Assembly: GCF_947258575.1 (NCBI RefSeq)
Contig: NZ_CAMYIV010000001.1
Span: 1-39,913, forward strand
DNA from: an uncultured Alcanivorax sp.
GTDB lineage: Bacteria; Pseudomonadota; Gammaproteobacteria; Pseudomonadales; Alcanivoracaceae
DNA length: 39,913 nucleotides
Reading direction: 5' to 3'
In this document: one piece after another, positions 1 through 39,913 of the stretch
Numbering within the stretch: position 1 is the stretch's first letter
Layout of the letters: the number at the start of each line of letters is the position of its first letter
Made by a program: the position numbers and the translations under genes
Notes under the pieces: generated by a model
The model's input: only the letters and a program-made list of their open reading frames with translations
Told to the model about the DNA's origin: nothing
The model's database searches: none

Positions 1-17
1 CCCAGCAGGCGGAGCCA
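1..17 (+). tRNA. tRNA-Asn, 3' end only (cut by window edge)
   Basis: The first 17 bases (CCCAGCAGGCGGAGCCA) match the 3' half of a T-arm plus a seven-base acceptor strand AGGCGGA, discriminator G and encoded CCA, as in gammaproteobacterial tRNA-Asn. The remainder lies left of the window, so the anticodon cannot be read here. Identity is supported by the related copy at 61-147, which keeps a GTTAATCATTGG anticodon-arm fragment. A Rho-independent terminator follows directly. Confidence 0.6.
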
Positions 18-20
18 AAT

Positions 21-59
21 AAGAAAAGGGCTTATCCATCGGGTAAGCCCTTTTTCTTT
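21..59 (+). terminator. Rho-independent terminator after tRNA-Asn
   Basis: The arms AAAGGGCTTATCC and GGGTAAGCCCTTT are separated by ATC, and a T-rich run follows. It sits four bases after the encoded CCA of the partial tRNA. The surrounding A and T runs make it usable in both directions. A near copy with GGCCTACCC / GGGTAGGCC arms is found at 152-184. Confidence 0.85.
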
Positions 60-60
60 A

Positions 61-147
61 CCCCAATGATGGGTCGCCCTGCGGTCGACGGTTAATCATT
101 GGTGAATTCAGCGAATTCACCTGGTTCGAGCCCAGCAGGCGGAGCCA
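61..147 (+). pseudogene. scrambled tRNA-Asn remnant
   Basis: The last 17 bases (131-147) are identical to the tRNA 3' end at 1-17, and TGGTTCGAG before them is an intact T-loop. Upstream, CCAATGA (63-69) and GTTAATCATTGG resemble the two sides of a tRNA-Asn anticodon arm. They are separated by about 20 extra bases instead of a normal loop. A perfect 9-bp inverted repeat, GGTGAATTC / GAATTCACC, sits where the short variable loop should be. No matching 5' acceptor strand (TCCGCCT) is present, and the outer T-stem pair is C-C. A functional tRNA is therefore unlikely. It could be a decayed tandem gene copy or an attachment-site scar. Confidence 0.55.
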
Positions 148-151
148 AATA

Positions 152-184
152 GAAAGGGCCTACCCATCGGGTAGGCCCTTTTTT
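152..184 (+). terminator. Rho-independent terminator, copy of the one at 21-59
   Basis: The stem GAAAGGGCCTACCC / GGGTAGGCCCTTTTTT has the loop ATC. Sequence and position relative to the tRNA 3' end match the first terminator, so tRNA end and terminator were duplicated as one unit. Compensated differences (TTA/TAA versus CCTA/TAGG) show the hairpin has been maintained. Confidence 0.8.
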
Positions 185-190
185 GTCTCA

Positions 191-281
191 GGGTTTCAGC
201 AATCGCGGTCGAACGACCGCTCCCACAGTGACTCTGCAGCCTCAAGCCTTGCTGGGGGAGCGGTCGTTCGACCGCGAAACC
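191..281. repeat. BIME, REP family A (inverted pair)
   Basis: Two copies of a REP with the palindromic core CGCGGTCGAACGACCGC face each other. The left copy (about 191-224, beginning GGGTTTC) and the right copy (about 255-281, ending GAAACCC) form a large hairpin. It lies just after the galE stop codon (minus strand), where it may act as an mRNA-stabilising or terminating structure. A single copy of the same family is at 7323-7380. Confidence 0.8.
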
Positions 282-284
282 CGC

Positions 285-1301
285 TCAGCCCTTAAACCCC
301 TCCGGGTTTCGCTCCTGCCAACGCCAGTGATCCTGGCACATAGCTTCAATGCCACGCTCGGCTTTCCAGCCCAGTATGTTTTCCGCGTAGGCGGGGTCCG
401 CATAGCAACTGGACACATCACCCGGCCGACGCTCGACGATGTCATACGGCACCGCTTTCCCTGAGGCCTTTTCAAAAGCTGCGATCATTTCCAGTACGCT
501 GTAACCTCGCCCGGTGCCCAGATTCACCGTCAGCAAGCCCCCCCTGTCTTCCAGCGCAGTCAACGCCGCCAGATGGCCCTGAGCCAAATCCATGACGTGA
601 ATATAATCACGCACACCGGTGCCATCCGAAGTGGGGTAATCTCCGCCAAACACATTCAACTTCTCTCGCTTGCCAACCGCCACCTGGGCAATAAAAGGCA
701 TGAGGTTATTGGGGATTCCATTGGGATCTTCCCCAATTTCACCGCTTTCATGGGCACCGGCAGGATTGAAGTAACGTAGCAGCGCGAGCCGCCAGCGGGG
801 ATCGCTGCGATAGAGATCACGCAACATATCCTCGATGTGCAGCTTGGTCGCCCCATAAGGGTTGGTCGCGCTTAAAGGAGAATCTTCCAGTATTGGCACG
901 CTGGCCGGATCGCCATAGACCGTTGCCGAGGAGCTGAACACCATGGTCCTGACGCCGGCAGCCTCCATGGCATCCAGCAATCGCAACGTACCGGTGACAT
1001 TGCAATCGTAGTAACGCAAGGGCTCGGCAACAGACTCGCCCACCGCCTTCAGCCCTGCAAAATGAATCACCGCACCAATATCATGATCAGCAAACAGGGT
1101 TTTCAGGCAATCTTCATCACGAATATCGCCCTCAATCAGAAGCACTTGTTTGCTGGTCAGCGCCTCCACCCTTTTCAGGCTCTCCACACTACTGTTGCTG
1201 AAATTATCCAGCACCACCACATCGAAGCCTGCTTCCAGCAGCAGGAGCACGGTATGAGAGCCGATGTAACCGGCGCCGCCGGTAACCAGAATACGTTCCA
1301 T
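285..1301 (-). CDS. galE: UDP-glucose 4-epimerase
   Basis: Interconverts UDP-glucose and UDP-galactose (or the N-acetyl forms) in the cytoplasm, feeding nucleotide sugars to surface polysaccharide synthesis. The 338-residue protein has the usual GalE length. Visible features are the Rossmann NAD-binding motif GGAGYIGSH (residues 8-16), the SSSATVYG segment holding the catalytic Ser (near 123-125), and the catalytic YGATK motif (Tyr149, Lys153). The ATG start follows a weak GACGAG site. It is the last gene of the minus-strand surface-polysaccharide region, downstream of cysC, and is followed by a BIME rather than a classical terminator. Substrate preference (Glc or GlcNAc) cannot be read from the sequence. 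Confidence 0.95.
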
Positions 1302-1411
1302 GGTCTCGTCCTTAAGTCAGGCTGCAAATCAGGGTTATGGTCACACAAAGCGGAAGGAGAGTCAGGCAGGAAGGATGTAGAAACGTTGCCGTCGCAGGTG
1401 ATAACAAACAA

Positions 1412-1462
1412 CCGCTCCCACAGAAGCCATGAATCTCAGAATCAGGCTTTGCTGTGGGAGTG
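1412..1462. repeat. imperfect BIME between cysC and galE
   Basis: The arms CCGCTCCCACAGAAGCC (1412-1428) and GGCTTTGCTGTGGGAGTG (1445-1462) are inverted copies. They share CGCTCCCACAG with the BIME at 191-281 but lack its GCGGTCG core. The outer parts (GTCGCAGG..., ...GTTGCGAT) also pair weakly. Probably a decayed member of family A. Otherwise the 189-base cysC-galE gap shows nothing clear. Confidence 0.6.
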
Positions 1463-1490
1463 ATCATCCTGTTGCGATCAACCCGGAACG

Positions 1491-2102
1491 TTAGACAATA
1501 GCCGCGATCAGTTGCTTCACGCAGGCTTCAATATCGTTCTCGGCGGTGTTCACCACCAGCTCCGGCTTCTCCGGCGCCTCATAGGGGCTATCGATACCGG
1601 TGAATTCCTTGATGATGCCCTGACGCGCCTTCTGGTACAGGCCCTTGGGATCGCGCTTTTCGCACTCTTCCAGCGGTGCATCCACGAACACTTCAACAAA
1701 TTCGCCGTCTTCGAACAGCGCACGGGCAGAATCACGGTCAGCGCGGAACGGGCTGATAAACGCCGTCACCACGATCAGGCCTGCATCCACCATCAACTTG
1801 GCCACTTCAGACACACGACGGATATTCTCGGTGCGGTCTTCATCGCTCATGCCCAGATTCTTGTTCAGGCCATGACGCACATTATCGCCATCCAGCAAAT
1901 AGGTATGCTTACCCTGCTCAGTCAGCGCCACTTCCAGCGCATTAGCCAGCGTAGACTTGCCGGAACCAGACAGACCGGTCAGCCAGATACACTTGGGCTT
2001 CTGGTCCTTGACCTTGGCACGGTCATCCTTGGTCACATTAGACTCATGCCACACGACGTGGGCTTTCGATTCGTTCGCTTTCTCTTGGTACGGGGAAGAC
2101 AT
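1491..2102 (-). CDS. cysC: adenylyl-sulfate kinase (APS kinase)
   Basis: Phosphorylates adenosine 5'-phosphosulfate at the 3' position to give PAPS, the sulfate donor for sulfotransferases and a sulfur-assimilation intermediate. The P-loop GLSGSGKS is at residues 43-50, followed by the family motifs [10 protein letters not shown] and [10 protein letters not shown] (active-site Ser). At 203 residues it is of normal length. The start is set at the ATG at 2100-2102, preceded by AGAGAGG; an upstream in-frame ATG at 2120 would translate that ribosome-binding site. No cysD or cysN adjoins it, so APS must be made elsewhere. Position beside a polysaccharide cluster with three sulfotransferase genes suggests PAPS supply for polymer sulfation (inference). 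Confidence 0.93.
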
Positions 2103-2125
2103 AATTACCTCTCTGTTCAAAGGGC

Positions 2126-2153
2126 AGCTACAAGCCTCAAGCTACAAGCTGCA
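2126..2153. repeat. 7-bp repeat array, left side of IVP gene
   Basis: Four consecutive units read AGCTACA, AGCCTCA, AGCTACA and AGCTGCA, in exact 7-base phase. The unit is the reverse complement of the TGTAGCT unit at 2592-2710, so the two arrays form an inverted pair around the four-helix-bundle gene. It lies just upstream of the cysC ribosome-binding site. Confidence 0.8.
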
Positions 2154-2195
2154 AGGAAAAACACACCGGACTGCAAGCCCGGCACCACTATTCAA

Positions 2196-2534
2196 TCATT
2201 GCATCGTTCGGATAATCGCGAACAACATTCTCGACAGTTGCTCTACTTCATCAATCCATCGACTACCGACATCTTCAGGGATGTACCCGATTCGACTGCC
2301 AATATGTACTTGTGTCCGTAATTCGCCAGCGGAACCCTTTGCGTAATTCAGAAACAGGGCTTTCTCTCGATCAGAGTGTCGCTCATAACCCTCAGCAATG
2401 TTCGAAGGCAACGATAGCGACGATCTTGTTATCTGATCTCGGAACCCAAAATCACGGTGACCCGCAAAGTGTTCATAAACCTCAACGCTCAGCTCCACCG
2501 AACGCTGCCATACCTCCAACTTTTCAAACCGCAT
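2196..2534 (-). CDS. four-helix-bundle protein, 23S rRNA IVP family
   Basis: This 112-residue protein carries the hallmarks of the 23S rRNA intervening-sequence protein family (PF05635/TIGR02436). They are FEKLEVWQRSVEL near the N-terminus, DQITRSSLSLPSNIAEG in the middle, then ER.SD.EKALFL and AKGSAGEL. The family forms four-helix bundles related to the Avd accessory protein of diversity-generating retroelements; no biochemical role is established for most members. No reverse transcriptase or rRNA is nearby. A strong AAGGAG lies six bases before the ATG. The gene interrupts the cysC-permease interval and is bracketed by inverted 7-bp repeat arrays (2126-2153 and 2592-2710), as if gene and repeats form one unit. 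Confidence 0.85.
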   Translation of the reverse strand: MRFEKLEVWQRSVELSVEVYEHFAGHRDFGFRDQITRSSLSLPSNIAEGYERHSDREKALFLNYAKGSAGELRTQVHIGSRIGYIPEDVGSRWIDEVEQLSRMLFAIIRTMQ

Positions 2535-2591
2535 CCTTGCTCCTTAAAACTCCCGTCCCTGGGAACTTTCCAGATTACCCCAATCGAATTT

Positions 2592-2710
2592 TGTAGCTTG
2601 TAGCTTGTAGCTTGTAGCTTGTAGCTTGTAGCTTGTAGCTTGTAGCTTGTAGCTTGTAGCTTGTAGCTTGTAGCTTGTAGCTTGTAGCTCGTAGCTCGAA
2701 CCTCGCGACT
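2592..2710. repeat. 7-bp tandem repeat array (TGTAGCT)14 plus degenerate units
   Basis: Fourteen perfect TGTAGCT units (2592-2689) are followed in phase by CGTAGCT, CGAACCT and CGCGACT, ending one base before the permease stop codon (TAA, minus strand, 2712-2714). Each unit contains the palindrome AGCT. The minus strand of the array has no stop codon and reads as a repeated ATSYKLQ peptide in one frame. Copy number is probably variable by slippage. The degenerate units lie on the permease side. Confidence 0.95.
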
Positions 2711-2711
2711 A

Positions 2712-4484
2712 TTAAAACCCCCAGACAAGGGGAATCACCGTCAACGTAATCACCGCCACCACCACACTCATCGGAAAGCCGATCTTCAGGTAATCGCGGA
2801 AGGTATAGCCGCCTGGGCCCATGACCATCAGATTGGTCTGGTAGCCCAGCGGGGTCATGAAGCTTGCTGAAGCAGCAAACATTACCGCGACAATGAATGG
2901 CATAGGGCTCACGCCCAGTTGTTCCGCAACGCCCAAAGCGATGGGGAAAACCAGCACGGCGGCCGCGTTATTGGTGATCATCTCCGTGAACATGGCGGTC
3001 AGCAGGTAGACAATCACCAACGCCATCCACGGGGAAAGGCCACTTTCCGGTATCACCTGCTCCACAATCCATGCGGCTGCGCCACTGCTTTCCATCGCTC
3101 GGCCCAGCGCAAAAGAGGCACCGATTACCACCAGTACCGGCAGATTCACGCTCACGTTCATGCGTGAGCGGTTTACCGTCACACAGCGTGTAACCAGTAG
3201 CAGACCTGCGGCGAGCATGGCCGCTTCCAGGGTCGACGCCAGCCCCAGTACATTCGCCATCACCATGGCCACCAGCACGCCGACCGCAACCGGTGCGCGG
3301 CGGAAATCCGGTGGTGTGGAATCCTTCAACGGGCTTACCAGCATGAAATCCCGGCGGTAGCGATACTGCTCCACAAACTGCTCACTGGTTTCCAGCAGCA
3401 GCGTATCACCCACTTTCAACACCAGCTCCCCCACCTTTCCGGGCAAGCGCTGGCCACTGCGGCTAATACTAAGAATGGCGGCTTGATAACGAGTCCGAAA
3501 GCCGGTTTCCTTTACCGTCTTGCCGATACCCGGAAACTCCGGGCTCAACACCACTTCCACCAGATGCCGCTGGTGATTGTTCAAGGCCAGCTTGTGCGCA
3601 CCACCATGAGCCGCCTGCAGACCATTGATTCGCTGCAATTCCCGGGCACACTCCGGCACCCCGACAAAGGCCAGCAGATCCCCTTCCTGCAGAGTCATCT
3701 CCGGCCCCACCGCCGGGAACAGGCGCTCGCCACGCTGAATTTCGGTGAGATACCCGTAGGTCAGATTACGCAAACCTGCATCCTGAATAGAGCGTCCTGC
3801 CAGCGGACTCCCCTTACCTACCAGCATTTCCACATGATATTCGCGGCCATGCTCCCACTGTTCCACCATGCCCTCACGCTCAGGCAGGAGAAAACGACCA
3901 ACCAGCAGCAGAAACAGTGAGCCGCCCAGCAATACTGGGATCCCTACCCAGGCCACATCGAAGATCCCGAACGCCTCCATGCCTCTTTCCTGGACCAGGC
4001 CATCCACGACAAGGTTGGTACTGGTGCCGATCAAGGTACAGGTACCACCAAGAATGGCCGCATAGCTCAGCGGTAACAGCAGCTTCGACGCAGACAGGCG
4101 CAGGCGCTGGGCCCATTCCTGCACCGCCGGAATCATCATGGCCACCACAGTGGTGTTATTCAGGAAAGCACTCAGCAGAGAAGCTGGCGCCACCAGCCGC
4201 AACTGGCTGGCAAACACGGATTTCGGCTGGCCCAGCAGTCGGTGCGCCACCCAATAAATGGCACCGGTATCACGCAAGGCGGCCGCCACCACATAGAGCG
4301 CGGCAATGGTCATCAAGCCCGGGTTGGCAAAACCTGAAAGCGCCTCGCCAGGGGAAATCACGCCAGTTACCAGCACCAATACCAGTGCGGCCATCATGGT
4401 GATATCCGCCGGCACCCGATTACTGACCAGCGCCCCCAGGACCGAAGCCACGATAAGCAGGGTTATCAGGATATCCATATTCAC
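2712..4484 (-). CDS. SLC13-family permease with two RCK_C domains
   Basis: A 590-residue inner-membrane transporter of the DASS/SLC13 superfamily. Hydrophobic N-terminal helices carry FLNNTTVVAMMIP (about 107-119) and the STNL motif in GGTCTLIGTSTNLV (about 146-159). Two TrkA-C/RCK_C-type cytoplasmic domains follow (about 215-288 and 304-375), then a second membrane half with TEMITNNAAAVLVFP and PLGYQTNLMV. This arrangement is found in putative sulfate/anion permeases (SAC1/SLT-like). The start is a GTG at 4484, ten bases after GAGGG; an ATG at 4478 is possible. Sulfate as substrate is inferred from the cysC neighbourhood only; other anions or dicarboxylates are possible. Confidence 0.85.
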   Translation of the reverse strand: MNMDILITLLIVASVLGALVSNRVPADITMMAALVLVLVTGVISPGEALSGFANPGLMTIAALYVVAAALRDTGAIYWVAHRLLGQPKSVFASQLRLVAPASLLSAFLNNTTVVAMMIPAVQEWAQRLRLSASKLLLPLSYAAILGGTCTLIGTSTNLVVDGLVQERGMEAFGIFDVAWVGIPVLLGGSLFLLLVGRFLLPEREGMVEQWEHGREYHVEMLVGKGSPLAGRSIQDAGLRNLTYGYLTEIQRGERLFPAVGPEMTLQEGDLLAFVGVPECARELQRINGLQAAHGGAHKLALNNHQRHLVEVVLSPEFPGIGKTVKETGFRTRYQAAILSISRSGQRLPGKVGELVLKVGDTLLLETSEQFVEQYRYRRDFMLVSPLKDSTPPDFRRAPVAVGVLVAMVMANVLGLASTLEAAMLAAGLLLVTRCVTVNRSRMNVSVNLPVLVVIGASFALGRAMESSGAAAWIVEQVIPESGLSPWMALVIVYLLTAMFTEMITNNAAAVLVFPIALGVAEQLGVSPMPFIVAVMFAASASFMTPLGYQTNLMVMGPGGYTFRDYLKIGFPMSVVVAVITLTVIPLVWGF

Positions 4485-4626
4485 GGGGCGAATTCCCTCA
4501 GAAGACCACCAGGGCCATGGGTTGCGCAGAAAAAAGGCATTTTACAGGGAAAAAGACATATAAGAAGGGGAATTCAATTCGAAATAGCTATAAGCAAAGA
4601 GGCCCGGAGTCCGCCAAACCAATCCG

Positions 4627-4694
4627 TTGGAGCCTCGCTCGCACGGCGAAGAGGTCATCAACCTTGTGCCTTCGCCTTGCGAGCGAGGCTCCAA
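4627..4694. repeat. long inverted repeat (BIME-like)
   Basis: Arms of 25 bases, at 4627-4651 (TTGGAGCCTCGCTCGCA...) and 4670-4694 (...GCGAGCGAGGCTCCAA), are inverted copies with one mismatch and an 18-base spacer. It lies immediately downstream of the dehydratase gene at 4711, on the minus strand, and could serve as its 3' hairpin. Its GGAGCCTCGCTCGC stem differs from REP families A and B. Confidence 0.8.
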
Positions 4695-4710
4695 CAATGT
4701 GAGAAGCCGA

Positions 4711-6678
4711 CTAGTCCGCCAAAGCCCGGTTATCCGACACCAATCTGGGCAACTCCCGGGTCTGCATACTTTCCAGCGAACGACTGCCATTAGTACCCGG
4801 CTGGTAGCCAGCCACATAGCTGCGCAGCAGCGCTTTAAGGGCGTTCTTGTCGCCTTTCTCCAGGGCCTTGCGGAACGACTCCAGCGCAAACTGGATTTCA
4901 TCCCAGCTCAGCCTCTCTTCGGTAGCCTGCATGATCATTTCATGCTCCGTGCCCACACTACACTCACCGATCAACAGCTCCTCATAGAGCTTTTCACCCG
5001 GGCGCAGGCCGGTAAAGGCAAGCTCGATATCCCCATTGGGGGTTTCGTCATCTTTCACTGACAGCCCCATCAGGTGAACCATGGTCCGCGCCAGATCCAC
5101 GATCCGAACCGGCTCACCCATATCCAGCACAAACACCTCACCGCCTTTAGCCATGGCACCGGCCTGAATCACCAGCTGGGACGCTTCGGGGATGGTCATG
5201 AAATAACGGATCACATCCGGGTGTGTCACCGTCAGTGGCCCACCACGCTGAATTTGATCCCGAAACAGCGGCACCACTGAACCGGAAGAGCCCAGCACAT
5301 TACCAAAGCGCACCATGGAAAAAACGGTATCGGATCCACGGTCCGCCATGGCCTGCAGCACCATCTCAGCAAAACGCTTGGTGGCTCCCATCACGTTGGT
5401 GGGGCGTACTGCCTTGTCAGTGGACACAAGAATAAAGTGCTTCACCCCGGCCGCTTCTGCGCCCTGAGCCGCCTCCAGCGTACCGAGAATATTATTACGC
5501 ACCCCTGCTGAGGGGTTCGCTTCCACAATCGGCACATGCTTATAGGCCGCAGCGTGGTAGACCGTATCTACCCGGAACTCCCGGCATACCCGCTCGATAT
5601 GCCCCCGGTTCACCACCGAGCCCAGCATGGGAAACAGGTCTACCTGAAGCCCTTTGGCGTCGATAAACGCCGCCATCTCTTTTTCAATGGCGTACAAGCT
5701 CAACTCGCTCTGCTCAAACAGAATCAGGCAAGAGGGCTTCAATTTCAGAATCTGGCGACACAATTCACTGCCGATAGAACCACCGGCACCGGTGACCAAC
5801 ACATGTTTGCCGCTGATACAACGATGCAGCAACTCCTGCTTGGGCGGCACCGAATCACGGCCGAGCAGGTCCTCAATGGACACATCCTTGATTTCTTCGA
5901 TGCGCGCCTTGCCGCTGGCAATATCGGAAAAGGCAGGCACCGTCTGCACCCTCACATTCAGGGTTTCCAGCCAGCGCACAATCGCCATGCGGCTGGTACG
6001 ACTCAGGGACGGCACAGCCAGTAACACCGACGTAACCTTGCCGCGCCGACAAGCCTTCTCCAGCGCCTTGCGGTCTACCACCGGCACCCCAGCCAGCAAC
6101 GTGCCCTGCTTGTTATAGGCATCATCCACCACCATGGCGGGGAACATCTCGGCACTGGACTGCAGGCCAGCCACCAGCTGGGCACCGGCACCACCGGCAC
6201 CAAACACGGCCACCGGCTGACGGTTCAACGCCCCACCCAGCACATACACCAGGAAACGCCGCATCACGAAGCGACTGCCACCCAGATATAACAGCGAGAG
6301 CATGCCCCAGATCAGAAATACCGAACGGGGTACAGCAGCATCCGGAATCATGTAAGACGCCGCAGCCAGCACGACCACAGAGGAAAACACCCCCGTCATC
6401 ATGGACCAGGCCACTTCGGCGCCCAGGTAACGAACGATGGACTTGTAGAATCCCGCCAAGTACAGGGCCGGGATCAACACCACCGGTGCAGCCAGAAAAA
6501 TCCAGAGGTCATGAATCGGCGGAGTAAACGAATTGAAACGCAGCGAAAACGCCAACCAGACCAGCAGCGGCGCGGCCAATACATCTGCAGCAAGCATCAC
6601 TGCACGTTTTGACCGCCGAGAGAGGGAGATCAGTCTGTAGACCGAGGGGTACAGTATTGTAGAAGGCATCGGGTCCAT
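4711..6678 (-). CDS. membrane UDP-sugar 4,6-dehydratase (WbpM/PglF/CapD type)
   Basis: Long-form membrane-anchored SDR that removes water from UDP-GlcNAc to give the 4-keto-6-deoxy sugar, the first step to bacillosamine- or QuiNAc-type sugars. Four N-terminal hydrophobic segments are followed by a CoA-binding-like Rossmann region with GAGGAGAQLV. The C-terminal SDR half has GAGGSIGSELCRQI and STDKAVRPTNVMGATKR, with Met at the usual Tyr position as typical of WbpM-type enzymes. An upstream in-frame GTG at 6741 exists, but its 21 extra residues look unlike an N-terminus. ATG at 6678 or 6669 is preferred; neither has a clear Shine-Dalgarno. It has its own promoter (6761-6788) and is separated from the aminotransferase gene by a small plus-strand gene. 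Confidence 0.92.
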   Translation of the reverse strand: MDPMPSTILYPSVYRLISLSRRSKRAVMLAADVLAAPLLVWLAFSLRFNSFTPPIHDLWIFLAAPVVLIPALYLAGFYKSIVRYLGAEVAWSMMTGVFSSVVVLAAASYMIPDAAVPRSVFLIWGMLSLLYLGGSRFVMRRFLVYVLGGALNRQPVAVFGAGGAGAQLVAGLQSSAEMFPAMVVDDAYNKQGTLLAGVPVVDRKALEKACRRGKVTSVLLAVPSLSRTSRMAIVRWLETLNVRVQTVPAFSDIASGKARIEEIKDVSIEDLLGRDSVPPKQELLHRCISGKHVLVTGAGGSIGSELCRQILKLKPSCLILFEQSELSLYAIEKEMAAFIDAKGLQVDLFPMLGSVVNRGHIERVCREFRVDTVYHAAAYKHVPIVEANPSAGVRNNILGTLEAAQGAEAAGVKHFILVSTDKAVRPTNVMGATKRFAEMVLQAMADRGSDTVFSMVRFGNVLGSSGSVVPLFRDQIQRGGPLTVTHPDVIRYFMTIPEASQLVIQAGAMAKGGEVFVLDMGEPVRIVDLARTMVHLMGLSVKDDETPNGDIELAFTGLRPGEKLYEELLIGECSVGTEHEMIMQATEERLSWDEIQFALESFRKALEKGDKNALKALLRSYVAGYQPGTNGSRSLESMQTRELPRLVSDNRALAD

Positions 6679-6741
6679 CCATGTGACCAAGCGGCCAGCG
6701 TCAGCGCAAAAGTCTAACCGATCAAATGTGACACAACGCAC

Positions 6742-7110
6742 ATTTCAGAATCGGGCCAGCATTATAAGCGCTTTTTGGCATTATCCAATGGTCATTCGTC
6801 TTATGAATACAATTCACAACAAGTATTTGACACTTAATATAATCACTTCAAGCCAACCGGATCTGCAGGGACACCAACAACTCCGGCGTATTTTGCGATT
6901 GATTACAAAGCAGCCCGCCCAAGCTCCAACCACCATGTCAGCAAAAACCTACAAGCGCCCCCACCTTTCACCGACATTCAGCACACGCCAAAGCCACTAC
7001 CCTAAGCAAAACATCGCCCCTCCCTGTAGGAGCTGAACTTGGGCCGCGAAAGGACCAGGCTTTCCAAACGGCCCACACACCAACACCCACCCATTCACCA
7101 AGGCCCAACC
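6742..7110. other. 369-base intergenic region, dehydratase to small gene
   Basis: AT-rich left half with a sigma70-like promoter for the dehydratase gene, then a C/A-rich stretch. I see no convincing gene: the open frame crossing it on the plus strand (6683-7036) starts inside the dehydratase coding region and has no ribosome-binding site. Near the right end, TGTAGGAGCTGAACTTGGGCCGCGAA (about 7025-7050) resembles a single REP. Confidence 0.5.
6761..6788 (-). promoter_or_regulatory. sigma70-like promoter for the dehydratase gene
   Basis: On the minus strand, TTGGAT (6783-6788) and a perfect TATAAT (6761-6766) are 16 bases apart. Transcription would begin about 6754, giving a leader of roughly 76 bases to the preferred ATG at 6678. 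This supports a transcription unit separate from the upstream aminotransferase gene. Confidence 0.55.
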
Positions 7111-7317
7111 ATGCCCCTTTACCGCGCCAGCTTCCGCCACACCTTCAGCAACGGAGACACCGTAGAACTCACCTCCAAGCCCTACCCCGCCCACAGCTGG
7201 GACCGTGCCCGCCAACTGGCAGACGCCTTCGGCTACGAAGACGTCCGCATCGCCGTGGTGGATTACCCCCAGCACGGCGTGCGCAAAGAATATGCCATGC
7301 TAACAGAAGTGAAATAA
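7111..7317 (+). CDS. small conserved-looking hypothetical protein, 68 aa
   Basis: I do not recognise this protein. It begins MPLYRASFRHTFSNGDTVEL and ends YAMLTEVK, with a balanced, soluble composition and no membrane segment or signal peptide. The ATG at 7111 follows AAGG at seven bases; the frame is open back to 7039 but those residues are rich in His, Pro and Gln and look untranslated. It is the only plus-strand gene inside the polysaccharide region, lying convergent to the aminotransferase gene and divergent from the dehydratase gene. A REP hairpin separates it from the aminotransferase gene. Confidence 0.6.
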   Translation: MPLYRASFRHTFSNGDTVELTSKPYPAHSWDRARQLADAFGYEDVRIAVVDYPQHGVRKEYAMLTEVK

Positions 7318-7322
7318 GCTCC

Positions 7323-7380
7323 CCACTTCATTGTCGGAGCGGTCGTTCGACCGCGATTGCTACGTTTGAGATGAAGTGGG
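7323..7380. repeat. REP family A hairpin with outer inverted arms
   Basis: The 16-base perfect palindrome GCGGTCGTTCGACCGC is nested in outer arms CCCACTTCAT (about 7323-7332) and ATGAAGTGGG (about 7371-7380). It lies between two convergent genes, so it could terminate transcription from both sides. The core is shared with the BIME at 191-281. Confidence 0.75.
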
Positions 7381-7403
7381 CATACGGTAATTCTTGATAG
7401 AGC

Positions 7404-8576
7404 TCAAACTGCCCTCCCCAGCACCTCTCTAAGCACAGAACATGTCTTCTCAATCTCAGCCTCAGTCAATGTCGGATGAACCAGGAACATCAACGAAGAC
7501 TCGCCTAACGCCTTCGCCACCGGCAACCGCTCTTTCGGCCCAAGCCCAAGATCCGTAAACGCCTTCTCCAGATACACCTCAGAGCAGGATCCGGAAAAAC
7601 AAGGCACGCCTTCCGCCACAATAGCATTCATGATGCGATCCCGGTCCCAGCCATCTGCCAGCTTGGCCTCATCCACAAACACATAACACTTGTAGCCAGC
7701 ATGGCCAATCTCTGCCGGCACAACAGGCACACGCAACCCCGGCAATGCCGCTGCAGTCTCCCAAATCGCCTGGCAATGTGCCTTGCGGGCAACAGTCCAT
7801 TCCGGCATGCGTTGTAACTGAATGCGCCCAATAGCCGACTGCATTTCCGTCAGGCGCCAGTTAGTCCCCACAGACTCATGCAACCAGCGAAAACCGGGCG
7901 GATGATCACGCTCATACACGGCGCCCCAGCTCTTGCCATGGTCCTTGAAGCTCCACATGCGAGACCAAGAGTCGCGATCATTGACCGTAACCATGCCACC
8001 CTCTCCACCAGTAGACATGATCTTGTCCTGGCAGAATGACCAGCACCCTACATGGCCAAGGCCGCCAACCGGCTTTCCTTTATAGGAGGCGCCATGTGCC
8101 TGGGCGCAGTCTTCAATGATGAACAAGCCATGTTGATCAGCCAGCGCCATCATGCCGTCCATATCACAGGGCCAACCAGCCAGATGCACACACACTACCG
8201 CCCGGGTTTTGGTGGTAATCACGGAAGCCACTGTCTGCGGGGTAATGTTCTGGGTATCCGGGTCCACATCTGCAAACACCGGTACCGCCCCAGCATTAAT
8301 CACCGCAGTAGCCGAGGCCAGGAAGGTCCGGGGCGTAACAACAACCTCATCTCCTGGTCCAATACCAAGTCCTTTTAAGGCAAGATCCAGGGCCAGGGTG
8401 CCATTTGCAACAGCAATGGCATACTTGGTACCGGCAAACGCCGCGAATTCCTTCTCGAAATTGCGTCCTTGCTGCCCGGTCCAGTAATTGACCTTGCTGG
8501 AAAGCAATACACGAGAAACCGCATCGGCTTCTTCCTGGGTAAAGGAAGGCCACGGAGAAAAAGGGCCGTTAAGCAT
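7404..8576 (-). CDS. DegT/DnrJ/EryC1/StrS aminotransferase (PglE-like)
   Basis: PLP-dependent sugar aminotransferase, expected to aminate the 4-keto sugar made by the WbpM-type dehydratase. The 390-residue length fits the family. Lys185 in SFCQDKIMSTGGEGG is the expected PLP Schiff-base lysine; FIIEDCAQAHGA (Asp156) is the PLP-pyridine-binding segment. The ATG follows GAGG at five bases. The gene is 20 bases downstream of the PglD-like acetyltransferase gene, in the same operon. With the genes around it this fits UDP-N,N'-diacetylbacillosamine synthesis. The exact sugar is not determined by sequence. Confidence 0.92.
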   Translation of the reverse strand: MLNGPFSPWPSFTQEEADAVSRVLLSSKVNYWTGQQGRNFEKEFAAFAGTKYAIAVANGTLALDLALKGLGIGPGDEVVVTPRTFLASATAVINAGAVPVFADVDPDTQNITPQTVASVITTKTRAVVCVHLAGWPCDMDGMMALADQHGLFIIEDCAQAHGASYKGKPVGGLGHVGCWSFCQDKIMSTGGEGGMVTVNDRDSWSRMWSFKDHGKSWGAVYERDHPPGFRWLHESVGTNWRLTEMQSAIGRIQLQRMPEWTVARKAHCQAIWETAAALPGLRVPVVPAEIGHAGYKCYVFVDEAKLADGWDRDRIMNAIVAEGVPCFSGSCSEVYLEKAFTDLGLGPKERLPVAKALGESSLMFLVHPTLTEAEIEKTCSVLREVLGRAV

Positions 8577-8596
8577 GAAAACCTCGAATAGAAAAA

Positions 8597-9214
8597 TTAA
8601 CGCGGACGGGCAGGGGTGCCCACCACTGTCAAACCTTCATCAATATCAGAAACAACGGTAGCGCCGGCACCGACTGTGACGCCATCACCAATTTGAACAG
8701 CCTGAGTTACCTGACTACCAATGCCAATCCAACTGTGAGCACCCACAGTCACTGCACCCGCTAGGGCAGAAGCCGGGCATATATGGCTATAAGCGCCTAC
8801 GATACAGTCATGGTCAATGCTGGCACGGGTATTCACAATTACCCCCCGTGAAATCCTGCTGTCCACGTTGATGACCGAGCCAGCAACTACAAGCACACCC
8901 GGCTCGAGAGTGGCATGTTTGCTAACCACAGAAGAAGGATCAATCAGGGAAATCAGAGGCATCTCACGAGCAATGAGCCATTCGCACCACTGTTCACGAG
9001 CATGGCTATTTCCTATGGCGACAAAATAGCCATCGCACGCATAATTATCTGCATGCTCAGGTACAGCGATTATAGGCCAATGACCATGAGAGCTACCGTC
9101 CACTGAAAACCGCGGATCGAAGAACACAACCTCAGACCAACCTGCACGCTCAGCGGTATCCGCTACTACCTTGCCATGGCCACCTGCACCGATAACACCA
9201 AGACGTTTATTCAC
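8597..9214 (-). CDS. sugar acetyltransferase, PglD/NeuD family
   Basis: Acetylates an amino sugar nucleotide using acetyl-CoA. The 205-residue protein has an N-terminal Rossmann-like nucleotide-binding region (GVIGAGGHGKVVADTAE, residues 5-21). A C-terminal left-handed beta-helix follows, seen as hexapeptide repeats (GVLVVAGSVINVDSRISRG, VIVNTRASIDHDCIVG). The His of IDHDCIVG corresponds to the catalytic His of PglD-type enzymes. The GTG start overlaps the stop of the upstream PglC-like gene by four bases (GTGA), which argues for translational coupling. Confidence 0.9.
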   Translation of the reverse strand: MNKRLGVIGAGGHGKVVADTAERAGWSEVVFFDPRFSVDGSSHGHWPIIAVPEHADNYACDGYFVAIGNSHAREQWCEWLIAREMPLISLIDPSSVVSKHATLEPGVLVVAGSVINVDSRISRGVIVNTRASIDHDCIVGAYSHICPASALAGAVTVGAHSWIGIGSQVTQAVQIGDGVTVGAGATVVSDIDEGLTVVGTPARPR

Positions 9215-9810
9215 TTATGACGACCCAAAAATTTCGGCATAGTGGCTTCGCCGTCGTGACTAATCCCATCGCGTTTGAAAACCTGCAAGACCGTAAGAAA
9301 AAGAATTTTGATGTCCAACCATAGGGTTCGATTTTCGACATACCAAACATCAAGCTCAAATTTCTCTTCCCATGACAATGCATTGCGACCGTTTACTTGC
9401 GCCCAACCGGTAATTCCTGGGCGGACTTCATGGCGGCGGGACTGCCTCTCAGAGTACAAGGGTAAATACTCCATTAGTAAAGGGCGGGGGCCAACCAAGC
9501 TCATGTCACCTTTAAAAACATTCAGGAATTCAGGCAACTCATCTAAGCTCGTTGAACGGAGGAAAGCCCCAAAAGGTACGAGCCTGGCAGAATCAGGCAA
9601 TAAGTTACCGTCGCCATCACATTCATTGGACATAGTGCGAAACTTGACCATCTCAAAAGTGCCCCCACTCAAACCCGGCCGATTCTGTTTAAACAAAACG
9701 GGGGACCCGATTTTAATTCGGACCAATAATGCCACGATCAAAAAGACGGGCAATAGGAATAACAGTGCAAGAAAAGAGACAATCAGATCAAATAATCGCT
9801 TTAGAAACAT
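9211..9810 (-). CDS. undecaprenyl-phosphate phosphosugar transferase (PglC-like)
   Basis: Initiating enzyme: transfers a phospho-sugar from UDP-sugar to undecaprenyl phosphate at the inner membrane. It is the short monotopic form, with one N-terminal hydrophobic hairpin (LFDLIVSFLALLFLLPVFL). The bacterial sugar-transferase domain has KFRTM, the catalytic Asp-Glu pair in SLDELPEFLNVFKGDMS, VGPRPLL and RPGITGWAQVNGR. The ATG at 9810 fits the family start (MFLKRLFDL). A TTG at 9828, overlapping the stop of the upstream GT4 gene, is an alternative. Adjacent PglD-, PglE- and PglF-type genes suggest diNAcBac-1-phosphate as substrate. Confidence 0.9.
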   Translation of the reverse strand: MFLKRLFDLIVSFLALLFLLPVFLIVALLVRIKIGSPVLFKQNRPGLSGGTFEMVKFRTMSNECDGDGNLLPDSARLVPFGAFLRSTSLDELPEFLNVFKGDMSLVGPRPLLMEYLPLYSERQSRRHEVRPGITGWAQVNGRNALSWEEKFELDVWYVENRTLWLDIKILFLTVLQVFKRDGISHDGEATMPKFLGRHK

Positions 9811-9824
9811 AAATTCAAACCAAA

Positions 9825-10970
9825 TCAATTAATGATTGAACGATAAAAATCAAGTAGCGCATCTAAATAGCGGCTTCGCTCGTATTTACTCACAACAATC
9901 TTCCTGCCATGACGACCCATGTCTTTAAGCTTTTGCCTAGAAGTATGGAAAGCCGAAACCATAGCGCCACGCAATAAATCTACATCTTTCGTCGGAACGA
10001 GCCATCCAGTTAAATCCTGAATAATCACTTCATTGGAACCACTAACATTCGTAGATATCACAGGAACTTCAAGTGCCATAGCCTGCAAAACCACATTGGG
10101 AAACCCCTCCCGATAACTGGGCAGGACCAGGACATCTGAAGATACAACAAAGCGCCGTATATCACTCTGAAAACCCATAGAGTGTATTCTAGGATTAGAG
10201 TCAATTTTATCAAGAGTCGGCTGATCAGGCGGAGCAGTAGCATCTAGCGCTCCGATCATAATAAGCTCACATTCATGAGGTAGACCCTCAAATGAGGCAA
10301 CAAGCTCTTTAATACCTTTATCTTTATTGATTCTGCCAACGTAACAAAAAACAAAAGAGTCAGGAGAGAGCAAAAAATTACTCATCTCTAGGCCTGCATC
10401 CCTCTCATCACAGGAGCCCCGAGAGAAGTGATCAACATCAATGCCTGCAACGTTTCCGTTTCCGATAACTGAGACACCTGCGGGAACGACTTTATTATTA
10501 ATCAAATCATTCATCACTCCTTGGCTTTCAGGAATGATAATAGTTGAAAAAAAAGCGATCACCCGGTCAACGAAAAGCAGCAAACGGCGGCGCAAGCCAA
10601 CAGCCGTTGGGAAAACCAAACCAGTGAAGGTATGAACACGATGCGGAGTTCTGCACAACCAACCAGCGGCCATCGCAATCAAGCCTGCTTTAGGCGTGTA
10701 ACTATGAATAACATCCGGGCGAAACCTGATAATCACCATGATCATTCTAAACAAAGAGTAAAGATCGAAAAATGGAGTTATCCCTCTTTTCATAGGGACA
10801 CAGAAAACATTTCTTGATGACGACAACGCCAAATCATTAAAATGCTCATCTCGGGAACAACATAAACGCACATTGAAATGGCCCGAGAGAAACTTTTCTT
10901 GGCCAGCCAAAATAGTGAGTAACGTTTCTGCAGTAGTTGTCACGACGAGAATCTTGCTACCCTTATCCAA
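9825..10970 (-). CDS. GT4-family glycosyltransferase (PglA-like)
   Basis: A 381-residue GT-B fold glycosyltransferase. The C-terminal donor domain contains FVFCYVGRINKDKGIKELV and SYREGFPNVVLQAMALEVPVIS. The second Glu of the common E-x7-E motif is Gln here, a variant I recall from related GT4 enzymes. The start is a TTG at 10970, supported by GAGG seven bases upstream; no ATG fits better. Its position directly before the PglC-like gene suggests that it adds the second sugar to the lipid-linked first sugar (inference). Donor and linkage unknown. Confidence 0.88.
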   Translation of the reverse strand: MDKGSKILVVTTTAETLLTILAGQEKFLSGHFNVRLCCSRDEHFNDLALSSSRNVFCVPMKRGITPFFDLYSLFRMIMVIIRFRPDVIHSYTPKAGLIAMAAGWLCRTPHRVHTFTGLVFPTAVGLRRRLLLFVDRVIAFFSTIIIPESQGVMNDLINNKVVPAGVSVIGNGNVAGIDVDHFSRGSCDERDAGLEMSNFLLSPDSFVFCYVGRINKDKGIKELVASFEGLPHECELIMIGALDATAPPDQPTLDKIDSNPRIHSMGFQSDIRRFVVSSDVLVLPSYREGFPNVVLQAMALEVPVISTNVSGSNEVIIQDLTGWLVPTKDVDLLRGAMVSAFHTSRQKLKDMGRHGRKIVVSKYERSRYLDALLDFYRSIIN

Positions 10971-11072
10971 AGTTAATCCTCAACATATCACGGCAATCGA
11001 AGTCAATTTCTTTGATTCGGGAAAAGCCTTTCAGTAACTCAAAAATATCAATCAAAATAATTGGACCTGATC

Positions 11073-11216
11073 TCAAATAAATACTCTAATCAATTGGAGC
11101 GACGATAACGCTAACCAGTAAAAAACAGGATTCTCACTCAAGGTGAAAACCCGCGGAAGCCATGAACGCTCTACACCACCATCTAAAAGCGGAAAGTAAT
11201 TACCTGTAGAGATCAC
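11073..11216 (-). CDS. small hypothetical protein, 47 aa, coupled to wzy-like gene
   Basis: A short open frame fills most of the gap after the Wzy-like gene. Its GTG start shares one base with the TAG stop of that gene (TAGTG), typical of stop-start coupling. The product begins MISTGNYFPLLDGGVERSW, continues LPRVFTLSENPVFYW and ends with a hydrophobic LALSSLQLIRVFI. The mixed, non-repetitive composition looks protein-like. I recognise no family. It may be a membrane-associated accessory peptide or the leftover of a longer gene. No strong separate ribosome-binding site is visible. Another 102 bases without a recognisable feature follow before the GT4 gene. Confidence 0.4.
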   Translation of the reverse strand: MISTGNYFPLLDGGVERSWLPRVFTLSENPVFYWLALSSLQLIRVFI

Positions 11217-12361
11217 TAAACCGAATTATCCAACCTTCTTTTTTTACCGATAACCGAAATAAGAAGGAATATAAGCATGGGTACAAACATCCATTTTTGA
11301 CGTAAAGCTATTCCTAAATTAGCAGTTGTCAGCGCCAGAATCAGCCAAGCGCCCAGGGCATAAGTCCACATAAAAGTACGATTTTCGCCAAAACCGGATT
11401 TTCTACCGCGCAGCAACGCAACACCACCAAAGAAAAACAGAATAAGTAGAATCAGATTATCTAGCGACGCAGCAAGTTCAAAAACACTCCTGGCCTCAAA
11501 AAGCACAGGCCTGAAAAGATATGTGAACAACTGCATTGGCAGACTCATTGAGGCCAGATCCACCCCGCCACCTCCTTCAGTGTTATAAGACTGCCTCTTG
11601 TCTATATAATCCGTGAGCGCCTCGACATCTACCACCTCACCGACACCTGCATATCTAAGCGCAAATGGCACCAACGCAGCGGCGGCCCCCGCTGCCGCAA
11701 ACCCGAACACAGATTTTTTTAAAGCTGATGCCTGTGGGTCCATCAAAGCAGAGATTGCAATGCCAATTACCATTATGCCAGCCATATGTGGCCTAACGAC
11801 TAGCATTGAAAGAATAGCAAATGTCATTAACAGCCCACGCCGGGAGAGTTTTAGTGAGCTCCAAAGCGCCAAACCTGTTGCCATAAAGGAAATAGCATCT
11901 TTCCCCAAAGCTGATGACCAAAAACTCACAGACGGGAGAAATATGATCAGCGGTACCAAGACACGGACACGCCAGGTCTTGTCAGATGCAGCCTGCTTAA
12001 GGCTACCCCAGAATGCCAACAACCCTATTTGGCCAAAGATATTGAAAACAAGGAACGTACCCAGTATGGAAAGGCCCATACCGGAAACCAAAAATGCTGA
12101 CATCGCTCTTACAGCTGCGGTACCTACAGAAATCTCACCATTCCACGATTGGCCATGGAGAAAGTATCCAACAGCATCACCACCGGAACGTAGAACATAC
12201 CAGCAGTACAGCAAAGAAAACCCTGTATGCCACAGATATAGCAAGAGGGATTTTCCAGTCTTGACACCAAACCGTCTGCCAACAGGAACCGTAACGAGTG
12301 CTCCAAAAAAGAAAATCGCGGTAGCACTTAGAACGTGATAGGCAGAGGAAACGATTTCCAT
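11216..12361 (-). CDS. polytopic membrane protein, probable Wzy-type polymerase
   Basis: A 381-residue protein with about ten hydrophobic segments, for example AYHVLSATAIFFFGALVTV and LGTFLVFNIFGQIGLLAFW. The segment FLPSVSFWSSALGKDAISF resembles EpsG/Wzy-like polymerases. A polar loop (about residues 245-275, DYIDKRQSYNTEGGGG) could face the periplasm. No other polymerase candidate exists in the cluster while wza, wzb, wzc and a flippase are present, so the Wzy role is likely but rests on topology and context. AGGTGA lies five bases before the ATG. Confidence 0.7.
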   Translation of the reverse strand: MEIVSSAYHVLSATAIFFFGALVTVPVGRRFGVKTGKSLLLYLWHTGFSLLYCWYVLRSGGDAVGYFLHGQSWNGEISVGTAAVRAMSAFLVSGMGLSILGTFLVFNIFGQIGLLAFWGSLKQAASDKTWRVRVLVPLIIFLPSVSFWSSALGKDAISFMATGLALWSSLKLSRRGLLMTFAILSMLVVRPHMAGIMVIGIAISALMDPQASALKKSVFGFAAAGAAAALVPFALRYAGVGEVVDVEALTDYIDKRQSYNTEGGGGVDLASMSLPMQLFTYLFRPVLFEARSVFELAASLDNLILLILFFFGGVALLRGRKSGFGENRTFMWTYALGAWLILALTTANLGIALRQKWMFVPMLIFLLISVIGKKRRLDNSV

Positions 12362-12411
12362 CTATGTCACCTTTGACTTTGACGTCAATCTTACAGAAGG
12401 AAATATTAGGC

Positions 12412-13500
12412 TCATGATGATTCGCCGCTAGCTACAATAGATTTATAGTGCAGCAAATGCATATCAACGGCCTCGTTGATTTCATAATCTCCCGAGAAAT
12501 TAAGAGCATTACGAGAGAAAGAGGCTCTTAATTCAGGATTATCAACCATTCTCTTAAGAGCCAGGGCATATGAATCCACGGTCAAATCATCCACAACAAA
12601 ACCATTCGCACATTTGTGAACGACTTCAGCACAACCTCCTACGTTAGTAACAATCACCGGCAAACCAGTGAGTGTTGCCTCAATGAGAGCAATAGGCAAA
12701 CCCTCCCACGCGGATGACATAAGGAATACATCACTTTGTGCCAGTATCTCTCCAACGTTTGAAACATTACCCAGGAATTGCAACTGATTACGAATTCCTA
12801 AAGAATCAGCCAGGGATAGTAAGTGCTCCTTCTCAGGCCCCTCGCCGGCGATCAGCAATTGATGATTACTATTTTTTAGGCTCCCGAACGCACCAAGCAA
12901 AAGAGATAGGTTCTTTGGTTCTCGTAAACTACCAACGAAGACACAAGTAACATCAGATCGAGGCTCTTCCATCGCAGTTAGCTTTGGAAAAATACGTTCT
13001 TTAGACACCGCATTATTTATCTGCGTCACCTTTCTGCTGGAACCATCAAGGAGTTTTTTGCAGGCTCCACAGATTGCGATATAAAAGGCCACTTTAAAAT
13101 CAAAAACACGGTAAAAAAACTTGGGAACTCCAAGCCTGAAACTATGATGGGTATAAACCACCGGAACTCTGAATACAAAAAAGGAAAACAGAACTGCATA
13201 GTAAAGGTGGCAATGAATAATATCCGCAGAAAATGATTTTACAATTTTTCGAAAGCGAAAACCGCCTAACCAAGGTTTCTTCCGGGCTTCTTTACCTATA
13301 AAGGAATAAGAAATTGATTGAGCGGATAAAGACTCCAGGAAGGATTGTTCAAAATCTGCATCCCGTCCACTCTCAGCTGCTGACTGGAGAAAAACCACAT
13401 GAACATCATGCCCCTTGCGACGCATCAGGATCGACAAATCACGAACGTAAGTCTCCGCCCCACCAGCGGCTGGAGATGAAACAAAATGCAAAATCCTCAT
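12412..13500 (-). CDS. GT4-family glycosyltransferase
   Basis: Cytoplasmic retaining glycosyltransferase of 362 residues. The N-terminal acceptor domain starts MRILHFVSSPAAGGAETYV, with the glycine-rich GGAE loop. The donor-binding domain has TCVFVGSLREPKNLSLLLGAF and an intact E-x7-E motif in SAWEGLPIALIEATLTGLP. AGGG lies just before the ATG; the gene starts eight bases after the end of the sulfotransferase gene upstream. Presumed to add one sugar of the repeat unit; donor unknown. Confidence 0.9.
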   Translation of the reverse strand: MRILHFVSSPAAGGAETYVRDLSILMRRKGHDVHVVFLQSAAESGRDADFEQSFLESLSAQSISYSFIGKEARKKPWLGGFRFRKIVKSFSADIIHCHLYYAVLFSFFVFRVPVVYTHHSFRLGVPKFFYRVFDFKVAFYIAICGACKKLLDGSSRKVTQINNAVSKERIFPKLTAMEEPRSDVTCVFVGSLREPKNLSLLLGAFGSLKNSNHQLLIAGEGPEKEHLLSLADSLGIRNQLQFLGNVSNVGEILAQSDVFLMSSAWEGLPIALIEATLTGLPVIVTNVGGCAEVVHKCANGFVVDDLTVDSYALALKRMVDNPELRASFSRNALNFSGDYEINEAVDMHLLHYKSIVASGESS

Positions 13501-13508
13501 ATTAGGCC

Positions 13509-14150
13509 CTATTCGAACTCATAACCAAACAAGTCTATATCTTTGCTATAAACCGAACGGACAATATCCACCATTTTATTCTTCACGTAATGTTTTTGAT
13601 ATACATTGGTCTCTCGATTTCCAGTACTATTTTCATTGCCGATAATAATCTTTCTATTCAACTTTTCGGATAGTATAGAAACTGTATCGCCCATCAATTC
13701 AACGAAACCTAAGTGATCCACCATTGGCTGGCCAGACTCATTACAAACAAAGTGCCACTGTGGCCTAAAAACAAAATCTAGATCGACCACATTCTGCTCC
13801 GGCAACCAATCACAAATGAAACGCTCAAAAGATTCAAACTCGGGAATTTGATACTGAGCGGGTTTATCTATACCCATTGAGTCGGTCCGGCCTATACAGG
13901 CAAAGCGATAAGCAGAAAGGACTCTAGCCCAGGGATTTCTGACCAAGGAAAAGGTAAACGCCCTTCTGTAGAGAGCAGGGAATGTGTCTCGAATTTCAGT
14001 AGCCGAATAATGGCCTAGAGTCCGTCCATAAAGTGCTTTATTGACACTGGTACCTGCCGCCTTAGGGACATGAACAAAAATACAACGCTCCCTCCGCCAA
14101 TAGGGGTAACGCCGATACAAGTTAACTTTATGCCTGATCTGATTTAACAT
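13509..14150 (-). CDS. PAPS-dependent carbohydrate sulfotransferase (family 2-like), first of three
   Basis: Predicted to transfer sulfate from PAPS to a sugar hydroxyl. The 213-residue protein shows the 5'-phosphosulfate-binding loop in IFVHVPKAAGTSVNKAL (about residues 24-40). The 3'-phosphate-binding motif FSLVRNPWARVLSAYRF (Arg and downstream Ser) is also present. Both match Sulfotransfer_2-type proteins. Its start overlaps the end of the upstream GT4 gene by 23 bases in another frame, implying co-translation. AT-rich compared with flanking housekeeping genes. Acceptor sugar unknown. Confidence 0.85.
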   Translation of the reverse strand: MLNQIRHKVNLYRRYPYWRRERCIFVHVPKAAGTSVNKALYGRTLGHYSATEIRDTFPALYRRAFTFSLVRNPWARVLSAYRFACIGRTDSMGIDKPAQYQIPEFESFERFICDWLPEQNVVDLDFVFRPQWHFVCNESGQPMVDHLGFVELMGDTVSILSEKLNRKIIIGNENSTGNRETNVYQKHYVKNKMVDIVRSVYSKDIDLFGYEFE

Positions 14151-15237
14151 GTGTCACCAAATCGATATACTTTTGAGCTACAGTCTCTTCTCTAAAGTTT
14201 TCTAAGTGTTTACGAAGCTCATTCTGAGAGAAGAAAAGGGGGTTATTGACCTCTTCCTCAATTGCTGCAGAAAAGGCATCAACATTACCTACAGGAACAA
14301 GTCGACCAAACTTCCCATCAGCCAATATTTCTCTCGGACCAGAAGCGCAGTCTGTTGATATAACCGGGATCCCAGCGCACAAAGCCTCAACAATAACATT
14401 TCCGAAACCTTCCCAATCTGAGGAGAAAACAAAAAGATCACTTTGAGAAAAAACAGCAGCAAGATCTTCTGAAAACCCTTTAAGCTGAACCGATTCATTC
14501 AGGCAGTTTAAGTCTATGTATTTCTGTAAATCATCCTTAAGCTCACCTTCACCATAAATATCAAGAAAAACCTCTTTGTCGAACCTATCCTTAACAACAG
14601 AAAAGGAATCAATCATTAAATAATAATTTTTTGCTTTAGTTAGTCTCCCTGCAGCAACCAACCTTATTTTTTCTTTATTATTATTTCTATATTTACAAGC
14701 CAGCTCTTCACTGTCAGCAATGACGGGGTTATATATAGTTGTCGCCTTACTATCAGTAAGGTTATAATAATCCAATAGAGACTGCTTACCGCCATCAGAA
14801 ACCGCGACTATTTTATCGGCAAAATCACAAGCACGGATGTGAAGATGTCGTATAAGATAAAAATAATAGCTTTTCTTTATTTTAGAATCACGCGCAGCCA
14901 AATTCGTATGAATGGTAGGAATGAAAACAGCTTTCTTTCTAGACAACTTCAGTGCAATGTAAGCATCGATATTAGGGGTATCAGTAAAACTAATGACGGC
15001 ATCAAAAAAAGATTTGTCTATCAACTTTTTTAAATTAAAGATTCTTTTTACTAAGCCATATCCATAAGCTCTCACCAAAGTCACGGCAGGACTAATTTTA
15101 TAGTTCTGAGCCTCACCTCCAGGCCGATAATATATAGTTACGTGCTCGCCTTTACTTGACATGGTATTAGCCAAATTAACGGCAACTTTTTCAGCCCCTC
15201 CACCCCCGAGACCGGCACACACGAATAGTATATTCAT
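14128..15237 (-). CDS. GT4-family glycosyltransferase
   Basis: A 369-residue GT-B enzyme. The N-terminus MNILFVCAGLGGGGAEKVAVNLA has the GGGGAE acceptor loop. The donor domain has RLVAAGRLTKAKNYYLMIDSF and the E-x7-E motif in SDWEGFGNVIVEALCAGIP. The ATG overlaps the stop of the upstream acyltransferase gene by four bases (ATGA), and its 3' end overlaps the sulfotransferase gene by 23. Such tight packing indicates one operon. Visibly AT-rich. Confidence 0.9.
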   Translation of the reverse strand: MNILFVCAGLGGGGAEKVAVNLANTMSSKGEHVTIYYRPGGEAQNYKISPAVTLVRAYGYGLVKRIFNLKKLIDKSFFDAVISFTDTPNIDAYIALKLSRKKAVFIPTIHTNLAARDSKIKKSYYFYLIRHLHIRACDFADKIVAVSDGGKQSLLDYYNLTDSKATTIYNPVIADSEELACKYRNNNKEKIRLVAAGRLTKAKNYYLMIDSFSVVKDRFDKEVFLDIYGEGELKDDLQKYIDLNCLNESVQLKGFSEDLAAVFSQSDLFVFSSDWEGFGNVIVEALCAGIPVISTDCASGPREILADGKFGRLVPVGNVDAFSAAIEEEVNNPLFFSQNELRKHLENFREETVAQKYIDLVTHVKSDQA

Positions 15238-15758
15238 AAGTACGAATCATCTATTGAGCAATGTTTTTTGGCCGGCACGCCAAAATATATCGCATCTGCC
15301 TCTACATCCTTAGTTACAATACTCCCTGATCCGATTACAGCCCGATCCCCAATCGTCACACCACCCAGAATTGTTACATTTGATCCAATCCAAACCTTAT
15401 CCCCAATCTTAACATCGGATGAAGCAGAACCTCTCCCGACAGCCTCTCTATATATCAAGCCATGCGAGACACACTCAACTGAAACATTGGGCCCTATTTG
15501 GCAAAATTCTCCAATCGTGACGTTTGCCGTACCCATCTCAACTCTGAAGTTAAAATTAGCAAACGTGCCTGAACCGATTTTCAGGTTTTTCATTGATTTT
15601 TGAGGCCAAAAGATATGTCCTGGCCGGATATTTACCCCGACCCCTAGGCCGACACCAGTTTTTCTTATAACGTAACTTCTGACCTTTAAAAAGGGCTTTT
15701 GGTAAAAAATACTAGCGGAAAGGAAGGTAAGTACAAAATAAAAAAAATGATTTTTCAT
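15234..15758 (-). CDS. hexapeptide-repeat acyltransferase (WbbJ/LacA type)
   Basis: A 174-residue left-handed beta-helix enzyme, likely an O-acetyltransferase acting on a sugar of the polymer. Hexapeptide repeats run through the middle (IGSGTFANFNFRVEMGTANV, VTIGEFCQIGPNVSVEC). The terminal coil IGDKVWIGSNVTILGGVTIG, then IGSGSIVTKDV, is typical of maltose/galactoside acetyltransferase-like proteins. The His of VSHG is a candidate catalytic base. An N-terminal hydrophobic stretch (FFYFVLTFLSASIFY) is unusual and may give membrane association. It begins one base after the stop of the sulfotransferase gene. Confidence 0.85.
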   Translation of the reverse strand: MKNHFFYFVLTFLSASIFYQKPFLKVRSYVIRKTGVGLGVGVNIRPGHIFWPQKSMKNLKIGSGTFANFNFRVEMGTANVTIGEFCQIGPNVSVECVSHGLIYREAVGRGSASSDVKIGDKVWIGSNVTILGGVTIGDRAVIGSGSIVTKDVEADAIYFGVPAKKHCSIDDSYL

Positions 15759-15759
15759 G

Positions 15760-16449
15760 TTACCTCATAATCACATATTTATTGCCGAGAACCTTTTTAT
15801 ATAGCATATAGTCATCACCATATTTTTTCATAATGATGGATTTTGCTTCTTGGGAAAGATGCTTGCTACAACCATATGTCTTACTAGAGTTCTCATGCGG
15901 AAGAATCAATTCTTCCTTTAGTATATCTTTCGCGAAGCTTTCAAAATTATTTCGCAAATCATCAAAATTAATAGCCCAAACTTTTGATAAATCCAAACCA
16001 TTCAATGTGCAGCTCACAGATCGAAGAAAGTAGTTATCATCTATTTTTTTTCTCGAAATATAGTCAGTAACAAAATCATCTACAGAAGCATAATTATTTA
16101 CTGCAGGCAACGTGCTCGTACCAAACCTCTCATGCAGACCTTTTATGTAGCTAAATGTTGAAATTATTCTTTGTTCAGGATCTCTAAATATAAAATAAAA
16201 TATTTTTTTATTTTTAAGGAGAGGGTATTCTTTACTCAAAAAACTCCATGTCGCATGGCCAGGCTCATTTCTAGAATAAGCAGCAGCCACACTGGTGCCA
16301 CCAGACTTGGGGATGTGAATGAAAAGGGACTTATCATTTATCCACTGCTCTCTTGATCCTGAGTTTTTTCTTAAATGACGCTTCTCCAGAATTTCATCAG
16401 GAGTGATTGCTATGAGGGAATTAATGATACTAGCTGATAACTTATTCAT
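15760..16449 (-). CDS. PAPS-dependent sulfotransferase, second of three
   Basis: A 229-residue protein with the PAPS-binding signature LFIHIPKSGGTSVAAAYSR (about residues 42-60) and a 3'-phosphate motif FYFIFRDPEQRIISTFSYI. Arg and Ser are retained although RNP reads RDP. It is clearly diverged from the proteins at 13509 and 17755, so the three are not recent duplicates and may modify different positions. AAGG lies eight bases before the ATG. The DNA is strongly AT-rich. Substrate unknown. Confidence 0.82.
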   Translation of the reverse strand: MNKLSASIINSLIAITPDEILEKRHLRKNSGSREQWINDKSLFIHIPKSGGTSVAAAYSRNEPGHATWSFLSKEYPLLKNKKIFYFIFRDPEQRIISTFSYIKGLHERFGTSTLPAVNNYASVDDFVTDYISRKKIDDNYFLRSVSCTLNGLDLSKVWAINFDDLRNNFESFAKDILKEELILPHENSSKTYGCSKHLSQEAKSIIMKKYGDDYMLYKKVLGNKYVIMR

Positions 16450-16464
16450 TTAATGACCTTAAAA

Positions 16465-17751
16465 CTAAAATGCCAGTGTATTTACGCCAAGTTGCTTTTT
16501 GGCATAGAGCCAAAAAACCACGTTCTGGATCAACAGAAGCAACACATAAGCAAGCGCAGCACCCACGAGTGAAAAAATTGACGTCAATATCAATGAAAAA
16601 ACAAAGTTAACCGCAGTGTTAATAACGTTAACTTTAACTACATACCCCTGGCTATTAGACATGTTGAGCAGCAATCCAACTGAACCAAAATAGCTATTAA
16701 CAAGCTGCCCCAAAGATAGAATTACTAACGGTGCATATGTAGCAAGATATTCATCACCATAAAAAAACGACAGAAGCCACTCGCCGAAAATTAGATAAAT
16801 CATCACTACCGGCAACGCCAGCAAGAAAACCGCTCTTGCCGATTTCTTCATTACTGACTGCAACTGACCAAACTTTCTTTCATGGTAGGATCTTGATATA
16901 TGCGGACCTAATGCTTTATTGACAGCAGCCAAAGAGAATGACACAAAGCCAGCAGCTCTAATTGCGACTTCAAAGATTCCAACAGCAGCAGCTCCCTCAA
17001 CCACAGCGAGTATATAAATCGCCAAGCGGCTTTTAATATTATTAACACCCATATTCAGCGAGAACGATGCTCCTTTTTGGAGCCACTCTCTTCCCTCAAA
17101 GCATATGCCCTTGCCTCTGAGCGCTGGACCGAGTTTCTTTATTGAAATAGCTAAGCCAATAAAAAAGGAAATTGATGCTGATGCAAAATGCAGCATCATG
17201 GCATCACTTGGATTGAGGCCATTAAGTAAAGTAAATACGGTTATCAAAACTATAAATACGACTTGTCTAATAACAAGGTCCGGGATTTGACCAATAACTA
17301 CTAATCGAAACCCCTCAAGCAATGCACTTCGAAGCGCATTAAGCCCAAGAGCAGGCAGTAGCAGAGCCCCCCAGAATATCGTTCTCCAAAGTTCATAATC
17401 CAAACTATCTTTGGCAGTGAAATATAGCACACATAATGTGACACCAATGATAGCCGAACCCGCAATGACGAACTGATTGGATCTCACTACCAAGCCATTT
17501 ATCGCAGCATAATTCTCTTCAAGTTCATATTGCGGAATAAACCGCACCAGCAACATGGGAAAGCCAAGTGTAATCGGTATCGAAACTAACATTACTGTGG
17601 AAAGAACCACAACATAGACACCGTATTTTTCAGCCCCCAAATCTGAGGCAAGCAAAACACTTACGGCTAAAGCAAGAAAGAGGTTCGTCACCTGAATCAC
17701 AAGACTGCCAACTGAGGAAGCCTTTAAGGATTTATTACTAAACGAGATCAT
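16465..17751 (-). CDS. polysaccharide flippase (Wzx, MATE/PST superfamily)
   Basis: A 428-residue inner-membrane protein with about twelve hydrophobic segments. The N-terminal pattern SSVGSLVIQVTNLFLALAVS is followed by LGAEKYGVYVVVLSTVML, as in RfbX/Wzx-type oligosaccharide flippases. It would move the undecaprenyl-linked repeat unit to the periplasmic face for polymerisation by the Wzy-like protein at 11216. It lies between two sulfotransferase genes with gaps of 15 and 3 bases, so sulfation probably takes place on the lipid-linked unit before export (inference). Confidence 0.9.
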   Translation of the reverse strand: MISFSNKSLKASSVGSLVIQVTNLFLALAVSVLLASDLGAEKYGVYVVVLSTVMLVSIPITLGFPMLLVRFIPQYELEENYAAINGLVVRSNQFVIAGSAIIGVTLCVLYFTAKDSLDYELWRTIFWGALLLPALGLNALRSALLEGFRLVVIGQIPDLVIRQVVFIVLITVFTLLNGLNPSDAMMLHFASASISFFIGLAISIKKLGPALRGKGICFEGREWLQKGASFSLNMGVNNIKSRLAIYILAVVEGAAAVGIFEVAIRAAGFVSFSLAAVNKALGPHISRSYHERKFGQLQSVMKKSARAVFLLALPVVMIYLIFGEWLLSFFYGDEYLATYAPLVILSLGQLVNSYFGSVGLLLNMSNSQGYVVKVNVINTAVNFVFSLILTSIFSLVGAALAYVLLLLIQNVVFWLYAKKQLGVNTLAF

Positions 17752-17754
17752 GGG

Positions 17755-18444
17755 CTATCTTTCATACCCTAGAAGTTTTATTTCCCTAGCAGCCATGAGG
17801 TCAACCATTAAAATTTGCTCTTCAGTCAAAACTTCACTGAAGTGACCGCCACTTTTTCTGACTCCTGCTTTCGCTTTATACTTTGGCAATTCGAGTTTCT
17901 TAGGCAAGCCAAGGACTAACGAAATATCCTCGAGTGAATCAGCCATTTCTTCATATTTGTAGACAGCATTAACAGCCTTAATTCCTCCTATCGCATAAAG
18001 ATCAAAACCATTTATGCCCTGTTCCATTCCGTTATTCATAAAATCTTCTATTGAAGAATAACGATCACTCCTATTCAACCAATAGTATAATGAAACAAAC
18101 TTATCCCAGGGATTGCGATCGAAACAAAATTTATAATATGAATTCCAGACATCGCGATCCAGCAAAGCCTTGATTTCACTTGCAGGCATATGATTATAAA
18201 AACCAGCAGGCTTCCCCTGTAAAAAAAGCTTTGCCCAATCTATTTTTTTATATTTATTAAGTGGCACCCGATAATTTTGCGGGCCTCTAAATCCGAGATC
18301 ACTTCTTATCTTTTCATCTGATTCCGAAATGGGAGTAATGATATCTTCATCACCACAAAATTCTGACAGGGCTATCTCAATTGAAGTACCTGCAGTTTTC
18401 GCAGTTTTAATAAAAATAAACTTATGCTTATGGGAAACAATCAT
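17755..18444 (-). CDS. PAPS-dependent sulfotransferase, third of three
   Basis: A 229-residue protein starting MIVSHKHKFIFIKTAKTAG, whose KTAKTAGTS loop (about residues 13-21) binds the 5'-phosphosulfate. The 3'-phosphate motif is FCFDRNPWDKFVSLYYW, with the RNPWDKFVS core common in bacterial Sulfotransfer_2 proteins. It is first in the run of glycan-assembly genes downstream of wzc, with a 64-base gap and no clear promoter in it. AAGAAAG precedes the ATG. Acceptor unknown. Confidence 0.85.
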   Translation of the reverse strand: MIVSHKHKFIFIKTAKTAGTSIEIALSEFCGDEDIITPISESDEKIRSDLGFRGPQNYRVPLNKYKKIDWAKLFLQGKPAGFYNHMPASEIKALLDRDVWNSYYKFCFDRNPWDKFVSLYYWLNRSDRYSSIEDFMNNGMEQGINGFDLYAIGGIKAVNAVYKYEEMADSLEDISLVLGLPKKLELPKYKAKAGVRKSGGHFSEVLTEEQILMVDLMAAREIKLLGYER

Positions 18445-18508
18445 TCTTTCTTACCCGAGATATTTATTCATTTCATTCGCCATATGATAGCGACGCCTGC
18501 ATGCTATT

Positions 18509-20725
18509 TCAGGATTCGGTTTGAGTTCCATATTCGTAAGCATAGTAGCCGTACTCATTAGTGGCGCGTCGCTCCATGCAATTGAGTATCGCTCCTTTGA
18601 TGTCTACATTGTTCTGCGCAAAGCGAGTCAGGGCGGCATCTACTTCTTTCACAGAGTTCACGCCGAAGCGGGCAACCAGCAGGCTACTGCCCGCCAACTG
18701 GCCGACAATAGCCGCATCCGTGACAGCAAGAATAGGTGGTGTATCGATTAATACCAGGTCGTAATTTTCACTCAGATTTTGCATGAGCGATTTAAAACGC
18801 TCATGCATTAATAATTCGGAAGGGTTGGGCGGCGCCTTGCCTCGTGAAATAAAATCCAGATTTTCTGTGCCGGAAGAGTGAATAATGTCTTCCCAGGCAA
18901 CCTGCCCTGATAAATAAGCAGATAAACCAACCGTATTGTCGTGGTTAAAATAGCGGTGCAAATGTCCTTTGCGCATATCGGCATCCACGACTAATACCCT
19001 TTGACCGGTTTGAGCAAGCACAAGCCCCAGATTGGCAGACACAAATGATTTGCCTACTCCTGGACTGGGCCCCGTGACCATCAGGATATTGTTGTCGGCA
19101 TCCATCATGGCGAAGTGGAGACTGGTGCGTAAACTACGCAGTGCTTCAACGGCGAGGTCATTAGGATCCACATTCGCTAACAACGGGATTGGCTGATTAT
19201 GAGGTGTTTTCTTACGACGCTTCTTCAGAGATGCCAGCCTATCTACCTTCTGCTGATGCTGTGACAAAGGCACCGAGGCATAGACGGAGATACCTTGCTC
19301 TTCAAGCTTATCGGGAGACTCAATGCCCTTGTTCATGGCCGCCCTCAGCAATACAAAGCCCATGGCTGCAATGCCACCCAGGAGCATGGCTATCAAAGCC
19401 ACGAGGGCTTTTTGTGGCTTAATGGGGATTGGTTGCACTAGCGCTTCGTCTATTATTCGTACACTTCCCACTGTTCCGGCCTTAAGAATACGGAGCTCCT
19501 GAACCTTGTTAAGTAGCCCTATATAAATTTGCTGGGTGACTTCCACGTCGCGCATCAGGCGCAGGATATCCTGCTGGGTTTCCGGTAACTCTTTAATCTG
19601 ATCGTTTAGTTCTTTCTTCTCTTGGATCAGTGATGAGCGTTGCTGCATCAAGGTGCGGTAAGCCGGGTGTTCCTGGGTAAAGCGAGCAGAGAGCTCACTC
19701 TCGCGAATTTTTAATTCGTTGATTTTTGCCTCGATGCCGACAACCCGCTCTAATACAGACCGGGTTTCCAAGGTCAGATCTACGGATTCACTTTTCAGCC
19801 GATAAGCATTCAGTTTTTCTTCAGCCAGGGTTAGCTTTTCCTTAATTTCAGGAAGTTGTTTGCCTAAAAAATCAAGACTGTTCTCTGCTTCTGCAGAGCG
19901 GCGCTCAACGTTTTGAAGTAAGTAAGTCTGGCTAATAGCATCCAGTGTTGTCTTGATTCGACCCTTTTTAGGGCCGGTCATTTCCAGGGAGAGCATGCCG
20001 GTCTTGCCCAGCTCTTGAATACTCAGGAAATTACGCAGTTGATTAATAGCAGCAATCTCGGTCTGCTTGATCAGGGTAATTGGCTCGTCGCCATATTCCC
20101 ATTCTGTAATAGACAGTTCGATGGTTCCATCTTCACTCTTTATTAGACGACCAAGAGGAGCCGCTCCAATTTTGTGATCACCTGAATACAGGGTTGGAAT
20201 ACCCTCTTCTTCAACTAATGTGAAGGAATGCCCTTGAAGCCTTTCGGGAACAGTAAAACGACCTATAGTGACGAATGTTCTGCTGTCTCGATAACCAGCA
20301 AACATTGGGGTAGGCAAAACCCCTGATACCGGCTCCGGTGCGGTAATTTTGCCAAAAAAAGGAATGCGATCCGGCGCAACAATAATATCCATTTTCAATT
20401 TCTGGATTACTGAGTTAAGCACCATCCTGGAGCGCAGAATCTCTATTTCTGCTGCGGCTGACGCCTCCTGCTCGAACATCTGGTTCAATTCAGAGAGCCC
20501 TGGCACGCCGCCACTTTTCTCTTCAATTTGCAGCAAGGCATCGCCTTTATATATAGGCGTTGCCAACATTCCATATATAATGCCCAAGGCTAGGGTCAGC
20601 ACTGCAGTTATGATAATCAACCAGCGATTATCCAACACCACACCAATCAGCTGGCCAAAATCAATATCATCATCGCCATCCATGTTACGTCTCGTGGATT
20701 GGTGCTGTCCTGCAGATTCACTCAT
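18509..20725 (-). CDS. wzc: polysaccharide co-polymerase and tyrosine autokinase Wzc
   Basis: Inner-membrane protein of 738 residues that controls polymer length and export with Wza. Two membrane segments (about residues 34-54 and 440-462) flank a periplasmic Wzz-type domain with coiled-coil stretches. The cytoplasmic BY-kinase domain has Walker A GPSPGVGKS (552-560), Walker A' VLVVDADMRKG (about 577-587) and Walker B DLVLIDTPP (656-664). The C-terminus carries a Tyr cluster, NEYGYYAYEYG, the autophosphorylation site in this family. It lies 15 bases after wzb; the order wza-wzb-wzc is conserved. Confidence 0.95.
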   Translation of the reverse strand: MSESAGQHQSTRRNMDGDDDIDFGQLIGVVLDNRWLIIITAVLTLALGIIYGMLATPIYKGDALLQIEEKSGGVPGLSELNQMFEQEASAAAEIEILRSRMVLNSVIQKLKMDIIVAPDRIPFFGKITAPEPVSGVLPTPMFAGYRDSRTFVTIGRFTVPERLQGHSFTLVEEEGIPTLYSGDHKIGAAPLGRLIKSEDGTIELSITEWEYGDEPITLIKQTEIAAINQLRNFLSIQELGKTGMLSLEMTGPKKGRIKTTLDAISQTYLLQNVERRSAEAENSLDFLGKQLPEIKEKLTLAEEKLNAYRLKSESVDLTLETRSVLERVVGIEAKINELKIRESELSARFTQEHPAYRTLMQQRSSLIQEKKELNDQIKELPETQQDILRLMRDVEVTQQIYIGLLNKVQELRILKAGTVGSVRIIDEALVQPIPIKPQKALVALIAMLLGGIAAMGFVLLRAAMNKGIESPDKLEEQGISVYASVPLSQHQQKVDRLASLKKRRKKTPHNQPIPLLANVDPNDLAVEALRSLRTSLHFAMMDADNNILMVTGPSPGVGKSFVSANLGLVLAQTGQRVLVVDADMRKGHLHRYFNHDNTVGLSAYLSGQVAWEDIIHSSGTENLDFISRGKAPPNPSELLMHERFKSLMQNLSENYDLVLIDTPPILAVTDAAIVGQLAGSSLLVARFGVNSVKEVDAALTRFAQNNVDIKGAILNCMERRATNEYGYYAYEYGTQTES

Positions 20726-20740
20726 GCTTCTCTGGCTCTC

Positions 20741-21169
20741 TCACAGTTTGGCTGCCCAGATTTGACAGGCATCCCGCATCATCGGGTAAATTCGCTCAAA
20801 GGCATCTCTGCCGCGTTTGTAGGGATCTGGAATGTCGTGTTTGCCATTCCACTGGGTTAGTAGGAACGTTTTTCCGCTGGCTTCTGGAAACCGCAAGTTG
20901 ATGCGATCTTTTTGACGACTTTCCATAACCAGAATTAAATCACTGGCGAGGCACATCTCACTATCTAGCTTGCGGGCCACATGCTCCCCGCAAGGCAACC
21001 CGTTCTCCAGCGCCACTGCTCTGGCTGTAGGCTCCATTTCATGGCCTGAAAGCCCAACCAAACCGGCTGAAACCACATGTTTTTCGGGTTTCATTTCTTT
21101 AAGCATGAATGCCACAGTCGGACTTCGACAAATATTGCCATCACAGACCACAAGAATCCGTTCAAACAT
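20741..21169 (-). CDS. wzb: low-molecular-weight protein tyrosine phosphatase Wzb
   Basis: Cytoplasmic phosphatase that dephosphorylates Wzc so that polymer export can cycle. The 142 residues open with the signature VCDGNICRSP, containing the catalytic C-x5-R loop, and carry the general-acid Asp in IPDPYKRGRDAFERIY. Length and position between wza (2-base gap) and wzc are as expected. Confidence 0.95.
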   Translation of the reverse strand: MFERILVVCDGNICRSPTVAFMLKEMKPEKHVVSAGLVGLSGHEMEPTARAVALENGLPCGEHVARKLDSEMCLASDLILVMESRQKDRINLRFPEASGKTFLLTQWNGKHDIPDPYKRGRDAFERIYPMMRDACQIWAAKL

Positions 21170-21171
21170 TC

Positions 21172-22311
21172 TTAATCCCTAATGGCTGCTTCTGTACGGC
21201 TCCCCAGAAACAGAGCACTTACAGATGGCAAAATAAGACTCAAGACTCGGTTCCATTTTGCCAAAGGCGCGGCGGTAACATAGACAATATCCCGTTCTTG
21301 CAACGGAAAATTATCTGCCAAAACAAGTGCAGCTGCGTCTTTGGCGTTCAGTTGGTACACATCAATACCGTGCTCTTTGCCTCGAGCGGCTTTTCGGAAC
21401 ACAAACACACCCGATGCATCTGACTGGCGCTGGTCCAGACCACCATTCTCGGCCAAGGCCTCTGCCAGGCTTATTCCATTGCGATTCATTTCGAGGCTGG
21501 CGGGTTTGCCAACTTCTCCCAGAACAAATACTTTTGAATCTGTGACTGGAGACACATTAATCACATCACCAGGGCGCAGCATCACGTTATGGGCTTTATT
21601 ACCGCGCTGATAAACTTCACGCAGTGATAATTCGTAATCATTTCCTTGGCGCGTCAGAATCACCTTGTTCCAGTCAGCGGTTTGCAGTATCCCTCCTGCT
21701 TCGCCAATAGCATCCACGAGCCGCATCGGAACGTTTGTAATTGGATACACGCCTGGCTCGCCGACTTCACCAGTGACATAAATACGCTTATTACGGAAAG
21801 CAGCCACACTGACGTCGACTTGAGGAGACTCGATAAATTTAGCTAAGCGCTCAGTAACGAGGTCTCGGATTTGCGTTACTTTCATCCCTTCAACATGAAG
21901 CACTCCCACGTAGGGGTAGAAAATACTGCCATCGCTGTGAATAAGGTTTCCTGATTCAGAGGAGCTACGCTGAGAGCCAGCCGGGATCGTTAACTCCGGG
22001 TGATCCCAAACTGTAATTTGCAGAACATCTCCTGGCCCAACCGTATAATCGTAACTTTTGCCATCAAGGACCAGGTCTTCGTCAACAGCGGCAACAGATT
22101 CACTGTCAGCATCTTTATTGAGAATTGCCGTATTAATTGAGTGGACTTTGATTACATCCGGCAAAGGCTCTGCATCTTCGTTTTCCGCCTCATCAATAAA
22201 CCAGCCTGGCGTGGTGGAATGATATGCGCCAGGCACTACGGTACAACCCGATATAATCGCAAGCAGGGCAACAAGCAGGACGTTAGAATACTGTTTGATC
22301 AACAAATGCAT
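21172..22311 (-). CDS. wza: outer-membrane polysaccharide export lipoprotein Wza
   Basis: Forms the outer-membrane export channel. The lipoprotein signal peptide has the lipobox ISGC (Cys23 from the ATG at 22311). The Poly_export domain begins SYDYTVGPGDVLQITVWDHPELT, and SLBB-type domains follow (RNKRIYVTGEVGEPGVYPI; DSKVFVLGEVGKPASLEMN). From this start it has 379 residues, as in E. coli Wza. A TTG at 22326 would add five residues overlapping the end of the wzi gene; the ATG with nearby AAAGAG is preferred. Export is coupled to Wzc. Confidence 0.93.
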   Translation of the reverse strand: MHLLIKQYSNVLLVALLAIISGCTVVPGAYHSTTPGWFIDEAENEDAEPLPDVIKVHSINTAILNKDADSESVAAVDEDLVLDGKSYDYTVGPGDVLQITVWDHPELTIPAGSQRSSSESGNLIHSDGSIFYPYVGVLHVEGMKVTQIRDLVTERLAKFIESPQVDVSVAAFRNKRIYVTGEVGEPGVYPITNVPMRLVDAIGEAGGILQTADWNKVILTRQGNDYELSLREVYQRGNKAHNVMLRPGDVINVSPVTDSKVFVLGEVGKPASLEMNRNGISLAEALAENGGLDQRQSDASGVFVFRKAARGKEHGIDVYQLNAKDAAALVLADNFPLQERDIVYVTAAPLAKWNRVLSLILPSVSALFLGSRTEAAIRD

Positions 22312-22319
22312 ACGCTCTT

Positions 22320-23846
22320 TTACCAATTGATGTTTCTGGTCCAGTTAAGACCTGCCGTCATTCTTTCTCGTTGTTCAAAGACCGTTTCTACCGGTTCGTC
22401 GGTTACGGACAGTAGCCAGTCCAGGCGGCCACCCAGCATAGGCATTGGGTGTTGAATACGGAGCTCGGCCAGTGAAATATCCTGCTCCTCGACCGACTGC
22501 AGTGTGGCTGCTCCGTCTTCTGCGATGACTGCACGTGCCTTGCCGTCCTGATTCAGTGTGGCACGGGATAGATTAAGCCCCACAGTGACGCCGTTGCGAA
22601 AATATTGTTGTAGGCCGAGTGTCACGGCCCGTGCATCCCCTTCCCAGGTTGACGTCATCGTACGCCCATAATGGCGGAAGCCAGAACGGTAAGTACCATG
22701 TTCCAAAGCGACATTGAGCCGGCGATCACTGAGCCAACTACCCGCTACGGTTTCCGTGGTTTCCAGGAAAAAGCGCTGGGAGCCTTGCCCAAGGCCGGTG
22801 ACCATATCAATGCCCGCCATGGAAGACAGTTTTGAGGGGAGACCACCCGCTTCATCTTCACCCATGAACTGGCCATAAAAGCCTATAGGCACATCCCCCG
22901 GGGTGAGAGAAAGCCGGAAATCAAAACCGGCAATCTGGTTGCTTGGGTCCTCGCCATCTTTCAAGCCGGATGTCTGACCATTATCGCGACCAATCACCGC
23001 ATTCGTTAAAGCATCCAGGTCTTGCGGCCGCCCCTCCCCTCCCCACTGAGCCAGCCGAGTCAGGCCAATCTGAAGGGAATCAATGGGATTAAAGACGAAC
23101 CGAGCCCCCAGCAGGAGGGCTTGCGGCACTGCGCGGTCATTTTCTAGTTGGCCAGCTATGACCTGCAGGTCCCAGGGGCCGATCCAGCTTAGCCAGGGGC
23201 TTTCCGGTGCCAGCGGCATTTGCCGTGAAACCCATAACCCTGGTACCGGACGTGCGTTATTGGACAGGGCCAGGGAGCTCTGCCAGCCTGGGCCCCACCA
23301 GCGGTCGATGGCGCCGACGCCAAGCTGCCAGTTGCCGACGATGCCGGCCAGGTAAGTGTCGTCGAAGCGCAGGTGGGTATCGTCACGCTCGCCATCCACG
23401 TAGCCCACCGCCAGGTTTGCGGCCCAGTGCTCGCCCATGCTGTAGAGGGCGATCTGACTGGTGGCTTCATCTTCCGCCTGGGAGGAAAAACTGGTGTAAA
23501 GCGGCTCTTGGGTAGCGCCGCCGAGGGTCAACTGCGCGCCGGTAGAGGCCTGGCGGGTCTGCTCCAGGGCTTGCTGCAGATAGGCAGAGTGCTGGTTTTT
23601 ACAAGCGCTGATCTGATCGGGGGATTGTCCCGCCAGCGCCAGTCGATAGCCTTTCATGAGGGCCGCCCAGCTGATTGGCCAGGTCAGGGTGATGCCCTTG
23701 AGGCACCCCTGGCTTTGCAGGGCTTCAATATGGTGGCGCGCCGTAAGGTCGCCGGCCTGCACCCAGGGAGTAGACGCCTGAGAAGATGCGCTGAGGCCGA
23801 TGCAAAAGGCTCCGAGCCACCGAATTAGGGAGGGAGATAACCGCAC
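22320..23846 (-). CDS. wzi: capsule assembly Wzi-family outer-membrane protein
   Basis: A 508-residue protein with a Sec signal peptide (RWLGAFCIGLSASSQASTP, cut near residue 25) and a long region of alternating beta-strand character ending in aromatic residues (LNWTRNINW). This fits the Wzi-family barrel, which anchors capsule to the cell surface in E. coli. GWQSSLALSNNARPVPGLW is typical of the family. The GTG start follows AGGA at seven bases. It is the first gene of the wzi-wza-wzb-wzc run, so regulation of the export operon should lie in 23847-24100. Confidence 0.85.
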   Translation of the reverse strand: MRLSPSLIRWLGAFCIGLSASSQASTPWVQAGDLTARHHIEALQSQGCLKGITLTWPISWAALMKGYRLALAGQSPDQISACKNQHSAYLQQALEQTRQASTGAQLTLGGATQEPLYTSFSSQAEDEATSQIALYSMGEHWAANLAVGYVDGERDDTHLRFDDTYLAGIVGNWQLGVGAIDRWWGPGWQSSLALSNNARPVPGLWVSRQMPLAPESPWLSWIGPWDLQVIAGQLENDRAVPQALLLGARFVFNPIDSLQIGLTRLAQWGGEGRPQDLDALTNAVIGRDNGQTSGLKDGEDPSNQIAGFDFRLSLTPGDVPIGFYGQFMGEDEAGGLPSKLSSMAGIDMVTGLGQGSQRFFLETTETVAGSWLSDRRLNVALEHGTYRSGFRHYGRTMTSTWEGDARAVTLGLQQYFRNGVTVGLNLSRATLNQDGKARAVIAEDGAATLQSVEEQDISLAELRIQHPMPMLGGRLDWLLSVTDEPVETVFEQRERMTAGLNWTRNINW

Positions 23847-23903
23847 TAGGACGTCCTATCCTTCTTGTGGAGCATAACAAGAGGCGCATTATGCGTGCTT
23901 AAT

Positions 23904-23923
23904 CTTGTCAGCTATATGACAAG
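23904..23923. promoter_or_regulatory. inverted repeat, possible operator upstream of wzi
   Basis: CTTGTCA and TGACAAG are perfect 7-base arms around GCTATA, 58 bases upstream of the wzi start. A related shorter palindrome TTGTCTGACAA lies about 130 bases farther upstream. Two related palindromes before one operon suggest a dimeric regulator, but no regulator gene is adjacent. Confidence 0.35.
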
Positions 23924-24105
23924 GGGCCGCATTTTACAGTTTGTTTACGGGAATGCGAACGGTTTACGACGCCAATTAACAGGAATTCAGTCGGACGACT
24001 TAACCGAGCCTGTGAATAGTAGCGTAGGGGAGTTAACGGCAGTGGGCCCCTTGTCTGACAAAGCGGAGGACCTGTGTCAGAGCGAGCCGGCGAAGGCGTT
24101 TAGTA

Positions 24106-24173
24106 CTGTAGGAGCTATGCTCGCATCCCGAAAGGCTTGGGGCGGATTCGCCATGCGAGCATAGCTCCTACAG
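24106..24173. repeat. BIME, REP family B (inverted pair)
   Basis: Arms of 21 perfect bases at 24106-24126 and 24153-24173 (CTGTAGGAGCTATGCTCGCA...) are separated by a 26-base spacer. The core GTAGGAGCTATGC is shared with 25716-25785 and 28910-28937. It follows the stop codon of no gene directly but lies downstream of the SDR gene at 24220. Confidence 0.85.
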
Positions 24174-24219
24174 CGGCTTGAAAGAGGCCAGCGGGCGACA
24201 CCATGACGGTTAATGTGGC

Positions 24220-24855
24220 TTAGAGCGCGTCAAGGGCATCCCGGATCGGGGTTGAGCCGGCAATGACGTCGAATTCCTTGTTAGGCAACTCACGGCGAGC
24301 GGTTTCCGATAGCACTTTAGCGACATCTTCGCGGGAGATATCACCAAAACCCTTCAATTTTTCGGCAATGTCCACTTTCTCCAGGGGCGGCTCTTCGGTG
24401 AGCCGGCCGGGGCGGACGATGGTGTAGTTGAGTCCGCTGGCGCGCAGGTGGTCGTCAGCCTTACCCTTGGCCGCGAAGTAATGGCGCAGTTTTTCAGGGC
24501 CGGATGCCGGGTCGTCGGCACGCATGGAGCTGACCATGATAAAGCGCCCTACTCCCTGTTCTTTTGCCTGATCGATCAGGCTGATGGCACCGTTCTGGTC
24601 CACATCGATGGTTTTCTCCGGGCCCGTGTTAGGACCGGAGCCGGCGGTGAAGATGACCGCATCCTGGCCTTCCAGGGCCTGACGGCAATCCCCTTCCAGA
24701 TCCGCTTCCACCACTTCATGGGCGCCCAGTATCTCCAGATCGGCTTTCTGGCGCAGATCGCGGACCATGGCGCGCACCAGAATGTTATCCGCCACCAGAT
24801 GAGGGATCAGGCGACGACCGATTTTGCCGTTGGCGCCGGCAATCAGGACTTTCAT
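24220..24855 (-). CDS. NAD(P)-binding SDR protein (atypical, NmrA/YhfK-like)
   Basis: A 211-residue Rossmann protein with VLIAGANGKIGRRLIPHL (residues 3-20) as the dinucleotide motif and VEADLEGD typical of atypical SDRs. VSSMRADDP holds a conserved Ser, while the usual YxxxK catalytic pair is not evident; HYFAAKGKADDHL may be its equivalent. Related proteins include putative NAD(P)H-dependent epimerases or reductases of unknown substrate. AAGGAG lies five bases before the ATG. It appears to be a single gene, not part of the capsule operon. Confidence 0.8.
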   Translation of the reverse strand: MKVLIAGANGKIGRRLIPHLVADNILVRAMVRDLRQKADLEILGAHEVVEADLEGDCRQALEGQDAVIFTAGSGPNTGPEKTIDVDQNGAISLIDQAKEQGVGRFIMVSSMRADDPASGPEKLRHYFAAKGKADDHLRASGLNYTIVRPGRLTEEPPLEKVDIAEKLKGFGDISREDVAKVLSETARRELPNKEFDVIAGSTPIRDALDAL

Positions 24856-24950
24856 GGAAGCTCCTTCCTTGTCATGGCTGGTAGTTCAGTGATGGTGGGT
24901 TGGCGGTGGATTTCAAGGGGGGCGCAGACACGGTCAGATCTGGGGGAGAG

Positions 24951-25014
24951 GCGAGTTACGAGTTTCGAGGAGCGAAAACCGACTGCTTTTCGAAACTCGT
25001 GACTCGTGACTCGC
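24951..25014. repeat. 7-bp repeat arrays in inverted orientation
   Basis: The left arm has units GCGAGTT, ACGAGTT, TCGAGGA and GCGAAAA (24951-24978). The right arm has TTTTCGA, AACTCGT, GACTCGT and GACTCGC (24987-25014), the reverse complement of the same series with a few changes. Only eight bases separate them, so the RNA could fold into a long hairpin. It lies between the lipocalin and SDR genes, about 70 bases past the lipocalin stop codon. Confidence 0.75.
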
Positions 25015-25082
25015 CCTTAACAGCCCGGCGACTGGGGGATTGCTTGCAAGGCGTAGCGCTTTCGGACTACGCCAACCGGCTA

Positions 25083-25604
25083 TTAATCCCACTGCTGAGG
25101 CACTTCTTGCAGTTCGTCCAGGCTATAGCCCCGGTCGCGGGCGATGTTTTTCAGTTTGGTGTAGGTGGCGTCGCTGAGATGCGGTTGGCGGGCCATGATC
25201 CAGAGGTAATCGCGTTTTTCACGGCCGATGATGGTGGTCTGGTAGTCCTCATCCACATATAGCACCCGGAAATCCGCCTTGAAGGGCCAGATAAAACGCA
25301 TGCCCCAGATGGCCGGGTCCACGTCGCTGACGAAACCGGTGGGGGTCATCCGCTTGAATTCACCGTCAAATCCGCCTTTGCGGAAGGTGAAGGTGGTGGC
25401 GATCTTGTTGGGGCCAATGCGCTTGTAGTTCTCCATCGCATTGTAGGCGCCCTTTTCCGGCAAGGTGGGGATGTTGGCGATCACGTACCAGTCGCCCATG
25501 AAACGGTCCAGATTCAGGTTATCTGCAATCTGGATGGGGTCTTGCGGGTGGGTTTGGCAGGCTTGCAGCATGATCAGACTCACAATGATAAGGATGCGGC
25601 GCAT
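25083..25604 (-). CDS. blc: outer-membrane lipocalin, Blc type
   Basis: A 173-residue bacterial lipocalin that binds lipids such as lysophospholipids or fatty acids at the outer membrane. The signal peptide MRRILIIVSLIMLQAC ends in a lipobox (Cys16). The lipocalin motif NLDRFMGDWYVIANIPT (G-x-W) is near residue 30, YRIGPNKIAT-like strands and the late DYLWIMARQP segment fit Blc. GGAGA precedes the ATG. It stands alone among repeats; no partner gene is visible. Confidence 0.92.
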   Translation of the reverse strand: MRRILIIVSLIMLQACQTHPQDPIQIADNLNLDRFMGDWYVIANIPTLPEKGAYNAMENYKRIGPNKIATTFTFRKGGFDGEFKRMTPTGFVSDVDPAIWGMRFIWPFKADFRVLYVDEDYQTTIIGREKRDYLWIMARQPHLSDATYTKLKNIARDRGYSLDELQEVPQQWD

Positions 25605-25715
25605 TGGGGATCTCCTTTATGCAGAGATTGCCGCAAGCCGGGACAAGGCGAGGTGAATGTGTTTTTGAGGGATCAGGTTGGTGGGGGGCCGAATGACCCA
25701 AGCCGTGAAGGGTAT

Positions 25716-25785
25716 GTTGTAGGAGCTATGCTTGCATGGCGAACCGGGCCCAGGATGTTCGCCATGCAAGCATAGCTCCTACAAC
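25716..25785. repeat. BIME, REP family B, perfect 29-base arms
   Basis: Arms 25716-25744 and 25757-25785 are perfect inverted copies (GTTGTAGGAGCTATGCTTGC...) with a 12-base spacer, CGGGCCCAGGAT in part self-pairing. The absence of mismatches points to recent formation or active maintenance. It sits between the molybdopterin oxidoreductase and lipocalin genes. The rest of the gap 25605-25885 shows nothing else I can support. Confidence 0.9.
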
Positions 25786-25885
25786 GACAGCGGCTTTAGA
25801 GTATTGATGGGGGTGCATTTGACCCGTGCTCACCGCCCCTGGCCGCAATGTGTTTTGCCGCATCTGCAAAGCTCAGGCTTACGCT

Positions 25886-28135
25886 CTACCCCGCTTTCTT
25901 CCGGCCCTTGGCGGCTTTGGCGGGCTCTACTTTTACCGGGATGCCGTTGAGCTGGGCCATGGCAGTGACCGCTTCGACGCGGTTGCTGCCGATGATGTCG
26001 TTGACGCTCTGCCCGGCCACCCTGCGGGCGACCCCCAATTGCACGCCTTCGCGGTCATGGCCCCAACCATGGGGGACGCTGATCACGCCGGGCATGATGT
26101 CGTCGCAGAGCCAGGCAGGCAGGGTGATGGTGCCAGCCGGGGTGCTGACCACCACGTCGTCACCGTCGGCCACGGCCAGCCGTTTGCCATCGTCCGGGTG
26201 GATCATGGCGTTGCAGCGGCCCTTCCCTTTTACCAGCCGCTGGCTGTTATGCATCCAGGAGTTGTTGCTGCGTATATGGCGGCGGCCAATCATCAGCATC
26301 TGCTCAGGCGCCACCGGTTTGGGCGCCGGCAACCCTTGCAGGGCCCGGAAATACAGGGCCGGCACCAAGTTGATGCGCTGATCCCGGGTGAACAGGCGCT
26401 CAGGAAGCATGGGCTCCAGTGGCCCAAGGTCCATGCCATGGGGTTGCGCCAGCAGCTTTTTCAGGGTCAGCCCCTTACGTTCACCTCTGAGCACCTTCCA
26501 GGCCACTTTGGGTAGCGAGTGCAATCCATCGCGGCGCAGGTCATCCAGCACCTTGCCGCCAGTGCCGTAGGGCCCCAGGCGCAAGCCCAGATCCACCAGC
26601 CCGCGATCACCCAGCTTGCGAACGAAACGGTCAGTGGCGGCAATTTGCAGGCGGGTTTTGCGGTCCCGGGCGCGCAGGCGATTCAGCCTGGTGGTGAGGC
26701 CGTTGAGGATTTCCCAATCGTGCAGGGTACCTTCAGGCTTGGGCACCAACGGCGGGGTGAATTTGACCACGTTGCGCACCGCCACCGCCTGGAAGATGGG
26801 GTCGAACTGGGCATGCTCCAGTTGCCCGGTAGGCGGCAGGATGATGTCCGCATGGCGAGTGGTTTCGTTGATGTAGAAGTCGATGCTGACCATGAAATCC
26901 AGATTGTTCAGGGCCTGGTCCAGCTTCTGGCCATCCGGACATGACAACACCGGGTTACCGGCATGGGAAACAAAGGCTTTTACCTGCCCCTTGCCCGGGG
27001 TAAGCATTTCGTCGGCCAGGGTAGTGACCGGGAACTCGCCACCGAATTCCGGGTAGCCATGAACCCGGCTGCGATACCTGTCGAAGCTGCCGGTGTCGCC
27101 GCTGAGAGCGCCAATGGCCACGATATCGAAGGCGGGTTTGGTGAACATGACGCCGCCTTCCCGGTCCAGGTTGCCGGTGAGGATGTTGATCACATACACC
27201 AGCCAGGCACTGAGTGTGCTGTGGGCACTGGTGGTGACGCCAACGCGGGAATAGATGGCAGCGCGCGGCGCGGCGGCGATGTCGCGGGCCAGTTTGCGGA
27301 TAGCATCGGCGGGCAGGCCCACGGTCTCGGCCACTTTTTCCGGTTTCCAGTTGGCCACCAGGCGGGCCATGTCCTTTTTGCCATCGAGGATGCCGTCCAG
27401 CTGGCCCGGGGCCACCAGCAGCTCCTCGAACAGCACCTGAGCAATGGCCAGCAGCAGGTAGACGTCGGTACCCGGGCGCACGAAGTGGTGTTCGTCAGCC
27501 ACCTTGGCGGTTTCGGTGCGACGCGGGTCGATGACCACCACCTTGCCGCCCCGTTTCTGCAGGGCCTTCAGGCGCCCTTTCACATCCGGCACGGTCATGA
27601 TGGAGCCGTTGGAGGCCAGCGGGTTGCCACCGATGATCAGGAAATAGTCGGTGCGATCCACATCCGGGATCGGGAACAGGGCCTGGTGGCCGAACAGTTG
27701 CCAGGTGGCCAGCATATGGGGAAGCTGGTCGGCGGACGTGGCGCTGTAGCGCTGGCGGCTGCGCAGGGCCTTGACGAAGGGCAACAGGGTCAACAGTGCG
27801 CCGTGGTTATGGGCGGTGGGATTGCCGAAGTACAGCGCCACCGAGTCCTTGCCGTGGACCTCCTGGATGTTATGCAGGCGCCGGGCAGTCTCGTCCAGGG
27901 CTTCATCCCAGCTGATCGGCACCCAGCCGTCGGCGGTGCGCTTCACCGGGTGGCGCAGGCGGTCCGGGTCGTGGTGCAGGTCCTGCAGGGCCACGGCCTT
28001 GGGGCAGATGTGGCCTTTGCTGAACGGGTCCTCCTTGTCGCCACGGATGGCCAGAATCTCGTCACCGCGGTGCTCGATCTCGATACCGCACATGGCTTCG
28101 CAGAGATTGCAGGTGTGGTAATGCGTCCGTTTCAT
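25886..28135 (-). CDS. molybdopterin-dependent oxidoreductase
   Basis: A 749-residue enzyme of the DMSO-reductase/formate-dehydrogenase superfamily. The N-terminal 4Fe-4S site is C9-x2-C12-x3-C16-x27-C44 (HTCNLCEAMCG ... GHICPKA). Next come the Mo-bisPGD domain (NPTAHNHGALL, TSADQLPH, VVVIDPRRTETAKVADEH) and the C-terminal cofactor domain (VVVSTPAGTITLPAWL, ISVPHGWGHD). There is no Tat signal, so it is probably cytoplasmic. No electron-transfer subunit, chaperone or cofactor gene adjoins it, and its substrate cannot be inferred. GAGG lies six bases before the ATG. The Lys/Gly-rich C-terminus ends close to the family B BIME. Confidence 0.9.
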   Translation of the reverse strand: MKRTHYHTCNLCEAMCGIEIEHRGDEILAIRGDKEDPFSKGHICPKAVALQDLHHDPDRLRHPVKRTADGWVPISWDEALDETARRLHNIQEVHGKDSVALYFGNPTAHNHGALLTLLPFVKALRSRQRYSATSADQLPHMLATWQLFGHQALFPIPDVDRTDYFLIIGGNPLASNGSIMTVPDVKGRLKALQKRGGKVVVIDPRRTETAKVADEHHFVRPGTDVYLLLAIAQVLFEELLVAPGQLDGILDGKKDMARLVANWKPEKVAETVGLPADAIRKLARDIAAAPRAAIYSRVGVTTSAHSTLSAWLVYVINILTGNLDREGGVMFTKPAFDIVAIGALSGDTGSFDRYRSRVHGYPEFGGEFPVTTLADEMLTPGKGQVKAFVSHAGNPVLSCPDGQKLDQALNNLDFMVSIDFYINETTRHADIILPPTGQLEHAQFDPIFQAVAVRNVVKFTPPLVPKPEGTLHDWEILNGLTTRLNRLRARDRKTRLQIAATDRFVRKLGDRGLVDLGLRLGPYGTGGKVLDDLRRDGLHSLPKVAWKVLRGERKGLTLKKLLAQPHGMDLGPLEPMLPERLFTRDQRINLVPALYFRALQGLPAPKPVAPEQMLMIGRRHIRSNNSWMHNSQRLVKGKGRCNAMIHPDDGKRLAVADGDDVVVSTPAGTITLPAWLCDDIMPGVISVPHGWGHDREGVQLGVARRVAGQSVNDIIGSNRVEAVTAMAQLNGIPVKVEPAKAAKGRKKAG

Positions 28136-28200
28136 CCGTGACCTCGTCCTGGCGCTATGGCTTGGAGTGTTCTTGATAGCAGAGGTGCAAGGAGGATGCC

Positions 28201-28320
28201 ATGACTTGTCGGGAAAAAAGGGCTGATGCCATCGGGGAGTGGCTCAACAGGGCCTGTTTGGTTGTCGCCTTATGCACATGTCAGAACCACCTTCATCACG
28301 GACCATTAAGAACCCGCTGA
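28201..28320 (+). CDS. possible small protein, 39 aa, with perfect Shine-Dalgarno
   Basis: A 39-codon plus-strand frame preceded by AAGGAGG exactly five bases before its ATG, the best ribosome-binding site in the window. The product starts MTCREKRADAIGEWLNRACL, has a short hydrophobic CLVVALC and a His-rich end, with four Cys residues. It is divergent from the oxidoreductase gene and convergent with the RAYT gene. No promoter or family is recognised. The site could be chance, so confidence is low. Confidence 0.3.
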   Translation: MTCREKRADAIGEWLNRACLVVALCTCQNHLHHGPLRTR

Positions 28321-28324
28321 TTTC

Positions 28325-28768
28325 TTATAGCCAGGCCGCATTCCAATAGGGGTACTCCCCTACCCGTTCAACCAGGCCGGCCCGGAGCGGGTTGGCGATG
28401 ATGTATCGCGCCGTGGGCAACAGGTCCTTGTCCGCACGCAGGGCATGATCATGAAAACCTCTCTGCCAGAGAGGAATACCGGCAAGCCTCGAGGCTCTGC
28501 TTTTGATCATTCTGACCGTCTGCGACAACGCATAGGTATCCCGTAGGGAGAACAGCCAGTGCACGAGATCCGGCATAACCACATAACACCAGGTATGGCT
28601 GGCCGCTATCTGATCCGAATAGTGAATTGCCCTGCAAAGATGACGGGCGATTTGATGATTCAGGAAAAAGGGAGATCTTGCTGCAGTAACACAGGTGACC
28701 AGATAGGTTTGTCCGATCTGGCTGCAACGGCCTTTACGCAGATTTTCACCCTGAAAGATTGTGGTCAT
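28325..28768 (-). CDS. REP-associated tyrosine transposase (RAYT), damaged HUH motif
   Basis: A Y1_Tnp-type protein of 147 residues with LRKGRCSQIGQTYLVTCVT near the start and the catalytic Tyr (Tyr122) in ARYIIANPLRAGLVER. The metal-binding HUH motif, normally MPDHVHWL, reads MPDLVHWL here. Leu68 replaces the first His, by a codon CTC where CAC is expected (28565-28567, minus strand); His70 remains. The reading frame is otherwise intact. The family binds and cuts REP hairpins, and family B REPs lie on both sides (25716-25785, 28910-28937). The protein may be inactive for cleavage but could still bind. An alternative ATG is at 28783. Confidence 0.88.
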   Translation of the reverse strand: MTTIFQGENLRKGRCSQIGQTYLVTCVTAARSPFFLNHQIARHLCRAIHYSDQIAASHTWCYVVMPDLVHWLFSLRDTYALSQTVRMIKSRASRLAGIPLWQRGFHDHALRADKDLLPTARYIIANPLRAGLVERVGEYPYWNAAWL

Positions 28769-28909
28769 ACCGCCAGTTTTCATGGCGTAGCGGGAAAGCG
28801 GTATCGGTAATATCTTATTTGTCTGTAGGAATGAGGCTTTAGGCTGGGATGATCCGATAGGTTTGCGGAATGGGTCGCCGTTGTCGTGTTATTGAACGGT
28901 TGGGGGGTG

Positions 28910-28937
28910 GTTCGCCATGCAAGCATAGCTCCTACAA
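28910..28937. repeat. single REP of family B
   Basis: GTTCGCCATGCAAGCATAGC and the following TCCTACAA match the right arm of the BIME at 25716-25785 base for base, but no inverted partner is nearby. It lies upstream of the RAYT gene and downstream of the porin terminator. Confidence 0.85.
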
Positions 28938-28957
28938 AAACCGCCTGAGCCTTAGAC

Positions 28958-28982
28958 AAAAAAAGCCCGCCATAAGGCGGGC
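28958..28982 (-). terminator. Rho-independent terminator of the porin gene
   Basis: Read on the minus strand, GCCCGCC-TTAT-GGCGGGC is followed by a run of seven T. It ends the porin transcript about 65 bases after the stop codon. The 7-bp GC-rich stem with a tetraloop is a classical intrinsic terminator. Confidence 0.9.
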
Positions 28983-29047
28983 AGCTGTCACTTGCGTCGA
29001 GGAAAAGCTTGGCTGGGGGAGCGGGCTCCCGCCAGCCTTATTTTTAT

Positions 29048-30046
29048 TTAGAACTTGTGTTCCATGCCAAGGCCGAAGATGGTTTCTTCTTCGTCAGCCA
29101 GGTCGAAGTCGAGCTGGGTGCCGTAGACGTAGACTTTGCTGGCTTTGGCCAGTTTGTAGTCTGCGCCCAGGCTTACCTGAGTCACTTCTTCGTCAGACTG
29201 GTCGCCGTCGGTCATGCCGTACTGGGCTTTCAGTTTTACACGGTCGATCTTCATTGCCGCGCTGACCACGATGGAAGAATCTTCACCGTCGCCTTCAGTC
29301 TCTTCAGCCAGCTGGTACAGAGCGCCCAGTTCGAAGTTACCCGGCTTCAGGCCAGCTGCCAGACGGGTAATGTCCAGGCTTTCAACACCGGTGCTGTCAG
29401 CGATCAGCTCGTCAGACATGTCGGTATCGCGGGAGATGGCGCCGTAGAACATGTCTTTCTCGGCAACCAGGGAGATGGAAGTGGTATCAGCGATATCGGT
29501 ATCCGCTTCGCCATCTGCATCTACATCGTCACCTTCACCCGGGATGAACGCCACGTTCAGGGTGATCATGTCGGCCAGTTTGGGAGTGCTGTACTGGATG
29601 ATGTTGGACACACGGTTTTCACCGGCCAGCACATTCTTGATATCGCCACCGATATCGTTGAACTGGTCGATTTTGCCCTGTGCTTTTTTGGTCGGGGTGT
29701 CGAACTTACCCGCTTTGATGGTACCGAAGGAGCCTTCCAGGCCACCGAAGATGTTACGCTGGGTGAAAGTCTGGCCACTCTTGTCGCCGTCATCCACGCT
29801 GATTTCGAACTCAGCCTGGTAGATGGCTTTCAGGTTGGCCACGTCCAGGTCGAAATCCCCTTTTACACCCAGACGGGATGCGTTGCTGTTCAGCTCCCAG
29901 GTGTCTTCGCTGGTGGTGCCGTCGTCAACGTCAGAGTTTTCCAGAGAAACGTTTACTTTACCGTAGACAGTCGGACCGTCAGCCAGAGCCAGGCCAGGAA
30001 ATGCAACGGCAGCCCCCACAGCGATCGCAAGCAAATTCTTTTTCAT
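29048..30046 (-). CDS. outer-membrane porin (gram-negative general porin family)
   Basis: A 332-residue beta-barrel porin. The Sec signal peptide ends LALA (cleavage after residue 22), mature sequence starting DGPTVYGKVNVSLE. The middle shows FGGLEGSFGTIKAGKFDTP, the family's strand after which the constriction loop follows. The C-terminus ends in Phe (GLGMEHKF), the sorting signal for barrel assembly. Many Asp and Glu residues suggest an acidic protein, as usual in marine bacteria. AAGGAG lies seven bases before the ATG. It has its own terminator; solute specificity is unknown. Confidence 0.92.
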   Translation of the reverse strand: MKKNLLAIAVGAAVAFPGLALADGPTVYGKVNVSLENSDVDDGTTSEDTWELNSNASRLGVKGDFDLDVANLKAIYQAEFEISVDDGDKSGQTFTQRNIFGGLEGSFGTIKAGKFDTPTKKAQGKIDQFNDIGGDIKNVLAGENRVSNIIQYSTPKLADMITLNVAFIPGEGDDVDADGEADTDIADTTSISLVAEKDMFYGAISRDTDMSDELIADSTGVESLDITRLAAGLKPGNFELGALYQLAEETEGDGEDSSIVVSAAMKIDRVKLKAQYGMTDGDQSDEEVTQVSLGADYKLAKASKVYVYGTQLDFDLADEEETIFGLGMEHKF

Positions 30047-30412
30047 TCCAACACTCCTTCAATCAGGCAATATTTGTATGCAAAGCAACAGCGTGAATGA
30101 GACCTCGTCGTTCGGAGGTATCGTTTACTGCTTGGTGGCGCAGTATGGGGAGTTAGAGTGACGGAAAAGTTGCTCTAATGTGAAGTTTTTGTTTCAGCGG
30201 GAACTTTTGGGTAGTGAACACGGCAGAGCGCTTCTATAAAGCCGCCGTAACAGTAGGAGTTCCCTTTCAGGGGACGAACCGCGCGTTGCGCGGAAATCGG
30301 TCGTAGGACGATCAGGAGCACCAATACTCGACAGTTTTATCAGCAAGCGCTTGGCAAAGGCTGTTACCTCTTTTCCTCGCCAAGGCTCGGATTCGCACCT
30401 CAAGCGGTGCTC
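30047..30412. other. 366-base region between porin and mazG
   Basis: It includes the porin 5' leader, in which I could not fix a promoter, and a repeat-rich part. GCCGCCGTAACAGTAGGAG (about 30240-30258) faces GGTGCTCCTACAGCGGC near 30405-30421 as a distant inverted pair. Between them lies a small GC hairpin, CCGCGCGTTGCGCGG (about 30279-30293). This looks like a decayed REP cluster. Confidence 0.5.
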
Positions 30413-31198
30413 CTACAGCGGCTCCGTAGACGACCTTTTCGCCTTCTGCCAGGCGGCTTCCAGGGCGCCCTCGTCGAGGGTATTGAGGGGTTCTGGCTGG
30501 TCCTGCTCCATTTGCCGGAAGCGGCGTTCGAATTTGGCGGTGGCCTTGCGCAGGGCCTGTTCCGGGTTCAGTTTCAGGTGGCGGGACAGGTTTACCAGGG
30601 TGAACAGCACATCGCCGAATTCATCCTCAATGTCAGCACGGTCGCCACTGGCCAGGGCCTCATCCAGTTCCGCCAGTTCATGGTCCACCTGGCGGCGTAC
30701 CGGCGCCGTCTCCGGCCAGTCGAAGCCGACTTTGGCAGCTTTCTTCTGTACCTTGGCGGCCCGTTGCAGGGCTGGCAGGCCCGCGGGGACGCCATCCAGG
30801 GCGCTGTCGTGCTCCCTGCCCTTGGCAGCCCTCTCCTGCTGCTTGATGGCCTCCCAGTTGACCTTCACGGCCTGCTCGTCGGCGGCATCCGACTCACCGA
30901 ACACATGGGGGTGGCGACGCACCATCTTGTCGCATAGCACCTGAACCACGTCGTTGAAGTCGAACAGCCCCTGCTCCCGGGCGATCTGGGAATGGAACAC
31001 CACCTGCAACAACAGATCCCCCAGCTCCTCTTTGAGCTCCGGGTAATCCCGCTGGGCAATGGCCTCCGCCACCTCGAAGGCCTCCTCGATGGTATAGGGG
31101 GCAATGGAGTCGAAGTCCTGCTTCACATCCCAGGGGCACCCGGAGTCCGGGTCGCGGAGTTGGGCCATGATGGAGAGGAGGGTTTCGATGTTAGGCAT
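30413..31198 (-). CDS. mazG: nucleoside triphosphate pyrophosphohydrolase
   Basis: Hydrolyses NTPs to NMP and pyrophosphate. The 261 residues contain two MazG repeats: the first with GCPWDVKQDFDSIAPYTIEE and the metal-binding EEAFEVAEA / EELGDLL, the second with DHELAELDEAL and EDEFGDVLFTL. GAGG lies before the ATG. It is directly downstream of relA, as in E. coli and pseudomonads; the neighbour link with (p)ppGpp synthesis is known for this pair. Its TAG stop codon lies inside a REP-like stretch (GCTCCTACAGCGGC), and the last residues are low in conservation. Confidence 0.95.
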   Translation of the reverse strand: MPNIETLLSIMAQLRDPDSGCPWDVKQDFDSIAPYTIEEAFEVAEAIAQRDYPELKEELGDLLLQVVFHSQIAREQGLFDFNDVVQVLCDKMVRRHPHVFGESDAADEQAVKVNWEAIKQQERAAKGREHDSALDGVPAGLPALQRAAKVQKKAAKVGFDWPETAPVRRQVDHELAELDEALASGDRADIEDEFGDVLFTLVNLSRHLKLNPEQALRKATAKFERRFRQMEQDQPEPLNTLDEGALEAAWQKAKRSSTEPL

Positions 31199-31242
31199 GC
31201 TTTCCTCTGTTGGTAGCGGCCGTGCTTGCGAAATAGCGGCGT

Positions 31243-31277
31243 GGAGTAGTTAACAGTGAATAGTGAACAGTTAACAG
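31243..31277. repeat. 7-bp repeat array, left member of an inverted pair
   Basis: Units in phase are GGAGTAG, TTAACAG, TGAATAG, TGAACAG and TTAACAG, consensus TKAAYAG. The reverse complement is found at 31377-31411 and 35238-35272. It lies between relA and mazG, just upstream of the mazG start (minus strand). Confidence 0.8.
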
Positions 31278-31376
31278 CGCGCGGGCTGTCGCGATTATTC
31301 TTTCAAGCGACGAGGCCGCGCTCAAACAATGGGCGCGGCCTGAGGTGTTGCAGAACAGGAGACACTGCCCCGCGAA

Positions 31377-31411
31377 CTATTAACTATTCACTGTTAACTG
31401 TTCACTATTTC
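31377..31411. repeat. 7-bp repeat array carrying the relA stop codon
   Basis: Units CTATTAA, CTATTCA, CTGTTAA, CTGTTCA and CTATTTC are in phase and are reverse complements of the TKAAYAG units at 31243-31277. The last unit, GAAATAG on the minus strand, supplies the TAG stop of relA (31405-31407). The 99 bases between the two arrays include a GGCCGCGC / GCGCGGCC hairpin. Confidence 0.85.
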
Positions 31412-33642
31412 TTATACCGCCGCACCTCAAGCACACCCTTGAGCTGGTCCATCTTGGCCAGCACCTTGCCCAGATTGCCGAGGGTGGCGATTTCCAGGGT
31501 GAGGAGCATGGTGGCGGTGTTGTCGTCCTGGTGGGACTGGGTGTGGACGGCGGTGACATTGACCTTTTCGTTGGCCAGTACCGCGATCACATCCTTGAGC
31601 AGGCCCTGGCGATCCCAGGCACGCAGAAAGACATCCACCGGGTAGGTAATGCGGTCGGCTTCGCCCCAGGTGACTTCGATGACCCGGTTGGGGTCATCGC
31701 CCTGCATGGCCAGCAGCTTCTCACAGTCGGCCCGGTGTACGGTGACGCCGCGCCCGTGGGTGATAAAGCCCATGACCGGGTCGCCGGGGACCGGCTGACA
31801 GCAGCCGGCCATGTGAGTGAGCAGGTTGCCCACGCCCTGGATGGTCACATCGCCGGTTTTCGAGGCTTTGGGCTTGGACAACACCAGGTCCAGTTCCCGC
31901 TGGCTGTCATCCGGCTGCAGGGCCTGCACCTGATTGACCACATGCCCGGGGCGCAGGTCGCCGGCGCCCAGGGCCGCCAGCACGTCTTCGCCGGTTTTCA
32001 GGTTCAGATGCGGTGCCAGGGCATCCAGGTCCACCTTGTCCAGTGCCAGGCGGGACATCTCTCTCTCGAGAATGGCCTTGCCCTGAATGATGTGTGCATC
32101 GCGATCCTGGCGCTTGAACCACTGGTGAATACGCGCCCGCGCCGAGGACGTGGCCACGTAGCCCAGCGACGGGGTCAGCCAGTCGCGGCTGGGGCCGCCC
32201 TCCTTGGCGGTGAGGATGGTGACCTGCTCGCCGGTGTTAAGGGTGTAGTTGAGCGGCACGATGTGGCCATTGATCTTGGCACCCCGGCAGCGGTGCCCCA
32301 CTTCGGTGTGGATGTGATAGGCGAAGTCCACCGGGGTGGCGCCGGCTTCCAGATCCACCACGTGGCCCTCCGGGGTGAACACATAGACCCGGTCGCTGAC
32401 CAGGCCATGGCGCAGCTCGTCCACCATGGTGTCCGGGCTGTCTTCGCCCAGCTCTTCGTGCCATTCGAGTACCTGGCGTAACCAGGCAATACGCTGCTCG
32501 TAGTCGCTGACGCCGCTCTTGCCCTTCTTGGCGCCTTCCTTGTAGCGCCAGTGAGCGCACACCCCCAGCTCCGCCTCTTCATGCATGGTGAAGGTACGGA
32601 TCTGGACTTCCAGCATCTTGCGTTCCGGGCCCACCACGGCGGTGTGCAGGCTCTGGTAACCGTTGGCCTTGGGGCTGGCGATGTAGTCGTCGAATTCCTT
32701 GGGCACGTGCTGCCACAGGGAATGGACGATGCCCAGGGCGCCGTAGCAGTCACGCAGTTCCGGTACCAGCACCCGCACGGCGCGGACGTCGTAGACTTCG
32801 CCGAATTCCAGGTGCTTTTTCTGCATCTTCCGCCAGATGCTGTAGATATGCTTGGCCCGACCGTGGACTTCGGCGCCGTGGATGCCGTTTTTCTCCAGGT
32901 AGCCGCGCAGCTGCTCCAGGACATTGTCGATGTACTGTTCCCGGGCCAGGCGTTTTTCGTCGAGCAGTTTGGCGATCTTCTTGTAGGCACCGGGCTGCAG
33001 GTAGCGGAAGGACAGATCCTCCAGCTCCCACTTGAGCTGGCCAACCCCCAGCCGGTGGGCCAGCGGCGCGTAGATGTCGAAGATTTCCTGGGCCACTTTG
33101 CGCTGGCGCTCGGGCTCGGATTCCTTGACGGCACGGATGATCACGGTGCGCTCGGCCAGCTTCACCAGGGCCACGCGCACGTCGTCGACCATGGCCACCA
33201 GCATCTTGCGCATGTTGTCGAGCTGGCCGTCCTGCTGGCCGAGCACCGCCTTGCGGGTGGGGTTCAGGTTGGTGCTAATGGCGGCCATGCGCAGCACGCC
33301 TTCGATCAGGCGGGCCACGTCCGGGCCGAACTCCTTTTCCACTTCCGGCAGGGAGATCTGCCCTTCGCGCACGGAGCGGTAGAGAATGGCGGCGGGCAAC
33401 ACATCGGTATCGGCACCCAGGTCCACCAGCACTTCGGCCATTTCCAGACCGATATCCAGGCAGCCCTTGCCGTAGGGCCAGTGGCGACCGGCCGCTTCCC
33501 CGGCCATCTGGCACTGTTCCGCCCGCTCACAGGCCTGCTCCAGTGCCTCGCCGTTGCGTACCGGGGCCCGGGTATCAAGCTGCGCCAGCCAGTCACGCCA
33601 GTGACCGGTAGCGCCTTCTGTGGGACGACGTACCGTTACCAT
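31405..33642 (-). CDS. relA: GTP pyrophosphokinase, (p)ppGpp synthetase I
   Basis: Ribosome-associated stringent-response enzyme. From the ATG at 33642 (AAGGAA six bases upstream) it has 745 residues, like E. coli RelA, and starts MVTVRRPTEGATGHW; the frame's earlier start at 33681 is less likely. The N-terminal HD domain lacks the HD pair (AAILYRSVREG), marking it as RelA rather than SpoT. The synthetase domain has KANGYQSLHTAVVGP and EVQIRTFTMHEEAELGVCAHW. TGS (VYVFTPEGHVVDLEAGATPVDF) and a C-terminal ACT domain follow. The stop codon lies within a 7-bp repeat array. Confidence 0.95.
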   Translation of the reverse strand: MVTVRRPTEGATGHWRDWLAQLDTRAPVRNGEALEQACERAEQCQMAGEAAGRHWPYGKGCLDIGLEMAEVLVDLGADTDVLPAAILYRSVREGQISLPEVEKEFGPDVARLIEGVLRMAAISTNLNPTRKAVLGQQDGQLDNMRKMLVAMVDDVRVALVKLAERTVIIRAVKESEPERQRKVAQEIFDIYAPLAHRLGVGQLKWELEDLSFRYLQPGAYKKIAKLLDEKRLAREQYIDNVLEQLRGYLEKNGIHGAEVHGRAKHIYSIWRKMQKKHLEFGEVYDVRAVRVLVPELRDCYGALGIVHSLWQHVPKEFDDYIASPKANGYQSLHTAVVGPERKMLEVQIRTFTMHEEAELGVCAHWRYKEGAKKGKSGVSDYEQRIAWLRQVLEWHEELGEDSPDTMVDELRHGLVSDRVYVFTPEGHVVDLEAGATPVDFAYHIHTEVGHRCRGAKINGHIVPLNYTLNTGEQVTILTAKEGGPSRDWLTPSLGYVATSSARARIHQWFKRQDRDAHIIQGKAILEREMSRLALDKVDLDALAPHLNLKTGEDVLAALGAGDLRPGHVVNQVQALQPDDSQRELDLVLSKPKASKTGDVTIQGVGNLLTHMAGCCQPVPGDPVMGFITHGRGVTVHRADCEKLLAMQGDDPNRVIEVTWGEADRITYPVDVFLRAWDRQGLLKDVIAVLANEKVNVTAVHTQSHQDDNTATMLLTLEIATLGNLGKVLAKMDQLKGVLEVRRYKK

Positions 33643-33715
33643 GTGCTTTCCTTCTGGTTTGGGTGGCGAAACCACCCTCATTGGCGCCTAACCAGCCTGG
33701 CGCCAACAGCTTACG

Positions 33716-35056
33716 TCACTTCTTTTCAAACACCGCGATGGATTCCACATGGGTGGTGTGGGGGAACATGTCCATCACGCCCGCCGCTTTCAGACGGTAA
33801 CCCAGGGCGGTGAGTTCCCCGGCATCGCGAGCCAATGTGGCCGGATTACAGGACACATAGACGATCCGCTTTGCACCAAAGCGGGGCATCAGCTTCACCA
33901 TTTCCAGCGCGCCGGTGCGCGGTGGGTCAATCAGGATACGATCATACTTGCGGTTGGCCCAGCTTTGCCCGGCCACATCCTGGCTCAGATCCCAGGCGTG
34001 GAATTCCAGGTTTTCCAGGCCATTGCGGCGTGCATTCTCGTAGCCACGCTCGACCATGGCCCTGCTGACTTCCACGCCCACTACCTTGCCGGCTCGCTTC
34101 GCTGCCGGGATGGTGAAGTTCCCCAGACCACAGAACAGGTCCAGCACGGTGTCGTCCGGGGAGATGTCCAGCAAGTCCAGTGCCAACGGCACCATCTTGC
34201 GATTGATCTCTGCATTCACCTGGGTGAAATCCGTGGGGTGGAAGGCCAGTTCCACGTCGGCGGAGGGGTGGCGGTAGTGGAGCCGCTCCTCGTTCTCCGC
34301 CCCGGTGAGGGCCGGCCAGATACGATGCACGGTGCTTTCGTTGCCTGGCTGCAGGTAGAGGTGCCACCCCAGAGGCTGACAAAAATCCAGCAAGGCCTGC
34401 TGATCTTCATCGGGCAACGGGTCCAGATGACGGATGATCAACGCCACCTCGTCATCGCCGGCGGCAAGTTCGATCTGCGGAATCCGGCTGCGGCTCTTGA
34501 GGCCGTGCATCAGGGTGCGCAGGTCGGACAAGCGATGACCAACGGACGGAATCAACACTTCGCACTGCTGCAGCTGGGCGATGAAGCTGTTGCGCTTTTC
34601 CCGGAAGCCCACCAGGGTTTCGTCCTTGGCTTCCACGTATTTTACCCCCATACGGGCCTTGCTGCGGTAGCCGGTGACCGGGCCGGTGAGAGGCGCCAAC
34701 CACTCTTTCGGTTCCAGCCCACCGAAGTGCTGCAGCTGCTCGCGCAGTACCGCTTCCTTGCGGGCGATCTGCACGTCCGGGTTCATGTGCTGCAGGCTGC
34801 AACCGCCACACAGATTACTGTGCTGGCAGGGAGGCTCAACCCGGTCCGGTGAGGCGGTGACGATTTCCACCGCCTTGCCTTCGTCGAACTTGCGACGCAT
34901 GTAGGTGAACTTGAACATCACCTCTTCGCCAGGCAAGGCGTTGTCGATAAAGGTGGTCTTGCCATCACGGCGGGCAATGCCGCGGCCGTCGTGGCTGAGC
35001 GATTCAATGCTGGCGGGTTCCGGGGTTTCCGGTAACTGCTTGCGTTTTCGGGCCAT
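33716..35056 (-). CDS. rlmD: 23S rRNA (uracil-1939-C5)-methyltransferase
   Basis: SAM-dependent methyltransferase. From the ATG at 35056 (MARKRKQLPE, GAG upstream) it has 446 residues, near E. coli RlmD. A TRAM domain (IESLSHDGRGIARRDGKTTFI) is followed by the 4Fe-4S cysteines Cys77, Cys83 and Cys86 in CQHSNLCGGC. The SAM motif VLDLFCGLGNFTIPAAK and the catalytic-Cys motif YVSCNPATLARD are also seen. The frame extends back to 35134, but the earlier residues lack a ribosome-binding site. It is upstream of relA with a 73-base gap, the order found in related genomes. Confidence 0.95.
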   Translation of the reverse strand: MARKRKQLPETPEPASIESLSHDGRGIARRDGKTTFIDNALPGEEVMFKFTYMRRKFDEGKAVEIVTASPDRVEPPCQHSNLCGGCSLQHMNPDVQIARKEAVLREQLQHFGGLEPKEWLAPLTGPVTGYRSKARMGVKYVEAKDETLVGFREKRNSFIAQLQQCEVLIPSVGHRLSDLRTLMHGLKSRSRIPQIELAAGDDEVALIIRHLDPLPDEDQQALLDFCQPLGWHLYLQPGNESTVHRIWPALTGAENEERLHYRHPSADVELAFHPTDFTQVNAEINRKMVPLALDLLDISPDDTVLDLFCGLGNFTIPAAKRAGKVVGVEVSRAMVERGYENARRNGLENLEFHAWDLSQDVAGQSWANRKYDRILIDPPRTGALEMVKLMPRFGAKRIVYVSCNPATLARDAGELTALGYRLKAAGVMDMFPHTTHVESIAVFEKK

Positions 35057-35096
35057 TAATATCTCAGTGTTCAGGGATTGGGGCTTTGTGGGAAGT

Positions 35097-35153
35097 GATG
35101 CTTGCATCACGAAGAAGGCCGGTGCCGACGTCATTCATCATGCAAGCATGATT
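35097..35153. repeat. degenerate BIME upstream of rlmD
   Basis: GATGCTTGCATCACGAA (about 35097-35113) faces CATCATGCAAGCATGATTG (about 35135-35153). The ATGCTTGCAT core recalls family B but the TAGGAGC part is gone. Likely an old copy. Confidence 0.5.
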
Positions 35154-35237
35154 GATTCGCTGCACTCACCCTTCGGGCCGCCTTGCAGACGTTACTCCGC
35201 TGCGCTCCGTTCCCACAGGGTTTCAGATGGGGTTCCG

Positions 35238-35272
35238 CTGTTAACTGTTCACTCTTAACTGTTAACTATTCC
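35238..35272. repeat. 7-bp repeat array overlapping an exonuclease stop codon
   Basis: Units CTGTTAA, CTGTTCA, CTCTTAA, CTGTTAA and CTATTCC are in exact phase and of the same sequence family as the arrays beside relA. The exonuclease stop TAA (35262-35264, minus strand) and its last two codons (Asn-Ser) are made of array sequence. Confidence 0.85.
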
Positions 35273-36038
35273 CCTGCCAGGCTTCCAGGAAGCCCAGGAA
35301 GTGCGGATGGCCCTCGGCTTTCAGGTAATCCTTCAGCAGGGTCAGCTCCTGTTCGTAGCCGGTGGGGTCCAGTTCGCCGCGCATCAGCTGGAAGCGCAGG
35401 TAGACCAGCCAGGTGTTGAGCACATCGGTTTCGCAGTAATCGCGAATGCCCTTGAGGTTGCCTTCCTGGAAGGCCTCGAACACCTTGCCGCCGCTCATGC
35501 CCATCTTGCCGGGGAAACCCAGCAAGGTGGCGATCTGGTCCAGCGGGGCGTTGGCCCGGGCGTTGAACAGGGCCAGCTGGTCCATCAGGTCCAGATGGCG
35601 CTGGTGGTAGCGGCTGAGGTAGTTGTTCCATTTGAAGCTGGTGTCTTCATTACCGGTTTCCCAGTAACGACGGGCCTGTACGCCATGCTTGAGCGCGCGG
35701 TAGTGCAGCACCGGCAGATCAAAGCCACCGCCGTTCCAGCTCACAAGGTTGGGGGTGAAGCGGTCGATGCCGTCGTAGAAGCGCTCGATCAGCTCTTTCT
35801 CGGTGCTGTCTTCGTCTCCCAGGGACCAGACTTTCACGCCCTGGGTGGAGCGCAACACCACGGAAATGGCGACGATACGATGCAGGTGCAGGCGCAGGAA
35901 TTCGGTGCCATTTTCCTGGCGGCGCAGGTTCAACAAGGCACTGGCTGTGTCCTTGTCGTTCAAGCCGTCCAGGTCATAGATGCGTCGCCCACCGTCCAGG
36001 TCGGGGATGGTCTCGATATCGAATACCAGTACGTTCAT
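35262..36038 (-). CDS. predicted 3'-5' exonuclease, PolB-like (DEDDy)
   Basis: A 258-residue DnaQ-fold exonuclease of the DNA_pol_B_exo2 type (PF10108). Exo I is VFDIETIPD (Asp6, Glu8 area), Exo II is LVSWNGGGFDLPVL, and Exo III is YCETDVLNTWL, with Tyr and Asp as in DEDDy enzymes. GGAGAG lies before the ATG. It lies 50 bases downstream of cysM; stand-alone members are common in gammaproteobacteria but their role is not well defined. The terminal residues come from the 7-bp repeat array, so the C-terminus may vary between strains. Confidence 0.9.
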   Translation of the reverse strand: MNVLVFDIETIPDLDGGRRIYDLDGLNDKDTASALLNLRRQENGTEFLRLHLHRIVAISVVLRSTQGVKVWSLGDEDSTEKELIERFYDGIDRFTPNLVSWNGGGFDLPVLHYRALKHGVQARRYWETGNEDTSFKWNNYLSRYHQRHLDLMDQLALFNARANAPLDQIATLLGFPGKMGMSGGKVFEAFQEGNLKGIRDYCETDVLNTWLVYLRFQLMRGELDPTGYEQELTLLKDYLKAEGHPHFLGFLEAWQGNS

Positions 36039-36088
36039 TCAGCTCTCCAAAAAAGGAAGGGCCCGCCTCATGTTGCGGGCATCCAGCG

Positions 36089-36994
36089 TCAGGCTTGTTG
36101 CTGGAACACCCCCGTGGACAGGTAACGGTCGCCGCGGTCACAGATGATGGCCACGATGACGGCGTTTTCAAGCTCTTCACTCAGGCGCAGGGCCCCGGCC
36201 ACGGCACCGCCGGAAGAGACGCCACAACTGATGCCCTCTTCCCGGGCCAGCCGGCGCATGGTGTGTTCGGCTAGGGCCTGGTCCATATCAATGACCCGAT
36301 CTACCCGGGAGTCGTCGTAGATGGAAGGCAGGTATTGTTTCGGCCAGCGACGGATGCCGGGGATCGATGAGCCTTCGGTGGGCTGCAGGCCGACAATCTG
36401 GATCGCCGGATTCTGTTCTTTCAGGTACATGCTGCAGCCCATGATGGTACCGGTGGTACCCATGGAGCTGACAAAGTGGGTAACGCCACCGTCGGTATCG
36501 CGCCAGATTTCCGGGCCGGTGCTTTCGTAATGGGCCATGGGATTGTCCGGGTTGGCGAACTGGTCCAGCACCCTGCCCTCGCCCCGGGCCTGCATGGCCT
36601 GGGCCAGATCGCGGGCGCCTTCCATGCCCTCTTCCTTGCTCACGGAAATCAGCTCGGCGCCATAGGCTGCCATGGCATCTCGGCGTTCCTGGCTCTGGTT
36701 GGCGGGCATGATCAGTTTCATGCGGTAACCGCGCATGGCAGCGGCCATGGCCAGGGCAATACCGGTGTTACCGCTGGTGGCCTCGATGAGGGTATCGCCG
36801 GGTTGGATCTCGCCCCGCGCCTCCGCCTTCATGATCATGTTCAGGGCCGGGCGATCTTTCACCGAGCCTGCAGGATTATTGCCTTCCAGCTTCACCAGAA
36901 TGGTATTGGTGGTGTCGCCCGGCATCCGCTGCAGGCGAACCAGGGGCGTATTGCCCACGGTCTGTTCGATGGTTTTATGGTTCATGGCGCGCAT
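36089..36994 (-). CDS. cysM: cysteine synthase B
   Basis: PLP enzyme joining O-acetylserine with sulfide or thiosulfate. GNTPLVRLQRM near the start, the PLP lysine in GSVKDRPA (Lys46 from the start chosen), the phosphate loop TSGNTG and GTTGTIMG match CysM; the 'LQRMPGD' region is typical of CysM rather than CysK. The ATG at 36994 (MRAMNHKTI) has AGG four bases before it; ATG at 36985 (MNHKTIEQ) is equally consistent with homologues, and the frame's first start at 37021 is unlikely. It is divergent from gacS, as in pseudomonads. Confidence 0.93.
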   Translation of the reverse strand: MRAMNHKTIEQTVGNTPLVRLQRMPGDTTNTILVKLEGNNPAGSVKDRPALNMIMKAEARGEIQPGDTLIEATSGNTGIALAMAAAMRGYRMKLIMPANQSQERRDAMAAYGAELISVSKEEGMEGARDLAQAMQARGEGRVLDQFANPDNPMAHYESTGPEIWRDTDGGVTHFVSSMGTTGTIMGCSMYLKEQNPAIQIVGLQPTEGSSIPGIRRWPKQYLPSIYDDSRVDRVIDMDQALAEHTMRRLAREEGISCGVSSGGAVAGALRLSEELENAVIVAIICDRGDRYLSTGVFQQQA

Positions 36995-37062
36995 TGTACC
37001 TAAAGCGACAACACGCAACACGCTTCATGTACCCAACGGCATACTCGACATTGGCGGGGTCC

Positions 37063-37091
37063 GTGGCAGTTGCCCCTATCTCGGGCATAAT
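37063..37091 (+). promoter_or_regulatory. weak sigma70-like promoter of gacS
   Basis: GTGGCA (37063-37068) and CATAAT (37086-37091) are 17 bases apart, 31 bases upstream of the gacS ATG. The -10 matches five of six bases, the -35 four of six. Position is suitable for a short leader carrying the GGGGA ribosome-binding site. Confidence 0.35.
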
Positions 37092-37121
37092 GGGCGAAAA
37101 CAACAGCAAGAACGGGGATTC

Positions 37122-39830
37122 ATGGTCAACCAAAGCCTTCGCTCACGCCTGATGTTCATGGCCATTCTACCCGCCCTGATGGCGGCGCTGGTGGTGGGTG
37201 GTTATTCCCTGGTGAATCGGCTGGTGGATGTACGCGATACCAATGCCCAGCGCCAGCAGCTGGTCACCGACAGTTTTGCCGCCCGGTTGGAAAGCACCCC
37301 CATCACCGACACTGCTCGCCAGCAACAGCTTTTGCGCCAGTTGCTGGAAGCCGAAGACGTGCGTGCTGCCACTCTGAACTTCAGTGGTGACAACCCTACC
37401 CTGCATGCCGGGCCAAGACTGCGTCCGGCCACAAGCGTTACCAAGAAAGACAGTCGACAGCGGCTGGTGACTGATACCAGCTGGCAACTGACCCGGGATA
37501 TCAACCCCGGGAAACCGGCCACACTGACCGTGGAATTTACCCGCCAGGGCGAATACGTCTCCACTCTGGAAGGGCTGATCACCGTGATTGTGGTGATGGT
37601 AGGCCTGATGCTGCTGGCCATGGTGCCGGCTCTGCGCTTTTCCCAACAGCTGACAAACCCGATCGGGGAAATGGTGGCTGCCGTGCGGCGCATTCGCGAC
37701 GGTGACCTGAGCATGGCCATTCATACCCAGGCCAAGGGGGAACTGGCAGAGCTGGAAACCGCCCTGCGCCAGATGGTGTCGGCCCTGGCGGATGCCCAGA
37801 CCGAGCTGCAGCAGAACGTGGACCAGGCTACCCAGGATCTGCGCGAAACCCTGGAAACCATCGAAATCCAGAATATCGAGCTGGACATGGCCCGCAAGGA
37901 AGCGCTCAAGGCCAGCCAGATCAAGTCGGAGTTCCTGGCCAACATGAGCCACGAAATCCGCACCCCGCTCAATGGCATCATCGGCTTTACCAAGCTGCTG
38001 GAAAAATCCGCCATGAGCGCACGCCAGCAGGATTACCTGGGCACCATTCACAAGAGCGCCGATTCGTTGCTGGCAATCATCAACGACATTCTGGATTTCT
38101 CCAAGATCGAGGCTGGCAAGCTGTCCCTGGAGCATACCCCGCTCAACCTGCACGATCTGATTGAGGATGTGCAGACCCTGCTGGCTCCCATGGCTCAGGA
38201 CCGGGGCCTGGAACAGGCTGCCATCATCTACTCCGATGTGCCGGTGAACCTGCTCGGTGACCCCCTGCGCATCCGCCAGGTGCTCACCAACCTGCTCAGC
38301 AATGCCATCAAGTTCACCGAGCACGGCTCGGTGGTGGTGCGCGCCATGCTGGAGGAAGACCGTGGCGCAGAAGCGATCATCAAGCTGACGGTGACGGACA
38401 CCGGCAACGGCCTGAGCCCGGAAGCGCAGAAAAATCTGTTCAGCGCCTTTACCCAGGCAGACCAGAGTGCCCGCCGCCAGGAAGGCGGCACGGGCCTGGG
38501 GCTGGCCATCAGCAAACGTCTGGTGGAAGGCATGGGCGGCGAGATCGGCATCGACAGTAGCGAGGGCCAGGGTTCTACCTTCTGGTTCACCCTGCGGGCG
38601 GAGCGGGACCCGAAACAACGCCCTTCTCCCCACCTGGAACACTTCCGGGGTCGTACCGTGACGTTGGTGGAAACCGACGAATATGGCCGACTCGGGCTGT
38701 ACCACATGCTCAGCCACTGGCAGATGCGCATCAACGAATTCCACAGCCTGGACGACCTGATGACGGCCCTGGACCGGGGTGAGCTGGTCAGCAGTGATTT
38801 TCTCATCGTGGGGCTGCCCGCCCACCCGGAAAAACAGAGCATGCAGCCGGTGCTGGATAACCTGGCCGCCCTGGGCCAGCCCATGCTTGCCCTGAGCAAT
38901 AACCCGGAAAGCGTGTGCCGTTGGCTGGAGCACTATCCCCATTGCCAGGTGCAGGGCAAACCGGCCACCCGCCAGCGCCTGTTCAACGCCCTGCTGGCCT
39001 TGAGCGGCGAACTGGATAGCAGTGAGCTGGATGCCGACACCGACAACCGGCTGGACTATCCGGTATCGGTAATGGTGGTGGACGATCACCCCGGCAACCT
39101 GAAACTGGCCAGGGTCTTTCTGGAGGAGCTGGGCGCTATCGTCACACCCTGCGACAGTGGCCAGCAGGCCCTGGATGCATTTCGCGACCAGGAGTTCGAT
39201 CTGGTGTTCATGGATATTCAGATGCCGGGCATGGATGGCAAGACCACGACGGCAAGAATGCGAGAGCTGGAAGCCCCAGGTTGCCACACCCCCATCGTTG
39301 CCCTGACCGCTCACGCACTGGAAAGCGAACGCCGGGATCTGCTCGACAGCGGCCTGGATGATTACCTGAGTAAACCGATTACCGAAGGGCAGCTTCGCCA
39401 CACTCTGGAACAGTGGGTCATGGAAAAGCCACACCAGCCCCTTCCCGATTCAGGCGAAGACAGTGAACCGGCCAACGACAAGGTATTCGATGGAGACCTG
39501 GCCCGCCGCCGTGCCGGTGGCCGGCAATCGCTGGCCGATGAAATGCTGAAAATGCTGCTGGACAGTCTGTCAGAAGACCGCCCGGCCATATCTTCCGCCT
39601 TCGACAGCGGCGACCAGGACACTCTGCTCGAACGCGTTCATAAACTCCACGGCGCCACCCGCTACTGCGGCACACCACGTCTGGAGACGGCAGCAAAAAC
39701 CCTGGAAGAGGCCCTGAAAACCGGCGCCGGCCGGGAGTCCCTGGCACCAATGGTTTCGGCACTCTGTGACGAGATCTGCGCACTGGAACAGCTATGGCAG
39801 GATCAGGGGGAGGAAGTTACTAGCTTCTAG
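37122..39830 (+). CDS. gacS: hybrid sensor histidine kinase GacS/BarA
   Basis: A 902-residue inner-membrane kinase that phosphorylates the GacA/UvrY regulator. Two membrane helices (about residues 12-31 and 150-171) bracket a periplasmic domain, followed by HAMP. HisKA has His277 in [14 protein letters not shown]. The ATPase domain shows [14 protein letters not shown] and [10 protein letters not shown]. The receiver has Asp698 in [12 protein letters not shown] and Lys751 in YLSKPI, and the Hpt has His840 in [14 protein letters not shown]. The ATG at 37122 follows GGGGA; an open extension to 36735 overlaps cysM and is untranslated. The last codons (ACT AGC TTC TAG) already belong to the 7-bp array. 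Confidence 0.95.
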
Positions 39831-39913
39831 CTTCTAGCTTCTAGCTTCTAGCTTCTAGCTTCTAGCTTCTAGCTTCTAGCTTCTAGCTTCTAGCTTCTAG
39901 CTTCTAGCTTCTA
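39821..39913. repeat. 7-bp tandem repeat array (TAGCTTC)13, cut by window edge
   Basis: Thirteen perfect TAGCTTC units run to the window end, where a partial unit follows. The first units code for the last residues and the stop codon of gacS (TAG at 39828-39830). Because 7 is not a multiple of 3, TAG appears in every plus-strand frame within three units, so the array closes any reading frame entering it. Unit sequence is one base different from the TAGCTTG array at 2592-2710. Confidence 0.95.

What the first reader, a model, noticed from the sequence alone, without database searches (positions are those of the whole stretch)
2126..2710. Four-helix-bundle gene enclosed by inverted heptamer arrays: a possible repeat-based element
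AGCTACA-type units lie on one side of the IVP-family gene and fourteen-plus TGTAGCT units on the other, in inverted orientation. The package of about 585 bases separates cysC from the permease. The layout recalls RAYT genes with REPs: a small nucleic-acid-related protein next to the repeats it may act on. I recall no described function linking this family to heptamer repeats; the family is related to Avd of retroelements. No target duplication is visible.
Basis: partly seen in the sequence, partly recalled or inferred. Interest (0 to 1): 0.78.

Follow-up and report, generated by a model that had tools for sequence, protein, structure and literature searches.

The report
Gene bracketed by inverted seven-base repeats
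A small gene of unknown function, found in many kinds of bacteria, is usually bracketed by short DNA arrays that repeat every seven bases and mirror each other, which suggests an overlooked self-spreading genetic element and gives a first clue to what this gene family does.

Summary
The window's PF05635 gene (IVP/S23 family; "IVP" here) at 2196-2534(-) has 15 AGCTACR units upstream and a short inverted array downstream. Of 129 IVP loci from many phyla, 94 have a period-7 array within 150 bp, 61 on both sides. Paired arrays are inverted copies of each other (similarity 0.795; shuffled partners 0.509), although the unit differs between loci. Other periods, distant flanks and 30 ParE genes show little or nothing. 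At two conserved sites in the genus the unit has changed several times on both sides together. Empty sites exist. Gene-less inverted-array elements are scattered in these genomes; their counts follow IVP presence in 22 genomes, with exceptions. The protein folds like the pentameric S23 protein and, more weakly, like Avd. My best reading is a compact selfish element resembling rRNA intervening sequences: a hairpin with the gene in its loop, whose arrays the protein recognises. Binding and mobility are inferred. Ten open-library searches found no report of this link.

The parts
2196..2534 (-). IVP gene (PF05635 / TIGR02436 / NF008912), 112 aa, predicted four-helix bundle
2591..2705 (-). upstream array in the gene's sense: AGCTACA x14, AGCTACG x1 and a degenerate end; stops 6 bp from the permease's stop codon
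2126..2155 (+). downstream array, degenerate AGCTACA-type units, inverted relative to the upstream array
2531..2590 (-). leader between array and gene: GGA-loop hairpins CCCAGGGACGGG (2552-2563) and GCAAGGATGC over the start codon (2531-2540); possible CsrA/RsmA sites (motif recalled)
31248..31409 (.). gene-less element of the same build with another unit (AGTTAACAGTGAATAG ... CACTGTTAACTGTTCACTATT) and a GC-rich core; the same gap in G238 holds a different unit and core
24951..25014 (.). gene-less mini-element, GAGTTNC / AACTCGN type; the same gap in G238 has no heptamer array by eye
35238..35267 (.). one-sided heptamer array (CTGTTAA); the same gap in G238 holds a two-sided element
39820..39913 (.). 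CTAGCTT x13.4 array at which the contig ends

Best explanation
The gene and its two arrays form one compact selfish element of about 580 bp, alike in build to the rRNA intervening sequences that carry a gene of the same family. SHOWN by sequence: the two arrays are inverted copies of each other, such arrays flank IVP genes in many phyla, the unit drifts while both sides stay in step, the element can be absent from a conserved gene junction, and gene-less versions are scattered in genomes of this genus. INFERRED: (1) read through from the upstream gene, the arrays pair in the RNA and put the IVP gene in the loop of a long hairpin; (2) the ring-shaped pentameric protein grips the array, about one 7-base unit per subunit, contacting mainly the common A-G step, so that the other bases may drift; (3) this recognition supports copying or keeping of the element and of gene-less hairpins in trans, with enzymes of the host.
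For: Association and period: period-7 array within 200 bp on at least one side in 33/49 class and 55/80 multi-phylum loci, both sides 19 and 33; 0/30 ParE loci; periods 4-6 and 8-13 ring in 0-6 loci; period 14, a multiple, rings like 7. Far flanks: 2/24 loci, 38/1360 blocks of 200 bp. Matching of sides: 55/61 loci more alike inverted than direct, own partner 0.795 against 0.509 (sd 0.013) shuffled. Concerted change: four unit types at glyA-nrdR in 16 genomes; on alignment A2 90.2% of cells pair, 55 cells changed on both sides (shuffled 24.9), covariation score 0.284 (shuffled 0.172, 0/500). Five unit types at the cysC site. Empty and occupied sites: L084, L085 short gaps; L273 empty at a stop/start junction; intact IVP in L267 and L270, decayed in L269, arrays without a recognisable IVP in L274 and L275; three others hold 100-145 bp without arrays. 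Gene-less elements: 19 of 20 stretches picked for paired arrays are AAAGTT/AACTTT elements of about 150-165 bp, 1 is of AACTCG type. Trans: summed counts of three patterns 12-983 in 17 IVP+ genomes, 0,0,0,0,8 in 5 without an IVP match. Orientation: where both neighbours lie on one strand the IVP follows them in 73 loci, opposes them in 9. The window element's RNA folds with the arrays paired, z -4.15 against 20 shuffles. Protein: like 2gsc and 2rld, five chains each; Avd 4dwl TM 0.77-0.79, DGR ribonucleoprotein 8ub7/8ube 0.67-0.73.
Against: G232 has three IVP genes, yet its 10 AGCTAC hits all lie at one IVP and the other two patterns give 0 and 2. G233 and G237 hold 515 and 66 AGCTAC hits, G236 473 AACTCG hits, without a full-length IVP of that flank type, so array and gene are not strictly paired. 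Four of the five genomes without IVP are other genera, so kinship confounds the trans test. In ten other IVP+ genomes of the class 200 kb of random DNA held 2 period-7 segments, no more than periods 6, 9 or 12: wide dispersal is not general. In other phyla the trans test was weak: of three genomes whose IVP carries TAGTGGY, one had hits only at the IVP, one at three places, one 21 hits against 8 for the backward control. In one search the number of pairs with double changes (12) was reached by 17/500 shuffles, and slides by -3 and +3 columns keep part of the signal (scores 0.199 and 0.113); and such covariation would also follow if both arrays were DNA sites of one protein whose taste changed. 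6/61 loci are not more alike inverted. 35/129 loci pass the threshold on neither side. The A-G step is only a modest preference. Foldseek E-values to Avd are 0.06-0.17, behind a designed bundle (7dgu). No target duplication was found, and the element encodes no enzyme.
Confidence: 0.48

Rival explanations
1. A regulatory device, not a mobile element: the IVP is a ring-shaped RNA-binding protein that reads arrays in untranslated RNA, controls its own synthesis and the operon around it, and gene-less arrays elsewhere are its other targets.
For: Array in the leader, fixed strand composition (AG in 54/69 upstream units against 40.6 +/- 3.4 permuted), co-direction with the operon 73:9, GGA-loop hairpins near the start in 24/129 loci against 6.0 +/- 2.7, retention at glyA-nrdR in 16 genomes.
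Against: Empty sites at the cysC gap and at the second junction, replacement of unit and core in the same gap between near relatives, decayed or missing genes with surviving arrays: more the behaviour of a parasite than of a regulon.
Confidence: 0.25
2. The arrays are the mobile part, moved by some other enzyme (for example a RAYT or the host's replication and repair), and the IVP gene is a passenger picked up by them.
For: Far more array hits than IVP genes in most genomes of the genus; arrays of types without a matching IVP in G233, G236 and G237; a mini-element in the loop of a REP-like palindrome at site D of G238.
Against: The same gene family sits between matching arrays in many phyla with different units, which a passenger should not do; the three array types are nearly absent in the five genomes without IVP.
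Confidence: 0.16
3. The IVP is a partner of a reverse transcriptase, as Avd is, and the arrays are written by templated synthesis of 7-base repeats.
For: Fold resemblance to Avd and to Avd inside the DGR ribonucleoprotein; unit length of 7-8 and a G-rich strand recall telomere repeats (analogy recalled).
Against: Not tested: no reverse transcriptase was searched for, near the gene or genome-wide. The 580-bp element has no room for one. Foldseek E-values to Avd are weak.
Confidence: 0.06
4. Ordinary microsatellites that expand by slippage in neutral intergenic DNA; the association is accidental.
For: Units are short, copy number varies, and some assembly gaps fall in the arrays.
Against: Period 7 (rarely 8) stands out alone and the sides match in inverted orientation.
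Confidence: 0.02

Closest known systems
23S/16S rRNA intervening sequences (IVS) with an S23p/IVP gene
   Same: Same protein family; gene between complementary flanks that can form a stem-loop; patchy presence and decaying gene (PMC4990558, abstract and Introduction read).
   Different: Not in rRNA; flanks are tandem 7-bp arrays with drifting unit; gene-less copies scattered; excision by RNase III untested. The flanks of rRNA IVSs were not examined here.
RAYT genes with REP/REPIN elements
   Same: A gene beside inverted repeats whose gene-less doublets are scattered intergenically and can form hairpins (PMC3116915, abstract read).
   Different: No Y1/HUH transposase in the element; repeats are tandem arrays whose unit changes freely.
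Heptameric simple repeats: GGGAATC in Xanthomonas, GGGGA(C/T)T in Nostoc, TAACTGA in Beggiatoaceae
   Same: Intergenic 7-bp arrays, in Xanthomonas often as inverted pairs (70 cases in Xcc, 75 in Xac; PMC4692102, passages; PMC4679880, passages).
   Different: The main texts of both papers hold none of the terms S23, four helix, intervening sequence. Whether IVP genes of those organisms carry these units was not shown; my one try had no suitable genome.
Avd of diversity-generating retroelements
   Same: Similar fold, TM 0.67-0.79.
   Different: Weak E-values (0.06-0.17); reverse transcriptase and template/variable repeats were not searched for.

Membership tests
PF05635 / S23 (IVP) protein family | profile match over the curated cut-off | tested here: met
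   109.4 bits against 33.8; NF008912 159.2 against 124
PF05635 / S23 (IVP) protein family | four-helix bundle like 2gsc and 2rld | tested here: met
   pLDDT 96.7; TM 0.87-0.93 to the five 2gsc chains and 0.81-0.87 to the five 2rld chains
rRNA intervening sequence | lies inside an rRNA gene | tested here: not met
   the window gene lies between permease and cysC; no rRNA family hit in 20 array-poor loci from other phyla; the window itself was not run against Rfam
rRNA intervening sequence | complementary flanks that can form a stem | tested here: met
   window element folds so; pair counts at the glyA-nrdR site
rRNA intervening sequence | cut out of the transcript by RNase III | not testable with these tools
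   needs RNA work
RAYT/REPIN | Y1 (HUH) tyrosine transposase | tested here: not met
   only PF05635 at E 0.001; all-helical model
RAYT/REPIN | dispersed inverted doublets without the gene | tested here: met
   within this genus
MITE / DNA transposon | target-site duplication | tested here: inconclusive
   none visible by eye in occupied/empty pairs, which are too diverged to be sure
Diversity-generating retroelement | reverse transcriptase with template and variable repeats | not tested
   no such search was made

The most novel reading that the evidence does not exclude
A previously unrecognised class of selfish element spread over many bacterial phyla: a non-catalytic ring protein plus inverted arrays of a free-drifting 7-base unit, spread through an RNA hairpin, of which rRNA intervening sequences are a special case, and whose gene-less offspring account for much of the long-noted excess of heptameric repeats in bacterial genomes. 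In its boldest form the two arrays are kept in step because one is copied from the other through an RNA or reverse-transcription step in which the Avd-like ring takes part.
Probability: 0.3. Interest if true: 0.92.

Novelty: categorically new. Interest (0 to 1): 0.85.

Why it matters
Genes of PF05635/S23 occur in many phyla and in 46 of 229 genomes sampled from this class, and PMC4990558 says the proteins have no known function (Introduction). A frequent mirror-image pair of 7-bp arrays around them gives the family a concrete candidate substrate that can be tested in a binding assay. It may tie together two open puzzles: what the intervening-sequence protein does, and why 7-bp repeats are over-represented in many bacterial genomes (stated in PMC4692102, passages). 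It also offers a natural system in which repeats on both sides of a gene change together.

Tried and rejected
Accidental microsatellite: rejected by period, inversion and control genes.

Position inside rRNA: looked for in 20 array-poor loci, no rRNA hit (the two hits were a tRNA in L227 and a group II intron in L212).

Strict one-to-one pairing of array type and IVP type within a genome: rejected as a rule (G232, G233, G236, G237).

CsrA-type control as the general explanation: GGA-loop hairpins are in excess in the window's class (18 of 49 loci) but not elsewhere (6 of 80), counted from the list; two of the 18, L046 and L100, are near-identical loci. So this is at most a local regulator of the gene.

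Gene-less elements as internal deletions of the gene-bearing one: a comparison of inner flanks was inconclusive; the script caught a core in 3 of 6 elements, at least one of them wrong.

Link to Xanthomonas GGGAATC arrays: the pattern search of 229 class genomes found one hit each in 3, so no test was possible.

Same heptamer in other phyla (14 genomes, TAGTGGY pairs): 7 of 14 have hits. Of the three whose IVP carries this unit, Ruminococcus (G266) has hits only on the IVP's contig around the gene, Thiohalocapsa (G265) 10 hits at three places, the Acidobacteriota genome (G267) 21 hits against 8 for the backward control. A Kiritimatiellae genome whose IVP has another unit (G268) has 23 against 0. 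This neither supports nor refutes matching in trans.

Literature: 10 word searches in the open PMC library (two of them aimed at Avd) gave no paper that I saw linking this family with heptamer arrays; I saw listings, and passages, abstracts or named sections of six papers. Most subscription papers are not held, so priority is not settled.

Sampling limits: the 49 class loci are 49 of 54 match places outside G000 (dropped: four below the cut-off and a second piece of a place already taken). The 80 multi-phylum loci are the best 80 of at least 590, found through the peptide [LVI]S[VI]P[SA]NIAE, so not a random draw, and many are draft metagenome bins. Array thresholds are my own. The 20 gene-less stretches were picked because they showed paired hits. 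Seven of 22 plasmid records with a match were opened.

Full report
What is in the window. The gene at 2196-2534 on the minus strand is a clear member of PF05635, the 23S-rRNA intervening-sequence protein family (109.4 bits; NF008912 and TIGR02436). It lies between a CitMHS-type permease and cysC, all on one strand. On its promoter side stand 14 TGTAGCT and 1 CGTAGCT units (2591-2705), and behind it a short degenerate array in inverted orientation (2126-2155). The small array alone would be weak (TRF score 39, with other rows at 30-56). The window is a whole contig of a 3.5-Mb draft genome whose name is not told. That genome has two IVP genes over the cut-off and one short match under it, and AGCTACAAGCTACA occurs 37 times in it at dispersed places, the pattern read backwards never.

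Is it more than chance? I examined 49 further loci from the class (29 loci and 20 stretches; five remaining match places outside G000 were left out) and 80 from many phyla (Planctomycetes, Clostridia, Bacteroidetes, Chloroflexi, Cyanobacteria, Acidobacteria, Patescibacteria, Proteobacteria, one bin labelled Methanophagales archaeon and others). With one scoring rule, a period-7 array within 200 bp on at least one side was found in 33 of 49 and 55 of 80, on both sides in 19 and 33. Beside 30 ParE-toxin genes of the same class there was none (Fisher p 3e-10 against the 49). The other periods from 4 to 13 gave 0 to 6 loci (period 8 gave the 6). Flanks 1.2 kb away gave 2 of 24 class loci, and blocks of 200 bp one to three kilobases away from the 80 genes gave 38 of 1360. 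Random 20-kb stretches held 2 period-7 segments in 200 kb (ten IVP+ class genomes), 0 in 185 kb (ten class genomes without IVP), 34 in 291 kb (fifteen IVP+ genomes of the genus and family, IVP sites included) and 0 in 100 kb (five relatives without IVP). At the looser rule (150 bp, score 10), 94 of 129 loci have an array on at least one side and 61 on both. I read the flanks of the 17 multi-phylum loci without any listed array: most show degenerate units on both sides, L195 and L215 not clearly, L182 on one side; several, among them Patescibacteria (L199, L219, L227, L240), use an 8-bp period.

The two sides belong together. In the 61 two-sided loci the upstream array resembles the reverse complement of its own downstream array (0.795) far more than that of other loci (0.509, sd 0.013); 55 of 61 are more alike inverted than direct, 6 are not. 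The unit itself differs from locus to locus. Upstream units are poor in C and tend to contain an A-G step (54 of 69 against 40.6 +/- 3.4 when positions are permuted within units); the information of the fitted unit is modest (3.70 bits against 3.04 on average and 3.25 at most in 30 permutations).

Concerted change at conserved sites. At the permease-cysC gap 15 of 18 relatives carry an IVP gene (one broken, L078). By eye all 15 show inverted arrays on both sides, degenerate in some, with units AGCTACA, AGCTACG, GAGTTTC/AACTCGN, AAAGTTN/AACTTTN and an AAGTTTC/CAACTTG mixture. Two (L084, L085) have gaps of 35 and 56 bp with neither gene nor array, one (L070) has another gene there. Between glyA and nrdR (named by me from the encoded protein ends) 16 genomes keep a second type of IVP, and the arrays fall into four unit types, the same on both sides in each genome. 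Counting pairs between the arms on alignment A2 gives 90.2% standard pairs, 55 cells changed on both sides (shuffled 24.9) and a covariation score of 0.284 (shuffled 0.172), neither reached in 500 shuffles. Twelve pairs show double changes, a number reached by 17 of 500 shuffles. Slides by 1 or 2 columns fall to scores of 0.00-0.08, slides by 3 to 0.199 and 0.113. So the arms change together. This does not tell a paired stem from two sites of one protein.

Empty sites and turnover. At a second junction, next to a gene starting MQITVYGDTLCAQ, genome G231 has the two genes overlapping in TAATG. G229 and G230 carry an intact IVP with AGCTACA or AGCTGTG arrays there, G236 a decayed gene, G235 and G239 arrays without a recognisable IVP, and three others (G232, G242, G243) short gaps without arrays (IVP places). 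Other gaps compared between G000 and its near relative G238 (permease 98% identical) show one heptamer element in place of another with a different unit and core, or present against absent; G232 lacks any at site A. No target duplication could be read.

Gene-less relatives. I fetched 20 stretches chosen because the pattern lists showed paired inverted hits. Nineteen hold an element of about 150-165 bp with AGTTGAAAGTT-type arrays at one end and their inverse at the other (in L164 partly of other units), mostly with a GC-rich core; one holds the AACTCG type. In 22 genomes of the genus and family, summed counts of three two-unit patterns are 12 to 983 in the 17 with an IVP match and 0, 0, 0, 0 and 8 in the five without (Mann-Whitney p 0.0005, not corrected for kinship). 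The exceptions matter: G232 has three IVPs and almost no dispersed arrays, while G233, G236 and G237 have many arrays of a type that none of their full-length IVP genes carries. In other phyla the test with one unit was weak (see tried and rejected).

Orientation, RNA and protein. Where both neighbours of the IVP lie on one strand, the IVP follows them in 73 loci and opposes them in 9; over all, the upstream neighbour is co-directional in 99 of 122 and the downstream one in 87 of 118, against 194 of 283 for other neighbouring pairs (simple ORF-based neighbours). The transcript of the window element folds with the two arrays paired (-205.8 kcal/mol, z -4.15 against 20 shuffles). AlphaFold2 gives a four-helix bundle (pLDDT 96.7), closest to 2gsc and 2rld, each with five chains in the entry, and further to Avd (4dwl) and Avd in the DGR ribonucleoprotein (8ub7, 8ube), with E-values of 0.06-0.17, behind one designed bundle. 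[quoted passage not shown] At site D of G238 a heptamer mini-element sits in the loop of a REP-like palindrome that G229 has without it, which is reminiscent of that.

Reading. The simplest account is a compact selfish element that carries one protein and inverted arrays, alike in build to rRNA intervening sequences but living between ordinary genes. I think the ring protein recognises the array every seven bases, which would explain a fixed period with a free sequence, much as the ring protein TRAP reads (G/U)AG repeats (recalled analogy). Mobility, binding and the RNA stage are inferred. A regulatory reading is the main rival. Of seven plasmid records opened (of 22 with a match), two Nostoc and one Geminocystis plasmid show clear inverted arrays by eye; in Pseudanabaena the arrays are long but not inverted, and in Stanieria, Gemmatirosa and Picosynechococcus they are unclear or of another period.

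Prior art. Heptameric repeats in Xanthomonas, Nostoc and Beggiatoaceae are described (PMC4692102, PMC4679880, passages read); neither main text contains S23, four helix or intervening sequence. Ten searches of the open library showed me no paper joining the two. I rate the system as categorically new because, to my knowledge, no described class combines a non-catalytic ring protein with terminal arrays whose unit drifts in step; that is a judgement from knowledge, not a search result. I hold the mechanism at about even odds.

Noticed in passing
window 2531-2563 and class loci (e.g. L052, L057, L063, L101): Hairpins with GGA loops, many ANGGA, over or just before the IVP start codon, like CsrA/RsmA sites (motif recalled); 24/129 loci against 6.0 +/- 2.7 shuffled, 18 of them in the window's class.
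   Followed up: partly
L199, L206, L219, L227, L240: IVP genes flanked by arrays with an 8-bp rather than 7-bp period, mostly Patescibacteria, read by eye.
   Followed up: partly
L052, L057, L058, L059, L063: In four families of the class the IVP sits between rpsI and a tRNA-Gln gene with short degenerate heptamers, perhaps an old insertion (gene names by reading the sequence).
   Followed up: no
L288 8027-8309 (G238), L289 10401-10603 (G229): Heptamer mini-element in the loop of a REP-like palindrome (CTGTAGGAGCACCTCTCGAGGTGCG ... CGCACCTCGAGAGGTGCTCCTACAG) that the relative has without it.
   Followed up: partly
L289 8733-9023 (G229): Another nested hairpin built of CACAGAGG-like 8-9-base units inside a palindrome, in the gap where G000 and G238 hold heptamer elements.
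   Followed up: no
L306, L309: On two cyanobacterial plasmids the IVP gene lies between CRISPR genes (cas6/cas4; cas10/cmr3), same strand.
   Followed up: no
L043 and L107 (G124): Two different IVP genes less than 2 kb apart, each with its own heptamer unit.
   Followed up: no
window 39820-39913; N-runs in L069, L079 and L267: A contig end or gaps fall inside heptamer arrays, so short-read assemblies may undercount them.
   Followed up: no
window about 205-282 and 4626-4696: REP-like palindromes (CGCGGTCGAACGACCGCTCCC; TTGGAGCCTCGCTCGCACGGCG) in neighbouring gaps; the second gap differs in G238, the first was not compared.
   Followed up: no
L212 3637-3736: A group II intron match (Rfam, 45 bits) about 2 kb from an IVP gene in a Gemmataceae bin.
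   Followed up: no
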